Source of the DNA: Calothrix sp. PCC 7716
Lineage (GTDB): Bacteria; Cyanobacteriota; Cyanobacteriia; Cyanobacteriales; Nostocaceae
Assembly (NCBI RefSeq): GCF_019977735.1
Contig: NZ_AP025018.1
Location: 3,844,001-3,908,000, forward strand
Direction: 5' to 3'
Length of the DNA stretch: 64,000 nucleotides
Part shown: piece by piece, positions 1 to 64,000 of the stretch
Layout: every line of letters begins with the position of its first letter
How positions within the stretch are numbered: the stretch's first letter is position 1
Notes under the pieces: generated by a model
Told to the model about the DNA's origin: nothing
The model's database searches: none
The model's input: the letters and a program-made list of their open reading frames with translations, nothing else
Position numbers and translations under genes: made by a program

Positions 1-1181
1 GTGGTAAAAAATTGGTCAAAAATTCTTGCTTTTGTTTCTGCATTCATTCCTAATCCATTATCTTTAATTATAATACTGACGTACTCTTTGTTTTCCTGTT
101 TGGTAATAATATTTATTGTTAAAATAACTTGATTTTTTTCTTGCTTTTCTAAAAACTCTACAGATTGTTCTAAAGCATCTATAGCGTTAGAAACAATGTT
201 CATAAAAACTTGATTAAGCTGTCCAGGATAACAGTTAACAAGAGGCAAATCTCCATACTGTTTGATAAGTTCTATTTGTGGATGTTTCTTATTTGACTTC
301 AAACGAGGTTTTAAAATCATTAAAGTGCTTTCAATTCCTTGATGAATGTCAAATTCAATTTTACTTGAAGTATCCGAACGCGAGAAATTTCTTAAACTGG
401 TACTGATGTTGGAAATTCTATCAATTCCAACTTCCATTGAAGAGATAACTTCTGGAATTTCTTTAATTAATTCATCTAAACAAATTTCTTTTTCATTCTG
501 AGTAATTTCTATAGCTGGTTCAGAATAATAGCGACGATAGATTTGTAAATGATTAATTATTTTATGAGTATAATCTGCTAAGTGACTTAAATTACCTGTA
601 ATAAATCCAACCGGATTATTTATTTCATGTGCAACACTAGCAACTAATTGACCCAGCGTTGACATTTTTTCGCTTTGTACTAACTGTAATTGAGATTGCT
701 GTAATTCGTGTAGTGCTTGCGATAGTTCATTAGTACGTACAGCAACACGCTTTTCTAAATCTAGCTTTTGCTCTTCGAGTTGTTTATTCAAATAGCGTAG
801 CTGAAGATGTACATTAATGCGAGCTAAGACTTCCTCGGTGTGAAATGGCTTTGTAACATAATCAACACCACCAATAGAAAGACCTTTTACTTTATCGATT
901 GTATCAGATAAAGCTGTCATAAAGATAATTGGAATTTCACGAGTTAAGGAATTAGATTTAAGATGCTGACAAGTATCAAATCCATCGATTCCTGGCATCA
1001 TGACATCGAGTAATATCAGGTCTGGGTGAGCATATTGAGCTTGTTCTATAGCGCTTTCACCATCATTAGCTACTAAAATTTCCCAACCAAAATCTGCAAT
1101 TGCCTCACATAAAACTTTTAGATTATTTTGATTGTCGTCTACTATTAAAATAGTGGCTTTATTAAATGTATTTTGTTTCAT
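1..1181 (-). CDS. Response-regulator/histidine kinase hybrid (3' end beyond window)
   Basis: Two-component signalling protein, cytosolic as far as visible. Read on the minus strand it begins [19 protein letters not shown] receiver domain spans residues 10-125, with acidic pocket DD, phospho-acceptor Asp59 in LLDVMMPG and Lys111 in TKPF. A coiled coil follows (130-170), then an H-box with His185 in SVAHEINNP and an N-box near [12 protein letters not shown]. The frame is open to base 1, so the rest of the ATPase domain lies outside the window. The AHEINNP H-box is the type seen in cyanobacterial kinases with a long HATPase. Its ATG overlaps the TGA of the upstream kinase by 4 bases (ATGA), implying translational coupling and a shared pathway. 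Confidence 0.9.
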
Positions 1182-3913
1182 AGATTTGCTTGACTAATAG
1201 TTTGAATAAATATTTTAATCTTTTTAGGTTGATAACTATCAGCTAGTTCTCGCACTTTCCAGACAAAAGGAGTAAATTCTTCACTCCTGCTTTCCAGTAT
1301 ATCCAATATTTTATGAATGTCTTTAACATTCCCTCGCATCGCGAGGTCAAGAATTTTATCTAAATCATTTGCAGGTGGAAGTACTAACTCTTGATTGAGG
1401 AGCGCATCATTTTTAATTGGCTCTGATTTATCTATATAAATCCATTCCAGCTTTAAATATTTTTTTAACATATTTAATAACAAATCAAGCTGTATAGGTT
1501 TTGGAATAAAATCATCTCCACCGGCTGCTAAACTATTATTTTTATCGGTTTCAAAAGCGCTAGCAGAAGAAACAATAAGTATAGTTTCTTGTAAACTTTG
1601 ATATTTTTTGATGCTTCGCATTAACTCAAAACCGTCCATTACTGGCATTGCTAAATCAGTAATAATTAAATCAGGATATATTTGTTCAGCTTGTAATAAT
1701 GCTTCTTTTCCGTTGCTTGCTTCAAAACAATCAAAACCAATCGGCGCCAACAAGTTAGTAATTACCGAGCGATTTTCCCATTGGTCATCAACAACAAGTA
1801 TTTTCTTTTTATCACCTCGAAAACCAACAATATTTTTAATTGGCTGTATTATTGGAGGTTTCACTAATTCGCGCGAAACGACTAAATCAACATCAAACCA
1901 AAATCTACTTCCGGCGCCTAATTGACTTTCAACATTTATTTTGCTACCCATTAGTTCGATAATTTTAGAACTAATAGCTAACCCAAGTCCCGTTCCTTCA
2001 GACTGCTTTCTATTTTCTCCGACTTGTTCAAATGGTAAAAAAATCTTTTCTATTTGAAGAGTAGACATTCCAACTCCAGTGTCAATGATTTCAAAGCGAA
2101 TTTTATTAATTATAATTTGTTGCTCATTGGTGCTGGAATTTAAGAAATTAACATTCAAATAAACTTGCCCTTCATCAGTAAACTTAATTGCATTACCAAT
2201 CAAATTAATTAAAATTTGTCGTAATCTTTTTTCATCAGCATTAATCGCTAAGGGTAGATGTTCATCTAGATTGGCAACGAAAACAATATTTTTTTGCTCT
2301 CCTCGAATTCGGCACATTTCAATAATGCCTGTTAGAAATGAATAAAAATGAAAATTACTATTGTGTAATTCTAATTTACGCGCTTCTATTTTAGATAAAT
2401 CTAAAATATCATTAATTAAGGTTAAAAGATGTGTGCCACATTCCTGAATAATATTTACACCATCAAGCTCGCGCTTTGCCATAGTTTGAGAACGTTGAAG
2501 AATTTGGGCGTATCCTAGAATACCATTAAGAGGCGTTCGCAACTCATGACTCATCGAAGCCAAAAATTCGCTTTTCGCTTGGTTCGCAATATCCGCACTT
2601 TCTTTAGCTAAAGCTAGTTCACGTGTACGTAAGTAAACTTTTTGCTCAAGGGTACGTGAGTATTCTTGAAGTTGAAGATTAGCTTGTTCGAGTTGAAACT
2701 GTTTATGGTAGATAGTGCTAATAACTGTAGATACAAGTAAAGCTAAAATTGGCGAAATGGAAGGAATCCACCAACCGAATGTAAAAGCAGTAAAGTTAAA
2801 AACTAGTATTACACCAGCAGAAAATGTAATTATAAACAGTAACAATCCTGGAAAGGGTTTTTTGTATGATGCTCTGACTTTCAATAATTGCCAGCTAACC
2901 GAACTACCAAACAATGACCAGCTCAATATCCAAACCCATGTTCCTGGTAAAGATAATCCACGTAGTAAAGGTGTTCCATCAATTGCCGCACTCAAAATTT
3001 GACTTGTTAAGTTGGCATGAATAATTACTCCTGGCATTCGTTTGTATTGGCGCCAACCACTTTTAAAGCCAACACTATGAAAGTCATTGCTGCTAGGAGC
3101 TATTGAACCTATCAAAACAATGCGTGAATTTATTTTATATGAAGGAACTGAGTCATTCAGTACATCTTGCAGTGTAACGGTTTCAAAATTATCTTGATAA
3201 CCACGGAAATCAAGCAGAATTTGGTATCCTCCAAAGTCGGCACCATGATAATTAAATTCTTGATTTTTCTGGAGTGGTTTAAAGACAGCTTTACCCAAAC
3301 CCAAAATAGTGCCACTTTCGTCAAGTGCTTTTAATTCTATTTTTTTGAGTTCTAAATACATTCGGCTTAAACGTACAGCTAAACTTTCGTAGATATTTCC
3401 ATTTTTATCTCCTGCCGTCAATAAGCCTCGTCGCACTTTACCATCTGCGTCTAATACAAAATCTGCGAGTGCTACACGGTCTAATAAAGCTAAAGTTTGG
3501 GGAGGCGCCACTCCTTGCCCTCCTAGTTTTTTAACCCCAATCAAATTAGGTGTGCTTTTCATGACATCAACTAGTTGTTCATGCCCTGATACCACTGGTA
3601 AGTCTCGGTAGATATCCATACCAATGGCAGCAGGATTTTGGCGCCTAATTTTTGTGATTGCAGAGGCAATAACACTATCAGGTATTAATGCTTTACCTGT
3701 ATTGGTAATATCTTTTTCGTCAAAAGTAACAACTAGTACGCGCTTTTCAGGTGGTTTTTGCGGACGCATCCCAAAAAATTGCTCTAGTGTTGCCCATTCT
3801 AATAGCTGAAACCATCCCAACATACTCCCGGCAATAATCATGATTGCTACGCTGGGAGATGTTATTAAGACAACACGCCATTGCCAAAGTCGTTTTTTTA
3901 GTTGGAACCACAT
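1178..3913 (-). CDS. CHASE2-domain hybrid sensor histidine kinase
   Basis: Membrane sensor kinase. An N-terminal membrane segment (about residues 17-36) precedes an extracytoplasmic CHASE2 domain (45-315), then three or four membrane helices (320-402) and a coiled coil. The HisKA H-box is [14 protein letters not shown] (His458). The HATPase has NLIGNAIKF (572-580), DTGVGM and GTGLGLAI. A receiver follows with Asp755 ([12 protein letters not shown]) and Lys807. A tail of about 90 residues has no recognised domain. A TTG two codons upstream (3919) could also start it; I prefer ATG 3913. The next gene overlaps by ATGA. A DUF928 gene lies just upstream, a frequent cyanobacterial pairing with CHASE2. 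The signal sensed is unknown. Confidence 0.92.
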
Positions 3914-3963
3914 CCGCAAGCTTTGAAGTTAAATTAAAAAATAATTACAATTGGGAGTCGGTG

Positions 3964-4707
3964 CTATTGTACCAACGGTTCGTTTGCAATTGCATTCAAA
4001 CCAACCGAGTCTAGAAGTTCTTGCCAAGATGTGGCTAATAGCTGGTTATTAGGTTGATTCATTCGCAATTGTGCCAAAGTTGCAAGCGTATCGTACCAAA
4101 TGCCTTTCTCAGCTAGTTTAGAAACAGAGTCTAGGGTTATAGTTTTACTGTTATTTCTGATGTTTGTTCTATATTCAACGCGACGAATCCATCCACTTAC
4201 AAATGGGCTGTCTGGCTCTAAATCTGCGGTACATATCATTACCAAAGACCATTTGTAGTTTTTATTCGTTTTTAGCCCAGGTGCATCGGGTGGTAGTTTT
4301 AGCCGCATTACACCTGGTTGAGATGGCAACTCGATATCTGTCTGGTAAATATTATTATTTTCTTGATCTTGTACGCTAAAAAATGCTTTACGTGCGGTTG
4401 AAAGCGGAATATAAACAAACACTGTTGGATGTTCGCTCAACGTAAAGCCAATGTTAGTTTTTTTTGGTAACACTGGTGTTACAGACTTACCAATACCAGT
4501 ACGTGCGGAACTGCAAGCGGTAGTTTCAGCAACACCAGTTCGTGACGCTCCTCCCGCAGTCTCTTTTGGTGCGCGATCTCCAGGTGGTTTGAAAGTTATC
4601 CTTCCTGCCATACTAGGCAGTGATAGCAGGGGTATGGCTATCAATGTTACTAGTGCGGCTCTCAACACCCGTAAATAGATGAACGAATGCTTATGGCTTT
4701 TAGGCAT
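3964..4707 (-). CDS. DUF928-domain secreted protein
   Basis: Exported protein of unknown function, recognised as the cyanobacterial DUF928 family. ATG 4707 gives MPKSHKHSFIYLRV, a basic start followed by a hydrophobic stretch (ALVTLIAIPLLSLPSMAG) that works as a signal peptide. A TTG ten codons earlier is also open but less likely. The mature part has the family pattern: ITFKPPGD, a GGASRTG segment, a single Cys in TTAC, LSEHPTVFVYIP, and a C-terminal helical part around GIWYDTLATLAQLR. It stands 50 bases upstream of the CHASE2 kinase on the same strand, so they are probably one operon and may share an envelope-sensing role. That role is inference. Confidence 0.8.
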   Translation of the reverse strand: MPKSHKHSFIYLRVLRAALVTLIAIPLLSLPSMAGRITFKPPGDRAPKETAGGASRTGVAETTACSSARTGIGKSVTPVLPKKTNIGFTLSEHPTVFVYIPLSTARKAFFSVQDQENNNIYQTDIELPSQPGVMRLKLPPDAPGLKTNKNYKWSLVMICTADLEPDSPFVSGWIRRVEYRTNIRNNSKTITLDSVSKLAEKGIWYDTLATLAQLRMNQPNNQLLATSWQELLDSVGLNAIANEPLVQ

Positions 4708-4884
4708 AAAAGACTTAACTCTGAGCAATTTATGCAAAATTATATTGACTCTAATTTACTAGAATATCAGTAAACGTTGGGATATCACTAGTCTATTTAT
4801 ATCACTTATTCTCTGACATCCGTGCAATTGCGCGAATTATCTTTATATAGACTTTTATCGCCCTTACAATTGCAACAAATCAAT

Positions 4885-4901
4885 AAAGAAACCGGGTTTC
4901 T
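4885..4901. repeat. Short palindrome of the AGAAACCNGGTTTCT family
   Basis: The sequence AAAGAAACCGGGTTTCT is a near-perfect palindrome. Related copies are at 6814-6829, 10579-10602, 17898-17970, 49863-49936 and inside the longer inverted-repeat elements at 11573, 33082 and 54361. Confidence 0.75.
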
Positions 4902-4912
4902 AGGATTTCTAG

Positions 4913-5719
4913 CTAATGCTTTGCTTCGCCTCTAATTCTTACAAACTCAGCAATGCCAGCAATTATTGCAGATACAGCGATGAGAATCACGCTTAAAGCA
5001 TTAATGTCTGGTTTCACACCTGTACGAATGCGACTAAATATTTCCATCGGCAATGTACTAGAACCACTACCAGCGGTGAAAGAGGCAATTAAAAAATCAT
5101 CCAAGCTCAGTACAAAAGCTAGCAGACAACCAGCTACAATTGCAGGTGTTAACTGTGGTAGCAAAACTTGGGTAAATGCTTGTAATGGCGTGGCGCCTAA
5201 ATCAAGGGCAGCTTCTTCTAAATAAGGGTTAAGATTATTTAGCCGTGAAGATACAACTAAACCCACGTAAGCAAGGCAAAAAACTATATGCGCTGCAATA
5301 ATTGTTGAGATACTTAAAGGAACAGCAAACGCAGCTAGAAAAACAAGTGTTGCAACTGCAATCGCAATATCAGGAATAATTAGAGGTAGATAAGCAATAC
5401 CTTGATATAAACTTTTACCAGGAAATCTATAGCGCGCTAAACCCACTGCCATCAATGTTCCCAGCACTCCCGATATTGCTGTTGCACTGAAGGCAACTAT
5501 CAAGCTGTTTGTTAACGCTGAAGAAAGACGCTCATCACTAAATAATTTTTGATACCAAGTTAAAGTAAATCCTTGCCAAGCAGCACTATAAGGTGATTGG
5601 TTAAAGCTATAAAAGCCAAGCACTATAATTGGTAGATACATAAAAATGAACATTAGCAATGAGAAAACCGCCTGCCATGATGCGACACGCGGCTTCTTAG
5701 TAGTTAATGGTATACTCAC
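4913..5719 (-). CDS. potC: PotC-like spermidine/putrescine ABC transporter permease
   Basis: Inner-membrane permease (268 residues, six predicted helices) of the PotC family, which imports polyamines with PotA, PotB and PotD. The body carries the permease EAA loop EEAALDLGATPLQAFTQVLLP, with conserved Glu, Ala and Gly, and LSLDDFLIASF, a typical PotC sequence. The start is GTG at 5719 (first residues MSIPLTT); no in-frame ATG is better placed. No potA, potB or potD gene follows downstream on the minus strand, and the gene upstream is unrelated, so the partners are encoded elsewhere or the gene ends an operon broken by rearrangement. Confidence 0.9.
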   Translation of the reverse strand: MSIPLTTKKPRVASWQAVFSLLMFIFMYLPIIVLGFYSFNQSPYSAAWQGFTLTWYQKLFSDERLSSALTNSLIVAFSATAISGVLGTLMAVGLARYRFPGKSLYQGIAYLPLIIPDIAIAVATLVFLAAFAVPLSISTIIAAHIVFCLAYVGLVVSSRLNNLNPYLEEAALDLGATPLQAFTQVLLPQLTPAIVAGCLLAFVLSLDDFLIASFTAGSGSSTLPMEIFSRIRTGVKPDINALSVILIAVSAIIAGIAEFVRIRGEAKH

Positions 5720-5817
5720 GTTTTTACTTAATCAAAATATTTTTACCCTATGTAATTTCGTTGATATCATATATCTAAAACCATGTCAAGTCTATTAGAA
5801 ACATTAATTTAAACAAG

Positions 5818-6009
5818 TTAATATACCGTTCTTGAAGGTTTTGCAGAACGTGACAAACAAGATTCAAGATGTTCACAATTTTCGCACTCTATTTCTTTAC
5901 CAGGGTTTCGGCAACCACACGGTGGATTAATGTAGCAGCTTGAACCTTTATTCTGAGTACATTTATCGGCAGTCATACGTAAACAGACTAAAACATCGTT
6001 AATTAACAT
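5818..6009 (-). CDS. Cys-rich small protein, unknown function
   Basis: A 63-residue frame with nine cysteines, including SCYINPPCGC and ECENCEHLESC, which could bind metal or form disulfides. It starts at ATG 6009 (MLINDVLVCLRM). There is no strong ribosome binding site. It lies 98 bases upstream of the potC-like gene on the same strand. I do not recognise the family. The Cys spacing argues for a real gene, but it could be an accidental frame. Confidence 0.4.
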   Translation of the reverse strand: MLINDVLVCLRMTADKCTQNKGSSCYINPPCGCRNPGKEIECENCEHLESCLSRSAKPSRTVY

Positions 6010-6352
6010 AAGCGAATAGTCAAATTACCGTGTATACACTTAATTGCTGTATATATTATATTAAACACGAGCAATTAGAAATTTTATTTTCTCAAATATA
6101 ATTATCAAGATTTTAAATGATTATTTCTTCATCCCTAAAGCATGTATGGCGCCATCTCAAGTTATATTTATTAGTCTAGTTCAAAAGTATTAAGGATATA
6201 TACTTACTCGTACCTCTAAAGTTGTATTACTCGACTGGGCAAAAACTAAGACTTTAGTTGGTGGTAAAAGTCTTACTGATGAAGGATTAAATGTGTAAAT
6301 GATTTATCTAGATTGTTAAAAGCGTTGTTTAGAAATTTTGTAATAATAATTT
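6010..6352. other. Intergenic region, no supported gene
   Basis: Very AT-rich spacer between divergent genes. It holds one GGCGCC site (6149). A 26-codon open stretch near 6217-6298 has no start codon and no recognisable homology. No repeat element or clear promoter is visible. Confidence 0.6.
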
Positions 6353-6688
6353 ATGAGTACTAATTCCCAAGAACCTATCAATCAGCCAGTAAGTCCTACT
6401 TATGAAGACAGACAGAATCGCAACGAACCTAATGTTAAAGAAAGAAATTTAACCGCAAATCCTGGGGATAGAATTGCTGATGAACCTCAGTCAATTGAGG
6501 AAAAATCTAAGCAAATCGCTGTTGACGCTCCAGATATTACAGGAGACCATATTACTGTACCTACCTATTTTGTCGCAGAAGATGAAAGTGGTGAACAGAA
6601 AGCACTTCATCACGTCAAAGATGCAGAAGAAATATCTGACTTAATTCGTAAAGCGCGCGTAGATGAAAACGGTGAGAGAGTTTGGTAA
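6353..6688 (+). CDS. Hydrophilic hypothetical protein (111 aa)
   Basis: Small acidic, polar protein, probably soluble and partly disordered in its first half (rich in Asn, Gln, Glu, Pro). The more ordered C-terminal part includes DITGDHITVPTYFVAEDE and a helix DAEEISDLIRKARVDE. It resembles cyanobacterial hypothetical proteins; I know no function for it. It is a single-gene unit: a good intrinsic terminator follows at 6755-6805, and the upstream gene runs the other way. Confidence 0.6.
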   Translation: MSTNSQEPINQPVSPTYEDRQNRNEPNVKERNLTANPGDRIADEPQSIEEKSKQIAVDAPDITGDHITVPTYFVAEDESGEQKALHHVKDAEEISDLIRKARVDENGERVW

Positions 6689-6754
6689 GTTTTTAACGAT
6701 ATATCGATTTGCAATGTGAAACCATAGCAAACTAAATAGTGGAAAGCTAGTCTT

Positions 6755-6805
6755 GAGGAAAGGAAGCAGTATCGAGTTCATTCTGGTTCTCCTTTCCTCT
6801 TTTTG
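6755..6805 (+). terminator. Intrinsic terminator after the 111-aa gene
   Basis: A perfect 10-base stem (GAGGAAAGGA at 6755-6764 with TCCTTTCCTC at 6790-6799) encloses a 25-base loop and is followed by TTTTTG. It lies 67 bases past the stop codon. Confidence 0.75.
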
Positions 6806-6992
6806 TTAGAATCCAAGAAACCAGGTTTATTGTTTTCTATCTTGAGTCATAAAAAATTATAACTATTTATTAAATATTTTATTCCTCATGAAAGGGGTTA
6901 AAAGTTATATGAAATGCTGCACTAGAGAAAGAAGCTAGTACAAACGATATTAGAATACTCAAGAATTACTGAACAATTAAAGGTTAATTTTA
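6806..6992. other. Leader of the fibrillin-like gene
   Basis: AT-rich region with one short palindrome (AAGAAACCAGGTTTA near 6816) and no reading frame of note. The weak start context before ATG 6993 is AAAGGTTAATTTTA. Confidence 0.5.
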
Positions 6993-7730
6993 ATGGTTAA
7001 TTTACTTAACAGCGAGAAACTAAGCTATCGCAGCACTCAAGAATTGAAGAATGAACTTTTGGATTTGGTCAAAGACAAAGACACAGAAGCATTGAAGACT
7101 AAAGTTTTATTTTATCAAAATGAACTGCTGCCATATTTTGAAGAGTTAAGCAAACGTCATCCGTATCCAGTAGTTGAAAATCAAATACCTGTAGTACTTG
7201 GTGTTTGGACTCCAGTTTGGTCAACAATACCATTTCATGATGTATTGCCTGGACGTATTCACTCGTCATCATATCAAATTTTTCACGCCGATGGATTGTA
7301 TGCTAACATCGCGCGTTATGCACCTGGTCAGCAATCATCATTATTAAAACAAGTCTCTGCAAAGCTTCCAGCTTATGACTTGATGGTGATGCAAAAGTAT
7401 GAGGTTAAAAATAACCAGTGGTATATTCAAAATGTGGGAATATTCCAAGCGTTTAGAAACAGAGATATACCCCTGACTATTGATGATGCGGATGAGTGGT
7501 TTACTAACGTTGTAAACACAAAAATTAAAGACAAGCATCAAAATGGCGAATTACCTAGTACTTTAAAGCTGGAAAATCTAGATAGAAATACAGTTCGCAA
7601 ACTTGAGAAGACTTATTTGGCAACTCCTGTGCTAGAACATGTATATGTAGACAATGACTTACGACTGGTGAAAACTCAACGTGAGCAAAATCAGCGACCT
7701 AGTTATACAATTGCAATTCGTAGACGGTAA
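6993..7730 (+). CDS. Fibrillin/PAP-like (plastid lipid-associated type) protein
   Basis: A 245-residue soluble protein. After a helical lead (residues 1-60) it shows GVWTPVWSTIPF near 70, a beta-rich core, and a C-terminal YVDNDLRLVKTQREQ followed by YTIAIRR. This resembles the DEDLRI...FVL end of PAP/fibrillin domains, which form a lipocalin-like barrel and bind lipids or pigments at thylakoids. Similarity is by pattern only and moderate. It precedes a phycobiliprotein-like gene by 77 bases on the same strand, so a photosynthetic role is plausible. Confidence 0.55.
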   Translation: MVNLLNSEKLSYRSTQELKNELLDLVKDKDTEALKTKVLFYQNELLPYFEELSKRHPYPVVENQIPVVLGVWTPVWSTIPFHDVLPGRIHSSSYQIFHADGLYANIARYAPGQQSSLLKQVSAKLPAYDLMVMQKYEVKNNQWYIQNVGIFQAFRNRDIPLTIDDADEWFTNVVNTKIKDKHQNGELPSTLKLENLDRNTVRKLEKTYLATPVLEHVYVDNDLRLVKTQREQNQRPSYTIAIRRR

Positions 7731-7807
7731 TATTTTTTTAGGTGCCTTTAAGTAGATAATTATAATAGGTTTATTTTAACGGTAAACCAAATCTACTTAT
7801 TTTATAT

Positions 7808-8383
7808 ATGGCTCAATTAACGCAAAAAGTTAAAGAACTCATTACAAAAGCGAGAATTGTCAGCTTTGCTCAATGGCAACAAACGTACCCAAGCGAAGCT
7901 GTAAAGATATTTCAAGCAGCAGACGACGCAGGCAAGTATCTGACAGATTCTGAGTTGACTAAAATTTCGTCACTCACACCGCAGAGCAGTGAATTTATTT
8001 CGGTTGTGAAATACTTACGCGACCATGTTACTGAAATTATAGATGAAGCCCGCGAACAAGTTTTAACTACTTTTCCTGATATTACTAGTCCGGGTGGTGG
8101 TCTTTATCCAAGCGAGCGAGCGGCGGCTTGTTGGCGTGATTTTTGGCACTTTGAACGCTGTATTACTTACGGTATTGCTGGGCAAAATATTGAATATACT
8201 AGTGCTGAAGGGTTGCATTATATGAAGTTATTGTATCAAGAGTTACAAGTACCTTTAGATGCGATGGTGGTGGGACTAGAAGGACTTAAAGCTGCTTCTT
8301 TAAAAAGATGTGAAGAAAGTCAACTATCTCTGGCGCCATATTTTGACCATTTAATTCAAAAAATGGCAGCTTTTAAAAATTAG
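7808..8383 (+). CDS. Phycobilisome-family (globin-fold) protein, atypical
   Basis: Phycobiliprotein-superfamily member, 191 residues, longer than CpcA/ApcA (about 161). Helical N-terminus, then YPSERAAACWRDFWHFERCITYGIAG, where Cys108 followed by Trp-Arg-Asp matches the bilin-binding Cys84-Leu-Arg-Asp of phycobiliproteins. The helix DEAREQVLTTFPDI and the ending GLEGLKAASLKRCEE also fit. It is not a canonical alpha or beta subunit. A CpeS-type lyase follows 93 bases downstream across a hairpin, so chromophore attachment to Cys108 is likely. Its role (accessory rod/core subunit or photoreceptor) is unknown. Confidence 0.8.
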   Translation: MAQLTQKVKELITKARIVSFAQWQQTYPSEAVKIFQAADDAGKYLTDSELTKISSLTPQSSEFISVVKYLRDHVTEIIDEAREQVLTTFPDITSPGGGLYPSERAAACWRDFWHFERCITYGIAGQNIEYTSAEGLHYMKLLYQELQVPLDAMVVGLEGLKAASLKRCEESQLSLAPYFDHLIQKMAAFKN

Positions 8384-8406
8384 ATGTGGCTATAAGGTTG
8401 TTGTAA

Positions 8407-8469
8407 GGTGCGTGAAGGCTACGCTTGTTACTTGCTTCGTTGTAAAATTGTTGATAGCCTTCACGCACC
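8407..8469. repeat. Perfect inverted repeat between phycobiliprotein-like and lyase genes
   Basis: GGTGCGTGAAGGCTA (8407-8421) and its exact complement (8455-8469) flank a 33-base spacer. It can form a strong hairpin in the message between the two genes and may tune relative expression. An open frame from GTG 8408 runs through it into the lyase but is probably not coding. Confidence 0.85.
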
Positions 8470-8476
8470 CTACTGT

Positions 8477-9031
8477 ATGCCTATCTCAGAATTTCAACAA
8501 TTTTTTGATGATTGTGTTGGTAACTGGTCTACTGAACGTACATATCATTATTTGACACAGCAAGAAGTTGAGCGTTCACACACCAAGTTTGTTGTTGAAC
8601 CAATAACGGAGTCACTTAAGCTGAAAGTGCTTGCAGATAATGCTTTTAGCGTCCCACCTAATGTTAATAGTTTACCTGGGTATCATCTCAAGTTTGAAAC
8701 TGTTTCAGAAAAAGGTGAGAAAGTTTCGCAGCAGTTGAATATGTTATTTGTGACACAAGAACAAGAGTCAAATTCTTTACAAGGAAAATATTTAAGAGAC
8801 CGTGCTTACGAGGAAGAGCGACCAATTATTGCTGATTTTCGCTTCGATAATACTAAGCGTGAGCTACTGATGACTACTAAATATACTCGTGTAATCGCGG
8901 TTGACTCTATTACCATGATTAATCCGAGTTTACGTATTCGCCGCATTTTAACATATCGGCGCCCGACAGAAGGAGAAACTCTATCGGATGTTGTATTGGT
9001 GGGGTTTGGAGTTGAGCAGAAGGGAATATGA
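8477..9031 (+). CDS. CpeS/CpcS-family phycobiliprotein lyase
   Basis: Predicted bilin lyase that attaches phycobilin to a cysteine of phycobiliproteins; the fold is a lipocalin-like barrel. Start chosen at ATG 8477 (MPISEFQQFFDDCVGNW) because earlier codons lie inside the inverted repeat; this gives 184 residues, the usual family length. Supporting motifs are FVGNW-type WSTERTYHYLTQQE at the start, ADFRFD, the RIRRILTYRR segment and the C-terminal VVLVGFGVEQK. Its neighbour, a phycobiliprotein-like protein with a bilin-type Cys, is the obvious substrate candidate. Confidence 0.8.
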   Translation: MPISEFQQFFDDCVGNWSTERTYHYLTQQEVERSHTKFVVEPITESLKLKVLADNAFSVPPNVNSLPGYHLKFETVSEKGEKVSQQLNMLFVTQEQESNSLQGKYLRDRAYEEERPIIADFRFDNTKRELLMTTKYTRVIAVDSITMINPSLRIRRILTYRRPTEGETLSDVVLVGFGVEQKGI

Positions 9032-9285
9032 GTTAATAGGGGGAATCTCTATTCCCTCCAGTATAATAAAAATTTACAATTTTTAATAAACATCGTTCCA
9101 AAGCCATACGAAAATGAGAACAGAGAAAAATATAAAAAATTACATAGCTTACAAATCATCGCAACCAAAGCATTTTCAGGCAAGTTTTAGATATCAATGA
9201 TAAAGTGTAAGGAGTTATACTCTGATTAAAAAGCAATTATCCGCACGATAGCTGGCATGTAACACAGTTAAATTGGTTATTTCAC

Positions 9286-9291
9286 AGGAGG
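9286..9291 (+). promoter_or_regulatory. Strong ribosome binding site AGGAGG
   Basis: AGGAGG lies 8 bases before ATG 9300 and decides that start over a TTG nine codons earlier. Few genes in this window have such a strong site, fitting a highly expressed small linker. Confidence 0.85.
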
Positions 9292-9299
9292 CAATTTCG

Positions 9300-9653
9300 A
9301 TGTATGGTATGGCAACTACTAGCACTCTCGGCTCTAATGATTCAAATAATCGTCTTGTGCTGGTAGAAGTGACAGGTGCTGTTCACAAACAAGTACATAA
9401 TAGTAATTACATAATCAAAGTACCATTTAATCGTTTGTCACAAACTATACAACGTATTACCAGGACTGGGGGAAAAGTTGTAAACGTTACGATGTCTTCA
9501 CTAGATATCAAAGAGCAAAATACTCAAGTGGAAGCAATTATTGACGAAAAAATCACAGCCAAACCAATATTAGAAAAAACTCGTAGCTTTGGAAATAAAT
9601 CGGCAGAAAAAGCGCCGAAAAATACTAAGCGTGCGAAAAAGACTCGCAGTTAA
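9300..9653 (+). CDS. CpcD-like phycobilisome linker-domain protein
   Basis: A 117-residue protein with a CpcD-like linker domain. NRLVLVEVTGAV is followed by IIKVPFNRLSQTIQRI and TRTGGKVVNVT, matching the VPY...QRI...GGKIV core of CpcD and ApcC linkers that cap rods or tune cores. The tail (about residues 75-117) is Lys-rich (KAPKNTKRAKKTRS), unlike classic CpcD, and may bind nucleic acid or acidic partners. It lies in the phycobilisome-related group but 268 bases after the lyase, with its own leader. Confidence 0.75.
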   Translation: MYGMATTSTLGSNDSNNRLVLVEVTGAVHKQVHNSNYIIKVPFNRLSQTIQRITRTGGKVVNVTMSSLDIKEQNTQVEAIIDEKITAKPILEKTRSFGNKSAEKAPKNTKRAKKTRS

Positions 9654-9761
9654 CTTTTCTTGCTGATTGAATCGTGCTTGCTATGACTTTAATTTTTATT
9701 TATAGAGATTAAGTTGTAAAAGAGCATGGTTCTAGGCAACTCAAGATTTTAAATATTTAAA

Positions 9762-9789
9762 TTGACTTTTAAAGCTTTCAGGCTATAAC
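9762..9789 (+). promoter_or_regulatory. Candidate promoter TTGACT-16-TATAAC
   Basis: Both hexamers match consensus at five (-35) and five (-10) positions. Transcription would start near 9796 and read toward the short frame at 9833 and the gene at 10128. Confidence 0.45.
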
Positions 9790-9832
9790 AATATAGTAAA
9801 CATTTACTTTTGTTTTTTTGAAAAACGATAAT

Positions 9833-9976
9833 ATGATTATATCACTGACCAATCAGAGTGCAAATACTAGTGATTTGTTGACTTCGACCTTTACCATTAA
9901 TTTTTTTTCTGGCATTGGTTTTTACTTCGAGCAAGTTTATGATTATGATTTATGGGCGCCAAACTCCAGTCGTTAG
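9833..9976 (+). CDS. Possible 47-aa small protein
   Basis: ATG at 9833 opens a short frame ending TAG 9974-9976, with aromatic content (FFSGIGFYFEQVYDYDLW). It is about 40 bases downstream of a candidate promoter. No known family, no ribosome binding site. It may be an accidental frame. Confidence 0.2.
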   Translation: MIISLTNQSANTSDLLTSTFTINFFSGIGFYFEQVYDYDLWAPNSSR

Positions 9977-10127
9977 TAAAATAAGACTAACAGACAATAC
10001 TTGGGATAACCTAGAATAAAGGCATGGATGTAGAAACTCATAAACAAATATGGGGTTCAACAGTTGGGTCTTTATGTTTTAAGAAGAAACAAAGCTTTGC
10101 AAACGAAGTAGCTGCGGTCTTAGATTT

Positions 10128-10466
10128 ATGTTAATGCAATTAGAAACAAAGAGTGTCAAAATGTTGCCGCCACAGGCTGAAAGAAAGATGCGTTGCTGGG
10201 TTCGCAGTCGCCATCTAATTTGTTCTGGTCACTTTTTCATTTTTGAAACTGTGGAATACACGACTATTGAGCGCTTTGCAGAGTGTGTTGCAGCGCTGGG
10301 AGGCACTTTAATCTCAGTTGAACCTATCAACAAAATCTGGATGGGCGCCCATCGTCAAGTGATTCTTTATCAAGCCAAAGCGAGTTTACATACTCCTCAT
10401 CATACCTTGAAACAATACTGGATTAAATACGGTGGTTTCTATACCCGTTTTGATGAGCGATGTTAA
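10128..10466 (+). CDS. Hypothetical protein (112 aa), weakly CpcD-like
   Basis: Small basic protein. The central segment (ETVEYTTIERFAECVAALGG then TLISVEP) follows the spacing of CpcD-like linker domains (aromatic, amphipathic helix, GG, beta strand ending in Pro), but similarity is weak and could be chance. The C-terminal part LKQYWIKYGGFYTRFDERC is aromatic. Second ATG at 10134 is equally possible. It is the last gene of the plus-strand run that includes the phycobilisome-related genes. Confidence 0.55.
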   Translation: MLMQLETKSVKMLPPQAERKMRCWVRSRHLICSGHFFIFETVEYTTIERFAECVAALGGTLISVEPINKIWMGAHRQVILYQAKASLHTPHHTLKQYWIKYGGFYTRFDERC

Positions 10467-10578
10467 TGTAATGTTTAATCATTGACCAATTAATTTCATT
10501 GATGTACAATTTTATCGCTAATAGCTGGTGGCTAGTTTTTTGCCTTTGGTTGACTATTAGTCATTGGTTATTAGCAAT

Positions 10579-10602
10579 AGAAACCTAGAAACCCGGTTTC
10601 TA
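10579..10602. repeat. Short palindrome AGAAACCCGGTTTCT
   Basis: Member of the GAAACC-GGTTTC palindrome family, just past the stop of the MlaE-type gene, where it could also act as a weak transcription end. Confidence 0.6.
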
Positions 10603-10613
10603 TAGCCACTAAA

Positions 10614-11399
10614 CTAAATTGGTTTTTCCAAAAATAGCAACGAAATAAAGAAATCACATATAAAAATAGCGACCCAAGAACTAACAACTGCTGCAGTTGC
10701 CGCTTCTCCGACTTGCTTAACACCTCCTCTAGTCACCAGTCCCCAACTACAACTATTAACGGCAACCATCGTACCAAAAATAAATGCCTTGAGTAAAACG
10801 AGTAGCAAATCAGATGTTGATAAAAGTGTTCTAATTGATTCTAAAAAAACTTCTGGAGCAATTTGGTAAAACTGGGCGGCAACAAAAATACCACCAAGAA
10901 CTCCCACCACTAAACCAAAAATAGTAGCAATGGGCACCATCAAGGAACAGGCTATCACTCTTGGAACAACTAAATAATTAATTGGGTCAGTTTTGAGCAT
11001 ATAAAGAGCATCAATTTGCTCAGTAACTTTCATCGCACCTATTTCTGCTGCAAAAGCTGAACCTACTTGTCCTGCAATGATACTCGATGTTAATATCGGC
11101 GCCAATTCTCGACAAAAAGCTAAAGCAAAGGCGCCTCCAACGCTTTCTACAGCACCATATTTAACCAACTCCCTTGCAGTTTGAATAGTAAAAATCATAC
11201 CTGCAAAAAAGTTAACAAGTAACACAGGAGACAAAGAACCAGGGCCAACTTTGACCATGTGTTCCATTACCTTGCTGTAACAGGTTTTTCCTTGAATAAA
11301 GCGTAACCAAACTTGACCGAAAAGTAGTACAGATGCAATGAAATGTACAAAGCCATTTAGGGAATTGACGCTTTGCTTTTGTTGCAATTTTATAGCCAT
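10614..11399 (-). CDS. MlaE/YrbE-family lipid ABC transporter permease
   Basis: Integral membrane permease of the MlaE (formerly DUF140) family, which moves phospholipids or related lipids across the envelope with an ATPase (MlaF) and MCE protein (MlaD). Length 261 residues from ATG 11399 (MAIKLQQKQS); a TTG seven codons upstream is less likely. Family signatures include FFAGMIFTIQTA, ALAFCRELAPILTSSIIAGQVGSAFAAEIGAM and TEQIDAL-x-M-x-TDP. No ATPase or MCE gene adjoins it, common in cyanobacteria where these genes are scattered. Confidence 0.88.
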   Translation of the reverse strand: MAIKLQQKQSVNSLNGFVHFIASVLLFGQVWLRFIQGKTCYSKVMEHMVKVGPGSLSPVLLVNFFAGMIFTIQTARELVKYGAVESVGGAFALAFCRELAPILTSSIIAGQVGSAFAAEIGAMKVTEQIDALYMLKTDPINYLVVPRVIACSLMVPIATIFGLVVGVLGGIFVAAQFYQIAPEVFLESIRTLLSTSDLLLVLLKAFIFGTMVAVNSCSWGLVTRGGVKQVGEAATAAVVSSWVAIFICDFFISLLFLEKPI

Positions 11400-11572
11400 T
11401 ATCACAAAGTATTTTTGCAACTATGTTAGCGTGAATTTTGTAAATTGTTCTAAAGACATAATTTTTATATGTAGATACATCGGTGGGAATCGTGGGAATA
11501 GTATCTTTACACGTTAAAAGTCAACAACACAGGGGCATCTTAACAATTCTTAACAATCAACTGTTGCACGAA

Positions 11573-11702
11573 TTAACTTACATCTTGCACCATTCTCAGC
11601 AAAGCTTAAAGAAACCGGGCTTCTTGCCAAAAATTTTGCTATAAAACGTTGATTTTTCGTATAGAAGCCCGGTTTCTGTTCGAGATGCAAGATGTAAGTT
11701 AA
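11573..11702. repeat. 130-bp inverted-repeat element, copy A
   Basis: Ends are a perfect 17-base inverted repeat (TTAACTTACATCTTGCA and complement). Inside lies a second pair, GAAACCGGGCTTCT and AGAAGCCCGGTTTC, around a core containing AAAACGTTGATTTTTCGT. Copies B (33082-33205) and C (54361-54490, core reversed) share this design. It looks like a non-autonomous mobile element or a structured RNA cassette. Confidence 0.85.
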
Positions 11703-11782
11703 GCAATCTGTATTATTTTCTGCAATTTCTTTACCGCTTCTATCACCAAGTTAGGGACTTCCAAAAATTTAATTCTCCCGGA

Positions 11783-11810
11783 ATGTGGAATGGGCATCCT
11801 TGCCCGTTCA
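11783..11810. repeat. Palindromic repeat GTGGAAYGGGCATCC-type
   Basis: GTGGAATGGGCATCCTTGCC with GCCCGTTC forms a hairpin. Relatives lie at 48456-48489, 49987-50013 and 57104-57133. Confidence 0.65.
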
Positions 11811-12006
11811 AACTGTGGGTGTAAGCGAAGGATACCCACCCCACAAGATGCTTCACTTTACTACCGTCGCGTGAGCGCATGACATGAGTCTAAATTTTGC
11901 CTGTGAGCATTATACTAAAATTACTTACGAACACTTGACAAAATTGAAGTTTTTAGAATTGAGAGGGAATTATATAACTATACACTCTCTACTAAAAATT
12001 AATGTA

Positions 12007-12507
12007 ATGGCATTATCCATTCGTTTATGGGCAGCCTTATGTCATCTCACTGTTATTATATGGGCGCCTTTTATATTTTTGATTCAACGACTGTTTCCTT
12101 CTTCTTCAGCAGCTTGTTTTGTCAAACCGTTTCCAGAATGTGTAAATAGACAGTTTCAAAGTTTGCTTGCACTTTACCTTTGGTCTATTTTACTTTGGAG
12201 TTTACCTTTTATAAGCGTATTTACAACATTTATTATTTGGAAACTAAAGGGGAATATAAATTTATTTATAAAAAAGCATGGAAGTGAAGCTTTTAGTTTC
12301 CAGCTTAAGTCAGCAACTTATTCCTCTATTATTCATTTACTGGTCTGTATGCTTAGTATCCTTTTTAACCCTAGCGTAATTATATTAATTATACTAATAG
12401 ATACTTTCTTTTTTCCTGTACTAGCTGCACTTCAACTATTTTTTGCAATAATTGTTGCTCTACAAGCAGTTAGAGGTAATTTTATTCGTTATGTAGAGAT
12501 AAAGTAG
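12007..12507 (+). CDS. DUF4870-type (Tic20-like) membrane protein
   Basis: Small membrane protein of four hydrophobic helices. The start MALSIRLWAALCHLTVII (ATG 12007) matches the family entry helix; an upstream extension to 11884 lacks family features. Diagnostic parts are IIWKLKGNINLFIKKHGSEAFSFQLK, equivalent to the WLIKK...F...HG-x-EA-x-NFQ motif, and the end VALQAVRGNFIRYV, equivalent to AI-x-A-x-RG-x-x-YRYP. Function is not established; the family is distantly related to Tic20. One odd feature is the insertion between helices 1 and 2 (residues 28-50). Confidence 0.7.
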   Translation: MALSIRLWAALCHLTVIIWAPFIFLIQRLFPSSSAACFVKPFPECVNRQFQSLLALYLWSILLWSLPFISVFTTFIIWKLKGNINLFIKKHGSEAFSFQLKSATYSSIIHLLVCMLSILFNPSVIILIILIDTFFFPVLAALQLFFAIIVALQAVRGNFIRYVEIK

Positions 12508-12639
12508 TTGTGGCTATGTCACCTTACCCAAGCCCTGCATCAGGTGCATCCCGGTAAGTTACGCTATTATTAACATACGACCAAGGTGAACCAAGTGATT
12601 TAGAGTAATTCAATAAATAAATTAAACCATACATATTTT

Positions 12640-12939
12640 ATGCTATCTTACCAAATCGTATCTCAAAATGAAGCCTATAATAACTTCTTCAAATTATTAG
12701 AGAAGATTGAAGAAAGTCGTCAGGTATATATAGTTAACCGTGATAATGGTGAAAATATAGCCTTAATTGCTGAATCAGACTTAAAAAGCTTGGTTGAGAC
12801 AGTTTTTCTTTTACGTTCACCAAAAAATGCTATTCGGCTAATGGAAGCAATTGAGGAATCTAAAACAGGCAAGATAAAACCTCAAAGTATCGAAGACCTT
12901 AAACAAGAGCTAGCAATAGAGCAAGATGATGAATTATAA
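12640..12939 (+). CDS. Phd/YefM-family antitoxin, no toxin adjacent
   Basis: A 99-residue protein with the Phd/YefM fold: VSQNEAYNNFFKLLEKIEESRQVYIVNRDNGENIALIAESDLKSLVETVFLLRSPKNA. This is the DNA-binding N-domain plus the helix that normally precedes the toxin-binding tail. No YoeB/Doc-like toxin frame lies within 340 bases on either side, so it is an orphan antitoxin or a regulator. The neighbours are unrelated. Confidence 0.85.
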   Translation: MLSYQIVSQNEAYNNFFKLLEKIEESRQVYIVNRDNGENIALIAESDLKSLVETVFLLRSPKNAIRLMEAIEESKTGKIKPQSIEDLKQELAIEQDDEL

Positions 12940-13279
12940 ACAAAATAATATAACTTGACAATAAATTAGTACATAAAAATTCATAAAATTATATTATAGG
13001 CACCCTTGCATAAAGTAGTACCCTTCTGAAAATATCTATAAGGATAAAAATCGACGAAATATGACGAAATATGACGAAATATATAGATAAGTCTTTAGGA
13101 ACGAGATATGAGCGACCAACAACCAACACCAGTTCCTCTCTCTGTGTCCTAATGGTCTCTGTGGTAAAAAATCTTATACTACAGAGGTGCCTATATAAAA
13201 TTCACTATAAAAAACAATTATGATTAACTCGCATCCAGCATCAAACAAAGTTTAGAATAGGGGAAAATGAGGTAAACAC
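12940..13279. other. Intergenic region after the orphan antitoxin
   Basis: No toxin frame is visible. Holds three tandem copies of GACGAAATAT (13053-13082) and two GGCACC/GGTGCC sites (13001, 13188). Confidence 0.6.
13053..13082. repeat. Tandem repeat, 3 x GACGAAATAT
   Basis: Three perfect 10-base units in direct tandem, between the orphan antitoxin and the Uma2 gene. Possibly a short iterated slippage tract. Confidence 0.9.
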
Positions 13280-13831
13280 ATGACTATAACCAGAGCCAAA
13301 TGGACAGTTGATGATTACCACCAGATGATTGATAAAGGCATATTGTCTGGGCGCCGTGTAGAATTGTTAAAAGGGGAAATTGTAGAAATGCCTCCAGAGC
13401 GAGAACCACATGCTGTATATAGTAGTTCTGCTGTTGAGTATTTACGTTTAAGGTTGGGCGAACGAGCAACAATTAGAGAAGGACACCCAATTACACTACC
13501 GAATGATTCGGAACCCGAACCAGATATAGCAGTTGTTGTTCCTCCTCTTGCACAATATCTAGCCCATCATCCATATGTAGAAGATATTTATTGGGTAGTG
13601 GAATACTCAAATACTACCTTAGAGAAAGATTTGGGAGAGAAAAAACTAGCTTACGCAGAAGCTGGTATTCGTGAGTATTGGGTTGTTGATTTACAAAATT
13701 CACAACTGATAGTTTTTCGCAACCCTAGTTCAAATCAATATCTTTCAGAAGTAAAATTAACTACTGGTTTTATTTCACCTCAAGATTTTCCAAATATACA
13801 GCTAGAAGTCAAAAAAATGTTTACTATATAA
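13280..13831 (+). CDS. Uma2-family (DUF820) PD-(D/E)XK nuclease-like protein
   Basis: A 183-residue protein of the Uma2 family, abundant in cyanobacteria and with a restriction-endonuclease-like fold. Seen in order: WTVDDYHQMIDKGIL, GRRVELLKGEIVEM, REPHA, EPEPDIAVV (acidic active-site residues), IYWVVEYSNTTLEKDLGEKKLAYAEAGIREYWVVDL, with the Glu...Lys pair and the YA-x-AGI-x-EYW motif. Cellular role is unknown; members often spread with mobile DNA. Monocistronic, convergent with the LRV gene, 10 bases between stops. Confidence 0.9.
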   Translation: MTITRAKWTVDDYHQMIDKGILSGRRVELLKGEIVEMPPEREPHAVYSSSAVEYLRLRLGERATIREGHPITLPNDSEPEPDIAVVVPPLAQYLAHHPYVEDIYWVVEYSNTTLEKDLGEKKLAYAEAGIREYWVVDLQNSQLIVFRNPSSNQYLSEVKLTTGFISPQDFPNIQLEVKKMFTI

Positions 13832-13841
13832 ATTATGATAG

Positions 13842-14945
13842 TTAGGTTTTCCAACCTAGCCACCTAGCTTTAACCTCGTCTCCAAGACGAAGATTATCAC
13901 GAGCAGGTTCACAGATGGTGAGTCTACGCTCTTCTGCCAAATTTTGTAAAACATCACTTGGAGTAGCAATATTTTTAGCTATTTCTCTTAATACTAAGCG
14001 ATGCTCATTTGGAAGTTGTGACATTTTATTAAGCGTTTCTGGTGGTGTTTTTATATTAGCTGCAATACGAATGCGTACTTTGAGAATATCAGATGTTGAT
14101 AATTTTTCTAGTATATAAGGATGAACTTTATAACATGAAGCTAACCAAATAATGAAAGCTTCACCGTTACCGTATTGGCTAAATTTCTTTAAAAGAACAT
14201 CTAAAATTTGTGCAGGCGCCTGAGAATTGAAGAAAAGACTTTGACTCACCTCAGAAATTGGGTCGTTAGCCAATTGTACTATCGCTTTAAGAGGAATATT
14301 AGGGTTTTCAGCAACACCACTACGAACATGGAAACTCTTATCTACTAATAACTTCTCTAGTAAGCGAAGCGGTGTATTCAAATTTATGGCAACACCATAG
14401 CGGGCATTTTGATGTTTACTTTTTGCAAGCTGCTCTAAAAAAGCTAAAGGTGTATTTGGGTGTCTGGCGATAGTGAAACGAGTCATTGAATCTTCACTGT
14501 TAATAAGCTGTTGCAATACCTCCGCAGGCGCCAAACCATCGTATATCTCTTGCTTTAGAATTCCTTTCTCAGAATAACAATGCTCTAAAATATAATCGCA
14601 CAAGCTAGGAAGAGTTTTTAAAGGGATTTGTTGGAAAAAATTAGGATTTTCTAGCAGTAACAACGGTAATATAGGGTTTTTAATAAATTGCACAGGAAAT
14701 TTTTTGCCTAACTGACACAATACTTGTGTTGGAGTGTTAGGGTTCGCTGTAACATTAGCCAAAATAATATTATCCCTACGTCTTGCCATGATTTCAAGCA
14801 ATTCTGGTGGAGAAGCCGGATTTGCAGCCATTAAGCGCGCTAAATCCAGATTTTTTTGGGATAATTCTTTAAGACGTTCAAAGGAAACTTCGCCACTCAT
14901 GACTTCCTTTACAAGGCTATCAAAATCAGGCAATTTTGCTTTCAT
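13842..14945 (-). CDS. Leucine-rich-repeat-variant (LRV) protein
   Basis: Solenoid protein of about 24-residue LRV repeats. Units such as ARLMAANPASPPELLEIMAR, TANPNTPTQVLCQLGKK, RFTIARHPNTPLAFLEQLAK and RSGVAENPNIPLKAIVQLAN recur from residue 40 to the end. Start placed at ATG 14945 (MKAKLPDFDSLVKEVMSG); the longer frame begins inside a palindromic repeat (14972-14988). LRV proteins give a curved scaffold for protein binding; partners are unknown. No signal peptide. Downstream of the alpha-amylase on the same strand, but the repeat between them suggests separate transcription. Confidence 0.82.
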   Translation of the reverse strand: MKAKLPDFDSLVKEVMSGEVSFERLKELSQKNLDLARLMAANPASPPELLEIMARRRDNIILANVTANPNTPTQVLCQLGKKFPVQFIKNPILPLLLLENPNFFQQIPLKTLPSLCDYILEHCYSEKGILKQEIYDGLAPAEVLQQLINSEDSMTRFTIARHPNTPLAFLEQLAKSKHQNARYGVAINLNTPLRLLEKLLVDKSFHVRSGVAENPNIPLKAIVQLANDPISEVSQSLFFNSQAPAQILDVLLKKFSQYGNGEAFIIWLASCYKVHPYILEKLSTSDILKVRIRIAANIKTPPETLNKMSQLPNEHRLVLREIAKNIATPSDVLQNLAEERRLTICEPARDNLRLGDEVKARWLGWKT

Positions 14946-14971
14946 ACTCGGATATTCAATGGTGTTTGTTT

Positions 14972-14988
14972 GGTGGGCAGTGCCCACC
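14972..14988. repeat. Palindrome GGTGGGCAGTGCCCACC
   Basis: An 8-base stem with a single central base, between the alpha-amylase stop and the LRV start. It could terminate the amylase message in part. Confidence 0.8.
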
Positions 14989-14996
14989 CTACTATT

Positions 14997-16490
14997 TTAT
15001 TTACCAAATAATGCTTTTAAATCCAAACCGGAGTCTTGTACCCAAACCGATACAGAACCACCTTTACAACGAAACTCAGCCCAACCTTGGTCATTGGTAT
15101 AAATTGGCTCTTTGATATGTTCGGTGATATCAATAAATTTGGTTTTGCGCTTGCCAACTTCCATCCATTTAGAACCTTCGGCGCCATCACTCATAATAAC
15201 AGCCATAGCTTTGGGGTGTTTTTCATTACCTAAGCGTGTCCAACCGATAGTATTAAAATGGTCAAAGTATTCGTATTGCGAACCGTGGGCATAATGTTGA
15301 CGTGCGTAGAGTAATTTATCGATTATCCAACGATGTGAAGGCATGTGGATATCATATCCTTTGTCGTTGTAATCGGCGCCGTAGTAATCGGCATGGAAAA
15401 CGCAAGGGTATCCTTGATCGCGTAGTAAGATTATTGCGTATGCAAGAGGTTTAAACCAAGGTTCAACAACAGACTCTAGTGCTTGCAGTGGTTGAGAATC
15501 ATGGTTTTCTACGAATGTAACAGCATGAGTTGAGCGTTGTTGCATTAAAGTGCCATCTAAAATGCGACGCATATCGTAGTTACCACCCGACTTGCTAGCA
15601 TAGTGAAAGTTGTAATGTAAACTCACATCAAAAACTGACATCCTGGCGCCAACCGAGTCGATATACCACTTTAAAGTATCAACATCGGGAACCCAGTACT
15701 CACCAACAACGAATAAATCTTTACCAACATGCTTTTCTAAATCATCCAACCATTGGGGAAAGAACCAAGAGGAAATATGTTTTATCGCATCAAGTCGAAA
15801 CCCATCAACACCTGTAGTGTCTAAATACCACTTACCCCAATCAGTAATTTCACGGCGTACCCATTCATCTTGAAAGTCTAAATCGCAACCCATTAAGTAA
15901 GCAAAATTGCCTTTTTCAAGAGCTACATAATCATCAAATGTTTTACCCTCTACTAAATAAACAGTTCCACGGTCATCAGATTTATACTCGTTGTAATCAA
16001 CACCATCGAAATGCCACCAATGCCATTCAAACTGAGAATACTTGCCTTGGCGCCCAGGAAAATGAAAATGAGTATAACTGCGTATTTCTTCTAAACCACC
16101 TTTGGGACTTTGCCTGTTATCTTGCCAGAAAGGGGTAGCTTTAAAGACTTCAGGAGAGTCGGCGCCTATTTTATGGTTAAGAACCGCATCAGCGTAAACT
16201 TGTATCCCTTCACGATGGAGTGCTTTAATCGCATCAAGATACTGCTGACGAGTTCCATACTTAGTGCGAACAGACCCTTTTTGGTCAAACTCTCCTAAAT
16301 CATATAAATCATAAACACCATAACCAACATCGAATCCTCCCCCAGTTCCTTTATAAGCAGGAGGCAACCACATTGCCGTGAAACCTTTCTTCTTCAACTC
16401 ACTGGCATTGCTTTTAACTTGATTCCAAAGAGTACCGTCGCTACTGTTGTACCAGTGGAAGTACTGCATCATCACGCCGTTAATTGCCAT
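14997..16490 (-). CDS. Alpha-amylase, GH13 (cytoplasmic, subfamily 5-like)
   Basis: Hydrolyses alpha-1,4 links in glycogen and maltodextrins. It has 497 residues and no signal peptide, beginning MAINGVMMQYFHWYNSSDGT, the GMMQ(Y/F)F-W start typical of the intracellular subfamily. GH13 motifs: DAVLNH (about 101-106), GVDGFRLDAIKH with nucleophile Asp234, GEYW with acid/base Glu264, FVENHDSQP with transition-state Asp331. A short C-terminal beta domain ends in WAEFRCKGGSVSVWV. Likely role is intracellular storage-glucan turnover. Single gene, divergent from higBA. Confidence 0.95.
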   Translation of the reverse strand: MAINGVMMQYFHWYNSSDGTLWNQVKSNASELKKKGFTAMWLPPAYKGTGGGFDVGYGVYDLYDLGEFDQKGSVRTKYGTRQQYLDAIKALHREGIQVYADAVLNHKIGADSPEVFKATPFWQDNRQSPKGGLEEIRSYTHFHFPGRQGKYSQFEWHWWHFDGVDYNEYKSDDRGTVYLVEGKTFDDYVALEKGNFAYLMGCDLDFQDEWVRREITDWGKWYLDTTGVDGFRLDAIKHISSWFFPQWLDDLEKHVGKDLFVVGEYWVPDVDTLKWYIDSVGARMSVFDVSLHYNFHYASKSGGNYDMRRILDGTLMQQRSTHAVTFVENHDSQPLQALESVVEPWFKPLAYAIILLRDQGYPCVFHADYYGADYNDKGYDIHMPSHRWIIDKLLYARQHYAHGSQYEYFDHFNTIGWTRLGNEKHPKAMAVIMSDGAEGSKWMEVGKRKTKFIDITEHIKEPIYTNDQGWAEFRCKGGSVSVWVQDSGLDLKALFGK

Positions 16491-16679
16491 GATTTACACC
16501 TACTATAGGTTAATGTTGCAAATTATGACTTTAGCTTGTTCATTGGTCAAGCTGATTTTAGCACTTGGGCACCGTCGTTATTGGATAAGAATCGGTTATA
16601 ATAGTACTAACTTTGACCGTTCCGCTCAAAAACTATTATAATTAAATCTTAAATTTGTATTAATTCGTATGAAGTATAG

Positions 16680-16979
16680 ATGCATCTAATATCAATTCGT
16701 AACCTCCGTGTTGACGCTGCTCAATATCCTAACGTTGAAAGCCAAATTGAGGAATGGTATAAATCGATTAGGAAAGTGGAATGGAATAATTTGGAGGATG
16801 TTCGTCAAACATATCGTGATGCAGAAGCGGTTGGCAATTTTACTGTTTTTAATATAAAAGGTAATGCCTATAGGTTAATTGTTGGTATTGATTATCAAGA
16901 TAAAACTATCTACTATAAATATTTTCTTACCCACGCTGAATATGATAAAGGTAAATGGAAAAATGACTCATACTTTTGA
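16680..16979 (+). CDS. higB: HigB-family type II toxin
   Basis: RelE/ParE-fold mRNA interferase of the HigB family, 99 residues. It shows the family features: an early Trp-rich region (WYKSIRKVEWNNLEDVRQTY), DAEAVGNFTVFNIKGNAYRLIVGIDYQDKTIYYKYFLTHAEYDKGKW, ending in a short tail. The conserved FNI-x-GN-x-YRL core and the FL-TH-x-EYD stretch are diagnostic. As usual for HigBA, the toxin gene comes first; it overlaps the antitoxin by 17 bases, ensuring co-translation. Confidence 0.92.
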   Translation: MHLISIRNLRVDAAQYPNVESQIEEWYKSIRKVEWNNLEDVRQTYRDAEAVGNFTVFNIKGNAYRLIVGIDYQDKTIYYKYFLTHAEYDKGKWKNDSYF

Positions 16980-17379
16980 CAAAGTTTTATATAGCAATCT
17001 TTTAGCACAAGCGGCACCTAAAGTAATCGAGACAGAAGAAGACTATGAAAAAGCTTTAGAATTAGCAGAGAAGCTTACGTTTACAAAAAATAAAACTCCA
17101 GAAGAAAGATTACTATATAGACTATTGGTAACGCTAATTGAAGTATATGAGGCTGAACATTACCCAATTAATGATGTCAGTATACACAAAGTACTTCAAC
17201 ATATAGTAGAAGCAAGTGGTATTAGTCAAGAAGATTTAGCAAATCTCATTGGTTCAGAGAATGAAGTTTCGGACATATTAAGCGGTAAAAAGCCTATTAA
17301 TCAAACACAAGCTGAAGCTCTTGGTAAACGTTTTAAAGTATCACCCAGTTTGTTTACTGAGGAGGCGCCTCAAGTTTAA
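16963..17379 (+). CDS. higA: HigA-family antitoxin (HTH)
   Basis: Cognate antitoxin, 138 residues from ATG 16963 (MTHTFDKVLYSNLLAQ). The N-terminal part is helical (ETEEDYEKALELAEKLTF), followed by an XRE-type helix-turn-helix at about 86-135: LQHIVEASGISQEDLANLIGSENEVSDILSGKKPINQTQAEALGKRF. It should neutralise HigB and repress the operon. Longer upstream frames lie inside higB. Its last 26 bases overlap the end of the convergent acetyltransferase gene. Confidence 0.92.
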   Translation: MTHTFDKVLYSNLLAQAAPKVIETEEDYEKALELAEKLTFTKNKTPEERLLYRLLVTLIEVYEAEHYPINDVSIHKVLQHIVEASGISQEDLANLIGSENEVSDILSGKKPINQTQAEALGKRFKVSPSLFTEEAPQV

Positions 17380-17893
17380 ATAACTCAAGTTTCATATTAT
17401 AATATTTAGTTGTACTACCTATTGGAATCATTCCCAATCTTTGAGTAACTTTAATTGATGCTGTGTTATCTTGGTTAACAATCGAGTATATTTCGCGTAG
17501 CTTCAAAACATTAAACCCGTAATTAAGAATTACCTTTGCTGCTTCCGTTGCATAACCTTTACCCCATGCAGATTTTTTCAAATGCCAACCAATCTCATAA
17601 TCTTCCGTAAACTGTCCATCATTACCCTTTAAAGGTACTAAAAGAATTGTTCCTACAATTTCTCCAGTTTCTTTAAGAACCATTGCCCATAAACCAGTGC
17701 CATTATTAAGTTGAGCAGCTATTTTTACCCATCGTTCTAGTGTATTTACTATCTGTTCAAGGTCTGTAGCTTTGGAATTAGGAAGGAAGCGAGTAACTTC
17801 AGGGTCACTGTAAATCTTTAAAGCTTGCTCTGCATCTTCTTGAGGAATCCAAGTACGAATAATTAAACGGTCAGTTTCAGCGATAATAGTCAT
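17354..17893 (-). CDS. GNAT acetyltransferase (RimJ/RimL type)
   Basis: N-acetyltransferase of 179 residues. TDRLIIRTW near the start, GTGLWAMVLKETGEIVGTILLVP, EIGWHLKKSAWGKGYATEAAKVIL with the acetyl-CoA-binding (K)GYATEA loop, then REIYSIVNQDNTASIKVTQRLGM, the NxAS...LGM motif of RimJ/RimL enzymes. Substrate unknown. It converges with and overlaps higA by 26 bases. Its start is ATG 17893, with a pair of GAAACC-type palindromes upstream. Confidence 0.9.
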   Translation of the reverse strand: MTIIAETDRLIIRTWIPQEDAEQALKIYSDPEVTRFLPNSKATDLEQIVNTLERWVKIAAQLNNGTGLWAMVLKETGEIVGTILLVPLKGNDGQFTEDYEIGWHLKKSAWGKGYATEAAKVILNYGFNVLKLREIYSIVNQDNTASIKVTQRLGMIPIGSTTKYYNMKLELFKLEAPPQ

Positions 17894-17897
17894 AATG

Positions 17898-17970
17898 TTC
17901 TAGAAACCTGGTTTCTTAATCGATAATTTGTAACAAAAATGACAATTTTGCGTAGAAACCAGGTTTCTTT
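17898..17970. repeat. Pair of AGAAACCWGGTTTCT palindromes
   Basis: TAGAAACCTGGTTTCTTA (about 17900-17917) and TAGAAACCAGGTTTCTTT (about 17953-17970) flank an AT-rich core with TGTAAC...GACAATT. The pairing at 49863-49936 has the same layout. Together they may be a small inverted-repeat unit. Confidence 0.75.
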
Positions 17971-17976
17971 GCGTAG

Positions 17977-18537
17977 TTACTTAACTGTCACTAGAGTCAT
18001 TTTTACATCTTTTATTAAATTACAATAGATATCGCTTTCCTTAACTAACAATTCCATATCAGAAACATTATTAGGATACCGTTCGCACCATACCTCACTT
18101 GGAGTATAAGCTACATCTGTTAACTCAAAGTCAACATTGAGGTACAAAGCAAGTAAAGTAAAAGCTTTAGAGCGCGCTTTCCATTCATTGTTGAGTCGTT
18201 TTGAAAACATGCTCAAACCAACAGGTGTAATTGGACGAACATGAGTTGGGTCATGAAAAAATCTATCGCTACGATGGTGGGGAACTGTAATATGTATTTT
18301 GGCGCCTGCTTTACAAATTCGATACAGTTCTTGAATTATTTTTAAGTAGACTTCTGTTTGCTGTCCGAGATGCTCTAATACATGATGCATCCTGATTTCA
18401 GCAACACTATTATCTTCCCAAGGGTAAGGGAACGTTTCCAAATCTAACTTTAAGTCAGGTTTGCCGAATTTATCTATATTTAGATAACCATCAACATGAT
18501 TGGCGCCGCATCCAAGATTTAATCGTAAATTATTCAT
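17977..18537 (-). CDS. Class I SAM-dependent methyltransferase
   Basis: A 186-residue methyltransferase of the type often found with glycan genes. RLNLGCGANHVDGYLNID is motif I, with the LNLGCG-x-x-x-x-GY pattern; LDLETFPYPWEDNSVAEIRMHHVLEHL is the acidic loop and motif II/III; ELYRICKAGAKIHITVPHHRS is motif IV. ATG 18537 (MNNLRLNLGCG) chosen over an upstream start that adds a non-conserved hydrophobic tail. Substrate unknown. Lies alone between repeats. Confidence 0.88.
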   Translation of the reverse strand: MNNLRLNLGCGANHVDGYLNIDKFGKPDLKLDLETFPYPWEDNSVAEIRMHHVLEHLGQQTEVYLKIIQELYRICKAGAKIHITVPHHRSDRFFHDPTHVRPITPVGLSMFSKRLNNEWKARSKAFTLLALYLNVDFELTDVAYTPSEVWCERYPNNVSDMELLVKESDIYCNLIKDVKMTLVTVK

Positions 18538-18966
18538 ATCAACGACGTAGCATAGGCTAGTTGAAAACAAAGTTTGACCTTGTAAAATATTTTAGCTGAA
18601 ATCTTAATTGAGGATTCTCGACTGTTACGAACGTCAAGCACGTTGCAATCTTCGCACCTAGCAGACCGAACAAAAAGGTTCGGTAAACCGAATCTATTAT
18701 TGGATGGCTTGAAAAAATGTCACAATTTGGTGCTACTGGTTTGAGATAACAAGTAGTACTTTTAAAGGTTATGCCTCAAACGACGCAATTTGGTACTACT
18801 GGTTTAAGTTAACCAGTAGTACTGTTAGCGGTTGTTATGATTTTTGGGCACCTGCTCAACAACTCTTCTTTCTTGGGCGCTTCCATCAACACCTTATTGA
18901 GACGTAACAGGAGAGTTTTTTACTCTATAACTGCCTTTTTACATCCGAGATGTTATATAATCATAT
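18538..18966. other. Intergenic region with two tandem hairpins
   Basis: Contains the duplicated hairpin unit at 18723-18830 and an AGGTTCGGTAAACCGAATC-type palindrome (about 18678-18696). No gene seen. It forms the leader of the toxin-antitoxin-like pair. Confidence 0.6.
18723..18830. repeat. Direct duplication of a hairpin unit
   Basis: CAATTTGGTGCTACTGGTTT (18723) and CAATTTGGTACTACTGGTTT (18786) start two similar units of about 45 bases, 63 bases apart. The second forms a perfect 12-base stem (GTACTACTGGTT 18793-18804 with AACCAGTAGTAC 18811-18822) and 6-base loop; the first is degenerate. Confidence 0.85.
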
Positions 18967-19389
18967 ATGAATTTTATAGGGAAATACTTATTGGACATTA
19001 TTATTACTGATTGGGCATTACAATCTTATTTAGACTTAAAGCATAAAAATACTTTTACTTCTGAAGAATACAGAAGTATAATTCGTCCCGATGTAATCCT
19101 ACTAAAGGAAGGTTTTCCTCCACAAAATCCAAAGTTTCACAATGGGAAGTTTTGGAGTCCTGCAACGCTTGGAAACTCCACTATAAAAGATGGATATAAA
19201 ATGAAGTGGCATAATATGGGGCAGGGAAAAGTACAATTGAGACTTGGTATCGCAGTCTTATCTGATTTTTTCTTATGTAGGGGATACGTAAAAAGTAATG
19301 AAAACGTAGATAAGCGAAAAATGGCAAAACTTAAAATTAATATTCGTAATATTAGTAAAGGAAAGTTTTCATATAGAGGTATGTTATGA
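18967..19389 (+). CDS. Putative toxin-like protein paired with an HTH protein
   Basis: A 140-residue protein of no family I can name. It begins MNFIGKYLLDIIITDWALQS, has LLKEGFPPQNPKFHNGKFW, a core MKWHNMGQGKVQLRLGIAVL followed by FFLCRGYVKSNENVDKRKMAKL, and ends in a basic segment. The beta-rich core with conserved-looking Trp-His, Arg and Lys is reminiscent of RelE-like toxins. The stop overlaps the next ATG by 4 bases (ATGA), and the partner has an XRE-type domain, as in HigBA and related systems. Toxin role is inference from this arrangement. Confidence 0.6.
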   Translation: MNFIGKYLLDIIITDWALQSYLDLKHKNTFTSEEYRSIIRPDVILLKEGFPPQNPKFHNGKFWSPATLGNSTIKDGYKMKWHNMGQGKVQLRLGIAVLSDFFLCRGYVKSNENVDKRKMAKLKINIRNISKGKFSYRGML

Positions 19390-19883
19390 TTCCATTTACC
19401 ACTTCGCCTGAGCAGAAAATTAGAGTATATGATATAGCAACAAAAATGGCGAAAGTAGGATTATCAGTAGCATTTATTAATGATGCTGTAGAAATGGCTT
19501 CAGAATATGAAGGTCTACATGACTTGATGGTTCTGTGGGACGAAGAAACTGATATTTGTACTCAAGATGAGATTATTGCGGATATTCAGGATGAGATTGA
19601 TCAGTATAAAGAACTTCCACGAGGTATAGAACGAAAACCCTACATATCATTTGATGAACTAGATAAAATTGCTAATGATATAGTTGATTTCAAAAAATCT
19701 CTTATGAACGAGGTAGATAGATGGGGAGGAGTTGCAAAACTAGCAGAAAAAACAGGTATTCCACAACCGTCTTTAAATAGGTTTTTTGACTCTGCTTCTA
19801 TGCCACATCGCACAACACTTTATAGAATTGCAAACGCTCTTGAAATTACAGAAAGTAAAATTCTTTCCAAGTGGGCAGCTTAA
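19386..19883 (+). CDS. HTH (XRE-like) putative antitoxin
   Basis: A 165-residue protein. The N-terminal half is acidic and helical (EMASEYEGLHDLMVLWDEET, DIQDEIDQYKELPRG); the C-terminal 50 residues are a helix-turn-helix: WGGVAKLAEKTGIPQPSLNRFFDSASMPHRTTLYRIANALEI. HTH at the C-terminus and an acidic N-terminus fit a repressor-antitoxin whose N-domain binds the preceding protein. Translationally coupled to that gene through ATGA. The family is not one I can name. Confidence 0.65.
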   Translation: MIPFTTSPEQKIRVYDIATKMAKVGLSVAFINDAVEMASEYEGLHDLMVLWDEETDICTQDEIIADIQDEIDQYKELPRGIERKPYISFDELDKIANDIVDFKKSLMNEVDRWGGVAKLAEKTGIPQPSLNRFFDSASMPHRTTLYRIANALEITESKILSKWAA

Positions 19884-19986
19884 ACTTTGATTCAAAACGG
19901 ATTAGAGCTTATTCCCGATTAAGATAAACCCTGATTTTGATTATAAAGAAATGTTTTGTAATCGCAAATATTCGGCTAACTTATTC

Positions 19987-20694
19987 TCAAAGTAATGTTC
20001 CTAGAAAGTTTTCATATCCTTGTTTCAACTTTGGTTTGGCGCCAGTTTCAACAATGCTACCGTGAGCCATAATTACTCTATCAAAGTCCCACTCAAATAC
20101 TTTTTGAAATGATTGTTTTACTTTTTGTGTTTCTTTTGATGCAAGTTTTTCTAAAAAAGATGGCGCCAGTTTTCCGTATATTCCCAATAATCTTGCAGCT
20201 AGCTGCGTTTTAAAAGTAAAGTTACCATCGAAATGAAAAGCTGTGTCAGTAAGTATCAAAGTACGACTATCTCTATGGTAAAATACGTACTCGTTAAGTA
20301 TTGAGGCGCCGCTTATATCAAGAACTTTAAATCCATCTATTAGTAAATATTCTACTTGATTTTCAAGACTCCCGTTATTATCGTTTAGAAGTTGGGCAAA
20401 ATCAAGCTTTGGCAATTTGATGTTTAGCCCTTTTGGAATAATCAGCTTTGCAGATGGGTAAATTGCTTGAAACTCTGAGATGAAAAGGTGATGGTAAAGA
20501 TTTGGAGCAATAATATAAGCGACTTGACCAATGTTGTTGAGTTGGTGGATAATCTCTTCGTTTGGTTTGATTGGGGAAATAATCATCAATCCAGATTCTA
20601 AGCGAATAACTGTCATCCGGGTGCCAACGTTTATTCCCCAATACTGAAATGGCTGTTCGGCAACCCAAAGGTTATTATCTATTTGTCTAAGCAT
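19987..20694 (-). CDS. DUF4336 domain protein (metallo-hydrolase-like)
   Basis: A 235-residue protein of the DUF4336 family. It starts MLRQIDNNLWVAEQPFQYWGINVGTRMTVIRL, then AYIIAPNLYHHLFISEFQAIYPSAKLI, ILTDTAFHF and VFEWDFDRVIMAHGSIVE. The layout is metallo-beta-lactamase-like (H-x-F-x-x-x-F, D, HG) but the classic HxHxDH motif is reduced, so metal binding is uncertain. Possibly co-transcribed with the DUF3303 gene 14 bases upstream. Confidence 0.82.
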   Translation of the reverse strand: MLRQIDNNLWVAEQPFQYWGINVGTRMTVIRLESGLMIISPIKPNEEIIHQLNNIGQVAYIIAPNLYHHLFISEFQAIYPSAKLIIPKGLNIKLPKLDFAQLLNDNNGSLENQVEYLLIDGFKVLDISGASILNEYVFYHRDSRTLILTDTAFHFDGNFTFKTQLAARLLGIYGKLAPSFLEKLASKETQKVKQSFQKVFEWDFDRVIMAHGSIVETGAKPKLKQGYENFLGTLL

Positions 20695-20708
20695 AATTTA
20701 CACGCTTT

Positions 20709-20981
20709 TTATAGTATTTTAGTAATTACTTCCATCGTTTCTTTTGATGAAACAACGGGGATTATCTCGAATTCTCCCAAGTCTTCCCACTCTAGTACCC
20801 ATTGCTGAAATAAACGTAAATCATCACATTCCATAAGCTGAAAGCATCGTCCGAAATTGACTTCAACCCAACTATCTATATATCGCAACCCTTCTGGCAT
20901 CATTCGCCCTTTCTCTTGAAATCGGCGATATATATCTTTGGCTTTGCCGTCTTTGAATCGTTCAACTACCATAAACAGCAT
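20709..20981 (-). CDS. DUF3303-family small protein
   Basis: A 90-residue protein, probably a ferredoxin-fold dimeric barrel. ATG 20981 (MLFMVVERFKDGKAKDIYRRF) is preceded by GAGG at a good distance; an upstream start is rejected. Family features: GRMMPEGLRYIDSWVEVNFGRCFQLMECDD and WEDLGEFEIIPVV. Function unknown. Same-strand gene DUF4336 follows after 14 bases and the GNAT gene precedes by 19 bases, so the three look like an operon. Confidence 0.82.
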   Translation of the reverse strand: MLFMVVERFKDGKAKDIYRRFQEKGRMMPEGLRYIDSWVEVNFGRCFQLMECDDLRLFQQWVLEWEDLGEFEIIPVVSSKETMEVITKIL

Positions 20982-21000
20982 ATTATTTCCTCGCAATATC

Positions 21001-21687
21001 TCAATTGAGACGAAGACGAAACTTGGTTAATCCTGGGAATCCGTTATCGAAATACTCGGCGCCAAAGCTTATATACAACTTAAATCCCAAAGACTCATAA
21101 GTACGACGAGCGAGTTCATTACCGTTGATAATCATGATTCCAGCGTGAGAATGTCCTTGTTTTTGTCCTTCTTCTAATAAAGCTTTGAGTAGTACTTTCC
21201 CTAAACCTCGACCGCGCGCTTCTGGTATAACTGCAACTGTTTCGATAATCCACGGCGCCTGCGGTTTAAAGACTATATTACAAGGTTCTTTTCCAAAAGT
21301 TTCTTCGTAATTTAAACGAAACTTGGTTATAGTTTCATCTGACCATCTAAGTAATTTACTAACATCCGCAAAACGCGATAAATTCAAGTAACGGTAGTCA
21401 TCTTGGTTCGGTAGATATACCGCTGCTGCTGCGACAGGTTTATTATTTTCTTCTAGAATACGAAAATCTTCTACATTTCCCCAAGCTGATGCCGAAGCTG
21501 TTAAAAGTGCTTCCAGAAATTTAATCCCACTAGTCCCTGTCTCTTCCAAGATGTCATCCCAAGGACTGTGATTGAGTGGTGGAAGTGATGATTCATAACT
21601 GGTTACAGCTAAAAATGGAATATCTATCGATGTTGCTTTTCTAACTCTAAGCGTGTTGGTATTAGAGTGGTGTAATAAATCACTCAT
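21001..21687 (-). CDS. GNAT family N-acetyltransferase
   Basis: A 228-residue acetyltransferase from ATG 21687 (MSDLLHHSNTNTLRVRKATS). The acetyl-CoA motif is IIETVAVIPEARGRGLGKVLLKALLEEGQKQGH (V-x-P-x-x-RGRGLG), followed by IINGNELARRTYESLGFKLY. Substrate unknown. Divergent from a TetR regulator; two CATAC-N5-GTAT elements sit between, making this gene and its downstream neighbours (DUF3303, DUF4336) the likely target of that regulator. Confidence 0.88.
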   Translation of the reverse strand: MSDLLHHSNTNTLRVRKATSIDIPFLAVTSYESSLPPLNHSPWDDILEETGTSGIKFLEALLTASASAWGNVEDFRILEENNKPVAAAAVYLPNQDDYRYLNLSRFADVSKLLRWSDETITKFRLNYEETFGKEPCNIVFKPQAPWIIETVAVIPEARGRGLGKVLLKALLEEGQKQGHSHAGIMIINGNELARRTYESLGFKLYISFGAEYFDNGFPGLTKFRLRLN

Positions 21688-21706
21688 AAAAAACTGAGAT
21701 AATATA

Positions 21707-21747
21707 CATACTGTTGGTATAAATTTAAGATACATACTGTTTGTATG
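21707..21747. promoter_or_regulatory. Paired operator-like sites CATAC-N5-GTAT(G)
   Basis: CATAC TGTTG GTAT (21707-21720) and CATAC TGTTT GTATG (21733-21747) are two inverted-repeat boxes 26 bases apart, in the 57-base gap between divergent GNAT and TetR genes. The second overlaps the TetR start codon. This arrangement fits autoregulation and control of the GNAT operon. Confidence 0.7.
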
Positions 21748-22359
21748 CATGTCAAGTCTCGTCAAGTGAAGAAAAAACGTACTAAAGCTGAACAATCTGC
21801 TGAAACTCGCGCAATGTTTATTAGTGTTGCACGAGAGTTATTTGCGTCTCAAACTTATGCAAACACCAGTACTGAGCAAATTTTATCAAGTACAAATGTA
21901 ACTCGCGGCGCCTTGTATCATCAATTTGCTGATAAAGCTGATTTATTGCGTGCAGTATGCGAACAAATTCAACAAGAGATTGTAAAAGATATAAATACAG
22001 CAATCGAAAAAGCTGTAGATTCGTTTGATGCACTAATTATTGGGTGCGATGCATTTCTAGAAGCTGTAGCAAAACCTGATATACAACAAATTTGGTTGAT
22101 TGATGCACCAGCAGTTTTAGGTTGGGAGGAGTGGAACCGTTTAGATAGAGAATATGGGTTTGGATTATTGTTAAAGGGAGTAAAGCAAGCAATTGAAGAC
22201 GGGCGCCTGAAGTTACAATCTTATGAAGCAGTTGCTGTGGTGTTAAATGGCGCCATTAATGAAGGTGTAATTTGGGCTGCTAGCTCAGATAATCCTGTTG
22301 AAAAGCTGGCAGATGTTCGTAGTGCTTTGCATGAAATATTACAGGGGTTACGTATTTAA
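21745..22359 (+). CDS. TetR/AcrR-family transcriptional regulator
   Basis: A 204-residue repressor. The N-terminal helix-turn-helix is RAMFISVARELFASQTYANTSTEQILSSTNVTRGALYHQFADKADLLRAV, with the classic TetR GALYHHF motif. The C-terminal ligand domain (about 70-204) is helical and resembles the AcrR/AefR type (QIWLIDAPAVLGWEEWNRLD). Ligand unknown. Its ATG lies within the second CATAC-N5-GTATG box. The probable target is itself and the divergent acetyltransferase. Confidence 0.9.
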   Translation: MHVKSRQVKKKRTKAEQSAETRAMFISVARELFASQTYANTSTEQILSSTNVTRGALYHQFADKADLLRAVCEQIQQEIVKDINTAIEKAVDSFDALIIGCDAFLEAVAKPDIQQIWLIDAPAVLGWEEWNRLDREYGFGLLLKGVKQAIEDGRLKLQSYEAVAVVLNGAINEGVIWAASSDNPVEKLADVRSALHEILQGLRI

Positions 22360-22455
22360 CTTGAATAAATTAATTTGGAAGTTAACACGAGCGCGAGAAC
22401 TCCAGTATTATTAGTAACTATTGTTTATCTAATATAAAAAGGTAAAAAATATAGT

Positions 22456-24354
22456 ATGCTTGTCCTACGAGACTACCAGGAAGACCTTGTTTCAAAAACA
22501 CTTGGCGCCTGGACTAATGGAACTCGGAAAGTTTTACTACAATTAAGCACAGGTGGTGGTAAAACGGTTATTTTTGCAGCAATCGCTTCTCAATTCGCAC
22601 GACACCAAGAAGGGGTTTTAGTTATTGCCCACCGCGAAGAGTTGATTTTACAAGCAGCATCTAAGTTAGAATCTGTAACAGAAAAGGCGCCGGGTATCAT
22701 CAAAGCTGGCTACAAACCAACTGACTCGTTGATACAAGTTGGTAGTATTCAAACTCTTGCACGTCGTAAAAATTATCCCTCAGCCGGATTGGTTATTATC
22801 GACGAAGCGCACCATGCTAGTGCAAATAGTTATCGTAAATTAATTGAAGCTTACCCGAATGCATTAATTCTTGGAGTAACCGCAACACCACGACGGGAAG
22901 ACGGTTACGGACTGCGTGATGTATTTGATGAGTTAATTTGTTCTGTTAGTACTAAAGAATTAATTGCACTTGGCTATTTGACTGATTATAAATTAATTGC
23001 TGGATTTAAATACTCAAAGCATAAAGTACCAAAAAAACGTGATTTTACGAAGAAGGAATTATCTGAAGTCGCCCAAGATTATAAACCCGAAGAAGTTTTA
23101 AAACAATGGAATAATTTTGGTGATAATAAGAAAACTATAATATTCGCCGTTGATGTAGCACACTCCAAATCTATAACTACTCAATTCCGCATGGCTGGTA
23201 TTGCCTGCGAACACATTGATGGAGAAACTGAACAAGACGAACGTAAGGAAATTTTAGACAGATTTCGTAAAGGCGCCACACAAGTAATTTCCAACTGTGC
23301 CATTTTAACTGAGGGATTCGATTGTCCCGATTCGGAAGTCGTAATTATCGCGCGTCCAACGACAAGCGTTACCTTATGGTTACAAATGATAGGGCGTGTA
23401 TTACGTCCTTATCCTGGTAAAACTCACGCTGTCATTATAGATATGACCGATAACTGGTATCGGTTGGGGCGCCCATGTGACCATCGCGAATGGAGTTTAG
23501 AACCTATTACATGTGACCCCGATACAATGGGCGCCCGTTGTTGTTCTAGTTGCCACCATGTATTTAAACCGATGCCTGCTTTAATTCGTACATCGGAGAT
23601 TTTTAATACACAACGATGCGAATTTGTTACTACTTATGAAGCCGATTGTGCTAACTGTGGTAAACCGCTTCGATGGGTATTAGAAGAGGGGCGAGTCGTA
23701 GAAGGTGGTGGTACGCCTATGATTGCCTCTTGTGAAGGCGCCGAATGGTTAGAAGTTCCAGCTAGTGTACGTCCTGCGGTGTTACGTCCTATTGTTGAGA
23801 ATAAAAAAAGGAAATATCGAGGTAATAAAACATATACAGAAAAAGTCCAAGCTATTAAATACTGGATTGAAGAAAACATCGACGTAAATTTAGACGAAAT
23901 TAAATATGCCCTAACTTTAATGGATTTGAAGGCATCACAGCCGTTTGTACTCAGTAATGTATTTGCGTCTATTGCTAATAAAATAAGAACATCTTCTGAT
24001 TGGGACGATGTAGTTCAATATATGTCTTCTCGTTCTGATGATTTAAAAAAAGCAGTTTGGGAAAAATTTAGTGTAGAAGAAAAACAGAAGTTAACTAGAT
24101 GGAAAAATCGTTACACCGAAGAACTTGCTGTTTGGGGAAGCGAAGAAAATCTTAGGGTGATACAAAAAGATTTGGAAGCATGTGAAAAATTTGAGATGTT
24201 CGAGGAATTGTGGCAAATATATAATAAAACAGCAATACGCGACGCATCGAAGCGCATTACTGGAGAAAAAGGCGCCGATTTACAAAGATGGATTTCGAGA
24301 ATGGATTATCTAAGAGAATTAAACAGCATCAATAAAAACGGGGTCTTTTCTTAA
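22456..24354 (+). CDS. SF2 DEAH-box helicase (SSL2/Res-like)
   Basis: A 632-residue superfamily 2 helicase. Motif I STGGGKT (about 31-37), Ia IAHREELI, motif II DEAHH (about 115), motif III GVTATPRR, a helicase C domain with KTIIFAVDVAHSKSI, and motif VI QMIGRVLRPYPGK (about 309-321). After it a Cys-rich zinc-ribbon-like part has CCSSCHHVF and CANCGKP. A helical C-terminal region (450-632) is unassigned. Resembles phage and type III restriction helicases; no nuclease or methylase gene adjoins it. DNA repair or defence is possible but unproven. Confidence 0.88.
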   Translation: MLVLRDYQEDLVSKTLGAWTNGTRKVLLQLSTGGGKTVIFAAIASQFARHQEGVLVIAHREELILQAASKLESVTEKAPGIIKAGYKPTDSLIQVGSIQTLARRKNYPSAGLVIIDEAHHASANSYRKLIEAYPNALILGVTATPRREDGYGLRDVFDELICSVSTKELIALGYLTDYKLIAGFKYSKHKVPKKRDFTKKELSEVAQDYKPEEVLKQWNNFGDNKKTIIFAVDVAHSKSITTQFRMAGIACEHIDGETEQDERKEILDRFRKGATQVISNCAILTEGFDCPDSEVVIIARPTTSVTLWLQMIGRVLRPYPGKTHAVIIDMTDNWYRLGRPCDHREWSLEPITCDPDTMGARCCSSCHHVFKPMPALIRTSEIFNTQRCEFVTTYEADCANCGKPLRWVLEEGRVVEGGGTPMIASCEGAEWLEVPASVRPAVLRPIVENKKRKYRGNKTYTEKVQAIKYWIEENIDVNLDEIKYALTLMDLKASQPFVLSNVFASIANKIRTSSDWDDVVQYMSSRSDDLKKAVWEKFSVEEKQKLTRWKNRYTEELAVWGSEENLRVIQKDLEACEKFEMFEELWQIYNKTAIRDASKRITGEKGADLQRWISRMDYLRELNSINKNGVFS

Positions 24355-24355
24355 A

Positions 24356-24371
24356 TTAAAGGTGCCTTTAA
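24356..24371. repeat. Palindrome TTAAAGGTGCCTTTAA between convergent genes
   Basis: Perfect 7-base arms around TG, spanning the end of the helicase gene region and the stop of the phosphoesterase. Related AGGTGCCTTTA or its complement occurs at 7740, 28577 and 29919 (as GGCGCC). No T-tract, so not a clear terminator. Confidence 0.6.
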
Positions 24372-25186
24372 GAGGGAGATTTCTTTTGTACAAATACAAT
24401 GACTCTGCTATCTGATTTAACGACTTGAATACCGTTTTTTAGTACTATCATGGGAATTTTCCAGTATGAGTGACCGCAAATAACCAGTAGTTTAGTATTT
24501 TTATTTATTTCTTCTAGCTCTAATCTTATAGAACTTTTGCCAAGTAAGTTGTGCCTTGGATAGTCGGGACCTTCGTGTAATACTAAAATGTCAGGCGCCT
24601 GTTTGACTAGTTTTCTAATTTCGTGGATAAAGTCATTTTCACGGCGCCGAAATGGTTTACTTGGTCTTCCAATAATTCCAGAAACACCTGCTATATTTAG
24701 TTCACCATTTTTTGCTATCTCACCATCAAGGTAGTAAATACCCTTGGTTTGTTTGAAAAGTTGAATATCTTCTTCTTTAGTTCCAAAACTATCGTGGTTG
24801 CCTGCTACACCTGCAACCCAGCGAAATTGGCGCCTAAAAGCGTGCCATACTTCGCGTACATCTCCAACTACTCCACTACGCTTATTGATTTCAGCGTATA
24901 AATCGCCTGCTAGTATAACACCCGTGTTTTTTAGTGAGGGTATTTTTTGCTGTTCTGCTAGGTTTTCTAGCTCTTCCAGGACAAGATGACCTACGAGTTG
25001 TTGATTTTTTGGGTCTATTCCTTGTAAATCGCTGGTTACAATAATCGCATCTAAATGATTTGGTAGAACATCTACCTCCCCTATTAATATAGGTATATAT
25101 TTCTCAACCAAACTGACACCACCAGAGGCTACTGTTAAGTAGCGTACCTGATGAATCGGTTTGTGTGAGATTTCTAGGATGTACAT
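24368..25186 (-). CDS. Calcineurin-like metallophosphoesterase
   Basis: A 272-residue metal-dependent phosphoesterase. Motifs in order: ILAGDLY (about 90-96), AGNHDSFG (131-138), VLHEGPDYP (about 200), ICGHSYWKIP (236-245), the GDxY, GNHD and GHxx signatures that hold two metal ions; the first Asp-x-His motif is replaced by TSDLQG (about 51-56). Natural substrate unknown. Convergent with the helicase gene. Confidence 0.85.
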   Translation of the reverse strand: MYILEISHKPIHQVRYLTVASGGVSLVEKYIPILIGEVDVLPNHLDAIIVTSDLQGIDPKNQQLVGHLVLEELENLAEQQKIPSLKNTGVILAGDLYAEINKRSGVVGDVREVWHAFRRQFRWVAGVAGNHDSFGTKEEDIQLFKQTKGIYYLDGEIAKNGELNIAGVSGIIGRPSKPFRRRENDFIHEIRKLVKQAPDILVLHEGPDYPRHNLLGKSSIRLELEEINKNTKLLVICGHSYWKIPMIVLKNGIQVVKSDSRVIVFVQKKSPS

Positions 25187-25275
25187 TGGATATAATATTT
25201 ATTTATAAGTTACCGCATCCACTTAATATAGCCACACTTATATATTATTTCACATGATAGTATAAAAAACGCCGT

Positions 25276-25329
25276 CGTTGTAAGCACTTCAGTGCTTGTC
25301 ATAATTTAAGCACTGAAGTGCTTACAACG
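25276..25329. repeat. Long perfect hairpin (22-base arms)
   Basis: CGTTGTAAGCACTTCAGTGC and two more bases at 25276-25297 pair exactly with 25308-25329 around a 10-base loop. The arms also contain the inner palindrome AGCACTTCAGTGCT. Part of the arm (CTTACAACGAG) is repeated just after. It sits before the Ycf46-like gene in the spacer to a divergent gene. Confidence 0.9.
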
Positions 25330-25448
25330 AGCTTACAACGAGTTCAACGAGTGTGCCATAATACTACTATGTACTACAAAGAATCACAAGGGCGCCTGTC
25401 CCCAATTCCCTATTCCCGACGGTGCAATACTTCCCCACGAGGAATCAT

Positions 25449-27071
25449 ATGGATAACATGCATCAAAATGGAGCATTAGACAGCCAACAGCGTTATGCTG
25501 CTTTGGTTGAACAGTTAGATTTGATGATACGCGCGCGGTATCCGCTTCTTTATTTAATATGTGTAGAAGAAGAACCTGTTGAGGAAGTATTGTTACAAGT
25601 AGCAAAGCGAGCGCAACCTCAAAGGCAAGTTTTGTTCTGGGATATTGTCAGGGGTTGGAGCGACAATAATGCTGATAAAGGTTCGGTGATGGCAGCTTTG
25701 GCACGAATTGCTAAAGCCGATGCTCAAACAGCTACAATGTTTGTGCTGCGTGATTTACATCCGTTTATCAAAAATCCGACTACAGAGAAAAGTGCCCCTA
25801 TAGTGCGGGAGTTGCGGAATTTAACGCGGGAGTTAAAGCGCGCGCGTAAGACTATAGTTGTTACTAGCCACACATTAGATATTCCTGACGAGTTGCAGCA
25901 AGAGTTGACGGTGGTTGATTTTCCGTTGCCCAGCGTACAAGAAATAAATTATTTAATCGAGCAGCTTGTAGTACCAGACAAATTAAATATAGATGGGTTA
26001 GCGCGCGAACAGTTGGTTAAAGCTTGTCAAGGTTTGAGTCGAACTCGTATATCTAAGGTTTTGGCAAAAGCGCTAGCAGCTAAACAGCAAGTTAATGAAA
26101 CAGATATTGATGGTGTTTTAGAAGAGAAAAAGCAAGCAGTTCGCCAAACTGGTATTTTAGAGTTTTTTACTCCAAATGAATCTTTAAAACGGGTTGGTGG
26201 GTTAGACCAACTCAAGCAATGGGTACTAATGCGTCAAGATGCTTTTACCGACGAAGCGCGACGTTATGGTATTCCCAACCCGAAAGGGATGTTACTTGTA
26301 GGTATTCAAGGAACCGGAAAATCTCTAAGTGCCAAAACTATCGCTCATGAATGGCGCCTACCATTATTGCGTCTAGATTCTGGGCGCCTATTTGGTGGTA
26401 TAGTTGGTGAAAGCGAAAGTCGTGTGCGTCAAATGATTCAACTTACCGAAGCAATGGCGCCTTGTGTATTATGGATAGACGAAATCGATAAAGCCTTTGG
26501 TAATATTACAAGCGGTGTTGATGGAGACTCCGGAACATCACGGAGAGTCTTTGGTAGTTTAATTACCTGGATGCAAGAAAAAACCAGCCCAGTATTTATT
26601 GTCGCCACAGCCAACAACGTCCAAATACTACCCGCCGAATTACTACGCAAAGGTCGATTTGATGAAATATTCTTTTTAAATTTACCTAATGAAGCCGAAC
26701 GACAAGAAATATTTAAAGTTCACTTACAGCGCTTACGTCCAAGTCGCTTGCGTGAATTCAACTTGCCAGCACTAGCAAAACAAACAAATAACTTTAGCGG
26801 CGCCGAAATAGAGCAAGTAATAATCGATGCCATGCACCAAGCATTTTCTACAAGAATCAACGGACATCGCCGCGACTTCAACACCGAAGATATATTACAA
26901 GCAACATCGCAAACAGTTCCATTAGCAGCAATAACGCGCGACCAAATAGAAGCACTCAAATTATGGGCAGCTTCTTCAGGCGCCAGAGCAGCATCAAACG
27001 ATATTCAATTAGTAGAGGAGTTAAAACAGTATTCAACACAACAAGGAATCGACCCATTAGAAGTAGATTAA
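25449..27071 (+). CDS. AAA+ ATPase, Ycf46-like
   Basis: AAA+ ATPase of the chloroplast Ycf46 family, 540 residues from ATG 25449, preceded by GAGGA. N-terminal domain 1-215 (RYPLLYLICVEEEPVEEVL), then an AAA core: Walker A GIQGTGKS (about 284), Walker B VLWIDEIDKAFG (about 339), sensor FIVATANN, arginine finger RKGRFDEIFF, sensor-2 region FSGAEIEQVIIDAM. Proposed in the literature to affect CO2 use/photosynthesis; exact substrate unknown. Followed after 17 bases by two DUF1257 genes, a conserved cyanobacterial pairing. Confidence 0.92.
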   Translation: MDNMHQNGALDSQQRYAALVEQLDLMIRARYPLLYLICVEEEPVEEVLLQVAKRAQPQRQVLFWDIVRGWSDNNADKGSVMAALARIAKADAQTATMFVLRDLHPFIKNPTTEKSAPIVRELRNLTRELKRARKTIVVTSHTLDIPDELQQELTVVDFPLPSVQEINYLIEQLVVPDKLNIDGLAREQLVKACQGLSRTRISKVLAKALAAKQQVNETDIDGVLEEKKQAVRQTGILEFFTPNESLKRVGGLDQLKQWVLMRQDAFTDEARRYGIPNPKGMLLVGIQGTGKSLSAKTIAHEWRLPLLRLDSGRLFGGIVGESESRVRQMIQLTEAMAPCVLWIDEIDKAFGNITSGVDGDSGTSRRVFGSLITWMQEKTSPVFIVATANNVQILPAELLRKGRFDEIFFLNLPNEAERQEIFKVHLQRLRPSRLREFNLPALAKQTNNFSGAEIEQVIIDAMHQAFSTRINGHRRDFNTEDILQATSQTVPLAAITRDQIEALKLWAASSGARAASNDIQLVEELKQYSTQQGIDPLEVD

Positions 27072-27088
27072 ACCAACCAAAACAAATT

Positions 27089-27463
27089 ATGTCACATTTT
27101 ACAACCATCAAAGTTCAAATCAAAAACGGCGAAGTATTGCACCAAGTATTGCAAGAACTAGGGCACAAAGTCGAATGTAACACCAAAGTACGTGGATACC
27201 ACGGAGATACCACCCAAGCCGAATATGTAATACGTCAAAACAACGGTTACGACCTAGGATTTCGGCGCAGTGGCGATAATTATGAAATCGTCGCAGACTT
27301 TTGGGGCGCCCAAATTAACCAGCAGAAATTTGTGAACTCAATCACACAAAAATATGCTCATAAAACCTTAATGGCAACAGTACAAGAACAAGGCTTTAAT
27401 ATCGAAGAAGAAGAAGTTCTACAAGATGGAACCGTAAGAGTTGTTGTTGGTAGATGGGCTTAA
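27089..27463 (+). CDS. DUF1257 (Ycf35-like) protein, first copy
   Basis: A 124-residue member of DUF1257/Ycf35, found in cyanobacteria and algal plastids. Start ATG 27089 (MSHFTTIKVQIKNGEVLHQVL) matches the near-invariant family start; the longer frame lies in the ATPase gene. Also seen are GYHGDTTQAEYVIRQ, GFRRSGDNYEIVADFWG and the end QEQGFNIEEEEVLQDGTVRVVV. Function unknown. Same operon as the Ycf46-like ATPase. Confidence 0.88.
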   Translation: MSHFTTIKVQIKNGEVLHQVLQELGHKVECNTKVRGYHGDTTQAEYVIRQNNGYDLGFRRSGDNYEIVADFWGAQINQQKFVNSITQKYAHKTLMATVQEQGFNIEEEEVLQDGTVRVVVGRWA

Positions 27464-27533
27464 TATATCCGCCTTGGATTCAAAATCCAAGGTTAATAGT
27501 AAAAATAAACCAAGCAATAAAATAACTAACATT

Positions 27534-27941
27534 ATGTCACACTTTACAAGCATCAAAACCCAAATCAAAAACCGTGACGCATTAGTTACAGCATTATCAG
27601 ATGTTGGATTTAAAAATATCGAAATTCACGAAACAGCCCAACATTTATATGGCTATCAAGGTGACGTGCGCGAACAAACAGCAGAAGTAATAATAAGGCG
27701 CCAATATATCGGCAGTTCAAGTAATGACATAGGCTTCAAACAACAAGCAGACGGACAATATGAAGCAATAATCTCCGAATACGACCGACATAGATATAAT
27801 CAAGAATGGATGAACAAATTAATGCAGCGCTACGGTTATCATGCATTAAAAGCAACCGCAAAAGAACAAGGATTTACAATAGAAGAAGATGAAGTTATGC
27901 AAGACGGTACAGTAAAAGTAGTCGTCGCACGCTGGGCATAA
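27534..27941 (+). CDS. DUF1257 (Ycf35-like) protein, second copy
   Basis: Tandem paralogue, 135 residues (MSHFTSIKTQIKNRDALVTAL). It shares the start, GYQGD, GFKQQADGQYEAI and the end KEQGFTIEEDEVMQDGTVKVVVARW with the first copy, but has an extra segment (IEIHETAQHL) near residue 30. The 70-base spacer has no terminator, so it belongs to the same operon. The two copies may form a heteromer. Confidence 0.88.
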   Translation: MSHFTSIKTQIKNRDALVTALSDVGFKNIEIHETAQHLYGYQGDVREQTAEVIIRRQYIGSSSNDIGFKQQADGQYEAIISEYDRHRYNQEWMNKLMQRYGYHALKATAKEQGFTIEEDEVMQDGTVKVVVARWA

Positions 27942-27988
27942 TGTAGAGACCGAGAATATTTTCAAAGTGGAGTAAGATATAAAATGTC

Positions 27989-28013
27989 ATTCTGAGCGTA
28001 GCGAAGAATCTAA
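27989..28013. repeat. ATTCTGAGCGTAGCGAAGAATCT-type interspersed repeat
   Basis: Short stem (ATTCT...AGAAT) with relatives at about 33013-33051 and 63462-63500 (GATGCTTCCCTGCGCTATCGC orientation). Such repeats are scattered in cyanobacterial intergenic DNA. Confidence 0.65.
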
Positions 28014-28094
28014 AGTTTAATTATATACTAAGATGCTTTACTGTAATTCAGCATGACATTTCAATATTTTTTTAAAAATTCTCTTATTGCATTT

Positions 28095-28292
28095 TCATTT
28101 TTGCACACCCCATACTTTTATAGTTTTATCCCTACCACCGCTTACTAAATAATTCCCGTCTGCACTAAGCGCTAAACAATAAACCCAATCTGTATGACCT
28201 TTAAGAATGTGCTGACATTCTCCAGTACGTACATTCCAGACTCGAATAGTTTTATCTCTACTACCACTGAAAATATAGTCTCCAGATGGAAC
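28095..28292 (-). pseudogene. WD40-repeat gene remnant (3' end)
   Basis: The minus strand encodes, in one frame ending at TGA 28095-28097, about 65 residues of WD40 repeats: SGDYIFSGSRDKTIRVWNV, HILKGHTDWVYCLALSADG, YLVSGGRDKTIKVWGV. The upstream part is missing; the frame ends at a junction with unrelated DNA. It resembles the end of the WD40 gene just downstream (NTIKVWGLE) and may be what is left of a former tandem copy. Confidence 0.75.
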
Positions 28293-28410
28293 AATTTATG
28301 GAATTGAGCTTCTCAATGCTAATCAACAGTTATCGTTGAATGAGCAGGGTAAATTGACTGTTGTTAATGAAGCATTGGGAGAATCTTCTGAGATTAAACT
28401 ATTAATTTGA
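28291..28410 (+). pseudogene. DUF2283-like gene remnant (3' end)
   Basis: Plus-strand frame TIYGIELLNANQQLSLNE then QGKLTVVNEALGE, ending TGA 28408-28410. The IYGIELLNA segment resembles the VGIEILNAS end of DUF2283 proteins. No start codon; it begins at the junction with the WD40 remnant. Confidence 0.5.
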
Positions 28411-28587
28411 AGTTTGAGAAACGTTTATGGTACAAAAGCCTTAGCTCAAAACATTAAATTACATTAACCAGCAATAGGCAAAACGTAGAACAGAGATGGA
28501 TAGGCATATAATGAAGTTAATTTATCTAGTTAAAAAGTAAAGTATGGCTCAGGTATTAGCAATTACAGAGTATATCGACAGGCACCT

Positions 28588-29790
28588 TTATTCCAATCCC
28601 CACACTTTGATTGTATTATCATGACTTGCACTAAATAGATAATTTCCATCTGGACTAATGGCAATAGAACTTACATTGCCTAAATGTCCTTCCAATGTAT
28701 TTATAAGTTCTCCCGTTTGCCAATTCCAAATTTTGATTGTTTTATCGTTACTGGCACTAAAAAGGGTTAATCCATCTGTACTAAGTACAATTGAATTAAC
28801 TCCGTAAGAATGACCTGTTAAGGTAGACTTAAGCTCACCTTGGCGCCAATCCCAAATTTTGATAGTATAATCTCCACTGCCGCTAAACAGCGTATTTCCA
28901 TCTCGACTTAAGCAAAGCGCAGTTACCAAGAAAGAATGACCAGTTAAAGTTCTTGTTATTGTAGCAGTTTGTATATCCCAGATATTAATTTTAAAGTTCG
29001 CATTACCGTTAAAAAGAGTTTTTCCATCTAAACTTGTAACTATAGCAAAAACTGGATGTGAATTTTCTGGCAAATGATATTTAATTTTACCACTTCTAAA
29101 ATTGCAAGCTATTATTCTACGTGTACCACTGTAACTATCAGTAAATATAGTTTTTCCATCTTGAGTAATTGCAAAAGAATGATGTAGCCCTGAATCTTCA
29201 AGTATAATTCTTCGGGCATCAATTATGGTGCGAGTTTCAATAGCTTGTCCACGATAAGCAATTACAATTTCTTCTCCATCTGGGCTTGATTGCAAAAATG
29301 TAGCGGGAAATCTATAATCTAAAGGTTGAGGGTTACAAATACGTTTAAATTTTCCTATTCGCCAATCCCAAGCGTTAATACTACTATCTTCGGCGCCACT
29401 ATATAAAGTAGAACCATCTAAAGTTAAACAAATGCTGTTAACTTTAGATGCGTGTCCGTTCAGAGTACGAAGACAGGCAAAAAATTCATAACGACGATTT
29501 TTTAATTCTTCTTGAATTTTTGTTGCTAGTTGATTATTTTTAAGTATGTTGTAAGCTGCTCGCTTCAGGCGTACTGATTTACTATCTAAGGATTGAATTA
29601 CTAAATCTAACCCTACTTCTCCATATTTCAATGCCTCATTTAATGCTGATAGCTGTGCTTGCTGTGAAGAACTATTTAAACGGATTTTAACACCTTCAAT
29701 ACCACCTAAAACAACAGCGTTACTATGAGGCGCCACTTGTCCACTAAGTACAGCATCAAATTCTCTAGGTTTATTAGGATTCTCTGACAT
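28588..29790 (-). CDS. WD40-repeat protein with DAVLxGQ N-terminal tag
   Basis: A 400-residue protein. Residues 1-35 carry the tag NKPREFDAVLSGQVAPHSNA then VVLGGIEGVKIRL, then a short HEAT-like helical part (50-90). WD40 repeats follow from about 105 to the end: LNGHASKVNSICLTLDGSTL, LTGHSFLVTALCLSRDG, LTGHSYGVNSIVLSTDG, LEGHLGNVSSIAISPDG, each ending in IKIWDWR-type sequence; some central blades are degenerate. Probably a beta-propeller scaffold. ATG 29790 preferred to TTG 29805, which overlaps the upstream stop. Same operon as the GUN4 protein. Confidence 0.85.
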   Translation of the reverse strand: MSENPNKPREFDAVLSGQVAPHSNAVVLGGIEGVKIRLNSSSQQAQLSALNEALKYGEVGLDLVIQSLDSKSVRLKRAAYNILKNNQLATKIQEELKNRRYEFFACLRTLNGHASKVNSICLTLDGSTLYSGAEDSSINAWDWRIGKFKRICNPQPLDYRFPATFLQSSPDGEEIVIAYRGQAIETRTIIDARRIILEDSGLHHSFAITQDGKTIFTDSYSGTRRIIACNFRSGKIKYHLPENSHPVFAIVTSLDGKTLFNGNANFKINIWDIQTATITRTLTGHSFLVTALCLSRDGNTLFSGSGDYTIKIWDWRQGELKSTLTGHSYGVNSIVLSTDGLTLFSASNDKTIKIWNWQTGELINTLEGHLGNVSSIAISPDGNYLFSASHDNTIKVWGLE

Positions 29791-29801
29791 AGTAATTTTA
29801 C

Positions 29802-30365
29802 TCAAATAATGCCGCAGCTATCTAATTTTTCAGCAAGCGCGGACATTGTTCTGCAACCTGTCCAAAAATCTCCTAAACCCCAACCCCGGAGCGCACCTCC
29901 ACGTGGTAAATGTCCAACAGGCGCCTTTAAATTAAATGTAACATCGTTCCAATGTAGCCATTTGTCGTTAATATACCAGCCTACAGACTCACCAAAACGA
30001 CACCAAGCATCCCAGTCTGGTTCAGATGTATTGCTGACAGCTTGCCAAATTTGCTTTTGAATGCTAAACCCAAAACGACCGTTACTGTTTTTTAACCAGA
30101 GATTATTAATAATTTTTAATTTTTCGCAATCAAAGTTATTGATATCGAGTTCAGAAAGAAACCCCTGGTTTGTACGATTCGCTAACTTCAACATTATTAC
30201 TGTGGTCTCTAAATCAGCTTGTTGCCACATTCCCTGCTCAAGGAAATTTTTTAAGTTTCGGTGTGATCTTGCAAAATCTCCCAATACTGCACCATACTCT
30301 GGTGGTGGCACTTGCCCACCAAGTACTGCATCAAATGCGCGTGGTTGATTGGAATGTTCTGGCAT
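29802..30365 (-). CDS. GUN4-domain protein with DAVLxGQ N-terminal tag
   Basis: A 187-residue protein. The N-terminal tag SNQPRAFDAVLGGQVPPPEY and GAVLG matches the next gene's tag. From residue 36 it is a GUN4 domain: LKNFLEQGMWQQADLETTVIML, DCEKLKIINNLWLKNSNGRFGFSIQKQIW, VGWYINDKWLHWNDVTF, KAPVGHLP, ending in an LDSCGII tail. GUN4 proteins bind porphyrins and activate Mg-chelatase, but tagged paralogues are probably regulatory. It precedes the WD40 gene by 11 bases on the same strand. Confidence 0.9.
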   Translation of the reverse strand: MPEHSNQPRAFDAVLGGQVPPPEYGAVLGDFARSHRNLKNFLEQGMWQQADLETTVIMLKLANRTNQGFLSELDINNFDCEKLKIINNLWLKNSNGRFGFSIQKQIWQAVSNTSEPDWDAWCRFGESVGWYINDKWLHWNDVTFNLKAPVGHLPRGGALRGWGLGDFWTGCRTMSALAEKLDSCGII

Positions 30366-30641
30366 TGTGTAAGTCCTATATACTTATAGCTTCAATTTCT
30401 TACTAAGTAATTTCTGAAAAGTTTACATTATAGGGTGAGCAAGATGTTTGTAAAATTAATTACATCAATCAATACGTTAATCTGGTTTTAATAAATAACT
30501 TTTGTATTTTTGATGTATCAGTGTTTAAAATTACCATCGTTGTTAAGTATCTACTGTTATTCTATATATGGATATGGAAATTTTATTTATATAGAAACAA
30601 TTACATTTTCTGCTATTAAATAGTAAAATAACGAGGTAAAC
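30366..30641. other. Divergent intergenic region
   Basis: AT-rich spacer between the GUN4 operon (leftward) and the histidine phosphatase operon (rightward). It should hold both promoters; none stands out. ACGAGGTAAAC at 30631-30641 is the ribosome binding site of the rightward gene. Confidence 0.5.
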
Positions 30642-31331
30642 ATGGGTCAAACAGTCTGGATTGCAAGACACGGTATTCGACTCGACTTTGTTAATCCTGC
30701 CTGGTTGAAAACTGCCGAGCGTTTCTATGATTCGCCACTTTCGGTTGATGGTTTTAAGCAAGCTCAAGCACTGGGAAGATATTTGAAGGGTAAAGGAGTC
30801 GTTCACATATTTTGTTCACCGTTTCTACGTACAGTACAAACAGCTCATTGTATTGCCGAAATACTTGATTTACCAGTCAAAGTTGAATCGGGTTTGAGTG
30901 AGTTTTTATTCCCTCTATGGCTACCACCAGGCGCCGAGGAATTTTCAATCGAGAAATTAGCGGTATTATTTCCGCGTATTGACCAGAAATATACTTCGTT
31001 TGTTCGGGCAAAATATCCTGAAATTACCTTGCAGCAAATACGAGAGCGCGCTGGTAATACTGCCGATAATTTAGTTAAACACTTTTCTGAGACAATATTA
31101 ATAGTTGGGCATGAAGCTTCGGTAGTTGGAGCAGTTCAAGGATTAGTTAATCAGGCGCCTTCTTTGAATGCTTCAAAATTATGTTGTTTATTCAAGGTTG
31201 TCCAAACCGATTTAGAGTGGAATCTAGAGAATCACGATTATACACCAAACCCAGAAGGTGATTCATCTCATTTACCATTGACTTACTATCGAAACCACCT
31301 AAAACGGCGCCTTCAAAGTCTATGGGATTAA
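30642..31331 (+). CDS. Histidine phosphatase family protein
   Basis: Phosphoglycerate-mutase-like phosphatase, 229 residues. IARHGIRLDF holds the RHG catalytic motif (His10 phospho-acceptor); DSPLSVDGFKQAQALGRYL, CSPFLRTVQTAHCIAE and ILIVGHEASV (second catalytic His) complete the active site. Substrate unknown. GAGG lies 7 bases before ATG 30642. The lipid-kinase-like gene follows within 35 bases, so the two are probably one operon with linked substrates. Confidence 0.92.
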   Translation: MGQTVWIARHGIRLDFVNPAWLKTAERFYDSPLSVDGFKQAQALGRYLKGKGVVHIFCSPFLRTVQTAHCIAEILDLPVKVESGLSEFLFPLWLPPGAEEFSIEKLAVLFPRIDQKYTSFVRAKYPEITLQQIRERAGNTADNLVKHFSETILIVGHEASVVGAVQGLVNQAPSLNASKLCCLFKVVQTDLEWNLENHDYTPNPEGDSSHLPLTYYRNHLKRRLQSLWD

Positions 31332-31365
31332 TTTATTTTATCCCGTTAAAGCTCGTTACTTGAAC

Positions 31366-32994
31366 ATGAATATGTATAAACATGCCCATGTCATTGTTAA
31401 TCCGAAAAATGACCGTTATATAATTGATAGAATTACCTATCTAATCCAAAAAGCGAATCTCGACTGGCAGGTATGTACTACAACACAGCAACCAAATAGT
31501 GCTTATATTTTAGCAAAACAAGCTATTGCATCAAAAGTTGATGCCGTAATTGTCTATGGTGGAGACGGGACAATTATGGAATGTGCAAGCGCAACTGTAA
31601 ATCAAATTCCTCTAGGTATTCTTCCAGGTGGAACTCTCAATATTGTAGCACATGCACTCAATATTCCACTGAATTTAGAAGCAGCTTTCGCACTTATATA
31701 TCAAGGTAATAATATTATTAGACATATAGATGTCGGTCAAATATCAAGTCAAGATGATATAGTTAGCAAAACATTCTTAGTGCGCGCGTCATCAGGTTAC
31801 GAAGCTGCATCAGTGGCAAATACCTCTCACGAAGCAAGAAAAAGAGAGGGTCAAGATATAGCATTTGCTAGAACCTATATATGGGAATTGTTAAAAAACC
31901 GTTTTTCTAATTCCCAGTTCAAATTAACTATTGACGGCAAAACTATCAAAGTTCGTGCCCAAGAATGCATTATCGCAAATTCTGGAATTTTAAAACGTGA
32001 ACCGAACAACATCATGGCTCTGGATAATTGGAGCGAATCATCTTGTGATATCGAAGATGGTTTACTTAATATAATACTTTTAAATATTCAAGGTTTAAAC
32101 ATAAAAGTTGTTGAGCAACACGTAGCAAAAGAAATTATAATCAACGCATCTCCACCGCAAAATGTACAGTGCGATGGAGAATTTATTGGTCAAACACCGC
32201 TAACTGTTAAAGTTTTAGCAAACGCTCTCAGTATTATTAGTCCAGCTAATTATACAAAAAATACAAATGTAACAAAAAGTTATAAACCTAGATACACGTA
32301 TCAAGAAGTTATAAGAAAAAGACAATTTCCAAAAAATTTTATTTATCGACAAAGCAATAATAATTACATAACAAGCCTTGCATACGGAAACGGCAAATGG
32401 ACAATTATAGTATCAAATAACACTGACTTTTGCGACCAAATTTATATATCTAGCGTTGAGTTTCCATCATATGAAATTCAAAAATACTGGGAACAAGATT
32501 TTTATATAACTAGTTTGGCATATGGCAATGGAAAATGGGTTGTTATTATGTCCAAGCAAACTATATATAGTTATCAGAACTATCAGACTTATATAATTGA
32601 CACATACCCACGCGAGAATCTGCTTAAAGAACAATTAAAAATTGGATTATCTATAACTGCTGTAGCATACGGAAACGGGCAATGGGTTATAGTGATATCT
32701 GTAGGAACTGGTATTGCCAACCAAACTTACTTTATCAAAGAAAATTTTCCTGCGCTGAGTCTACGTGAAATCTTAGTTAAGAACCAGCAATACATTACAT
32801 GTGTTGCGAGTGACGGAGAAAGACTGCTTATAATAGCATCTCAAGATACTAATATCTCAAAGCAAGTGTATGTAACAAGAACTTATTTCCCAAACGAAGC
32901 AATTCAACAATATCTTAAGCAATCTTACTTTATCACCGATATCGTATATAGATATGGAAGCTGGACAGCAGTGCTAAGTGTATTCAATAAGTAG
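31366..32994 (+). CDS. Diacylglycerol/lipid kinase domain fused to DUF7477-like repeats
   Basis: The N-terminal 300 residues are a DAGK/sphingosine-kinase-type catalytic unit: HVIVNPKN, VIVYGGDGTIMECA (GGDGT nucleotide loop), LGILPGGTLNIVAHAL, FLVRASSGYEAA, CDIEDGLLNIILL, VQCDGEF. From about residue 340 to the end come five repeats of about 45 residues, ITSLAYGNGKWTIIVS, ITSLAYGNGKWVVIMS, ITAVAYGNGQWVIVIS and two diverged, resembling DUF7477 beta-propeller-like repeats known to me from protein kinases. ATG 31366 chosen; TTG 31360 is possible. Probably phosphorylates a lipid; the repeats may sense or dock a partner. Confidence 0.82.
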   Translation: MNMYKHAHVIVNPKNDRYIIDRITYLIQKANLDWQVCTTTQQPNSAYILAKQAIASKVDAVIVYGGDGTIMECASATVNQIPLGILPGGTLNIVAHALNIPLNLEAAFALIYQGNNIIRHIDVGQISSQDDIVSKTFLVRASSGYEAASVANTSHEARKREGQDIAFARTYIWELLKNRFSNSQFKLTIDGKTIKVRAQECIIANSGILKREPNNIMALDNWSESSCDIEDGLLNIILLNIQGLNIKVVEQHVAKEIIINASPPQNVQCDGEFIGQTPLTVKVLANALSIISPANYTKNTNVTKSYKPRYTYQEVIRKRQFPKNFIYRQSNNNYITSLAYGNGKWTIIVSNNTDFCDQIYISSVEFPSYEIQKYWEQDFYITSLAYGNGKWVVIMSKQTIYSYQNYQTYIIDTYPRENLLKEQLKIGLSITAVAYGNGQWVIVISVGTGIANQTYFIKENFPALSLREILVKNQQYITCVASDGERLLIIASQDTNISKQVYVTRTYFPNEAIQQYLKQSYFITDIVYRYGSWTAVLSVFNK

Positions 32995-32999
32995 CTTAA

Positions 33000-33307
33000 T
33001 TGGAGCATTTCAATGAGATTCTTCACTCCACTGCATTGCGTTCAGAATGACCGAAGTGCATTTCTTTTCGTGGAGTTCTCTTACCTTACATCTTGCACCT
33101 AGAACAGAAACCGGGCTTCTTGCGAAAGATGTCGCAATTAAACGTTGATTTTTCGTACAGAAGCCCGGTTTCTTTAGGCTTGTTGCGAATGGTGCAAGAT
33201 ATGAGCTTCTGACTGGCGCCCAAACGCACCAGTAAAATATGAAAAAGCGCACATTTTTTGAAACCATTACTATATATAGGTTTTCGTAATGTGCAAGTTA
33301 TGAGTTA
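33000..33307. other. Repeat-filled intergenic region
   Basis: Contains an interspersed repeat (GAGATTCTTCACTCC...GTTCAGAATGACC, 33012-33052) and inverted-repeat element B (33082-33205). No gene. Confidence 0.65.
33082..33205. repeat. 130-bp inverted-repeat element, copy B
   Basis: Same design and orientation as copy A: outer arms CATCTTGCACC / GGTGCAAGAT, inner arms GAAACCGGGCTTCT / AGAAGCCCGGTTTC, core AATTAAACGTTGATTTTTCG. The outer arms have drifted but still pair. Confidence 0.8.
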
Positions 33308-33943
33308 CTAACTCTTCGTGGCTTTTTCAAGCAAAGCGGCTTCAGCATCTCGACGACGAGCCATACCCTTTTCAATCTCCTTTCCTTTCCACAAATCCTT
33401 CATCTCACGAATTTGTTCGGCAATCCCTTTCAAATCTTTATTTGGTACAAGGTCGCGAATGTTACGCATTTGTAGCCGACTTAGCCCAGATGGCGTATCT
33501 TTCATACCTCCACCCCGATTAAAAACAAGGCTTACTAATGCCCCTTGTGCATCTGCTGGTAAATTTTCTAGCCCAGGAAATGCGTTACGTGTGCTTTCAT
33601 AATACCTTGGCACAGTCAGATTTTGAAACACATCCCATGCAATTTCCCAAGGAACAACAATATCTTTAACATTATTTAAAACATTTTCTGCTTTCACACC
33701 TTTTAAACCGCAACATACTTTCAAGCGTTCCAATGAAGCTTTATCTAAGCGCTGCCAGTCTTTTAAAAATACTGGTTGAGTGTTGTATCCTAAATCATAG
33801 CCAATGCCAATAGTAATTCCAGATGCGCCCTTGGGCCAAATTGGATTTTTTAAAGTTTTCTCATAGTGAGCTTTACCGCCAACTTCAAACTCTAGTATCA
33901 ACTCAATCGCTTTTTCCGAAAGTAAAGATTTTGTACCAGTCAT
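33308..33943 (-). CDS. Lysozyme-like (pesticin/T4-type) muramidase
   Basis: A 211-residue protein from ATG 33943 (MTGTKSLLSEKAIELILEFE). The segment EFEVGGKAHYEKTL, WPKGASGITIGIGYDLGYNT resembles the catalytic region of pesticin and phage T4-type lysozymes: a Glu, then Gly-rich T-x-G-x-GYD. ALVSLVFNRGGGM corresponds to the LVSFVFN motif. No signal peptide, no holin or phage genes nearby. Expected to cut peptidoglycan; delivery route unknown. Confidence 0.7.
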   Translation of the reverse strand: MTGTKSLLSEKAIELILEFEVGGKAHYEKTLKNPIWPKGASGITIGIGYDLGYNTQPVFLKDWQRLDKASLERLKVCCGLKGVKAENVLNNVKDIVVPWEIAWDVFQNLTVPRYYESTRNAFPGLENLPADAQGALVSLVFNRGGGMKDTPSGLSRLQMRNIRDLVPNKDLKGIAEQIREMKDLWKGKEIEKGMARRRDAEAALLEKATKS

Positions 33944-34032
33944 AAATTTAACCAAAAGAAAGCAGTATCTAAATTTTTTATGGGATGTCTAATGGCAACA
34001 TTTAACCAAGATTCCAGGCTTACAAACTATTT

Positions 34033-34440
34033 TTAGTCGGAACGTACAACTTTCTCCTTTGATGCCTTGCCTTTCTTTGGAGTAATTGTTAGTAATTTCT
34101 TCTCAGTATCTAATGTATAGTTAGTGCCATTAGTAGTAACAGCAGAATATACAGGATGTTTACTACTGGCTAAAGGTAAAGTAGTAACCTTACTTTTTTT
34201 TGTAGTGCGAAATGCTAACACACTAACTTCTTTTCCTGGTTGACCACAAAGATTGATATCATGTTTTGTCGTGACGATAGTCGCAGAACGCTCCATTCCC
34301 TTGGGGCAGATAAAAAACTTCGGTTTCGCACCCCTAGTTTGAGCGTTTGTAGCTGGTATCAATAGGACAAGAGTTCCCGCACTAATGAAAACCAGTTTCA
34401 GTAACTGTTTATAATTAAATTGAAATTTCACATTTTTCAT
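34033..34440 (-). CDS. Secreted hypothetical protein (135 aa)
   Basis: Exported small protein: basic start and hydrophobic helix (KLVFISAGTLVLLIPATNA, cleavage after Ala-Gln region), then a mature basic domain with two Cys (FFICPKGMER, INLCGQPG) and repeated Thr-Lys stretches ending in a Lys-rich tail. No family recognised. A possible promoter on the minus strand (TTGACAAGATAAACTTATAA, near 34523-34544) resembles the ones before the RTX genes. Confidence 0.65.
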   Translation of the reverse strand: MKNVKFQFNYKQLLKLVFISAGTLVLLIPATNAQTRGAKPKFFICPKGMERSATIVTTKHDINLCGQPGKEVSVLAFRTTKKSKVTTLPLASSKHPVYSAVTTNGTNYTLDTEKKLLTITPKKGKASKEKVVRSD

Positions 34441-34522
34441 AAGTTTTTTTCTGATTATTTTCCACTATTGCAGATTCAATGAAACATACGTCAAAAGTCA
34501 GATCACCACTAGTAAACATTAA

Positions 34523-34546
34523 AAGTTTATAAGTTTATCTTGTCAA
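34523..34546 (-). promoter_or_regulatory. Candidate promoter similar to the RTX-gene promoters
   Basis: On the minus strand TTGACAAGATAAACTTATAA reads toward the secreted-protein gene. It shares TTGACAAG and TTATAA spacing with the elements at 52361-52390 and 54021-54050. There is no GAGAATTTTCTC palindrome here. Confidence 0.4.
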
Positions 34547-34653
34547 TCCCTTTTTATTGGATGTCTAGAATCAGGCGCCGTTTATTTTAACTTTTAGGTT
34601 AAAGCTGTTGTAAGGGCGCCTTGAATTGGTATCGCGAGAGTGACAGAAGAGGG

Positions 34654-36852
34654 TTAAGATTCGTAATCTACAATACCGTATGTGGCTTGCCCTATTATAC
34701 AACTGGAACTAACTTCAACAAGAACTGAAGTACTCCCTATAAGAACTAATTCAACAAGTTTTGCTTCTGGTTTTATTTTCGTAATTATTTTTGCAAATTC
34801 GGCTGCTGAAAGCGCAATCGTACATGCTGTACTAGAAAAACTTTCCAGAGAACTCACTGCAAAAATATAAGGTGATTCTTTCTCTACAACACCACCTATC
34901 CCAGATGCTAAATTAGTTGCCCAACTAAGAAAGGAAAGCGTACCACCCAAAAATGCGTCTATCTTACTTAAAATTTCCTGCAAATCCTTTTTATTTTCCG
35001 ATATCAAAGCAATAATTACCTTAGAAATTGTGCCAAGACAGCCAAAAAGCAAGCTGGCGGTAAAGTCTATACTTTTTAAAGCAATTTGAGTATTGCCGCC
35101 AGGTTTACGAATGAAAGATATAAGACTAAAAATCCATCCGAAAATAAAATCAAATACTTCAAAAGCTGCAAATATCAAATCGGCTATTAAAGGAACAGAA
35201 ACTAACTCCGAGGGAATACTAGTCTTAAATACAGAATAACCTAGATTTAACCTTTTGGCGAATAGGCGTATTAATGGCACTAAAGTACAAATTAAGTCAA
35301 TTGGATATTTACTAGACTCTAGTGTTATAGTTTTGTCATTGAGGAAGGGAAGAGCAAAGACCTCACCCTTTTGCAGGGGAGATTTGCCAAATAAAACTTT
35401 ATAAGTGACAGTTGCTGGTATTGCACATAATAACATCGATACATCGACTAAACGAAAAGATGTATCTACCGATACTTTTCCTTGTGAAAGCAATTTTACT
35501 AGTTTTTCAATGAATGGAAAACGAATTTTAGTAAATAGCACATCATGGATGACTCCGATTAATTCTTTCATTAAGTCAAGGAACCGCAAAATCAGAGACT
35601 TAAGTCCTGTAAGCAATCCCTCTACTGCACCAGAACTTACAGAAATCAGTGCTTTTTTGAGCGTTTCAATATTCAGGTCTTCCAGCGTTGGAAATTTTCC
35701 ATCAAAGAGCCGCACTAAATCTGCTTGAATTTGCTCAAAGCTTCCAGACAATGCATTAATTTGATCTGCGACTGCTCCGGTGAAAAACTCTATAGTCGCA
35801 TTAGTCAAATGGGAAATTGGATTTGGACCTTCAAACTCGATGATCTCATTCCCAAGCTCCTTAATTTTATTCATAATCCATGCTACGACACTGTTACCTG
35901 TAGCCTGGTCAATTTGGTTCTGTAAATCCTTTGTAATATCTTTGAAAGAATCTAAGAAGCTACTACCTGGTTGAGGTTTCCCTAGCTTTGTCGGTGGTCT
36001 ACCTACTGCCTCTTTACGCCAATGGTCTATCTGTTTAATTATACCATCAAAACCTTCCTCAACCTTGGGTTTCATAGTCTCGACAGAATCTTGTAAATAT
36101 CGTAATGTTTCGTCAACAACATTAACCATAGCTTCTTTTACAAGGAAGATATCTTCCCAGTTAAAGGCAAATTTTAGGTATTCCCAAACCTTTTCAAGTC
36201 CCGTATTGACTTGCTGCCATAACCATTTCAACACAGAACCAAGTTGTTCCCACTTCTCTACGACGAAATTCTTTACTTTCTCGCCGATTTTACAGACAAA
36301 GTTGATAGCTTCTCCTGTTTTATGGATAATAAAGGTTAATCCTTCCAGTAATTTCTTGTCCAACCAGTTTCCGATACCTTCAAATAAGTCCACAATGGTA
36401 TCGCCTAAATTTACGAAAAATTCCCCTACGTTTGAAGAATTTACGAGTTTGTTAATCTCATTACCACCGAGGATTCGTATACCATTGGCACTAGTCTGTA
36501 TGCCCCATTGATAATCCGGTTGAGATTGTAGTGTAGAACTGAATAGACTTCCAGCACTTACTCGGTAGAGACCAGGTACCCCTTCTACCTCATTTTGCGA
36601 GTTGACTAGTTTAGTCAAGTTATTCAAAGCTAAAGCTAGAGCATTTACTTGATTATTACCTGCGTCAGTGCGAAATTGCTCAGGTAGTAATAGTTGTTCT
36701 TCGCCCTTTGATGTAGAGATGGTGGCATTTCGCAAATCATCGGCCTTGATAGATCGAAGTTGCTTGTGGACATTGCCAGCTGGGTTAATATCAAAACTTC
36801 CTTCGATGCCATCAATGGTAAAGCGATAGAAAGCTGGCGCTAGGGAGCACAA
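34654..36852 (-). pseudogene. Probable 3' half of the gene split by the IS66-type insertion
   Basis: Codons from about 557 of the fused frame: start at PLCSLAPAFYRF. It has no start codon of its own and no stop over 2.2 kb. Read as the continuation of the N-terminal part at 38544-39353, which lies upstream on the same strand. Product unrecognised: long helical, membrane-active-looking protein with LFNWEDI-like segments. Confidence 0.5.
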
Positions 36853-38520
36853 GGGCTGATGGTTTTGAACACATTTATCTCTAATAACATCTCCCAAAGA
36901 TGGGATATCATAATTCTTAGAAATACGGTCTTGTATGTACTTGAAAAAGCTTATTCCTAATTTTCGAGTAGTGGCAACAAGAGACATAAATATATCCCAA
37001 GCTCTAGTACCCTCACTCGTCTGAGTCGCATAACTAATGTTGCGTCGCTGCACCATTGTTCTGGCAGCTAGTTCAGCAGGGTTATTATGTAACGGCAGTT
37101 CAGGATACTCTAGAACTAAAAGTAACTCGGAAACTTTTGCTGCTGTTAACTTTTTTCGCTCGTCTAACTGCTTATAACCACTTTCAGTACCAAAGATTTC
37201 CCAAAATCTTGACTGAAGCCAAAGTTTGCTCTTTACAGAAGGAGAATCGCTATAAGCAAGCAGTTCCCGGTAGTAATCCCAAAACTCAGAAAGAAAGTCG
37301 TCTAAAATTTTTTGATGGCAGGCAACAAACGGAGTCAGTTTTTTATAATGGCGCCCTTCATGTACCCAACATAGAGCTAAATTATTCGTCAATAGTTTAA
37401 ATTGAGGAGCATCATCACATACGAGAGTTTGTACTATTGGAATGTTGGTTTGCTGATGATAAAAAGCAATCGCTGCCGCTTCTAATACGCGAGTACGATG
37501 TTGAGAACCTAGTTTCTTCAAATACGTATCAAGCAGAGAATTAAATTCTGACTCTGTAAAAACTGTTTCTTGAGGCAATAATTTAAGTTGATTACTCCAC
37601 TTTACGGGTACATTCAAAGTATTCAATAGCTCATAGGTAAGCTCATTGAGAACAAACTCAAGCTTTTGTTTATTCTGTAATACCCCTAGTACACTTAATC
37701 TATCTTTTTTTAGAGTCGTTGAATAAACTGTATACAATGGGTTACAAACAACATTCGTAGTCTGATTTATGCCCTTAACACGCGCGGACGTTTGGTCTAA
37801 GTGCTGCCAAGTAGTACTTTCTAGCCCAGATATATATACTTCGTTATATTCAGATTCAAATCCAGAATCATTTTTAATTAGCAGATTTGACAAATAGCCT
37901 GCTGACATTGAAATACCAATATCTTCTAAAAATTCTAATAATTTACCTTGAGTCATATTGCCTCCATAGTACAGGCTTATGACTAAAGCTTTAATTCCTG
38001 GACCAAACTCTCCGTCGTAACCTGTTGGTAATGGCGCCAAGTATGTTTTACCTTCAGAAGCTGAGTAGAATTTTGGTTTCAGGAATAGTACATTATCGGT
38101 TTCAAGTGAGATATCTTGTATAATTACTTTTTCGTAACCCTTAAACTCCGCATCCGCTGGTAGCTCAGATTCTGGATACTCCAAAATCCATTCTCGATCT
38201 ATCTTAATACTGGCGTTTTTACTGCTCTTAGTATGCCCTTTATGAGTTTTACGTTCTTTCTCTGACGAATGGTCTTTCTTAAATCCGCTCGTTTTATTGG
38301 CTTTGATGTCTGGCTTACCCTTCTCTCCTTTAAGACGATTGTTTTCATCCCGAAGTTTTTGAATTTCTTCTTCTAAACTTTTTATCTTTAAATTTTGTTC
38401 CTCTATTAAGTTCAGAAGTACTTCTATACTTTGCCGCAATGAAGCGTCTGCAATTCCTCTTGGGTCAATGCTTTGCAGCAAGTCAGGTACTAACTTTTTA
38501 CTTTCTGGATTTTGCGTCAT
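34654..38520 (-). CDS. IS66-type transposase fused in frame to a large unknown C-terminal protein
   Basis: 1288-residue chimera. Residues 1-555 are an IS66-family transposase: coiled coil (LIEEQNLKIKSLEEEIQKLR), Lys-rich linker, DDE catalytic residues Asp242 (HLDQT), Asp369-370 (VCDDAP), Glu483 (HNNPAELAAR), and the RRNISYATQTSEGTRAWD tail. Near residue 556 it changes to an unrelated sequence (CSLAPAFYRFTIDGIEGSFD onward) of about 730 residues: a helical amphipathic middle (WEQLGSVLKWLWQQVNTGLE, LEKVWEYLKFAFNWEDIF) and hydrophobic C-terminal helices. The C-part is probably the downstream half of the gene whose upstream half lies at 38544-39353. Confidence 0.85.
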   Translation of the reverse strand: MTQNPESKKLVPDLLQSIDPRGIADASLRQSIEVLLNLIEEQNLKIKSLEEEIQKLRDENNRLKGEKGKPDIKANKTSGFKKDHSSEKERKTHKGHTKSSKNASIKIDREWILEYPESELPADAEFKGYEKVIIQDISLETDNVLFLKPKFYSASEGKTYLAPLPTGYDGEFGPGIKALVISLYYGGNMTQGKLLEFLEDIGISMSAGYLSNLLIKNDSGFESEYNEVYISGLESTTWQHLDQTSARVKGINQTTNVVCNPLYTVYSTTLKKDRLSVLGVLQNKQKLEFVLNELTYELLNTLNVPVKWSNQLKLLPQETVFTESEFNSLLDTYLKKLGSQHRTRVLEAAAIAFYHQQTNIPIVQTLVCDDAPQFKLLTNNLALCWVHEGRHYKKLTPFVACHQKILDDFLSEFWDYYRELLAYSDSPSVKSKLWLQSRFWEIFGTESGYKQLDERKKLTAAKVSELLLVLEYPELPLHNNPAELAARTMVQRRNISYATQTSEGTRAWDIFMSLVATTRKLGISFFKYIQDRISKNYDIPSLGDVIRDKCVQNHQPLCSLAPAFYRFTIDGIEGSFDINPAGNVHKQLRSIKADDLRNATISTSKGEEQLLLPEQFRTDAGNNQVNALALALNNLTKLVNSQNEVEGVPGLYRVSAGSLFSSTLQSQPDYQWGIQTSANGIRILGGNEINKLVNSSNVGEFFVNLGDTIVDLFEGIGNWLDKKLLEGLTFIIHKTGEAINFVCKIGEKVKNFVVEKWEQLGSVLKWLWQQVNTGLEKVWEYLKFAFNWEDIFLVKEAMVNVVDETLRYLQDSVETMKPKVEEGFDGIIKQIDHWRKEAVGRPPTKLGKPQPGSSFLDSFKDITKDLQNQIDQATGNSVVAWIMNKIKELGNEIIEFEGPNPISHLTNATIEFFTGAVADQINALSGSFEQIQADLVRLFDGKFPTLEDLNIETLKKALISVSSGAVEGLLTGLKSLILRFLDLMKELIGVIHDVLFTKIRFPFIEKLVKLLSQGKVSVDTSFRLVDVSMLLCAIPATVTYKVLFGKSPLQKGEVFALPFLNDKTITLESSKYPIDLICTLVPLIRLFAKRLNLGYSVFKTSIPSELVSVPLIADLIFAAFEVFDFIFGWIFSLISFIRKPGGNTQIALKSIDFTASLLFGCLGTISKVIIALISENKKDLQEILSKIDAFLGGTLSFLSWATNLASGIGGVVEKESPYIFAVSSLESFSSTACTIALSAAEFAKIITKIKPEAKLVELVLIGSTSVLVEVSSSCIIGQATYGIVDYES

Positions 38521-38540
38521 GTATCATATTCTACGGCACC
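36852..38540 (-). mobile_element. IS66-family insertion (boundaries approximate)
   Basis: Transposase coding part of an IS66-type element inserted within a host gene. The 5' boundary lies between 38521 and about 38570 and the 3' boundary near 36850. I could not see terminal inverted repeats or the 8-base target duplication usual for this family, so the ends may have been lost. IS66 accessory genes tnpA and tnpB are absent, as in many cyanobacterial single-ORF forms. Confidence 0.6.
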
Positions 38541-38543
38541 ATG

Positions 38544-38711
38544 TTACCAAAACAATATTTTATTTTTTCGTGCTACATATACGCTTTGAGGCACCACCAT
38601 TAATGCATGACGTATCAGTTCAAATACATGAATAGCATAAGGCGCCTCTTTTTTAAGACTTTGAGGCAATAGGGCAATATCATTGGCTTTTATAAGCGTG
38701 CGATACGTTTA
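38544..38711 (-). pseudogene. In-frame continuation past the stop of the upstream half-gene
   Basis: After TAA 38709-38711 the same frame stays open for 54 codons to TAA 38544-38546, encoding protein-like sequence (TLIKANDIALLPQSLKKEAP then YAIHVFELIRHALMVVPQSV). This looks like true coding sequence beyond a nonsense mutation, reaching almost to the transposase start at 38520. Confidence 0.6.
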
Positions 38712-39353
38712 CTTTACGCTCCTAATGGCGCCATGCTGTTGTGCTAGGAGGCTACCCCTACTTATTGAGCGGATACGAATATTCTTACCCTTATTACCAT
38801 CAATCAATAAGTTAATGTTTGTGAACTCCAAAAATAGGTATTCAATAGAAAAAAATGAATCGGGAAGCGTAGATTTCTCTATGACTTTTTTTGCAGCCTC
38901 ATAAGCTTGAGGATCAATCGCTTGCAGTGCTATCCAATTAATTGGTTCTTTATTAAGATCAGTGATGAAAGAAATACTCCAATTCTCAAAAAGCTCGGTT
39001 TGTTGTTCATCATCGTCATCTTTGTAAGTGACTTCTCCTGATGACAAATTTAATGTGACTTCGACTTGACCAAGTTTTGCATTGTCTACATTCAAAGAGA
39101 TTGTTAGTGGATTTAGTTTAGCTTTAAATCCGTATTTATGTTCTACGATTGTAGAAAGACCAGTTATTTTGTCTACTTTCTTTCGTTTGAACAAATTGAG
39201 GGTATCGCCATCTTTCAACATACTACTACCGTCATCTTTCTTGCGACGCTTCCATGCTTTCCATGCAGTTTCCAATTGACTGTTAATCGCTCTTTGGGTA
39301 AGCGCGAGGCATAGGTCAAAGTCAGTCAAGGAATTTTTGGTATCATTAGTCAT
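38709..39353 (-). CDS. 5' half of the split gene (unknown, weakly TULIP/P47-like)
   Basis: A 214-residue frame from ATG 39353. It starts MTNDTKNSLTDFDLCLALTQRAINSQLETAW; the FDLCLAL...AINSQLETAW pattern recalls the first helix-strand of TULIP-type P47/OrfX proteins, a weak match. A beta-rich part follows (AKLNPLTISLNVDNAKLGQV, VEVTLNLSSGEVTYKDDDDE, ENWSISFITDLNKEPINWIA). The gene seems inactivated: in-frame stop at 38709 and IS66 insertion beyond it. A truncated protein could still be made. Confidence 0.55.
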   Translation of the reverse strand: MTNDTKNSLTDFDLCLALTQRAINSQLETAWKAWKRRKKDDGSSMLKDGDTLNLFKRKKVDKITGLSTIVEHKYGFKAKLNPLTISLNVDNAKLGQVEVTLNLSSGEVTYKDDDDEQQTELFENWSISFITDLNKEPINWIALQAIDPQAYEAAKKVIEKSTLPDSFFSIEYLFLEFTNINLLIDGNKGKNIRIRSISRGSLLAQQHGAIRSVK

Positions 39354-40084
39354 GGTCTTTTCTCCAGATTTCTGCCTGTTTCTATAAAAAGTAGATTGCC
39401 CTGCTCAACAAAACGTATCTTCAACACTAATCCTAATTTGATAAATAGCTAAAACCTCTGTTATGTCATTCTCCAAAAATAAACATTATGCAGCAATACT
39501 CTAGCACTTGCAAAAATATTGTAGTCGCAGTAATTGATACAGGATTTACATCCGACGAATTACATCAAGATTAGAATATTACCAGGTATTAATTTTAGTG
39601 ATGAGGGAAGTATTGAGAGTTCTTAAACTTAGTTGCAATTCAGTAACGGTGGCGCCAGTTGAACCTTGTTGTAATCTAGTAATCTAAATAATGTGGTAGA
39701 CATGGCTTTAATTATTCAATGTGATTATTGACACGCGGTTACTACAGCTATGGTTTTGGTAGTTATGATAACTATTCAAATACTTTTTTACCAGAACCTT
39801 AGCCTGTGGTTAATATTAAGAGGTATTATTACATACCGCAACTAATGGACATTAGGAATTTTTAAAGTTCTCTTTATTACATACTCCCATCAATAAATAT
39901 TAAAATTTTATAAATTTATGTTGTTATAATTACAATAATATAGTAGAGTTACAGAGAATTTGTATTGTTACAAGTAGACTGACTCTAAATTAAAGTCAGT
40001 AATATTGTCTTAATTTATACAAAAATAATTATTGCGTATTGTTAATAATATTTATACCAGCGAAATGGAGAATGATTCGTAGTT
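39354..40084. other. Intergenic region with subtilase-like debris
   Basis: Holds the S8-like remnant at 39488-39636. Downstream to 40084 there is only AT-rich DNA with a TTATAAATTTATGTTGTTATA stretch (39908) that may carry the giant kinase promoter. Confidence 0.55.
39488..39636 (+). pseudogene. Subtilase (S8)-like N-terminal remnant
   Basis: ATG 39488 reads SSTCKNIVVAVIDTGFTSDE and LHQD then TAG; one frame over, ILPGINFSDEGSIESS continues. VAVIDTG is the catalytic-Asp region of subtilisin-like proteases and PGINFSDEG would follow it. The frameshift and stops show decay; the His and Ser parts are missing. Further pieces (YSYGFGSYDNYSNTFLPEP, near 39740-39800) may belong to the same gene. Confidence 0.5.
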
Positions 40085-43000
40085 ATGCTAATGATTCCTG
40101 GTATTTTGGTTACTGTGAAAATATACGAAAGTTCTAATTCTTTAGTTTACCGAGGTATCAGAAAGCACGATAATCAACCTGTTGTTCTCAAAATTTTAAA
40201 CTCAGCCTATCCGACGCCAGAGTTACTCAGTCGATATAAGCAGGAATTTGACATAGCATACAATTTGGAGCTAGCAGGAGTAATTAAGCCTTATAGTTTA
40301 GAGAAATATCAAAATACTTTAGTGATTGTCTTTGAAGATTTTGGGGGAGAGTCTTTAAAGATACTAATGGAAGAACGTAGATTCAGCATAGAAGAATTTT
40401 TGAAAATTGCTATAAAAATTTGTGCAGCTTTAGGACAAATTCACGCGGCTAATATTATCCATAAAGATATTAATCCCTCTAATATAGTTTTCAATCCAGC
40501 GACTGGAGAACTCAAAATTATTGATTTTGGAATTTCGACTATTTTATCGTGCGAAAATCCGATAATTTGCAATCCCAGTATTTTAGAAGGCACTTTGGCA
40601 TATATATCGCCAGAACAAACGGGTAGAATGAATCGATTAGTCGATTACCGTACCGATTTTTACTCCGCCGGCGCCACTTTTTATGAACTGCTAACCCAGA
40701 AACTACCTTTTGAAACATTAGATGCAATAGAATTAGTTTACTCTCACATTGCCAAACAACCTCGGCGCCTAGAAACTTTAAACCCAGATATTCCCCAGGA
40801 ATTAGCAGAGTTGGTAATGAAACTTTTAGCTAAAAATGCTGATGATAGATATAAAAGTGCTTATGGTATTCAAAAAGATTTAGAGTATATATTAAATAAT
40901 TTTAACTCCAGAATTAAACTTAATAATTTTACACTAGCCAAAGAGGATGTTTATGGTAAACTACATATTTCGCAAAAATTGTACGGAAGAGAGTCAGAGA
41001 TTAAAGCTCTAATATCAGCCTTTGAGCGCCTAGAACCCAGAATAAAAATGATATTAGTTTCTGGTTATTCGGGAATTGGAAAAACGGCTTTAGTACGAGA
41101 AATATATCAACCTCTTACCAAATTTAAAGGTTACTTTATTGCTGGAAAATTTGACCAGTTAGGGCGCCACATACCATATAGTTCTTTGATTCAAGCTTTA
41201 CAATCTTTAATTCAACAGGTATTAACTGAGAGTAACGAAAAAATAGCTGAGTGGCGAGAAAAAATTTTAGTTGCTGTCGGTGAGCAAGGCAAAATTATTA
41301 CTGATGTAATTCCCGAATTAGAACTTATTATTGGCGAACAGTCGAATGCTTCAGAACTAGAATCGGCAGAATCACAAAATCGTTTTAATATATTATTCCA
41401 AAAGTTTATCAGCGTTTTTACAATAAGTAAACAACCTATAGTATTATTTTTAGATGACTTGCAGTGGGCAGATTCCGCATCATTAAAACTAATTAAACTA
41501 CTGATAACAAATACTGATAGCGGGCTATTATTGATTGGGGCATATCGCGACAATGAAGTGAGTCCGACTCATCCTTTACTATTGACAATAGATGAAATCA
41601 AACAAGCTGAATATATTGTTACCCATATTTCTTTAACACCTTTAGATTTAAATAATATCAGTCAATTAATCGCAGACTCCTTTAACTGCACAATCGAAAG
41701 AGCAAAGCCACTAACTGCATTAATTCTCGATAAAACTGCTGGTAATCCATTTTTTATAAATGAGTTTTTAAAATTCCTTGATACACAAAAATTACTCAAG
41801 TTTGATTTAGAACAAGGAGAATGGCATTGGGATTTAGAACAAATTCAATCAGCAAAAATTACAGATAATGTTGTTGAATTAATGTCGAGTAAAATCCAAC
41901 AACTTCCAAGAGCGACACAACAAGTCTTAAAGCTAGCTGCTTGTATAGGTAATCAATTCGATTTAAATACATTGTCCATTGTATGTGAACAATCGCTATT
42001 ATCAACAGCCTCTGAAGTTTGGCAAGCGATTATAGAGGGGCTTATTTTGCCAATTGGTAATGACTATAAGTTATTAGCGGTAGCTGAACATGGTGATAAT
42101 TTCAAAGTCAGATATAAGTTCTTACATGACCGAGTACAGCAGGCTGCTTATTCGCTGATTACCGAAGATGCTAAAAATTCACATCATTGGCAAATCGGGC
42201 AACTACTACTAAATAATACTTCACCAACAGCCTTAGAAGAAAAAATATTTGATATTGTTAATCATTTGAATATTGGTATTGAATCAAGCGAGTTAAGTTT
42301 ATGCGAAGAAAAAGATGAATTAGCACGCTTAAACTTGATTGCAAGCAAAAAAGCTAAGGCATCGTCGGCAAATCAACTAGCCTTCAATTATTTACAATCC
42401 GGAATGCAATTGTTATCTAGTGATAGCTGGACGCAACAGTATAATCTTACACTATCGCTTTACGAAGAGTCTGCCGAAGTTGCTTATCTACAAGCAAACT
42501 TTAACCAGATGGAGAAATTTGTAGATGTAGTTACGCAACAAGCTACAAATATTTTAGACAAGGTGAAAGTGTATGAAGTAACAATTTTGGCGTATATCGC
42601 TCAGAGCAAATGCGTTGAAGCTATTAATGTCGGGTTAGAAATTTTAGAATTACTGGGAGTCAAATTACCTAGAAAGCTCAACCAAATTAATGTTGTAATT
42701 TTATTGTTGCGGGCAAAGCTAATGTTGAGGCGCCACAAAACTGCCAGCTTAATTGATTTGCCTCAGATGTCCCATCTACAGTATAAAGCAGCGATGCGTA
42801 TTCTTAACAAAATAATATCTCCTGCTTATACAGCCGCTCCAAATTTACTGTTACAGATTGTATTTACACAGATTCGCTTATCTCTTAAGTTCGGGAATAC
42901 TGCTGAATCGGCTTTTGCCTATGGCTGTTATGGATTTATTCTTTGTGGTGTTGTAGGAGATATTCAATCAGGCTATCACTTTGGTCAACTAGCATTAAAA

Positions 43001-45766
43001 TTATTGGAACGGTTGAATGTAAGAGAAATTAAGGGTAAGACCGTATTCGTCGCGCATGGTTTAATTAAACATTGGCTAGAACCTGCTCAAAAAACCCTAG
43101 ACTCATTGCTAGAAAGTTACGTCATTGGTTTGGAGACTGGAGACTTAGAATATGGCGCCTATTCATCTATGTTTTACTGTTTTCAAGCATTTCTCGCTGG
43201 TAAGGAGTTAACAAAACTTAAGCTAGAAATGGAGAACTATTCCGAGGTTATGCTTCAACTTGGGCAAGAAAGAAGTTTGTCCATGCATAAACCATTTTAT
43301 CATGGAATTGTTTATTTAATAGATGGGGTCACACATCTTTCTTGTTTCATAGATGCTGCTAATGAAAAAAAGACCAAGTTAACAAATCATCTAGATACTA
43401 CCGAACGCGCAGCAGTTTATAATACATATTTTGTGCAATTAATGCTTTGCTACTTATTTGGCGATTACACCCAAGCGATAGCAACTGCAAAACTTGCTGA
43501 ACAGTATATAGATTCTAGCATTTCAACTCCAGTTATTCCAAATTTTTATTTTTATGATTCTTTAACGCATCTAGCACTAATTATAAACAATCCTAAATTG
43601 CGCTCAAACAAAATCATTCAAAAAGTTAAGTCAAACCAGAAAAAAATGCGAAAATGGGCTGATTTTGCTCCAAATAATTATTTACATAAATTTTATTTAG
43701 TTGAAGCAGAATACTTAAGAGCTATAAATAAGGATACTCAAGCAATAGAATATTATAGCAAAGCCATTAAACTAGCTGAAAAAAATGAATATCTCCATGA
43801 AGAAGCATTAGCCCATGAACTCGCTGCTAAATTTTATCTAACTCATGACTCAGAGATTGCTGCCCAAGCATATATGGTCAATGCTTACCATTGTTATCGG
43901 CAATGGGGCGCCAGTAATAAAGTAAAATATTTAGAGTCTCAATATCCAAATTTACTTTCTATCAAGATTAAAGAAAAAACAATAGACATTTTTGATACAA
44001 ATACTTCTCATTCAGGAAGTAATCAACAATTAGATATCACAACTGTAGTTAGAGCATCTCAAGCCATTTCTGGTGAAATTATGCTTCCAAAACTTCTGTC
44101 TAATCTCATGAAAATAGTTATGGAAAATGCCGGAGCGCAAAATGGATATTTGATTACGTCAAAAAATCAGGAACTTCTCTTAGAAGTAACTGTTAATGCA
44201 GAAACAGATTGGCAAGTAGTGCAACAATACATTCCAGTAACCGCGAGCCAAAATTTGCCAGCTACGCTAATTAACTATGTAGTTAGAACTCAAGAGACTG
44301 TTGTAGTTAATGATGCGACACATGATGAACGTTTTCAGTATGACTCTTATATAATTAGTCATAAAGTTAAATCTGCCCTTTCTATACCAATTATTAGTCA
44401 AGGCGATTTAATTAGTATTATTTACTTAGAAAATAATTTAATTAGTGGAGCTTTTACAGAAGATAGGTTAGAAATATTACAGCTATTATCTTATCAAGTA
44501 GCTATTTCTTTAGAAAATGCCAGATTATATGAAACATTAGAGTCATATTCACGCAACTTAGAACAAGAAGTGCAAAAACGAACCTGTGAATTGCAATTAA
44601 AAAATGAGCAGCTTAACAAAAACGAGCGGCAATTTCAAAATATGGCGGCAAATGTCCCAGGAGCCATTTATCGCTATGTAGTGCATCCTGATAGCTCAGA
44701 TGCATTTATTTATATCAGTTCGAGTTGTGAGGATATTTTTGAAGTGGCGCCAAGAGAATGTCAACAAGATGCTAAAATTTTATGGAGAATGGTACATCAA
44801 GATGATTTATCATATCTGAAAACTTCAATTGCTAACTCCGCTAAAAATTTAGAAGCACTATCCTGGGAAAGACGAATAATTACACCATCTGGTAAGCTGA
44901 AGTGGATACAAAATATTTCTCGACCAGAACTACAAGCTTCGGGGGATATTATTTGGGATGGTGTACTTATAGACATTACTGACCGCAAACAGACAGAAGT
45001 AGAAATTATTACAGCTTTAGCGAAAGAAAAAGAGCTAGCGGAACTTAGGTCTCGATTTATTTCTATGACATCTCATGAATTTCACACCCCGTTAAATATA
45101 ATTAATTCTTCAGCACAGTTGTTAGAACGCTATGAATGGAATCGAGAGGAGCAGTTAGAGCAATTACACAGTATTCGTCAAGGGGTTAAACTAATGACCC
45201 AACTAATAGATGGAATATTAGATATAGCCAGGACTGACCCAGAAAAACTGCAATTTAATCCAATTAGAATAGATTTAGTTGAGTTTTGTTATAACCTAAT
45301 TAAAGAAATAGAAATAGGAGTCAATAACCTTTACCAAATACAGTTTATTCATGAAAGTATTGACTACAGTGATAACTACAACGCTTATGTAGACCCAATA
45401 CTTTTAAAACTAATGATGAGCAATTTACTTTCCAACGCCATTAAATATTCACCTCAAGGTGGAAAAATACAGTTAAAGTTACAGCGCTTGATAAACTGTA
45501 TTGTTTTTGAAGTAGAAGACAGTGGTATTGGTATTCCCATCAAAGACCAAGCTCAATTATTTAGTCAATTTTATCGAGCGAGCAATGTTGCTTCCATTCC
45601 AGGGACAGGGTTAGGGCTAGCCATCGTAAAGAAATGTGTAGATTTACATAACGCCACTGTTACATTCATTAGTAAGATTGGAATAGGAACTATTTTCAAA
45701 GTTACTTTACCTATGCCAATAGATGGCATAAATAATACAGATGAAGAAAAAAGTTTTAGTAATTGA
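40085..45766 (+). CDS. Giant multi-sensor hybrid Ser/Thr and His kinase
   Basis: 1893 residues. In order: Ser/Thr kinase domain (about 10-275) with YESSNSLVYRG, VVLKIL Lys, HKDINPSNIVFN (about 125; HRD replaced by HKD), DFGIS, and APE-like SPEQTGR; an AAA/NTPase domain with Walker A GYSGIGKTALV (about 326) and LFLDDLQWAD; a long helical TPR-like region (700-1270); a GAF domain (about 1330-1480); coiled coil; PAS/PAC (about 1518-1640); HisKA with SHEFHTPLN (about 1660) and HATPase ending [11 protein letters not shown] (about 1845). Typical of heterocystous cyanobacteria. Its stop overlaps the response regulator gene by 26 bases. Confidence 0.92.
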   Translation: MLMIPGILVTVKIYESSNSLVYRGIRKHDNQPVVLKILNSAYPTPELLSRYKQEFDIAYNLELAGVIKPYSLEKYQNTLVIVFEDFGGESLKILMEERRFSIEEFLKIAIKICAALGQIHAANIIHKDINPSNIVFNPATGELKIIDFGISTILSCENPIICNPSILEGTLAYISPEQTGRMNRLVDYRTDFYSAGATFYELLTQKLPFETLDAIELVYSHIAKQPRRLETLNPDIPQELAELVMKLLAKNADDRYKSAYGIQKDLEYILNNFNSRIKLNNFTLAKEDVYGKLHISQKLYGRESEIKALISAFERLEPRIKMILVSGYSGIGKTALVREIYQPLTKFKGYFIAGKFDQLGRHIPYSSLIQALQSLIQQVLTESNEKIAEWREKILVAVGEQGKIITDVIPELELIIGEQSNASELESAESQNRFNILFQKFISVFTISKQPIVLFLDDLQWADSASLKLIKLLITNTDSGLLLIGAYRDNEVSPTHPLLLTIDEIKQAEYIVTHISLTPLDLNNISQLIADSFNCTIERAKPLTALILDKTAGNPFFINEFLKFLDTQKLLKFDLEQGEWHWDLEQIQSAKITDNVVELMSSKIQQLPRATQQVLKLAACIGNQFDLNTLSIVCEQSLLSTASEVWQAIIEGLILPIGNDYKLLAVAEHGDNFKVRYKFLHDRVQQAAYSLITEDAKNSHHWQIGQLLLNNTSPTALEEKIFDIVNHLNIGIESSELSLCEEKDELARLNLIASKKAKASSANQLAFNYLQSGMQLLSSDSWTQQYNLTLSLYEESAEVAYLQANFNQMEKFVDVVTQQATNILDKVKVYEVTILAYIAQSKCVEAINVGLEILELLGVKLPRKLNQINVVILLLRAKLMLRRHKTASLIDLPQMSHLQYKAAMRILNKIISPAYTAAPNLLLQIVFTQIRLSLKFGNTAESAFAYGCYGFILCGVVGDIQSGYHFGQLALKLLERLNVREIKGKTVFVAHGLIKHWLEPAQKTLDSLLESYVIGLETGDLEYGAYSSMFYCFQAFLAGKELTKLKLEMENYSEVMLQLGQERSLSMHKPFYHGIVYLIDGVTHLSCFIDAANEKKTKLTNHLDTTERAAVYNTYFVQLMLCYLFGDYTQAIATAKLAEQYIDSSISTPVIPNFYFYDSLTHLALIINNPKLRSNKIIQKVKSNQKKMRKWADFAPNNYLHKFYLVEAEYLRAINKDTQAIEYYSKAIKLAEKNEYLHEEALAHELAAKFYLTHDSEIAAQAYMVNAYHCYRQWGASNKVKYLESQYPNLLSIKIKEKTIDIFDTNTSHSGSNQQLDITTVVRASQAISGEIMLPKLLSNLMKIVMENAGAQNGYLITSKNQELLLEVTVNAETDWQVVQQYIPVTASQNLPATLINYVVRTQETVVVNDATHDERFQYDSYIISHKVKSALSIPIISQGDLISIIYLENNLISGAFTEDRLEILQLLSYQVAISLENARLYETLESYSRNLEQEVQKRTCELQLKNEQLNKNERQFQNMAANVPGAIYRYVVHPDSSDAFIYISSSCEDIFEVAPRECQQDAKILWRMVHQDDLSYLKTSIANSAKNLEALSWERRIITPSGKLKWIQNISRPELQASGDIIWDGVLIDITDRKQTEVEIITALAKEKELAELRSRFISMTSHEFHTPLNIINSSAQLLERYEWNREEQLEQLHSIRQGVKLMTQLIDGILDIARTDPEKLQFNPIRIDLVEFCYNLIKEIEIGVNNLYQIQFIHESIDYSDNYNAYVDPILLKLMMSNLLSNAIKYSPQGGKIQLKLQRLINCIVFEVEDSGIGIPIKDQAQLFSQFYRASNVASIPGTGLGLAIVKKCVDLHNATVTFISKIGIGTIFKVTLPMPIDGINNTDEEKSFSN

Positions 45767-46487
45767 AGATGAAAAACTAAGTCGCAATAATTTGGTCAAA
45801 ATCTTGCGAGCAGAAGCATTTGAGCCAATAAGTGCAGAAAGCGGCGCCATAGGTATACAAGTTGCGATTGAGCAAGAGCCAGACATAATTATTTGTGATA
45901 TCATGATGCCTGATATGGATGGTTACGAAGTGTTAAGAGTTTTGAGGCAAGAGCCAAGCACAACTTTAATTCCTTTCATTTTTCTAACCGCTAAAACAGA
46001 ACGAACCGACATGCGGCAGGGCATGAACTTAGGCGCCGACGATTATCTCACAAAACCATTTGAAATTGATGAATTATTAGAAGCAATTTCCACAAGATTT
46101 AAGCGACAAGATGTACTTGAGAAACACGTACAAACTTTGCTTATTCAACTACAGCAATCTCCAGATATCAATAATACTTTAAAAGCTAATCCTACCTGGA
46201 ATATAGAAAAGTTGTACGCAGACCTATCACAAGCCAAGCGGCAATTGAAAGATTCTAATCGGCAGATACAATTGACACAATTAGAAAAAGCGTGTTTGCT
46301 ACAAATTTTGAGTGGTAATAGTCCTAGCTCCATCGCTACCCAACTCAATCGAGACCCAAATGGGCTAGCAGTTGACTTATCTAGAGGTTTATATCGCTAT
46401 ATTGAAGCATTAACAGGTTGCAAACCAAAAAATTGGCGAGATATTCCCTTGTTGCTCTCACAAAAGGGATATTTAAGCAATATTTGA
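45741..46487 (+). CDS. Response regulator with C-terminal HTH-like domain
   Basis: 248 residues, cognate to the giant kinase by 26-base overlap. Receiver 1-120 with acidic EDE, Asp53 (IICDIMMPDMDG) and Lys105 (LTKPFE). A coiled linker follows; the C-terminal 75 residues (LEKACLLQILSGNSPSSIAT, QLNRDPNGLAVDLSRGLYRY, IEALTGCKPKNWRDIPLLL) resemble the small HTH-like domain that opens many cyanobacterial NB-ARC/WD40 proteins, rather than a LuxR or OmpR domain. It may bind DNA or a protein partner. Confidence 0.88.
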   Translation: MKKKVLVIEDEKLSRNNLVKILRAEAFEPISAESGAIGIQVAIEQEPDIIICDIMMPDMDGYEVLRVLRQEPSTTLIPFIFLTAKTERTDMRQGMNLGADDYLTKPFEIDELLEAISTRFKRQDVLEKHVQTLLIQLQQSPDINNTLKANPTWNIEKLYADLSQAKRQLKDSNRQIQLTQLEKACLLQILSGNSPSSIATQLNRDPNGLAVDLSRGLYRYIEALTGCKPKNWRDIPLLLSQKGYLSNI

Positions 46488-46516
46488 ACCCTTGAGGGCG
46501 CCGAATTTATAAAAAT

Positions 46517-48178
46517 TTATTTTTTTGGCATTAAATTAGGAGCTTTAGCACGTATTTTTGAGAGTGAAACAGCTACCGCACCACGAACATCTTGGTCTGA
46601 GTCGGTATTTCCTGCTAATAAATAGCGTATGGTTTCTTTTGTAGGGTTGCTAATATCTCCCAAAGCATAAGCAGCAGCAACACGCACGTTTTTATCTGGA
46701 TTTTTGAGAGCATTACCAAGATAGGGGAGAACTGTAGATTTGTTACCATGAACATTGATTAGAGTAGAAACAACATCTGTACGTATTAATACATCTTTAT
46801 CTTGTAACATAGCTGCAATCTGTGGAGATACTGATTTTGCTTGTTCTCCCATAGAACCTAAAGCATAAAGAGCAGATTTACGCACATCAGAGTTTGAGTC
46901 TTTGAGAGCAAGCGTTAGTTCGGGTATAGCAGCTTTGGCAACCGAACCCATATTTAAAGACTTTGCTGCTGCGTTGCGAACTAGAGGATTATTGTCTTTG
47001 AGCAACTTTGTTAGTTGAGGAATTAGGGTTTTTGCTTTACCGCTAAACCCAATTGCTCGAATCGCATTTTCCCGTACTTTCGCATCTGAGTCTTTAAGAG
47101 CAACTGTGAGTTCAGGAAGTGCAGCTTTTGCAGGCAAACCCATATCACCTAAAGCACTAGCAGCGTAACTCCGTACTCTTGGGTTCGGGTGTTTAAGTGC
47201 ATTCCGCAAGTCGGGTACTGCTGCGGCGCCTATTTTACCTAAAGCATAAGCGGCGCCACGTTGTAAATTTTCATTCTCTGAAAGCAAAGCGGCAACCATT
47301 TCTTTTAAAGGACGAATTTCTCCTAAAGCTTCAGCAGCCATTTGGCGAACACCTTCATCGGGGTCTTTTAAAGTGTCAATTAAAGCTGGTACTGTAGATT
47401 TTGCCTTGGCGCCGACTAATCTTAAAGTAACAACTGCATTTCTTCGCACTCGTGCATCTGTATCTTTCAACCCAGCAGTAATAACTTTTATTGTTTCTGG
47501 ATTGTTGGTTCGTCCTAAAGATGCAATTGCCGCACTTCTAATTTGGGGATTTGGGTTTTTGGTGGCAGCAATTAGTTCTGGTGTTTCACCTATTTGGAGT
47601 AAAGCTTGGACTGCGTTGTACATTAGGGTTGCATCTGGGTCATCAAGAATAGCAATTAAGCCAGGAACCGCAGCACGAGCATCTGTTCCTAATGCTTCAA
47701 ATACTCTAATTATACTAACACGTATATTATTATCTTTATCTTTAAGAGTTTCTGCAAGTTGAGGTACGACAGATTTTGTCGCTTTACCCATATTTCCTAA
47801 AGCAAACACTGCATTCGCGCGCACAAGTTGATTTGAGTCTTTGAGCAATAATGCTAAATCTGGTACTGCAACAGAAGCAACTGCACCTATTCTGCCTAAA
47901 GCAAAAGCGGCGCCACTTCGCACGCGCGCATTAGGACTTTTCAAAGCATTTCTTAACGCTGGTACTGCCTCAGTTCCCCGTTTACTCAGAGCTTCAGCTG
48001 CTTTTAGCCACTGCTGTTCGTTCGACGATTGTAATTGTTCAATTAGAGGATTCACATTACTTCTAGTTTGTGCCCAACTTGTACTATTAATAACCGAAGG
48101 CGATATTAAACATAGTGAGATAGCAAAAGTACAACCTAATACTCTTGCACTAGGTCTCTGAATAAATTTATTCAACAT
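46517..48178 (-). CDS. Exported HEAT-repeat protein
   Basis: A 553-residue protein from ATG 48178 (MLNKFIQRPSARVLGCTFAI), which gives a proper signal peptide ending near SWAQ. The mature part is a HEAT/PBS-lyase-type solenoid of about fifteen repeats of 36-38 residues, each with the pattern VPxLxxALKDxxxxVRxxAAxALGxxG (for example AVPDLRNALKHPNPRVRSYA). Probably a periplasmic scaffold; unlike phycobilin lyases it is exported. Divergent from the thrS leader. A further upstream start at 48223 is open but lacks signal-peptide logic. Confidence 0.88.
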   Translation of the reverse strand: MLNKFIQRPSARVLGCTFAISLCLISPSVINSTSWAQTRSNVNPLIEQLQSSNEQQWLKAAEALSKRGTEAVPALRNALKSPNARVRSGAAFALGRIGAVASVAVPDLALLLKDSNQLVRANAVFALGNMGKATKSVVPQLAETLKDKDNNIRVSIIRVFEALGTDARAAVPGLIAILDDPDATLMYNAVQALLQIGETPELIAATKNPNPQIRSAAIASLGRTNNPETIKVITAGLKDTDARVRRNAVVTLRLVGAKAKSTVPALIDTLKDPDEGVRQMAAEALGEIRPLKEMVAALLSENENLQRGAAYALGKIGAAAVPDLRNALKHPNPRVRSYAASALGDMGLPAKAALPELTVALKDSDAKVRENAIRAIGFSGKAKTLIPQLTKLLKDNNPLVRNAAAKSLNMGSVAKAAIPELTLALKDSNSDVRKSALYALGSMGEQAKSVSPQIAAMLQDKDVLIRTDVVSTLINVHGNKSTVLPYLGNALKNPDKNVRVAAAYALGDISNPTKETIRYLLAGNTDSDQDVRGAVAVSLSKIRAKAPNLMPKK

Positions 48179-48252
48179 ATATAATTTAGGTAATATTACT
48201 CGTTTTGACACAAAAATCTCCAAATAGTTCCAAATTTAATCCAAAAGTTGTA

Positions 48253-48280
48253 TTGACAATTGATTGAAATTTGTTTAAAT
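48253..48280 (+). promoter_or_regulatory. Candidate thrS promoter TTGACA-16-TTAAAT
   Basis: Consensus -35 TTGACA (48253-48258) and -10-like TTAAAT (48275-48280). Transcription would start near 48287, about 32 bases before leader 1. It is the best match between the HEAT gene and the leaders. Confidence 0.55.
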
Positions 48281-48313
48281 GGGATTATAGGCTCAAATAA
48301 TTTCTCATCTTAA

Positions 48314-48328
48314 TACTCATGATTATCA
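48314..48328. promoter_or_regulatory. Zur-box-like half-palindrome over leader 1 start
   Basis: TACTCAT-G-ATTATCA: the right half ATTATCA equals the half-site of the cyanobacterial Zur consensus TGATAAT-N-ATTATCA, the left half matches 4 of 7. It overlaps the leader 1 ATG, about 27 bases past the predicted start site, where a bound repressor would block elongation or initiation. Weak evidence. Confidence 0.3.
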
Positions 48329-48378
48329 GCTTAGTCACAACCATAACTACTCGAACTACCAGCCACGGAGGGTTGTGA
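48319..48378 (+). CDS. Threonine-rich leader peptide 1 of thrS
   Basis: A 19-codon frame, MIISLVTTITTRTTSHGGL, ending TGA 48376-48378. Six of nine residues from position 7 to 15 are Thr (codons between 48337 and 48360), with Ile and Arg between. The last codons (GGA GGG TTG) form strand 1 of the antiterminator. Translation itself is the regulatory act: stalling at Thr codons when Thr-tRNA is scarce would leave strand 1 free. No strong ribosome binding site is visible. Confidence 0.8.
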   Translation: MIISLVTTITTRTTSHGGL

Positions 48379-48442
48379 AACGTTGCGCGTGCGTATCTAA
48401 GCAATGATTCAACCCTCCAGGCGCCATCCCAGAGGGTTTTTT
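48367..48442 (+). promoter_or_regulatory. Attenuator 1: antiterminator/terminator switch
   Basis: Strand 1 GGAGGGTT (48367-48374) pairs with strand 2 AACCCTCC (48411-48418); extra pairing of CGTTGC (48381-48386) with GCAATG (48401-48406) extends the hairpin. Strand 2 alternatively pairs with strand 3 GAGGGTT (48432-48438), which runs into six T. The two hairpins exclude each other. A ribosome at the leader stop covers strand 1 and favours termination; one stalled on Thr codons permits the antiterminator. Confidence 0.82.
48411..48442 (+). terminator. Intrinsic terminator 1 of the thrS leader
   Basis: AACCCTC / GAGGGTT stem with a 14-base loop containing GGCGCC, followed by a T6 tract (48437-48442). 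Confidence 0.82.
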
Positions 48443-48455
48443 AGTAACTTTCCTT

Positions 48456-48489
48456 CTTGTGAAACAGGCAAGGATGCCTGTTCCACAAG
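48456..48489. repeat. Palindromic repeat between the two leaders
   Basis: CTTGTGAAACAGGCAAGGAT and GCCTGTTCCACAAG form an imperfect hairpin of the same family as 11783, 49987 and 57104. It separates the two attenuator units. Confidence 0.75.
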
Positions 48490-48517
48490 AGATGTACTTA
48501 AATTTCTTATTCCCAAT

Positions 48518-48589
48518 ATGAAGAATTTCAAAACCATTATAACTACTACCACTACTACCACTATCACACCTGGAGGGGTTGTGACGTAA
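48518..48589 (+). CDS. Threonine-rich leader peptide 2 of thrS
   Basis: A 23-codon frame ending TAA 48587-48589. It reads MKNFKTII, then seven consecutive Thr codons (48542-48562), then ITPGGVVT; ten of 23 residues are Thr, with ACT/ACC codons only in the run. The frame is open upstream to ATG 48404, but that would start inside terminator 1; ATG 48518 gives the compact leader. The end (GGA GGG GTT) is strand 1 of attenuator 2, as in leader 1. Confidence 0.82.
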   Translation: MKNFKTIITTTTTTTITPGGVVT

Positions 48590-48643
48590 TTAACTGCGTT
48601 CATCACCGAACCCCTCCAGGCGCCAAGCTTAGAGGGGTTTTTT
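48572..48643 (+). promoter_or_regulatory. Attenuator 2: antiterminator/terminator switch
   Basis: Strand 1 GGAGGGGTT (48572-48580) pairs perfectly with strand 2 AACCCCTCC (48609-48617); GTGACG and CGT-TCA-TCAC inside extend it. Strand 2 also pairs with strand 3 GAGGGGTT (48632-48639), which continues into T6. Same logic and layout as attenuator 1, with near-identical motifs (TTGTGA after strand 1, CCAGGCGCCA after strand 2), so one unit is a duplicate of the other. Confidence 0.85.
48609..48643 (+). terminator. Intrinsic terminator 2 of the thrS leader
   Basis: Eight-base stem AACCCCTC / GAGGGGTT, loop with GGCGCC and AAGCTT, then T6 (48638-48643), 40 bases before the thrS start. Confidence 0.87.
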
Positions 48644-48682
48644 AATTTCAAAATTTTTTGAACTTGCACAAGGAGTAAACCA

Positions 48683-49915
48683 ATGTACGACCATAGAGAA
48701 ATCGCAAGAGCAATGGATTTGTTTCATTTTGAGGAACATAGTCCCGGTATGATTTTTTGGCATCCGATGGGCTGGCGCCTATATCGCATAATTGAAGATT
48801 ATATGCGCGGAGTGTATGAATCATATGGATTTCTAGAAGTGCGCTCACCTATAGCACTGAGTCGCGCGCTCTGGGAAAAATCAGGTCATTGGGAAAAATT
48901 TCGCGAAGGCATCTTCGTAGTCGGTAGCTTAGATAAAGACAAAGAAGACTTAAACCCAGATTATGCATTAAAGCCAATGTCATGCCCTGCACATGTGGGT
49001 ATCTATAAATCTGCAAGGCGAAGTTATCGGGAAATGCCTATCAGGTTAATGGAGTTTGGCATGGTTCACCGCAACGAAGCATCAGGAACATTATCCGGTT
49101 GTATGCGGTTACGTCAGTTTGTTCAAGACGATGCTCATATCTTTTGTCAGGAAGCAGACATTCAAAACGAGATTCGTAACTTTTTGAACATGGTAAGTGA
49201 AGTCTACAAAGCATTTGGATATGAGAAGTTTTCTATTAAAATTTCTCTACGACCAGAAAAACGCCTTGGTTCCGATGCTCTTTGGGATAAAGCAGAAGGC
49301 GCCCTTATAGATGCATGTGAAGCACTTAAATACGCATACGAACTATTACCAGGTGAAGGCGCCTTCTATGGGCCCAAAATAGAAGTCAGCTTAGAAGACC
49401 ACCTTGGACGCTCATGGCAGTGCGGTACAATTCAAGTAGACTTTAACTTGCCACAAATATTTGACCTTGCTTTTGTAAACAGTGAGGGAGCATTTGAACA
49501 ACCTGTAATGTTGCATCAAGCAGTTCTAGGTTCAATCGAACGCTGGATAGGAATACTCTTAGAAAGTCATGGAGCTTTACCTTTATGGTTGGCGCCAGTT
49601 CAAGTTGCAGTCGCAGCAATATCCGATAAATCTGCTCAATGGGCTTTATATGTAGCATCTAAATTAAGGCGTAACGGTGTTAGAGTCGAACTAGCAAAGC
49701 GCGACGCAACAATTTCTAAAAAGATTCGTGAACTATTTGAACGCAAAATTCCTTTAATTGCTGTTGTTGGAGAACAAGAAGCAGCCAAAGGTACAGTAAA
49801 TCTTAGGCGCCTGGGTGTTTCTGGTCAACAAGAGATTGAATTATTAGACTTGGAGCAGGAATTAAGAAACCAGGTTTCTTCATCACTAAGCACGACAATC
49901 TTGAACGTAAACTAA
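48683..49915 (+). CDS. thrS: Threonyl-tRNA synthetase lacking TGS and editing domains
   Basis: Class II synthetase charging tRNA-Thr, 410 residues against about 640 for full ThrRS: the frame begins directly at the catalytic domain (MYDHREIARAMDLFHFEEHSPG). Zinc ligands Cys101 (MSCPAH), His152 (DDAHIF) and His278 (MLHQAV) and motif 2 (HRNEASG, LRQF) are intact; the anticodon-binding domain (about 305-400) is present. AGGAG (48671-48675) precedes ATG 48683. Such editing-less copies are known as second, stress-type ThrRS in cyanobacteria (Anabaena T2, low-zinc induced). Preceded by two Thr-codon attenuators. The last codons lie in a repeat. Confidence 0.93.
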   Translation: MYDHREIARAMDLFHFEEHSPGMIFWHPMGWRLYRIIEDYMRGVYESYGFLEVRSPIALSRALWEKSGHWEKFREGIFVVGSLDKDKEDLNPDYALKPMSCPAHVGIYKSARRSYREMPIRLMEFGMVHRNEASGTLSGCMRLRQFVQDDAHIFCQEADIQNEIRNFLNMVSEVYKAFGYEKFSIKISLRPEKRLGSDALWDKAEGALIDACEALKYAYELLPGEGAFYGPKIEVSLEDHLGRSWQCGTIQVDFNLPQIFDLAFVNSEGAFEQPVMLHQAVLGSIERWIGILLESHGALPLWLAPVQVAVAAISDKSAQWALYVASKLRRNGVRVELAKRDATISKKIRELFERKIPLIAVVGEQEAAKGTVNLRRLGVSGQQEIELLDLEQELRNQVSSSLSTTILNVN

Positions 49916-49936
49916 AAGAAACCTGGTTTCTCACTG
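49863..49936. repeat. Palindrome pair overlapping the thrS 3' end
   Basis: TTAAGAAACCAGGTTTCTTC and AAAGAAACCTGGTTTCTC flank a 35-base core. The first lies inside the last codons of thrS, so the C-terminal residues (LRNQVSSS) are encoded by repeat DNA. Confidence 0.8.
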
Positions 49937-49986
49937 AACATAAAAATCTACAATGCGCGTCAATATTGGCGCCATTGTAAATAATA

Positions 49987-50013
49987 GGATGGGCATCCTG
50001 CCCATCCCACAAG
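49987..50013. repeat. Palindrome GGATGGGCATCCTGCCCATCC
   Basis: Nine-base arms with a 3-base loop, followed by CACAAG, of the GGGCATCC family. It lies between convergent thrS and the pentapeptide/RTX gene and may help end both messages. Confidence 0.75.
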
Positions 50014-50043
50014 ATAAAGTAGAATATTGCTCCCGTCGGGACT

Positions 50044-51981
50044 TTAGATGAAGTCGAAGTCATTAGCAGTGATGTTTGTTACACCAGCAACAGTAATGCT
50101 ATTTCCTGCACCAAACGCTGTAGAGGTGATAATCGAGTTGCCAGCATTGACATTGATAGATAAATTGTTAAAGCCAATTCCAAAGCTGACCAAATCAATT
50201 ATGTCAGCTCCATCTCTGAAGCCATTGATAGTATCGACACCGAAACCACTAGAAAAGATTAGTCTGTCGGCTCCAGCACCACCATTCAGGCTGTCATTAC
50301 CAGCACGACCAATAAGAATATCCTCTCCGTCTCCACCAATCAGACTATCTGCACCTGCACCGCCATCTATGTAATCATTCCCAGCTTGACCGGTCAAAGT
50401 GTCATTGCCTTGATTGCCGAAGATGTTATCATTACCGCCACTTCCTGTGATATTGTTATTAGCTGATGTTCCTACATAAAGACCTATTGCATTAGTTGCT
50501 GTTGCACCTGTGAAATCGGCATTGAGCAGATTAACATTGGTAAAGTTGGCATTAGACACATTGGTATTGGTAAAATTAGCAGCCGCCGCTGAACCATCCA
50601 CAAAGTTTGCGCCATTTAGGTTTGCACCCGTCAGATTGGCGCCATCCAGGTCAGCTTTCTCAGCAAAAGCACCACTTAGGTTAGCCCCGGTCAAAATTGC
50701 ATTATTAAGGCTAGCATTGCTAAGGTTGGCATTGTTATCAAGTTGAACATTGCTTAAATCGGCGCCATTGAGTTCGGCAAAGCTTAAAGTTGCTCCGCTC
50801 ATATCCGCATTATCAAATTGAGCGTTGTTGAGCTTGGCACTTGTGAGGTCTGCTGCGGTCAAATTGCTTCCAACTAGGAGAGTCGAGCCATTACCCTCAG
50901 TTAATTTTAGATTCGCACCACTTAAATTCGCTCCAGTTAAATTAGTACCGCGAATCTTAGTATTCTCCAGAAAAGCGTTATTGAGTTCAACACCACCGAT
51001 GAGATTTGCTCCATCCAAGGAACCCAAGCCAAGGTTAACTCCGGTCATCTTTGCGCCAATAGCTGTGGCATTGGTCAAATCTCCACCTGCTAAATTAGCC
51101 CCTGAAAGGTCTGTTCGATAAGAGGTACCGTTTGGTGAAACAAAGGTATTGAGGTTTGCGCCAACCAATTCCAGGTCTTCTGCAATCAAGTTCTGCATTT
51201 TGGCGCCTCGCAAATCGGCTCCGTTTAGGTTGGTATCGGGCAAAACGGCGCCTGTTAAATCGGTCTGAGTGGCAGAACCATTAGGATTGACAAAGGCACT
51301 AAAATTAGAGCCTGACATATTTACATCTTCTGCCCTGAACCCAGCCATGTCGGCGCCTTTGAAACTTAAACCTGCTGCCTGAGCTTGTTGAGTTGGGTTA
51401 GTATCTGTAATCGCAACTCCACTTAAATCGGCTAGATCAAAGGTAGAGTTTTGTAAGGTAGCATCTGTGAAATTGGTTAAGGTAAAGTTTGCACCCGTTG
51501 CATTGGTATTAACAAACCGAATGCTCTCAATATCGGCACTTTGAAAATTAGCTCTTGTTACGTTGGCGCCTTCAAAGTCTGCCCCTTTAAGCTTGGCACT
51601 TATTAATTGTGCATCAGTTAGATTAGCGTTTCTGAGATTGTTAACAGTCCCATCTGGTTCGCCACTTAGATCGGCTTCGTTCAAAATTGCATTGGTCAAG
51701 TTGGCACCACTAAGGTTAACACCATTAAAGACAGCCTTAGAAAGATTAGCGTTGGTAAAGTTAGCACCAGTAGCAATCACATCGCTTAAAGTTGCCTCTT
51801 GAAAATCGGTGCTAACCAAAGTAGTGTTAATCAGTTTGGTGGGGATATCATCTGCTGTCCCAGCAACTCCATCTGGTCCTGGAGCAGACCTTAAAATTGA
51901 TTTGAAAAAATTAGCGTTAGTTAAATTCTGACCGCTAAAGTCTTGTCCTTCTAAAATTTGGTTGCTGAAATTTTGTGACAT
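50044..51981 (-). CDS. Pentapeptide-repeat protein with C-terminal RTX calcium-binding repeats
   Basis: 645 residues. About 500 residues of pentapeptide repeats (A(N/D)LxxA pattern: LSGANLTNAILNEADLSG, LTGANLSGANLKL, LDGANLTGANLNGANF) form a right-handed beta-helix. Near 525-590 come RTX nonapeptides (GSGGNDNIFGNQGNDTLTGQ, GGAGADSLIGGDGEDILIG) and a typical RTX C-terminal segment (RLIFSSGFGVDTINGFRDGA), which usually acts in calcium-dependent folding and type I secretion. No signal peptide. Probably surface or secreted. Long leader from a promoter near 52361. Confidence 0.92.
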   Translation of the reverse strand: MSQNFSNQILEGQDFSGQNLTNANFFKSILRSAPGPDGVAGTADDIPTKLINTTLVSTDFQEATLSDVIATGANFTNANLSKAVFNGVNLSGANLTNAILNEADLSGEPDGTVNNLRNANLTDAQLISAKLKGADFEGANVTRANFQSADIESIRFVNTNATGANFTLTNFTDATLQNSTFDLADLSGVAITDTNPTQQAQAAGLSFKGADMAGFRAEDVNMSGSNFSAFVNPNGSATQTDLTGAVLPDTNLNGADLRGAKMQNLIAEDLELVGANLNTFVSPNGTSYRTDLSGANLAGGDLTNATAIGAKMTGVNLGLGSLDGANLIGGVELNNAFLENTKIRGTNLTGANLSGANLKLTEGNGSTLLVGSNLTAADLTSAKLNNAQFDNADMSGATLSFAELNGADLSNVQLDNNANLSNASLNNAILTGANLSGAFAEKADLDGANLTGANLNGANFVDGSAAAANFTNTNVSNANFTNVNLLNADFTGATATNAIGLYVGTSANNNITGSGGNDNIFGNQGNDTLTGQAGNDYIDGGAGADSLIGGDGEDILIGRAGNDSLNGGAGADRLIFSSGFGVDTINGFRDGADIIDLVSFGIGFNNLSINVNAGNSIITSTAFGAGNSITVAGVTNITANDFDFI

Positions 51982-52359
51982 ATTACACCTTTACAAAAAA
52001 TTAATTGGTTGGATATTTAAGGACTTAAGCCAGTTTTATATTTCCACTGTGGAGCAACCAGGTAATGTAGTCAAAAGCGGAAAAACTGTTTACGACTTAT
52101 ACAACTGGTACACAAAACTGTGAGATGTAGGACGCAACGAAAAAACTCCAGTGCTGTACCTGCTTCATTTTTTATTGATGCTTTGCGTGTATTTTTAAAG
52201 CATTAATTAAAAGCACGTTTGTCAAATCTATACTTTTATCTTCATGCAAAGTAAAAGAAATAGATTTAACTTCCTAAATCACAAGAAAAGTCAAAATCAG
52301 ATTAAGTTAGAAAAATTTTAGAAAAATTAAATTAACTTAAAATTTTTCTTTTCAAAAAT

Positions 52360-52640
52360 TAATATAGTTTTATAGGCTTTACCTTGTCAATGCTACAATA
52401 ATGAGAAAATTCTCATAAAACAAAATATTTCTTAATTAATTTGTCTTTATTTATACTGCAATTTTTAATGTCACTAGAAAATAATTGAAGTAGGATTAAT
52501 TAAAATAATTGTTGTCTCTGACTTTACAGAATAATGATTCAGTTAGCGAGTAAGTATTCTTAAACTTTTGAACTACCACATTTATCACTTCATGGATAAG
52601 GCTTATGCAAATCATAAGTAAAATCTATGAAGTTGTAGAG
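52360..52640. repeat. Duplicated upstream block, copy 1
   Basis: About 280 bases alignable by eye with 54020-54300: shared CTTGTCAA, ATGAGAAAATTCTCATAAA, TATACTGC, AATAATGATT, AGTAAGTATT, TTATGCAAA-CATAAG-AAAAT. The two RTX genes therefore seem to share duplicated control regions. Confidence 0.75.
52361..52416 (-). promoter_or_regulatory. RTX-gene promoter with palindromic upstream box, copy 1
   Basis: On the minus strand: ATGAGAATTTTCTCAT (52401-52416), TTGTAG, then TTGACA (52385-52390), 18 bases, TATATT (52361-52366). The same elements in the same order and spacing lie at 54021-54076. Reads toward the pentapeptide/RTX gene start at 51981. Confidence 0.65.
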
Positions 52641-52753
52641 ACCGTAAACTTACAGTCTCTACAACTCTGTGTTTATAAAATGATGGCGCCTAATCCCTGA
52701 TTCGCTCCTCTAAACTCTTCTATACTGAAAAGAAGTGAGAAAAGAACCAGCTA

Positions 52754-53422
52754 TTAAGCTACTAAAATGTCGCTAGCGGTTATAGTTGGCATACCTTGTA
52801 GTAATGCAAACTCACCACCAGTACCAAATCCATTCGCGGTGCCATTTGTGTCGTAGAATAATTTACCGCTACCTGTACTATAGGTGATAAAAGCAGTACT
52901 GTTATCGGCCGCAGCATCATTTGCAACAATGCTAAACTCACCAGCAGCAATAATGCCACCATTTTGAGGGGTTAAAGCACTGAAGGTTGATTGGTACAAT
53001 ACAATACGGTCTGTACCTGCGGCAAAATCAGTGATGGTGTCAGTACCCAAAGTTGATTGATTAAATACATTCTCTGAAACAAAGAGAAATCTGTCTACAT
53101 TTGCTCCACCAGTCAGGGTATCATTACCATCTTCTCCAATTAGAGTATCACTGCCAGCACCACCGTTCAGACTATCTTTACCATCTTCTCCATCGAGAAA
53201 GTCATTACCAGCACCACCTAGTAGGACATCATTACCATCTTCTCCATCAATGATGTCATCACCAACTCCACCATCGTGAAAGTCATTACCTGCTTCACCA
53301 TTGAGAAAGTCATTTCCAGCACCACCATTAAGAGTATCGTTACCTCCTTCTCCATCAATGAAATCGCTAGCGAATGTACCATTAAGGACATCATTGCCAC
53401 TTGTTCCAAAAATTACTGCCAT
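52754..53422 (-). CDS. RTX (hemolysin-type calcium-binding) repeat protein
   Basis: 222 residues from ATG 53422, preceded by AGGAG. Residues 5-110 are nearly uniform RTX nonapeptides (GTSGNDVLNG, GEGGNDTLNGGAGNDFLNGE, GEDGNDVLLGGAGNDFLDGE), which bind calcium in a parallel beta-roll. The C-terminal half (RFLFVSENVFNQSTLGTDTI, TDFAAGTDRIVL, KLFYDTNGTANGFGTGGEFA) is a common cyanobacterial RTX tail, often a type I secretion signal region. Secreted, function unknown. Upstream promoter block shared with the neighbouring RTX gene. Confidence 0.92.
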   Translation of the reverse strand: MAVIFGTSGNDVLNGTFASDFIDGEGGNDTLNGGAGNDFLNGEAGNDFHDGGVGDDIIDGEDGNDVLLGGAGNDFLDGEDGKDSLNGGAGSDTLIGEDGNDTLTGGANVDRFLFVSENVFNQSTLGTDTITDFAAGTDRIVLYQSTFSALTPQNGGIIAAGEFSIVANDAAADNSTAFITYSTGSGKLFYDTNGTANGFGTGGEFALLQGMPTITASDILVA

Positions 53423-53805
53423 GTAATCAAACTCCTAAATCATAGATGATTGCGACATGTTCACAAACTTGAACAGTCTTGAATTTCAGCAAAAGCAAAT
53501 TTACCTGCGCGCACAGTGAAGTTTTGCAATGCTCTAAAAAATAAACTCACAACTTGCATTTCAAAGAATAAAGACGCAAGTCCCATAATTATGAAGTCAG
53601 CTTTGTGCTTTGTGAATTAACTGTACCTATTCAGGCAAAATTTACCCTAGCTTGAACATAGGTGAAAAGCATAGAGACCCTGCATCTAATTACGAAGCAT
53701 TAAAAGGTCAAGATATCAGTTAAGTCAAACTTGGCAAGTTAATGCTCTTTCTACTAATACAAAGCAAAATAACAGATTCAACTGCCGATAGCACAACAGA
53801 ACTCA

Positions 53806-53935
53806 ATACTGCTCGGTTAAGAATAAAATCCCCCCAACCCCCCTTGATAAGGGGGGGCTAAAGACCGCTATTTTCCCCCCTTATTAAGGGGGCCAGGGGG
53901 ATAGATTCCGATAAAATCTCTTAACCGAGTAGTGT
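53806..53935. mobile_element. Small inverted-repeat (MITE-like) element
   Basis: Terminal arms ATACTGCTCGGTTAAGA (53806-53822) and TCTTAACCGAGTAGTGT (53919-53935), 15 of 17 matched, enclose C-rich and G-rich blocks (CCCCCCAACCCCCCTTGATA, AAGGGGGCCAGGGGG) that fold back on each other. No coding capacity. It interrupts the leader of the RTX gene. Confidence 0.75.
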
Positions 53936-54019
53936 TGCAAGAGAACTCACAATTTAGGGAAGTAGAAAAAGCTTTATGCTATGTAAAGCACTTTAACAAG
54001 TTTTTACTTTGATGATTAA

Positions 54020-54300
54020 AAATATAATTTTATAAACTTATGCTTGTCAAGACTACAAAGATGAGAAAATTCTCATAAATGAAATAATCTTCCAAAACAA
54101 TTGTGTTTTTTTATACTGCTTTTTCATTTAACTAGATGACAATCAAGTAGTATTAAATTAATTAATTGTTCTCTCTCAACTTTCTATTATAATGATTAAT
54201 TAATTATTAAGTTAATAAGTAAGTATTTTTAAGTCTTGAAATTATTAAATTTGTTACTTCATAGATAATATTTATGCAAAACATAAGGAAAATAAAACTT
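54020..54300. repeat. Duplicated upstream block, copy 2
   Basis: Partner of 52360-52640; same orientation relative to the downstream minus-strand gene. Confidence 0.75.
54021..54076 (-). promoter_or_regulatory. RTX-gene promoter with palindromic upstream box, copy 2
   Basis: Minus strand: ATGAGAATTTTCTCAT (54061-54076), TTGTAG, TTGACA (54045-54050), 18 bases, TATATT (54021-54026). Identical architecture to copy 1. Reads toward the RTX gene start at 53422, about 590 bases away. Confidence 0.65.
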
Positions 54301-54360
54301 ATGACTTATTCTTGGAGTTGCAAACCTTTCATCGCGCGTATTCAAAATAGATCGATAAGC

Positions 54361-54490
54361 GTATCTTACATCTTGCAGCATTCGCTGCGGAGCTTAAAGA
54401 AACCGGGCTTCTGTACGCAAAATCAACGTTTTATAGCAAAGTCTTTGTCAAGAAGCCCGGTTTCTGGGACTGATGCAATATGTGAGGTAT
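54361..54490. repeat. 130-bp inverted-repeat element, copy C (reversed core)
   Basis: Outer arms TCTTACATCTTGCA / TGCAATATGTGAGG, inner arms GAAACCGGGCTTCT / AGAAGCCCGGTTTC; the core reads AAAATCAACGTTTTATAGCA, the reverse complement of copy A's TGCTATAAAACGTTGATTTT. So it sits in the opposite orientation. Confidence 0.85.
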
Positions 54491-54707
54491 CAACATTATT
54501 GCTGTAGAAACGCTTTATCTTAGAAGCATCTTTAAAAGATTAAATTATAAATATCATAAATCAATGAATAATTTCATAAGAAATTATAAAGATATGTCTT
54601 AGCACCGAATAATTTAGTTTTGATGGATATATTGCAGTATGAAATTTCAGTACATGCCAACTAATTAATAAATTTAAGGTACACTATTCAACTTTATATA
54701 AACGAGC

Positions 54708-54860
54708 TTATTTAGAAAACGCTTGTACTCTGTCTATACAACCTTTATTTACAGCTTTAACTAAAATATCTCTGGCGCCTTTACGTTTAAAATAAAGTGC
54801 TGTGTAATTACGTTGTGCCTGAGTACTGTTAAAAAGGTAAGGCGCCGAGTGCAGCATCAT
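54708..54860 (-). CDS. Possible small protein (50 aa)
   Basis: Frame MMLHSAPYLFNSTQAQRNYT, then basic and helical (YFKRKGARDILVKAVNKGCI). It lies just past the conserved unknown on the same strand and is open upstream to a TTG at 54914 that would overlap that gene by 17 bases. No known family. It could be a real small gene or chance. Confidence 0.35.
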   Translation of the reverse strand: MMLHSAPYLFNSTQAQRNYTALYFKRKGARDILVKAVNKGCIDRVQAFSK

Positions 54861-54897
54861 ATTCTCTAGGTTATTTATAATCGTGCGACATTGTTTG

Positions 54898-55932
54898 TTA
54901 TTTTGTGACTTCAACTAGTTTCATATCAAGCGACAAAAATCGATTTACAGACTGATACATCCAGCAAATAGACGTTTTCGGGTCTGAGCCATTTTTCTGA
55001 AACCCTAACGCAGTTGCTAATACCTCATAACTAGGGTGAATAATTAAAGTATACATATCCCATAGATTGGGAAAGTCTTGCTTCATCAAAGCTAATGTTT
55101 TTTGGACATCTTCTAAAAAGCTGATTTGAGCTTGTTTTACGTAAAGCTTATCAATCATCCAACTGCGGACAAAAATAGAGCGACACGTATCATCACAAGA
55201 TTTAGCTATTGTAAATGGGTCTATGTCTGTAACTCTACTTAGATGTAGTCCTTGTTTAGGAGGACTAAAAAATTTAATCTCAGATTCTCGTGCAATGGGA
55301 ATTAAAGCATAAAAGCCAACCGGGTTTTGATTATCATTACGACGCAACACACGCATTCCTGTTGCATATTGACTTGCCCAGTCTCGCAGAATATTAGCAA
55401 TGCGATACGCTAGAGCATCTGTATTGCCGTTGAGCCAATTGTAATTACTCGCTAAAAGGTGTGCAATTGGTATGGCATCGCAATGTGGGTTAAAAGCATC
55501 TGGTTTAACAAACACAGTTGGTTCTGAGACATGCTCGAATAGTTCTGGCAAAGGTTGAATTTCGATTTGAGTGCAGTTACCGTCAAATCGTTTTTTAATT
55601 AATCCGAGTGCAGCTAACTTATCTAACATCATACCAGCAGAGCGTTCGCTACCTCGCTCTAAGTCTTCATAAAATAACTCAGCAGCTTCACGACAGCTAC
55701 ATTCGACCCAACCTTGAGGAAAAGATAACTCTGTCAAAGAAGGTAAGAGAACAGATTTACGAGTCCAACTATCTTTCAAAAATAAATATAGCCAGAGTTT
55801 AACGAAACACTCCGCACGTCGCTTTGTCATCCCTACTCGCTGCTGACTCAATGTGACATAACGCTGATATTGCTCGTCTGTTCCCCACTTTTGTAAGGAC
55901 TTGCGCGTTTGTATAGCTTGAAATTCTGGCAT
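54898..55932 (-). CDS. Conserved unknown protein with winged-helix-like N-terminus
   Basis: 344 residues from ATG 55932 (MPEFQAIQTRKSLQKWGTDE). The first 130 residues look like a winged-helix region (QRVGMTKRRAECFVKLWLYL, CSCREAAELFYEDLERGSER, MLDKLAALGLIKKRFDG), suggesting DNA or protein binding. The C-terminal third (FVRSWMIDKLYVKQAQISFL, TLIIHPSYEVLATALGFQKN) has an acetyltransferase-like feel (HPSYEVLATALGF as NP...A...LGF), weak. I cannot name a family. Monocistronic, divergent from the ferritin-like gene. Confidence 0.65.
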   Translation of the reverse strand: MPEFQAIQTRKSLQKWGTDEQYQRYVTLSQQRVGMTKRRAECFVKLWLYLFLKDSWTRKSVLLPSLTELSFPQGWVECSCREAAELFYEDLERGSERSAGMMLDKLAALGLIKKRFDGNCTQIEIQPLPELFEHVSEPTVFVKPDAFNPHCDAIPIAHLLASNYNWLNGNTDALAYRIANILRDWASQYATGMRVLRRNDNQNPVGFYALIPIARESEIKFFSPPKQGLHLSRVTDIDPFTIAKSCDDTCRSIFVRSWMIDKLYVKQAQISFLEDVQKTLALMKQDFPNLWDMYTLIIHPSYEVLATALGFQKNGSDPKTSICWMYQSVNRFLSLDMKLVEVTK

Positions 55933-56162
55933 ATATCGACAGTATAAGTATAAAACAATTTATTATCTGTGTCGAATATAACATCGTATTTCTCACTTCG
56001 CCCTACTTCGATCGCCTTCGCTCCATACCAATGTAGGTAATATGAAGCTCGCATAGCTCATTCTCATTACATGCAGGCAGGTTGCATCATGACTATAGAA
56101 AGCAGCACACATCTAACTACATTGCTTTTTTGAGTAATCAGTAATAAAGGAGAATAAACAAG

Positions 56163-57083
56163 ATGTATTATTCAATAGACTTAGCTGGCAAAGTATACCC
56201 AAATCCAAATTATGTACAAACACGTAAACGGATTAATAGCCTAGTGGATAAATATTTATCTACAGGAATTTTGTACTCTAGACTCCATGACTTACCAACA
56301 CAGTTTGAAAATCCTCATCAACGTCATTGGCAACCTATTGATTGGAAAGCAGTTAGTGATGAGCAAATTGTTGGAGTGGGCAAAAATTTATTTATAACCT
56401 TCCTTGCCAACGCCGCAGAAATCGAAACACCTATTCGTCATTATGCCCTAGAAAGTCGAGATTACTTACAAACAGTGCATCCACAACTCGCGCGCTTTAT
56501 GGGAGGCGCCTTAACTGAAGATGGAAAAATATTAGAAATTGGTGTCTGGGAAAAAGAAGAACGTCAACATGCACCTGTGTTTCAGAAAATATACGAGAAA
56601 CTCACGCATCAAAAATTACAAGCTAAACCAAATACTGTTCAAGGTTATCAACAAAGCCATGACTTACGACAAGACGTATATAGTCATGTACTTAGCCGTA
56701 TAGCAACCGAGTGGAGCGCAACATCTTTGTATTTATGGTTAATGGCACACTCAACAGGAGAATTACAACATGCAATAGCACAACCTTTACAAGATGAAAT
56801 AAATCATTTAGCTAAGTTTTGGGGAATTGGCATTTGGGCATTTGGTGATTCTTACATAACTCGTCTCAAGGGAATGACTAAAACTTTAATCGATTTACTT
56901 AATCATCATCAAAGCGAACGTACTCACAGTGTTGAATTTGGATTCACCAATGCATTATATGCTGTAGAGTTAATGTTCACATTTACACGAGTAATGGCAC
57001 GCTTAAATTACTGGCATAAATCTTTAAATCCTGCTTATTTAGAGAATTTGTTTGGACAGGCGCCTGTCTTTGTATTGCCATAA
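56163..57083 (+). CDS. Ferritin-like di-iron protein
   Basis: 306 residues; AGGAG lies before ATG 56163. Four helices carry the carboxylate/His pattern of di-iron ferritin-like proteins: ANAAEIETPIRHYALES (Glu), EKEERQHAPVFQ (ExxH), ATEWSATSLYLWLMAHS (Glu), and QDEINHLAKFWGIG (ExxH). The remainder has no signal peptide. Could be an oxygenase, oxidase or iron-handling protein; no close named family. The last codon and stop lie within a 19-base tandem duplication. Confidence 0.75.
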   Translation: MYYSIDLAGKVYPNPNYVQTRKRINSLVDKYLSTGILYSRLHDLPTQFENPHQRHWQPIDWKAVSDEQIVGVGKNLFITFLANAAEIETPIRHYALESRDYLQTVHPQLARFMGGALTEDGKILEIGVWEKEERQHAPVFQKIYEKLTHQKLQAKPNTVQGYQQSHDLRQDVYSHVLSRIATEWSATSLYLWLMAHSTGELQHAIAQPLQDEINHLAKFWGIGIWAFGDSYITRLKGMTKTLIDLLNHHQSERTHSVEFGFTNALYAVELMFTFTRVMARLNYWHKSLNPAYLENLFGQAPVFVLP

Positions 57084-57113
57084 TCTTGTGGAACTGCCAT
57101 AATCTTGTGGAAC
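57076..57113. repeat. 19-base tandem duplication over a stop codon
   Basis: TGCCATAATCTTGTGGAAC occurs twice in direct tandem (57076-57094 and 57095-57113). The first copy contains the TAA stop of the ferritin-like gene. The end runs into a GGGCATCC palindrome (57104-57133). Confidence 0.92.
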
Positions 57114-57798
57114 GGGCATCCCTGCCCGTCCTGTAGATTGGGTTATTTACTTAGATGCGTCAACTCAGAGCCATTAAAAAAATCTAACCTCAATCAACCG
57201 GCGCCTAAATTTTGAAGACATGCATTTAGTATCAAGCTAGTTGCTGTAAACATAGATTATTTTTCAAGAGTATCGTTTTGTAAAATTTATAAATTTTAAG
57301 TGACATAACCAAATTCAGTATAATCACATAAAATATTTATTCTAAGTTACATAAGTATATGTAGAAAATCAGTGTAGAGATAACTATATCTTTAGTATGA
57401 GTGGTATATTTTTCCTCGCAAGCTAAATATTTACATACAACTTATTCAATCGTAGACCGTAGTTAACTTTGCTCGATTTACGAGAACTTTATATTTTCAT
57501 CGCAAAATTTTTATATTAATGCGTACTCTTGCTCTATTGCGACGTTGTATACCCGTAAATTAGTGTATAAATATGAACTCATTACGGATTCCCTTTGTTG
57601 TTTAATATCCATAAAAAGCATGTTTTGGGCATCGTATTTTATGTTTTAATACGATATAACGAAGTTAAGTTGGTGGCAGACAACTTCGTCAAACAATATT
57701 CCTTCCTTGCATTCGTGAAATTCGCACGCAAATTTGAATTTTGACGAACATATCCTTTCTAGCTCCTCCTCCGCACTCTCTTTAAAAAGGATAAAACC
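57084..57798. other. Long intergenic region before the response regulator
   Basis: Contains a palindromic repeat (57104-57133) and, before the regulator gene, two hairpins: ATCGTATT/AATACGAT (57632-57655) and CGAAGTT/AACTTCG (57660-57688). No gene. The hairpins may be leader structures or operators. AAGGA precedes ATG 57799. Confidence 0.55.
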
Positions 57799-58455
57799 AT
57801 GTCAGAACAACAGGAAAATTCCAATATTGTCTCACGCTTACAACTTCTCATGCAATATTTACAGGCTTTAGACCAAGAGGACATCCAAACCGCCAACAAC
57901 ATTTTTGGTATAATTCACTCGGATGCTCGAATGAAAAATATTATTTCAGAAATAAATATTGCTTATCAGCAAGAGGATTCGAGGTCAGATATTCTGAGAA
58001 CTACTAAATTGTTAACAGGAAAAGTTCGGTTGGCAATTATAGAAGGCAATGACATTATTCGCACTGGTATTCGGATAATACTATCAGAGAGTCCAGATAT
58101 AGAAGTTGTCGGTGAAGCCACTTCTTATTTTGAGGCTTTATTGCTTTTACAACAGCAGCAGCCAGATGTCGCAATTATTAATATTGACTTACCTGGTAAA
58201 AATGGCATTGAATTAATGCGAGAGTTGCAACAAAGTAATAATCGTGTTAAATCAATAATTCTATCTAGATACAAAAATGTAGAAACTGTCTTGTCTGCTT
58301 TTGCAGCAGGCGCCAACTCTTATTGCATGAAAGACATTCAAGTCAACCATTTACTTGAAGCTATCCATGCTACACACAGTGGTAAAAAATGGATAGACCC
58401 CCTACTTTCAGATGTTGTATTAGAAATATTACAAACTCACGTCGGAAGTACTTAA
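57799..58455 (+). CDS. Receiver-domain protein (NarL-like, no HTH)
   Basis: 218 residues. Helical N-terminal part (1-70), then a NarL-type receiver (about 76-200): RLAIIEGNDIIRTGIRIILS, ILSESPDIEVVGEATSYFEA, phospho-acceptor Asp in IINIDLPGKNG, AAGANSYCMKDI Lys. The usual LuxR helix-turn-helix is absent; the protein ends after HSGKKWIDPLLSDVVLEI. In NarL proteins that segment is followed by the HTH, so this one probably signals by protein contact. No kinase adjacent. Confidence 0.85.
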   Translation: MSEQQENSNIVSRLQLLMQYLQALDQEDIQTANNIFGIIHSDARMKNIISEINIAYQQEDSRSDILRTTKLLTGKVRLAIIEGNDIIRTGIRIILSESPDIEVVGEATSYFEALLLLQQQQPDVAIINIDLPGKNGIELMRELQQSNNRVKSIILSRYKNVETVLSAFAAGANSYCMKDIQVNHLLEAIHATHSGKKWIDPLLSDVVLEILQTHVGST

Positions 58456-58534
58456 ATGGACGCGGTATTTTTAACACTTAAAGTTACCTAAAGTTCCTGG
58501 GAGATGCTTACAAATATTTCCCAGGAATGATGGA

Positions 58535-58945
58535 TCAAGCAACCTTTTCGCAGTTAATCATCCACGGAGTTCCAAATTGATCAATCAACATGCCAAAACG
58601 GACAGACCAAAAGGTTTGATCAATTGGCATCTTCACTTTTCCGTTTTCTGCCAGAGCGTGAAAAATGCGTTCTGCCTCCTCTGGTGATTCAATGCTGACT
58701 TGTACATAAAAGCCTTGGGGTGTTTCAAAGTGTTCATCAGGACTATCAGACCCCATTAATAATCTATCGCCTAAATCAAGGCAAGCGTGCATGATTTTAT
58801 CATGCCATTCGGCGGACACATGTTCTGCTGAAGGCGCCTCTCGATGAGTCATCATTGTAACGATTTTGCCACCGAGACATTGCTCGTAGAACTTGAACGC
58901 TGCCTCACAGTTGCCACTGAACATGAGATAAGAATTGATTTTCAT
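58535..58945 (-). CDS. VOC-family protein (PhnB-like)
   Basis: A 136-residue glyoxalase/VOC protein. ATG 58945 (MKINSYLMFSGNCEAAFKFY) preferred. PhnB-like features: NCEAAFKFYEQCLGGKI, IMHACLDLGDRLLMGSDSPD, GFYVQVSIESPEEAERIF, VRFGMLIDQFGTPWMINC. Fold binds a metal in many relatives; reaction unknown. Stands alone. Confidence 0.9.
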   Translation of the reverse strand: MKINSYLMFSGNCEAAFKFYEQCLGGKIVTMMTHREAPSAEHVSAEWHDKIMHACLDLGDRLLMGSDSPDEHFETPQGFYVQVSIESPEEAERIFHALAENGKVKMPIDQTFWSVRFGMLIDQFGTPWMINCEKVA

Positions 58946-59130
58946 TACCATAGCACCTTCACCACTTGACTATTACTAGTATTCCCAGTTTAGGGAGTAC
59001 ATCAACATGTGATGCCACAGCCAAAGGGCTGAGTAGCCATGTAACTTCAAGGCAAAATAGCAAATATAAGTAATTTACGATAGAATAAGTGTGAATAAGT
59101 CACGAAAAACTTCCTCATGCATCCAAAATT

Positions 59131-60456
59131 ATGCTTATAGACTTTACAGTCCAAAACTACCGTTCCATCAAAGAACCTGTAACGCTGAGTGCTGTTGCTC
59201 AACAACAAGGCACCCGCTCTGGAAGCCAAAACAACAAACGCAAGCGAGTTAAGTCAAATTCTGAAATAGCACCTGGATATTTGGTTGAAGGTTGGAATAT
59301 AGAGCTTTTGCCAGTTTTAGCGATTTTTGGCGCCAACGCATCAGGAAAGAGTAACGTTATTCAAGCTCTTGATTATCTACTGCTTTTGATGGTCAATGGC
59401 AACCAAGAGACATCTAGACTACAAAAAACATTTAGATATGCAAAATTAGATACTTTTAAATTAGATAATATCTCTAGTAAAAAATCTACGGTATTCGAGT
59501 TAAGAACGACGTTTAATAACGCCATCTATACCTATTCCTTAGAGATAATTCAAAGTCATATTATCTCTGAAAGCCTAGAATACGCATTAATTGATACTAA
59601 GCGTACTCGTCGTTTGTTTAGCCGAGCATGGGATGAAAATACTAAAACAAGCATATGGAAAAACGGTTCATCATTCAAAGGTCCTCATACACAACTTCAA
59701 TCAAGTATTAGAGAAAATGAACCATATATTAGTACATTAATAAAATTAAAAGTTGATATACTTGAACCTCTATTTAACTGGTTAAGAGGTCGTTTTATCG
59801 GCATTCATCTTGCAAGCGATGAATTTGACATTTTTGGCTTTATGCTAATACTACAAGATAGCGAGGAAGCTCAAAATTTCCATCATAATCTTTTTGAGCA
59901 GGCATTAAATATTGTTAAAAACTTTGATACTGGGTTATCTGGAATAAAAATAGATAGAAAGTCTCAAGAAAATACAGAGTATAAACTGTATGCATTGCAC
60001 CGCGACAATGAAGGAAAAGAAATCAGTTGGTCTTTAGATGAAGAGTCTCTTGGAACCCAGCGTTTATTTAACTTAGCTTATAGAATGCTAATAGCTCTGA
60101 AAATAGGTAGTTTGACAATTGTAGATGAGTTAGGTACAAATATTCACCCAAATATAGTCAAAAATATTATCAAACTATTTCAAAACCCAAATACAAATCC
60201 AAAACGTGCCCAGCTTATATTTACAAGCCATGATAATACTTTACAACGAAATAACTTATTACGACGTGACCAAATTTGGTTTACACAAAAGCGAGCCGAC
60301 CAAAGCACAGAATTGTATCCTCTTAGTGACTTTCATGTGCGAAACGATTTAGCAATTGACAAAGCTTATTTAGATGGTCGTTTCGGCGCCGTTCCATTTC
60401 TGCCATCTGATGAGGAAATGATTTTAAAGGGTGACGAGCTATGCCAAGAAAGTTAA
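59131..60456 (+). CDS. AAA-family ATPase (RloA/AbiLi-like)
   Basis: 441 residues, SMC/OLD-like ATPase: NYRSIKEPVTLS near the start, Walker A FGANASGKSNVIQAL (about 68), an ABC-like signature region (SLDEESLGTQRLF near 305-320), Walker B SLTIVDELGTNIHP (about 328), and HDNTLQ (sensor His). With the next gene (RloB-like, 16-base overlap) it forms an RloA/RloB or AbiL-type anti-phage pair. A collapsed copy of both lies at 62268-62640. The partner is truncated, so the system may be dead. Confidence 0.88.
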   Translation: MLIDFTVQNYRSIKEPVTLSAVAQQQGTRSGSQNNKRKRVKSNSEIAPGYLVEGWNIELLPVLAIFGANASGKSNVIQALDYLLLLMVNGNQETSRLQKTFRYAKLDTFKLDNISSKKSTVFELRTTFNNAIYTYSLEIIQSHIISESLEYALIDTKRTRRLFSRAWDENTKTSIWKNGSSFKGPHTQLQSSIRENEPYISTLIKLKVDILEPLFNWLRGRFIGIHLASDEFDIFGFMLILQDSEEAQNFHHNLFEQALNIVKNFDTGLSGIKIDRKSQENTEYKLYALHRDNEGKEISWSLDEESLGTQRLFNLAYRMLIALKIGSLTIVDELGTNIHPNIVKNIIKLFQNPNTNPKRAQLIFTSHDNTLQRNNLLRRDQIWFTQKRADQSTELYPLSDFHVRNDLAIDKAYLDGRFGAVPFLPSDEEMILKGDELCQES

Positions 60457-60845
60457 ATCGTCGTCCACCTAGTAAAGAACCTGCTCAGAAAATATTAATT
60501 GCTTGCGAGGGAAGTAAAACAGAACCTATTTATTTCGAGAGTATTCGTAACGAATTACGTTTGCGAACCTTGCAAATCATTGTACTGCGTCAAAATAAAA
60601 CTGACCCACGTGGAATAATTGAAAGACTTATAGAAGAACGAAAGCAGACGAAACAAAACCAGGAGTGGAGTAATAAAGATTCTGCATGGGCTGTTTTTGA
60701 TGGGGATGACAGCATCATTGTTGCTTCGTTGATTGGGATTTGTACTCATTGCAGCTTCATGACTCTTCTATCAAAATATTATTACCACAGAGGTGCCGCA
60801 ACTTGCCATCGAACGCTCTTGTTGGGACACAGAGGGAAATTTTAA
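60441..60845 (+). CDS. RloB-like protein, C-terminally truncated/chimeric
   Basis: 134-residue frame (MPRKLNRRPPSKEPAQKILI). The first 95 residues are RloB-like: ILIACEGSKTEPIYFESIRN, DPRGIIERLIEERKQ, DSAWAVFDGDD, the expected acidic motif of a TOPRIM-like fold. After DGDD the sequence (SIIVASLIGICTHCSFMTLL) no longer resembles RloB; the usual FELW-LLHF region is missing, so a deletion or rearrangement replaced the 3' half. Overlaps the ATPase gene by 16 bases. Probably non-functional. Confidence 0.7.
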   Translation: MPRKLNRRPPSKEPAQKILIACEGSKTEPIYFESIRNELRLRTLQIIVLRQNKTDPRGIIERLIEERKQTKQNQEWSNKDSAWAVFDGDDSIIVASLIGICTHCSFMTLLSKYYYHRGAATCHRTLLLGHRGKF

Positions 60846-60888
60846 ATTGGCTCCTAATGCATTACAATTAAACTAATTTATGAATAAT

Positions 60889-61842
60889 TCAACAATAAAT
60901 ATATTCTATAATCTTTTTGATGAACTGAGATAGCGTGTTTATTTTTCTCTCTTCGGACTGGGAGAGTTGCCGCAGGCTTTCCTGTGTGATTTGCTCAAGG
61001 GTATCTGCTTGGGTCAAATTATGGAGATGGTTAATACCTTCATAAACACCTTCTAAAATCAATGCTCGACTATTTGTTTTAACCTCATATCCTATTAATT
61101 CTAATGTTTGTTGTCCTCTATCTGTTAAATTATCAGATGAACCGTTAAGTGTTCTGGCAAGTATTTCTTTGACCGCTTGTGCGTATTCAGTAACTTCTAT
61201 ATTCATGTCCGTTAATGAATCAATGGCAATTAGTTCTTTAGTGCTATCTTGGATAAAAATATTACCAATATTACCCAAAGCACTTTCCACTTCTCCAATT
61301 CCGGGAAGTTGCCAAAAAATGAATCGGTCAACGTTTCTGACAAGAAGGTCAAACACCAGTAGCTTACCTAAATCCTTAAAAAATTTTCGATCGGCGCCAT
61401 TAAGCTGTTCATCAGCACCATACCAATCTGTCAAGTTTTTCGCGGTTATGTCCCTTAAAGAGGCGCCTTCCAAGTTTTCCATTAAAAAAAATATAGGAGA
61501 AGAATCTAAATTTAAAGTGCGCTTTTCAATTAGCTCGAAATCTCGTTCGTACTCATTTTTCTGCTCTTCTTGTTTTTGAGCTTCTCGCAGGTTTCTGTTA
61601 ATGCTTTCTATTTCTGGCTTAATATATCTTATAATTTCTTCATATTGTTGATTTTCAGGACAGATAGCTTTAATTTCGGGAGTGTTTAAATCAAAGCTTT
61701 TTGCTAACAATGATAGAAATAGTTCTGAGTATGGACTATCAGGTGCTTTTAAAACTTGCTCTGTTCGTTCATCACTGATGAAATACACTCCGTCTTGTCC
61801 GTACTCCGATCTAATAACATATTCGAGGCGATTCCATCTCAT
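60889..61842 (-). CDS. Atypical protein-kinase-like protein (actin-fragmin-kinase/HipA-like)
   Basis: 317 residues. Core LGKLLVFDLLVRNVDRFIFW, then GNIGNIFIQDSTKELIAIDSL, matching the catalytic (N-x-DR), Gly/Asn (GN-x-GN) and metal (ID) motifs of actin-fragmin-kinase- and HipA-type kinases. A preceding coiled, charged part (YIKPEIESINRNLREAQKQEEQKNEYERD) and GASLRDIT complete the N-lobe. Substrate unknown. It sits between the truncated RloB gene and its collapsed duplicate; a small divergent gene (61938) may be its partner. Confidence 0.7.
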   Translation of the reverse strand: MRWNRLEYVIRSEYGQDGVYFISDERTEQVLKAPDSPYSELFLSLLAKSFDLNTPEIKAICPENQQYEEIIRYIKPEIESINRNLREAQKQEEQKNEYERDFELIEKRTLNLDSSPIFFLMENLEGASLRDITAKNLTDWYGADEQLNGADRKFFKDLGKLLVFDLLVRNVDRFIFWQLPGIGEVESALGNIGNIFIQDSTKELIAIDSLTDMNIEVTEYAQAVKEILARTLNGSSDNLTDRGQQTLELIGYEVKTNSRALILEGVYEGINHLHNLTQADTLEQITQESLRQLSQSEERKINTLSQFIKKIIEYIYC

Positions 61843-61937
61843 TCGTAATACTACCCACTAAAAAAAACAGTTCCAAAGTAATTTCTGTGCTAACCTAGAG
61901 TTATAATTCAAGGATAAAAACTCTTCTATTATATAGT

Positions 61938-62180
61938 ATGGAAAGCAAAACTAAGCACGATATAAACCGTTTGATAAAATTTGTAGAACTGGCAACTCCA
62001 GATTCACTTAACATTGCGGAAGCTATTCTAAGAAACAACCATAAAATAGATATTCCAGAACTTCAAAGTTTACGCGAAGCTCTCTACCTAAGCCTAAACG
62101 ATAAGAAAAATGATTGGCTTTCTGATAATGTTGTAAAAATTAAAACAAGAATTATAGCTTCTTTAGTACAAAAAATTTAA
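61938..62180 (+). CDS. Small unknown protein (80 aa), divergent from the atypical kinase
   Basis: Helical, charged 80-residue protein (MESKTKHDINRLIKFVELAT, LNIAEAILRNNHKIDIPELQ, LREALYLSLNDKKNDWLSDN). No family recognised. The spacer of 95 bases to the divergent kinase gene suggests shared control. It could be an immunity or adaptor protein, which is speculation. Confidence 0.5.
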   Translation: MESKTKHDINRLIKFVELATPDSLNIAEAILRNNHKIDIPELQSLREALYLSLNDKKNDWLSDNVVKIKTRIIASLVQKI

Positions 62181-62837
62181 GTTATCAATAAAGTTCCTAC
62201 AGAAGCAAAATAAGGCAAGCTTAAGTGAGTGCAAATTTTGCGGGCGCCTGCCTTTAACTGATTAATACAGTCCAAAATTACCATTCCATCAAAGAATCTG
62301 TAACGCTAAGTGCTGTTGCTCAACGCTTAAGAAGGCGCCCACTCTCAAAGCCAAGGCAACAAATGCAAGCGAGTTAAGTCAAATTTTGAAATAGCACCTG
62401 GATATTTGGTTGAAGGTTGGGATATCGAGCTTTTGCCAGTTTTAGCTATTTTTGGCGCCGTTCCATTTCTCCCATCTCATGAAGAAATGATTTTAAAGGG
62501 TGACGAGTTATGCCAAGAAAGTTAAATCGTCGTCCACCTAGTAGAGAACCTGCTCAAAAAATTTTAATTGCTTGTGAGGGAAGTAAAACAGAACCTATCC
62601 CTGCTTGAAAGTCTTCGTAACGAATTACGTTTGCGAACCTTTTATGTATTCCCCAAGAGAATAAAAACTCTACTATTATATACTTATTTTAAGCCGTTTT
62701 TAGTATACTATCAATATTTCCATACTTCCACAAAAGACAATTAGAAAATAATATAACTAAATTAACTCAATAATATCTCCAAATTGTACTCAAGTCGCCG
62801 CAGTGTTTGATGAAAGTGTAGAGTTCAACAAACACCA
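62181..62837. other. Region of the collapsed RloA/RloB copy
   Basis: Contains the remnant at 62268-62640. The rest (62641-62837) is AT-rich with no gene and leads to the secreted protein. Confidence 0.65.
62268..62640 (+). pseudogene. Collapsed duplicate of the AAA-ATPase/RloB-like pair
   Basis: ACAGTCCAAAATTACCATTC onward matches the ATPase gene from about 59145 to GGCGCC at 59330, then jumps at the same hexamer to match 60385 onward (GGCGCCGTTCCATTTCT), the end of the ATPase gene and the start of RloB (GCCAAGAAAGTTAAATCGTC), to about 60580. The missing piece is about 1055 bases. Frameshifts and stops occur. A non-functional relic of a tandem copy. Confidence 0.9.
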
Positions 62838-63302
62838 ATGTTAAATCAAACACTCAAGACCAAAGTATTTGCAACACTAACTGCCCTGACTGCTACCTTT
62901 TTTCTTGCACCTACCGCAGTTCGTGCTGATAATAGCCGATATGTCAATGATATTGGGCGCCAACTAGCACGAGCTGCAACTGCTGCTGGTTTAGGTGGTT
63001 ATACGAGAACTCACAAACCTTTTATAGATTTACTCACTCACGATCGTTCCCACTATATAACACTGAATCTGCGTGCAGGTACATCAAACGGCATAGTTGG
63101 AGTGTGCGATAGAGATTGTCGAGATTTAGATATTGCACTTCTTGATAGCTATGGAAATGTGATTGCTTCTGATTTGCAAGATGATGATATTCCTTTCATC
63201 AGGATAAATCCTAACTATAGTGGAAGATATAGAATTCGGGTTGATATGGCTAAATGCAATACTAATTCTTGTTACTACGGTATTGGTGCATTTGGTCAAT
63301 AA
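62838..63302 (+). CDS. Secreted hypothetical protein (154 aa)
   Basis: Signal peptide MLNQTLKTKVFATLTALTAT...APTAVRA with cleavage near residue 30. Mature domain of about 124 residues: GYTRTHKPFIDLLTHDRSHYITLNLRAGT, GVCDRDCRDLDIALLDSYGN, FIRINPNYSGRYRIRVDMAK, CNTNSCYYGIGAFG. The beta-rich DIALLD...YRIRV pattern resembles pre-peptidase C-terminal-type domains. Two Cys pairs suggest disulfides. Function unknown. Confidence 0.75.
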   Translation: MLNQTLKTKVFATLTALTATFFLAPTAVRADNSRYVNDIGRQLARAATAAGLGGYTRTHKPFIDLLTHDRSHYITLNLRAGTSNGIVGVCDRDCRDLDIALLDSYGNVIASDLQDDDIPFIRINPNYSGRYRIRVDMAKCNTNSCYYGIGAFGQ

Positions 63303-63682
63303 AACCCAATTATTGACATCAACGAAGGAATTTGGCACCTTTAACCTGATGGTATGGCTTGTAATTAGGTAATAATAGCTGCTTACCCTAAATAAATTCC
63401 CCACAATTAACAATTTGTGGGGAATTTCACAAAAATTTGACGCAATTTTAAGTTATGTTTTTGAGATGCTTCCCTGCGCTATCGCTCCGTTCAGCATGAC
63501 AAAATATACTTTTCAAACATCCTCTAAGTATGTAGGTTTCTTCAATCCATTTTAACTGTTGCTCAACAAAACAATCTTATATAACTCGACCGATTATAAA
63601 ACGGTAAAAGCTGACTGCCTGACAGAACTCTGAAAACAAGCGTAAAATCAGGGAATTCAATAAAAGGGTTAAGAAACATGAG
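63303..63682. other. Intergenic region with repeats and IS left end
   Basis: An interspersed repeat (GATGCTTCCCTGCGCTATCG, about 63461-63500) follows a CCCCACAAT...ATTTGTGGGG hairpin (63400-63423) that can terminate the secreted-protein message. From about 63600 the sequence should include the left end of the transposase element; I cannot identify its inverted repeat without the other end. Confidence 0.55.
63399..63424 (+). terminator. Possible terminator hairpin
   Basis: TTCCCCACAA (63399-63408) pairs with TTGTGGGGAA (63415-63424) around a short loop TTAACA. A short T-stretch follows (TTTCAC). It lies about 100 bases after the secreted-protein stop. Confidence 0.6.
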
Positions 63683-64000
63683 ATGGTAAAGTTACCAGAC
63701 TTATACCAAGCGTGCATCATGTCGAACTCAACCCAACTCTATGGTCAGGTATTTGGATACTTACGTCAATACAGTAATTACTGTGACTTACGTCACTTAA
63801 AAACTTTAGCCTGGATGATTAATGGATTAATATATAGTGGGCAGTTAAGCTTGAGTGCGTGGGAACCCTACGTACAAAGTAATGCAGAACAAGCCCAAAG
63901 TTACGAACGTAGGTGGCGTAGATTTCTTGAAAATAGTAGGGTTTGCGTCGAGAAGTTGTATTTACCATTGGCGATGGCAGCACTAAAAGATTGGCATAAT
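63683..64000 (+). CDS. Transposase, N-terminal part (cut by window end)
   Basis: ATG 63683 opens a frame to the window edge: MVKLPDLYQACIMSNSTQLY, then LRQYSNYCDLRHLKTLAWMI, SLSAWEPYVQSNAEQAQSYE and RRWRRFLENSRVCVEKLYLP. The pattern (LRHLKTLAWMI, A-x-x-x-ERR-x-RR-F) fits the N-terminal region of cyanobacterial IS4/IS701-type transposases. The DDE residues would lie beyond the window. Confidence 0.7.
   Translation, partial: MVKLPDLYQACIMSNSTQLYGQVFGYLRQYSNYCDLRHLKTLAWMINGLIYSGQLSLSAWEPYVQSNAEQAQSYERRWRRFLENSRVCVEKLYLPLAMAALKDWHN

Follow-up and report, generated by a model that had tools for sequence, protein, structure and literature searches.

The window analysed here, i.e. the whole stretch of 64,000 nucleotides, contains a gene for a threonyl-tRNA synthetase (ThrRS), labelled T3 in the following as the third such gene of its genome, and upstream of it two units in series, each of which comprises a threonine-rich leader reading frame and a set of RNA strands (numbered 1 to 4) with alternative pairing partners. 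The features are, in order:

48253-48280, forward strand: promoter-like site, with TTGACA at 48253-48258, a 16-nt spacer and TTAAAT at 48275-48280
48319-48378, forward strand: leader ORF 1, MIISLVTTITTRTTSHGGL and stop, 6 Thr in 19 codons
48360-48364, forward strand: unit 1 strand 1, CAGCC, pairing with GGTTG at 48371-48375
48367-48375, forward strand: unit 1 strand 2, GGAGGGTTG, overlapping the end of leader 1
48410-48418, forward strand: unit 1 strand 3, CAACCCTCC, common to antiterminator and terminator
48432-48442, forward strand: unit 1 strand 4 and T run, GAGGGTTTTTT, predicted intrinsic terminator with a 7-bp stem and a 14-nt loop
48518-48589, forward strand: leader ORF 2, MKNFKTIITTTTTTTITPGGVVT and stop, 10 Thr in 23 codons
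48542-48562, forward strand: seven consecutive Thr codons of leader 2
48565-48570, forward strand: unit 2 strand 1, CACACC, pairing with GG..TTGTG within strand 2 (RNAalifold)
48569-48583, forward strand: unit 2 strand 2, CCTGGAGGGGTTGTG
48608-48620, forward strand: unit 2 strand 3, GAACCCCTCCAGG
48632-48643, forward strand: unit 2 strand 4 and T run, GAGGGGTTTTTT, predicted intrinsic terminator with a 9-bp stem and a 15-nt loop
48683-49915, forward strand: T3, 410 aa, with catalytic and anticodon-binding domains only

The T3 protein scores above the cut-off of TIGR00418, and a domain search found PF00587 and PF03129 present and the editing domain PF07973 absent; the latter is present in the two other, full-length ThrRS of the genome (L002 and L003), whose genes are not preceded by leaders of this type. 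A sequence-only reading of the locus had spoken of a cyanobacterial thrS, and the family assignment stands, but by its domain content T3 is a short, editing-domain-less form and not the housekeeping thrS: it is a dispensable third copy, and its enzyme is predicted to be probably error-prone. T3 was found in 34 genomes; its occurrence is patchy, copies of the gene are sometimes broken, and on two Acaryochloris marina plasmids T3 copies are preceded by both leaders. Acaryochloris marina MBIC10699 is a cultured carrier, and one protein of this kind bears the name of Scytonema hofmannii PCC 7110. In a search of genome contigs for related loci, 80 of 591 confirmed stretches were looked at, and these 80 matches, mostly from Proteobacteria with some from Prochlorococcus and unassigned MAGs, showed 46-55% identity, none of them coming near the identity of at least 67% of the short ThrRS forms.

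Of the TTGACA promoter that had been proposed, the TTGACA itself is present, but the best -10-like hexamer is a weak TTAAAT (4/6 match) and the pair was not among the predictions of a promoter scan of the window. Upstream of leader 1, TTGAC[AT] occurs in 31 of 33 loci (missing in L125 and L128), or 31/35 if two plasmid copies, whose leader region likewise lacks it, are counted. It might be argued that control is exerted at this level, with Zur acting on the initiation of T3 transcription and the leaders being secondary. A consensus that we take to be the Zur box matches with three mismatches at 48314-48328, overlapping the start of leader 1, and on plasmid pREC1, where T3 adjoins a cysS gene, a one-mismatch match lies between the two. 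The thrS2 gene of Anabaena provides a precedent for Zur control (PMC4787780, in excerpt). Nevertheless, matches with up to four mismatches were found in 9/33 loci against 195/660 shuffles, at the window's own site matches with three to four mismatches are confined to its genus, and the second ThrRS of the same genome (L002) carries a two-mismatch box. With no conserved Zur box upstream and the 33 loci no better than shuffled sequence, this candidate was rejected, and we regard it as very unlikely.

A clear Shine-Dalgarno site was not seen by eye for either leader of the window. Their Thr content (6/19 and 10/23, with seven Thr codons in a row in leader 2) is as first described, and it recurs in relatives. 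Among 33 of the 34 loci, each with at least 490 nt of upstream sequence (L117, where the contig ends 67 nt upstream, was left out), leader 1 is found in all 33 and leader 2 in 31, the latter being lost in L116 and a degenerate remnant in L089. On average, unit-1 leaders have 6.5 Thr per 19.9 codons (32 leaders; L115 left out) and unit-2 leaders 8.3 Thr per 19.4 codons (31 leaders). In unit 1, Thr is found at codons -4, -7 and -9 in 30, 31 and 30 of 33 loci, and in unit 2 at codons -5 and -6 in 30 and 29 of 31, each codon from -5 to -9 before strand 2 being Thr in 27-30 of 31 loci. Since Thr is kept by position while the third base of its codons varies, and the wobble bases of the strand-2 codons GGA and GGG, positioned from the leader stop, are mostly kept (29/32 and 30/32 in unit 1, 25/31 and 26/31 in unit 2), the pattern fits a peptide-level constraint on the Thr run and an RNA-level constraint on strand 2.

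Leader length and non-Thr residues, by contrast with the Thr positions, differ among the loci; in L115 leader 1 ends just before strand 2, and in L124 it continues beyond the usual stop position. The differences in length and residues would accord with leaders that sense ribosome stalling in general, caused by translation inhibitors or slow elongation, with the Thr run as one slow route among others, and a regulatory uORF of E. coli is described as sensing several ribosome-targeting antibiotics (PMC12121999, in excerpt). We consider this unlikely, as the positions retained through synonymous changes are precisely those of Thr, the gene downstream is a ThrRS by family, and strong matches to the units occur with no other gene.

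Both units have kept leader, antiterminator and terminator in 30/33 loci from several families, and the two-unit layout persists in distant cyanobacteria. A lineage test placed unit 1 and unit 2 sequences in separate lineages (63/63), so the tandem is old. These results bear on the idea that only one unit functions and the other is a decaying duplicate. The loss in L116, the remnant in L089 and an insertion in L128, which lies inside unit 2 and separates leader 2 from a hairpin still visible by eye, could be read as such decay; with both units intact in the other 30 loci and each evolving as a lineage of its own, however, the idea is quite improbable. The unit-2 sets accordingly contain 30 sequences, L116 and L089 being left out, as was unit 2 of L128 from alignment, folding, lineage test and shuffle test.

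The pairing between the end of each leader and a downstream strand, which the sequence-only reading had described, was recovered: in unit 1 it comprises 9 bp (GGAGGGTTG with CAACCCTCC), and in unit 2 it is longer than originally given, 12 bp between CCTGGAGGGGTT (48569-48580) and AACCCCTCCAGG (48609-48620). Equally, in both units strand 3 can serve as the 5' arm of a terminator by pairing with a G-rich strand 4 that runs into six T, ending at 48442 and 48643. Neither terminator was listed by a terminator scan of the window; the scan allows loops of 3-8 nt, and theirs are 14 and 15 nt. What had been overlooked is a hairpin of strands 1 and 2 in unit 2, which RNAalifold returns unaided together with the terminator; it is paired in 95.8% of cells over 28 distinct rows. 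With this putative protector hairpin, unit 2 would have the layout of a classical four-strand attenuator. In unit 1, RNAalifold returns unaided the core of the 2:3 pairing, which is nearly invariant over 33 sequences.

Both alternative folds form in 33/33 unit-1 and 30/30 unit-2 sequences, i.e. in all 63 units tested, compared with 28/660 and 28/600 shuffles (4-5%), and are beyond chance. In all of these sequences (33/33 and 30/30), covering strand 1 before strand 4 is made yields 2:3, and covering strand 2 yields 3:4. Once strand 4 is present and strand 2 free, the minimum free energy (MFE) structure keeps 2:3 in only 14/33 and 6/30, so that readthrough would have to be kinetic. An initial duplex scan had ranked a non-canonical pairing first for unit 1 of L119 and L127, chosen a core of 5 bp for unit 2 of L134 and given no usable result for L128; folding yielded at least five core pairs in every unit tested. 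The 1:2 hairpin forms in 29/33 unit-1 and 30/30 unit-2 sequences and surpasses shuffles only by a small margin (mean z of -0.52 in unit 1 and -0.75 in unit 2, values that omit L113 in unit 1 and L123 and L084 in unit 2, whose variant core was missed by the regular expression). In unit 1, strand 2 is sequestered in these 29 sequences in differing registers with weak z-scores, and in the window itself the hairpin has an MFE of -5.5 kcal/mol and a z of 0.12, no better than shuffles.

Compensatory changes, which had been suggested as evidence, are present in part. In the 2:3 pairing they are essentially absent because the core is nearly invariant: its paired percentage is reached by 254/500 shuffles in unit 2 and 44/500 in unit 1, and with so little variation covariation speaks neither for nor against it. 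The unit-2 terminator does show them: of five covariation measures, three exceed all 500 shuffles and the other two are reached by 62/500 and 258/500, with the caveat that related sequences can exceed shuffles without any structure. The unit-2 1:2 hairpin shows one compensatory exchange of G-C to A-U in 3/28 rows, the window among them, and two of its five measures are reached by 251/500 and 500/500 shuffles (identical rows were merged for all unit-2 pairings, so that 28 of 30 sequences count). With Thr-rich leaders conserved in 33/33 and 31/33 loci and both folds in 63/63 units, ribosome-mediated Thr attenuation survives the test by which sequence comparison could have refuted it, and is supported at that level.

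Other RNA-based mechanisms have been considered as well, namely a T-box, a riboswitch, or autogenous binding of ThrRS as it occurs at E. coli thrS. No Rfam family matches at its gathering score in the window, and between 48150 and 48700 a search at E<=5 gave five matches, all far below their cut-offs and none a T-box; those over unit 2 include His_leader (17.8 of 49 bits) and Yfr10 (20.3 of 43). The Rfam thr operon leader, RF00506, has no match at gathering in the window and none at E<=5 in 48150-48700. An identity of the units with T-boxes or with any Rfam leader was rejected, nothing lying above cut-off. An excerpted survey reports two or three T-boxes before thrZ in bacilli and a T-box in 0/13 cyanobacterial genomes (PMC2494555). 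As none of the three mechanisms would explain the conserved Thr reading frames, that one of them acts instead is scarcely credible.

We therefore favour, at a probability of roughly 85%, the reading that the two leader-peptide units are ribosome-mediated transcription attenuators in series, predicted from sequence, which likely keep the editing-less thrS off until Thr-charged tRNA runs short. With ample Thr-tRNA, the ribosome would reach the stop codon and cover strand 2, 3:4 would form and the polymerase would stop; without a ribosome, strand 2 would be held by strand 1 and 3:4 would still form. If instead the ribosome stalled at the final conserved Thr codons, which lie ~12 nt before strand 2, it would cover strand 1 and leave strand 2 free, so that 2:3 could form before strand 4 is made and the polymerase would read on. 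A downstream coverage of ~12 nt by the ribosome, as given in an excerpt of PMC4833913, fits the place of these codons. As both units must be passed, readthrough would be product-like, the product of two probabilities, so that basal expression would be very low and the response steeper. T3 could in this way serve as a locked emergency ThrRS for times when the main enzyme fails (through an inhibitor or zinc loss) or Thr is short, and having two locks would keep the cell from much contact with an enzyme unable itself to edit Ser-tRNAThr.

Ribosome-mediated attenuators are classical for the enterobacterial thr, his, trp, leu and pheST operons, with which the T3 locus shares a leader peptide of cognate codons, the predicted strands 1-4, an alternative terminator and a T run, but from which it differs in having no Rfam leader match above cut-off, two complete units in series, a cyanobacterial host and a spare synthetase as the gene downstream. 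In Streptomyces, a spare synthetase is reportedly under a ribosome-mediated attenuator too, with another amino acid, in another phylum and with a single leader. T-boxes bind uncharged tRNA directly, whereas the predicted sensor of the T3 leaders is the translating ribosome. Tandem T-boxes at thrZ/thrS of Bacillota, expected to be pseudo-cooperative, share with T3 the serial antitermination switches before a ThrRS gene (PMC2494555, PMC12452182, both in excerpt). Leader peptides outside Proteobacteria and Actinobacteria also precede the hisS-family duplicates hisZ / hisS* of bacilli, which differ in amino acid (His) and phylum (Firmicutes), no tandem leader being described in the excerpt (PMC2965389). 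Similarly, the uORFC-8-2 motif before cysS in Rhodobacterales is a predicted cognate-codon uORF attenuator of a synthetase gene, although with two Cys codons and, in the excerpted text, no mention of a second unit (PMC8632094). Finally, thrS2 (T2) of Anabaena sp. PCC 7120 is likewise a spare cyanobacterial ThrRS with poor editing; according to the excerpt, it has an impaired editing domain and is under Zur control (PMC4787780), while T3 is without the domain and resides in a genome with two full-length ThrRS genes. Another ThrRS of Anabaena, T1, is affected by zinc chelation.

A paper from 2016 states, in the part excerpted, that attenuation in cyanobacteria is without reliable data. It is fairly probable that the T3 locus is a travelling cyanobacterial cassette, in which an ancient pair of Thr attenuators in series precedes an editing-less spare ThrRS: no earlier case of leader-peptide attenuation would then be documented for the phylum, and the pair would form a natural AND gate, letting an error-prone synthetase be made in a genuine Thr-tRNA emergency and at no other time. 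If so, ribosome-mediated attenuation, which needs coupled transcription and translation, works in cyanobacteria; a single gene has retained two serial copies of it over evolution, making the value of serial switches testable; and an editing-less spare synthetase behind two locks may represent a trade of accuracy for survival.

Searches beyond the known loci lead back to the same gene. A signature pattern run on 388 genomes gave matches upstream of T3 in 7/7 cases, while missing 4 of the 11 T3 genomes in that sample; a pattern search within the genome of the window matched unit 1 only, its pattern being unable to fit unit 2, which has an extra G. With a covariance model applied to 208 genomes, all 21 matches of at least 48 bits are linked to T3 in intact or broken form, six of them lying outside the training set. 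The idea of a wider family of switches like these, serving various other genes, was accordingly rejected, both the signature and all 21 strong matches returning to T3. Some of the weaker matches (~23-36 bits) sit at the position of unit 1: among nine loci with weaker matches that were inspected (L168-L176), L169 and L173 are unit 1, and for the remaining seven a script found no Thr leader before a terminator. L175 contains a Thr-containing frame of uncertain meaning.

Two leader reading frames lie between a TTGACA site and thrS, which encodes T3, the short third threonyl-tRNA synthetase (ThrRS) of the genome:

48253, forward strand: TTGACA site, start of the interval holding both leaders
48683-49915, forward strand: thrS (T3), downstream of both leaders

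Both frames are rich in Thr codons and end in GGAGGG(G)TT (strand 2). In each unit a C-rich downstream strand (strand 3) pairs with this leader end, over 9 bp in unit 1 and, by sequence, over 12 bp in unit 2, and the same strand has an alternative partner in a later G-rich strand (strand 4) running into six T. The coordinates and description of both units in the sequence-only reading, i.e. leaders, alternative pairings and T runs, are borne out. A simple scan, limited to terminator loops of at most 8 nt, listed neither the TTGACA promoter pair nor either of the two terminators, whose loops measure 14 and 15 nt. Each loop contains one GGCGCC (48420 and 48619), a motif occurring 110 times in the window (1-64000) versus 4 expected from shuffles, which we take to be an interspersed palindrome resembling HIP1 of other cyanobacteria. 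Another palindromic repeat, CAGGCA..TGCCTG (48463-48490), lies between the units as a single copy in the window and is also found, preceded by extra sequence, in locus L113.

Scoring 463.5 bits, the T3 protein exceeds the NCBIfam thrS equivalog cut-off of 383.65 bits, consists only of a catalytic core and an anticodon-binding domain, and aligns over residues 1-397 with a solved 410-residue ThrRS chain. Judged by eye from this alignment, it keeps the Cys and two His that serve as zinc ligands in E. coli ThrRS. Two further ThrRS of the genome (627 and 617 aa; 42% and 38% identity to T3) both carry the tRNA_SAD editing domain; upstream of these we saw no Thr-rich leader by eye and no match at E<=1 to R1, a covariance model of unit 2. 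At a cut-off of E<=1e-140, short relatives of T3 turned up in 18 of the 217 genomes sampled from the family and in 11 of the 388 sampled from the order (own genome counted in both), and the matches at E<=1e-120 in 39 of 388 genomes of the class sample comprise 11 short forms (own counted) at no less than 67% identity and 28 longer forms at about 47-52%; these samples overlap, giving a combined total of 34 genomes with T3. All 32 T3 genomes checked (G548 and G787 were left out) have one or more additional ThrRS whose open frame exceeds 500 aa. Among 120 protein matches listed of 7934, most are 390-455 aa long and a few are fragments, the organism names given are cyanobacterial, and named carriers include, e.g., Scytonema hofmannii PCC 7110, Nostoc sp. 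T09, Moorena and Acaryochloris marina.

Thr-rich leaders, which the sequence-only reading had proposed to seek by aligning upstream regions, accompany T3 in its relatives: among the 33 of 34 loci with at least 490 nt of upstream DNA, leader 1 is present in all 33 and leader 2 in 31, unit 2 being lost in L116 and degenerate in L089. Flanking frames within about 1.5 kb are common to loci in only 13 flank comparisons among these 33, every one of them within a single genus or family, so that the leaders together with the T3 gene look like the conserved block. A signature pattern for unit 2, allowing one mismatch at most, matched seven times in 388 genomes, always upstream of T3, and its reversed control never in the same genomes; of the 11 T3 genomes in this sample, 4 escape the pattern, the window's among them. 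The R1 model gave 21 matches of at least 48 bits in 208 genomes, 15 of them in its training alignment and six independent (G549, G422, G562, G544, G444, G442); 16 stand directly before an intact T3, four before a broken one, and one, in G549, near a contig end, with T3 at the end of another contig. The broken copies are cut near codon 117 (G442, L146/L166) or after residue 178 (G562, L154), or contain an internal deletion (G544, L158) or stops and frameshifts (G444, L160), and in L093 (G180) the T3 frame ends early, at a TAG following codon 325; the gene appears dispensable. In G441, T3 is accompanied by unit 1 alone, and in G438 (L173), of the same genus, an orphan unit 1 accompanies the HEAT-repeat neighbour gene seen in the window, with neither unit 2 nor T3 in the downstream stretch examined. 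In A. marina MBIC10699 two T3 copies, on the plasmids pREC1 and pREC2 (predicted conjugative), are each preceded by both leaders (unit-2 model scores of 91 and 94 bits). In all 63 units compared, the closest unit from another genus occupies the same position, unit 1 matching unit 1 and unit 2 matching unit 2, so the two units either were already paired before these lineages diverged or spread together. In L128 (G422) unit 2 is interrupted, after strand 2 and before strand 3, by an insertion that has inverted ends (GGGAGCATCCCA/TGGGATGCACCC) and a direct repeat of 9 bp (GATAGTTGC) and that by eye resembles a small mobile element of the non-autonomous kind.

Counted backwards from strand 2, unit 1 has Thr at codons -4, -7 and -9 in 30, 31 and 30 of 33 loci; of the 31 unit-2 loci, 30 have it at codon -5, 29 at codon -6 and 25 at codon -4. 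The Thr codons themselves are mixed (unit 1: ACC 87, ACT 79, ACA 31, ACG 10; unit 2: ACC 104, ACT 84, ACA 29, ACG 41), 27 of the 41 ACG of unit 2 standing as the last codon, which is ACG in 27 of 31 second leaders. The wobble bases of GGA GGG in strand 2, counted from the stop codon, are kept in 29/32 and 30/32 (unit 1) and 25/31 and 26/31 (unit 2). From these patterns, the Thr run seems to be kept for the amino acid and strand 2 for the RNA.

The competing pairings claimed for the window are likewise predicted by folding in relatives. When ribosome positions were imitated by omitting the covered bases, the antiterminator (2:3) and the terminator (3:4) each formed in 33/33 unit 1 and 30/30 unit 2 sequences, and the putative protector hairpin (1:2) in 29/33 and 30/30; with the downstream part shuffled, both alternatives formed in only 28/660 (unit 1) and 28/600 (unit 2). 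Folded in isolation, the 1:2 hairpins surpass shuffles in stability by only a small margin (mean z -0.52 and -0.75). For unit 1 RNAalifold recovered nothing but the 2:3 core, in which no double changes occur; for unit 2 it gave the terminator plus a newly noticed hairpin, in which codons directly after the Thr run pair with strand 2 and which corresponds to the classical 1:2 pairing. In this hairpin 95.8% of cells pair, against 3.5-56% after slides by 1-3 columns; three covariation measures are reached by 13-26 of 500 shuffles, the other two by 251 and 500. Of the compensatory changes that had been predicted, those in the terminator, counted for unit 2, were found (above all 500 shuffles in three of five measures, the others reached by 62 and 258). 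In the 1:2 hairpin of unit 2, three distinct rows, which belong to the window's genus, carry a G-C to A-U exchange. The 2:3 core showed no covariation in either unit, because it is nearly invariant.

A ribosome covers about 12 nt past the translated codon, according to PMC4833913. With this reach, a ribosome paused at codon -4 would mask strand 1, the stretch leading up to strand 2, and strand 2 itself would stay exposed. Stalled ribosomes would sense the charging of Thr-tRNA, and readthrough of the two units would be multiplicative. In the full transcript with strand 2 free, 2:3 is the fold of lowest energy in no more than 14/33 and 6/30 cases, so antitermination would have to be kinetic, the choice falling during transcription.

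T3 may, speculatively, be an emergency enzyme. In Anabaena, T2, a spare ThrRS with poor editing, takes over when zinc is limiting, and T1 can edit its product in trans (PMC4787780). By analogy, T3, in which the editing domain is missing entirely, could take over and be edited in trans as well. No conserved Zur box was seen upstream of T3 in 33 loci; T3 would thus respond to the outcome, uncharged tRNA, and not to the metal itself.

Leader-peptide attenuation is a classical kind of regulation. We recognised no description of it in cyanobacteria in the open literature searched, and the main text of PMC2965389 has no word beginning with 'cyanobacteri'; an earlier report may stand in subscription papers, e.g. 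a 2010 comparative attenuation survey cited in PMC4833913. By logic, the closest relatives of the system in the window are thrZ of bacilli with its multiple T-boxes (PMC2494555) and an auxiliary tryptophanyl-tRNA synthetase gene reported to be under ribosome-mediated attenuation.

Single Zur-like sites were noted against the Zur box consensus. In the window, TACTCATGATTATCA (48314-48328) matches with three mismatches over the start codon of leader 1, a match at this position being confined to the window's genus. The second full-length ThrRS of the genome (L002) has a two-mismatch match at its start (825-839), inside the longest frame (ATG 814) and just before the next in-frame ATG (856), placed as at the Zur-controlled thrS2 of Anabaena. 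On pREC1 (L145 3201-4003) the short thrS is divergent from cysS with a one-mismatch box between them, and folE is near, downstream of thrS; on pREC2 a Fur-family gene is near the short thrS. Genes like these cysS and folE neighbours are tied to zinc shortage elsewhere (PMC2770081). Downstream of T3 in the window, on the opposite strand, lie a gene for a pentapeptide-repeat protein with RTX calcium-binding repeats (50044-51981) and, by eye, a second repeat-rich frame (52754-53422).
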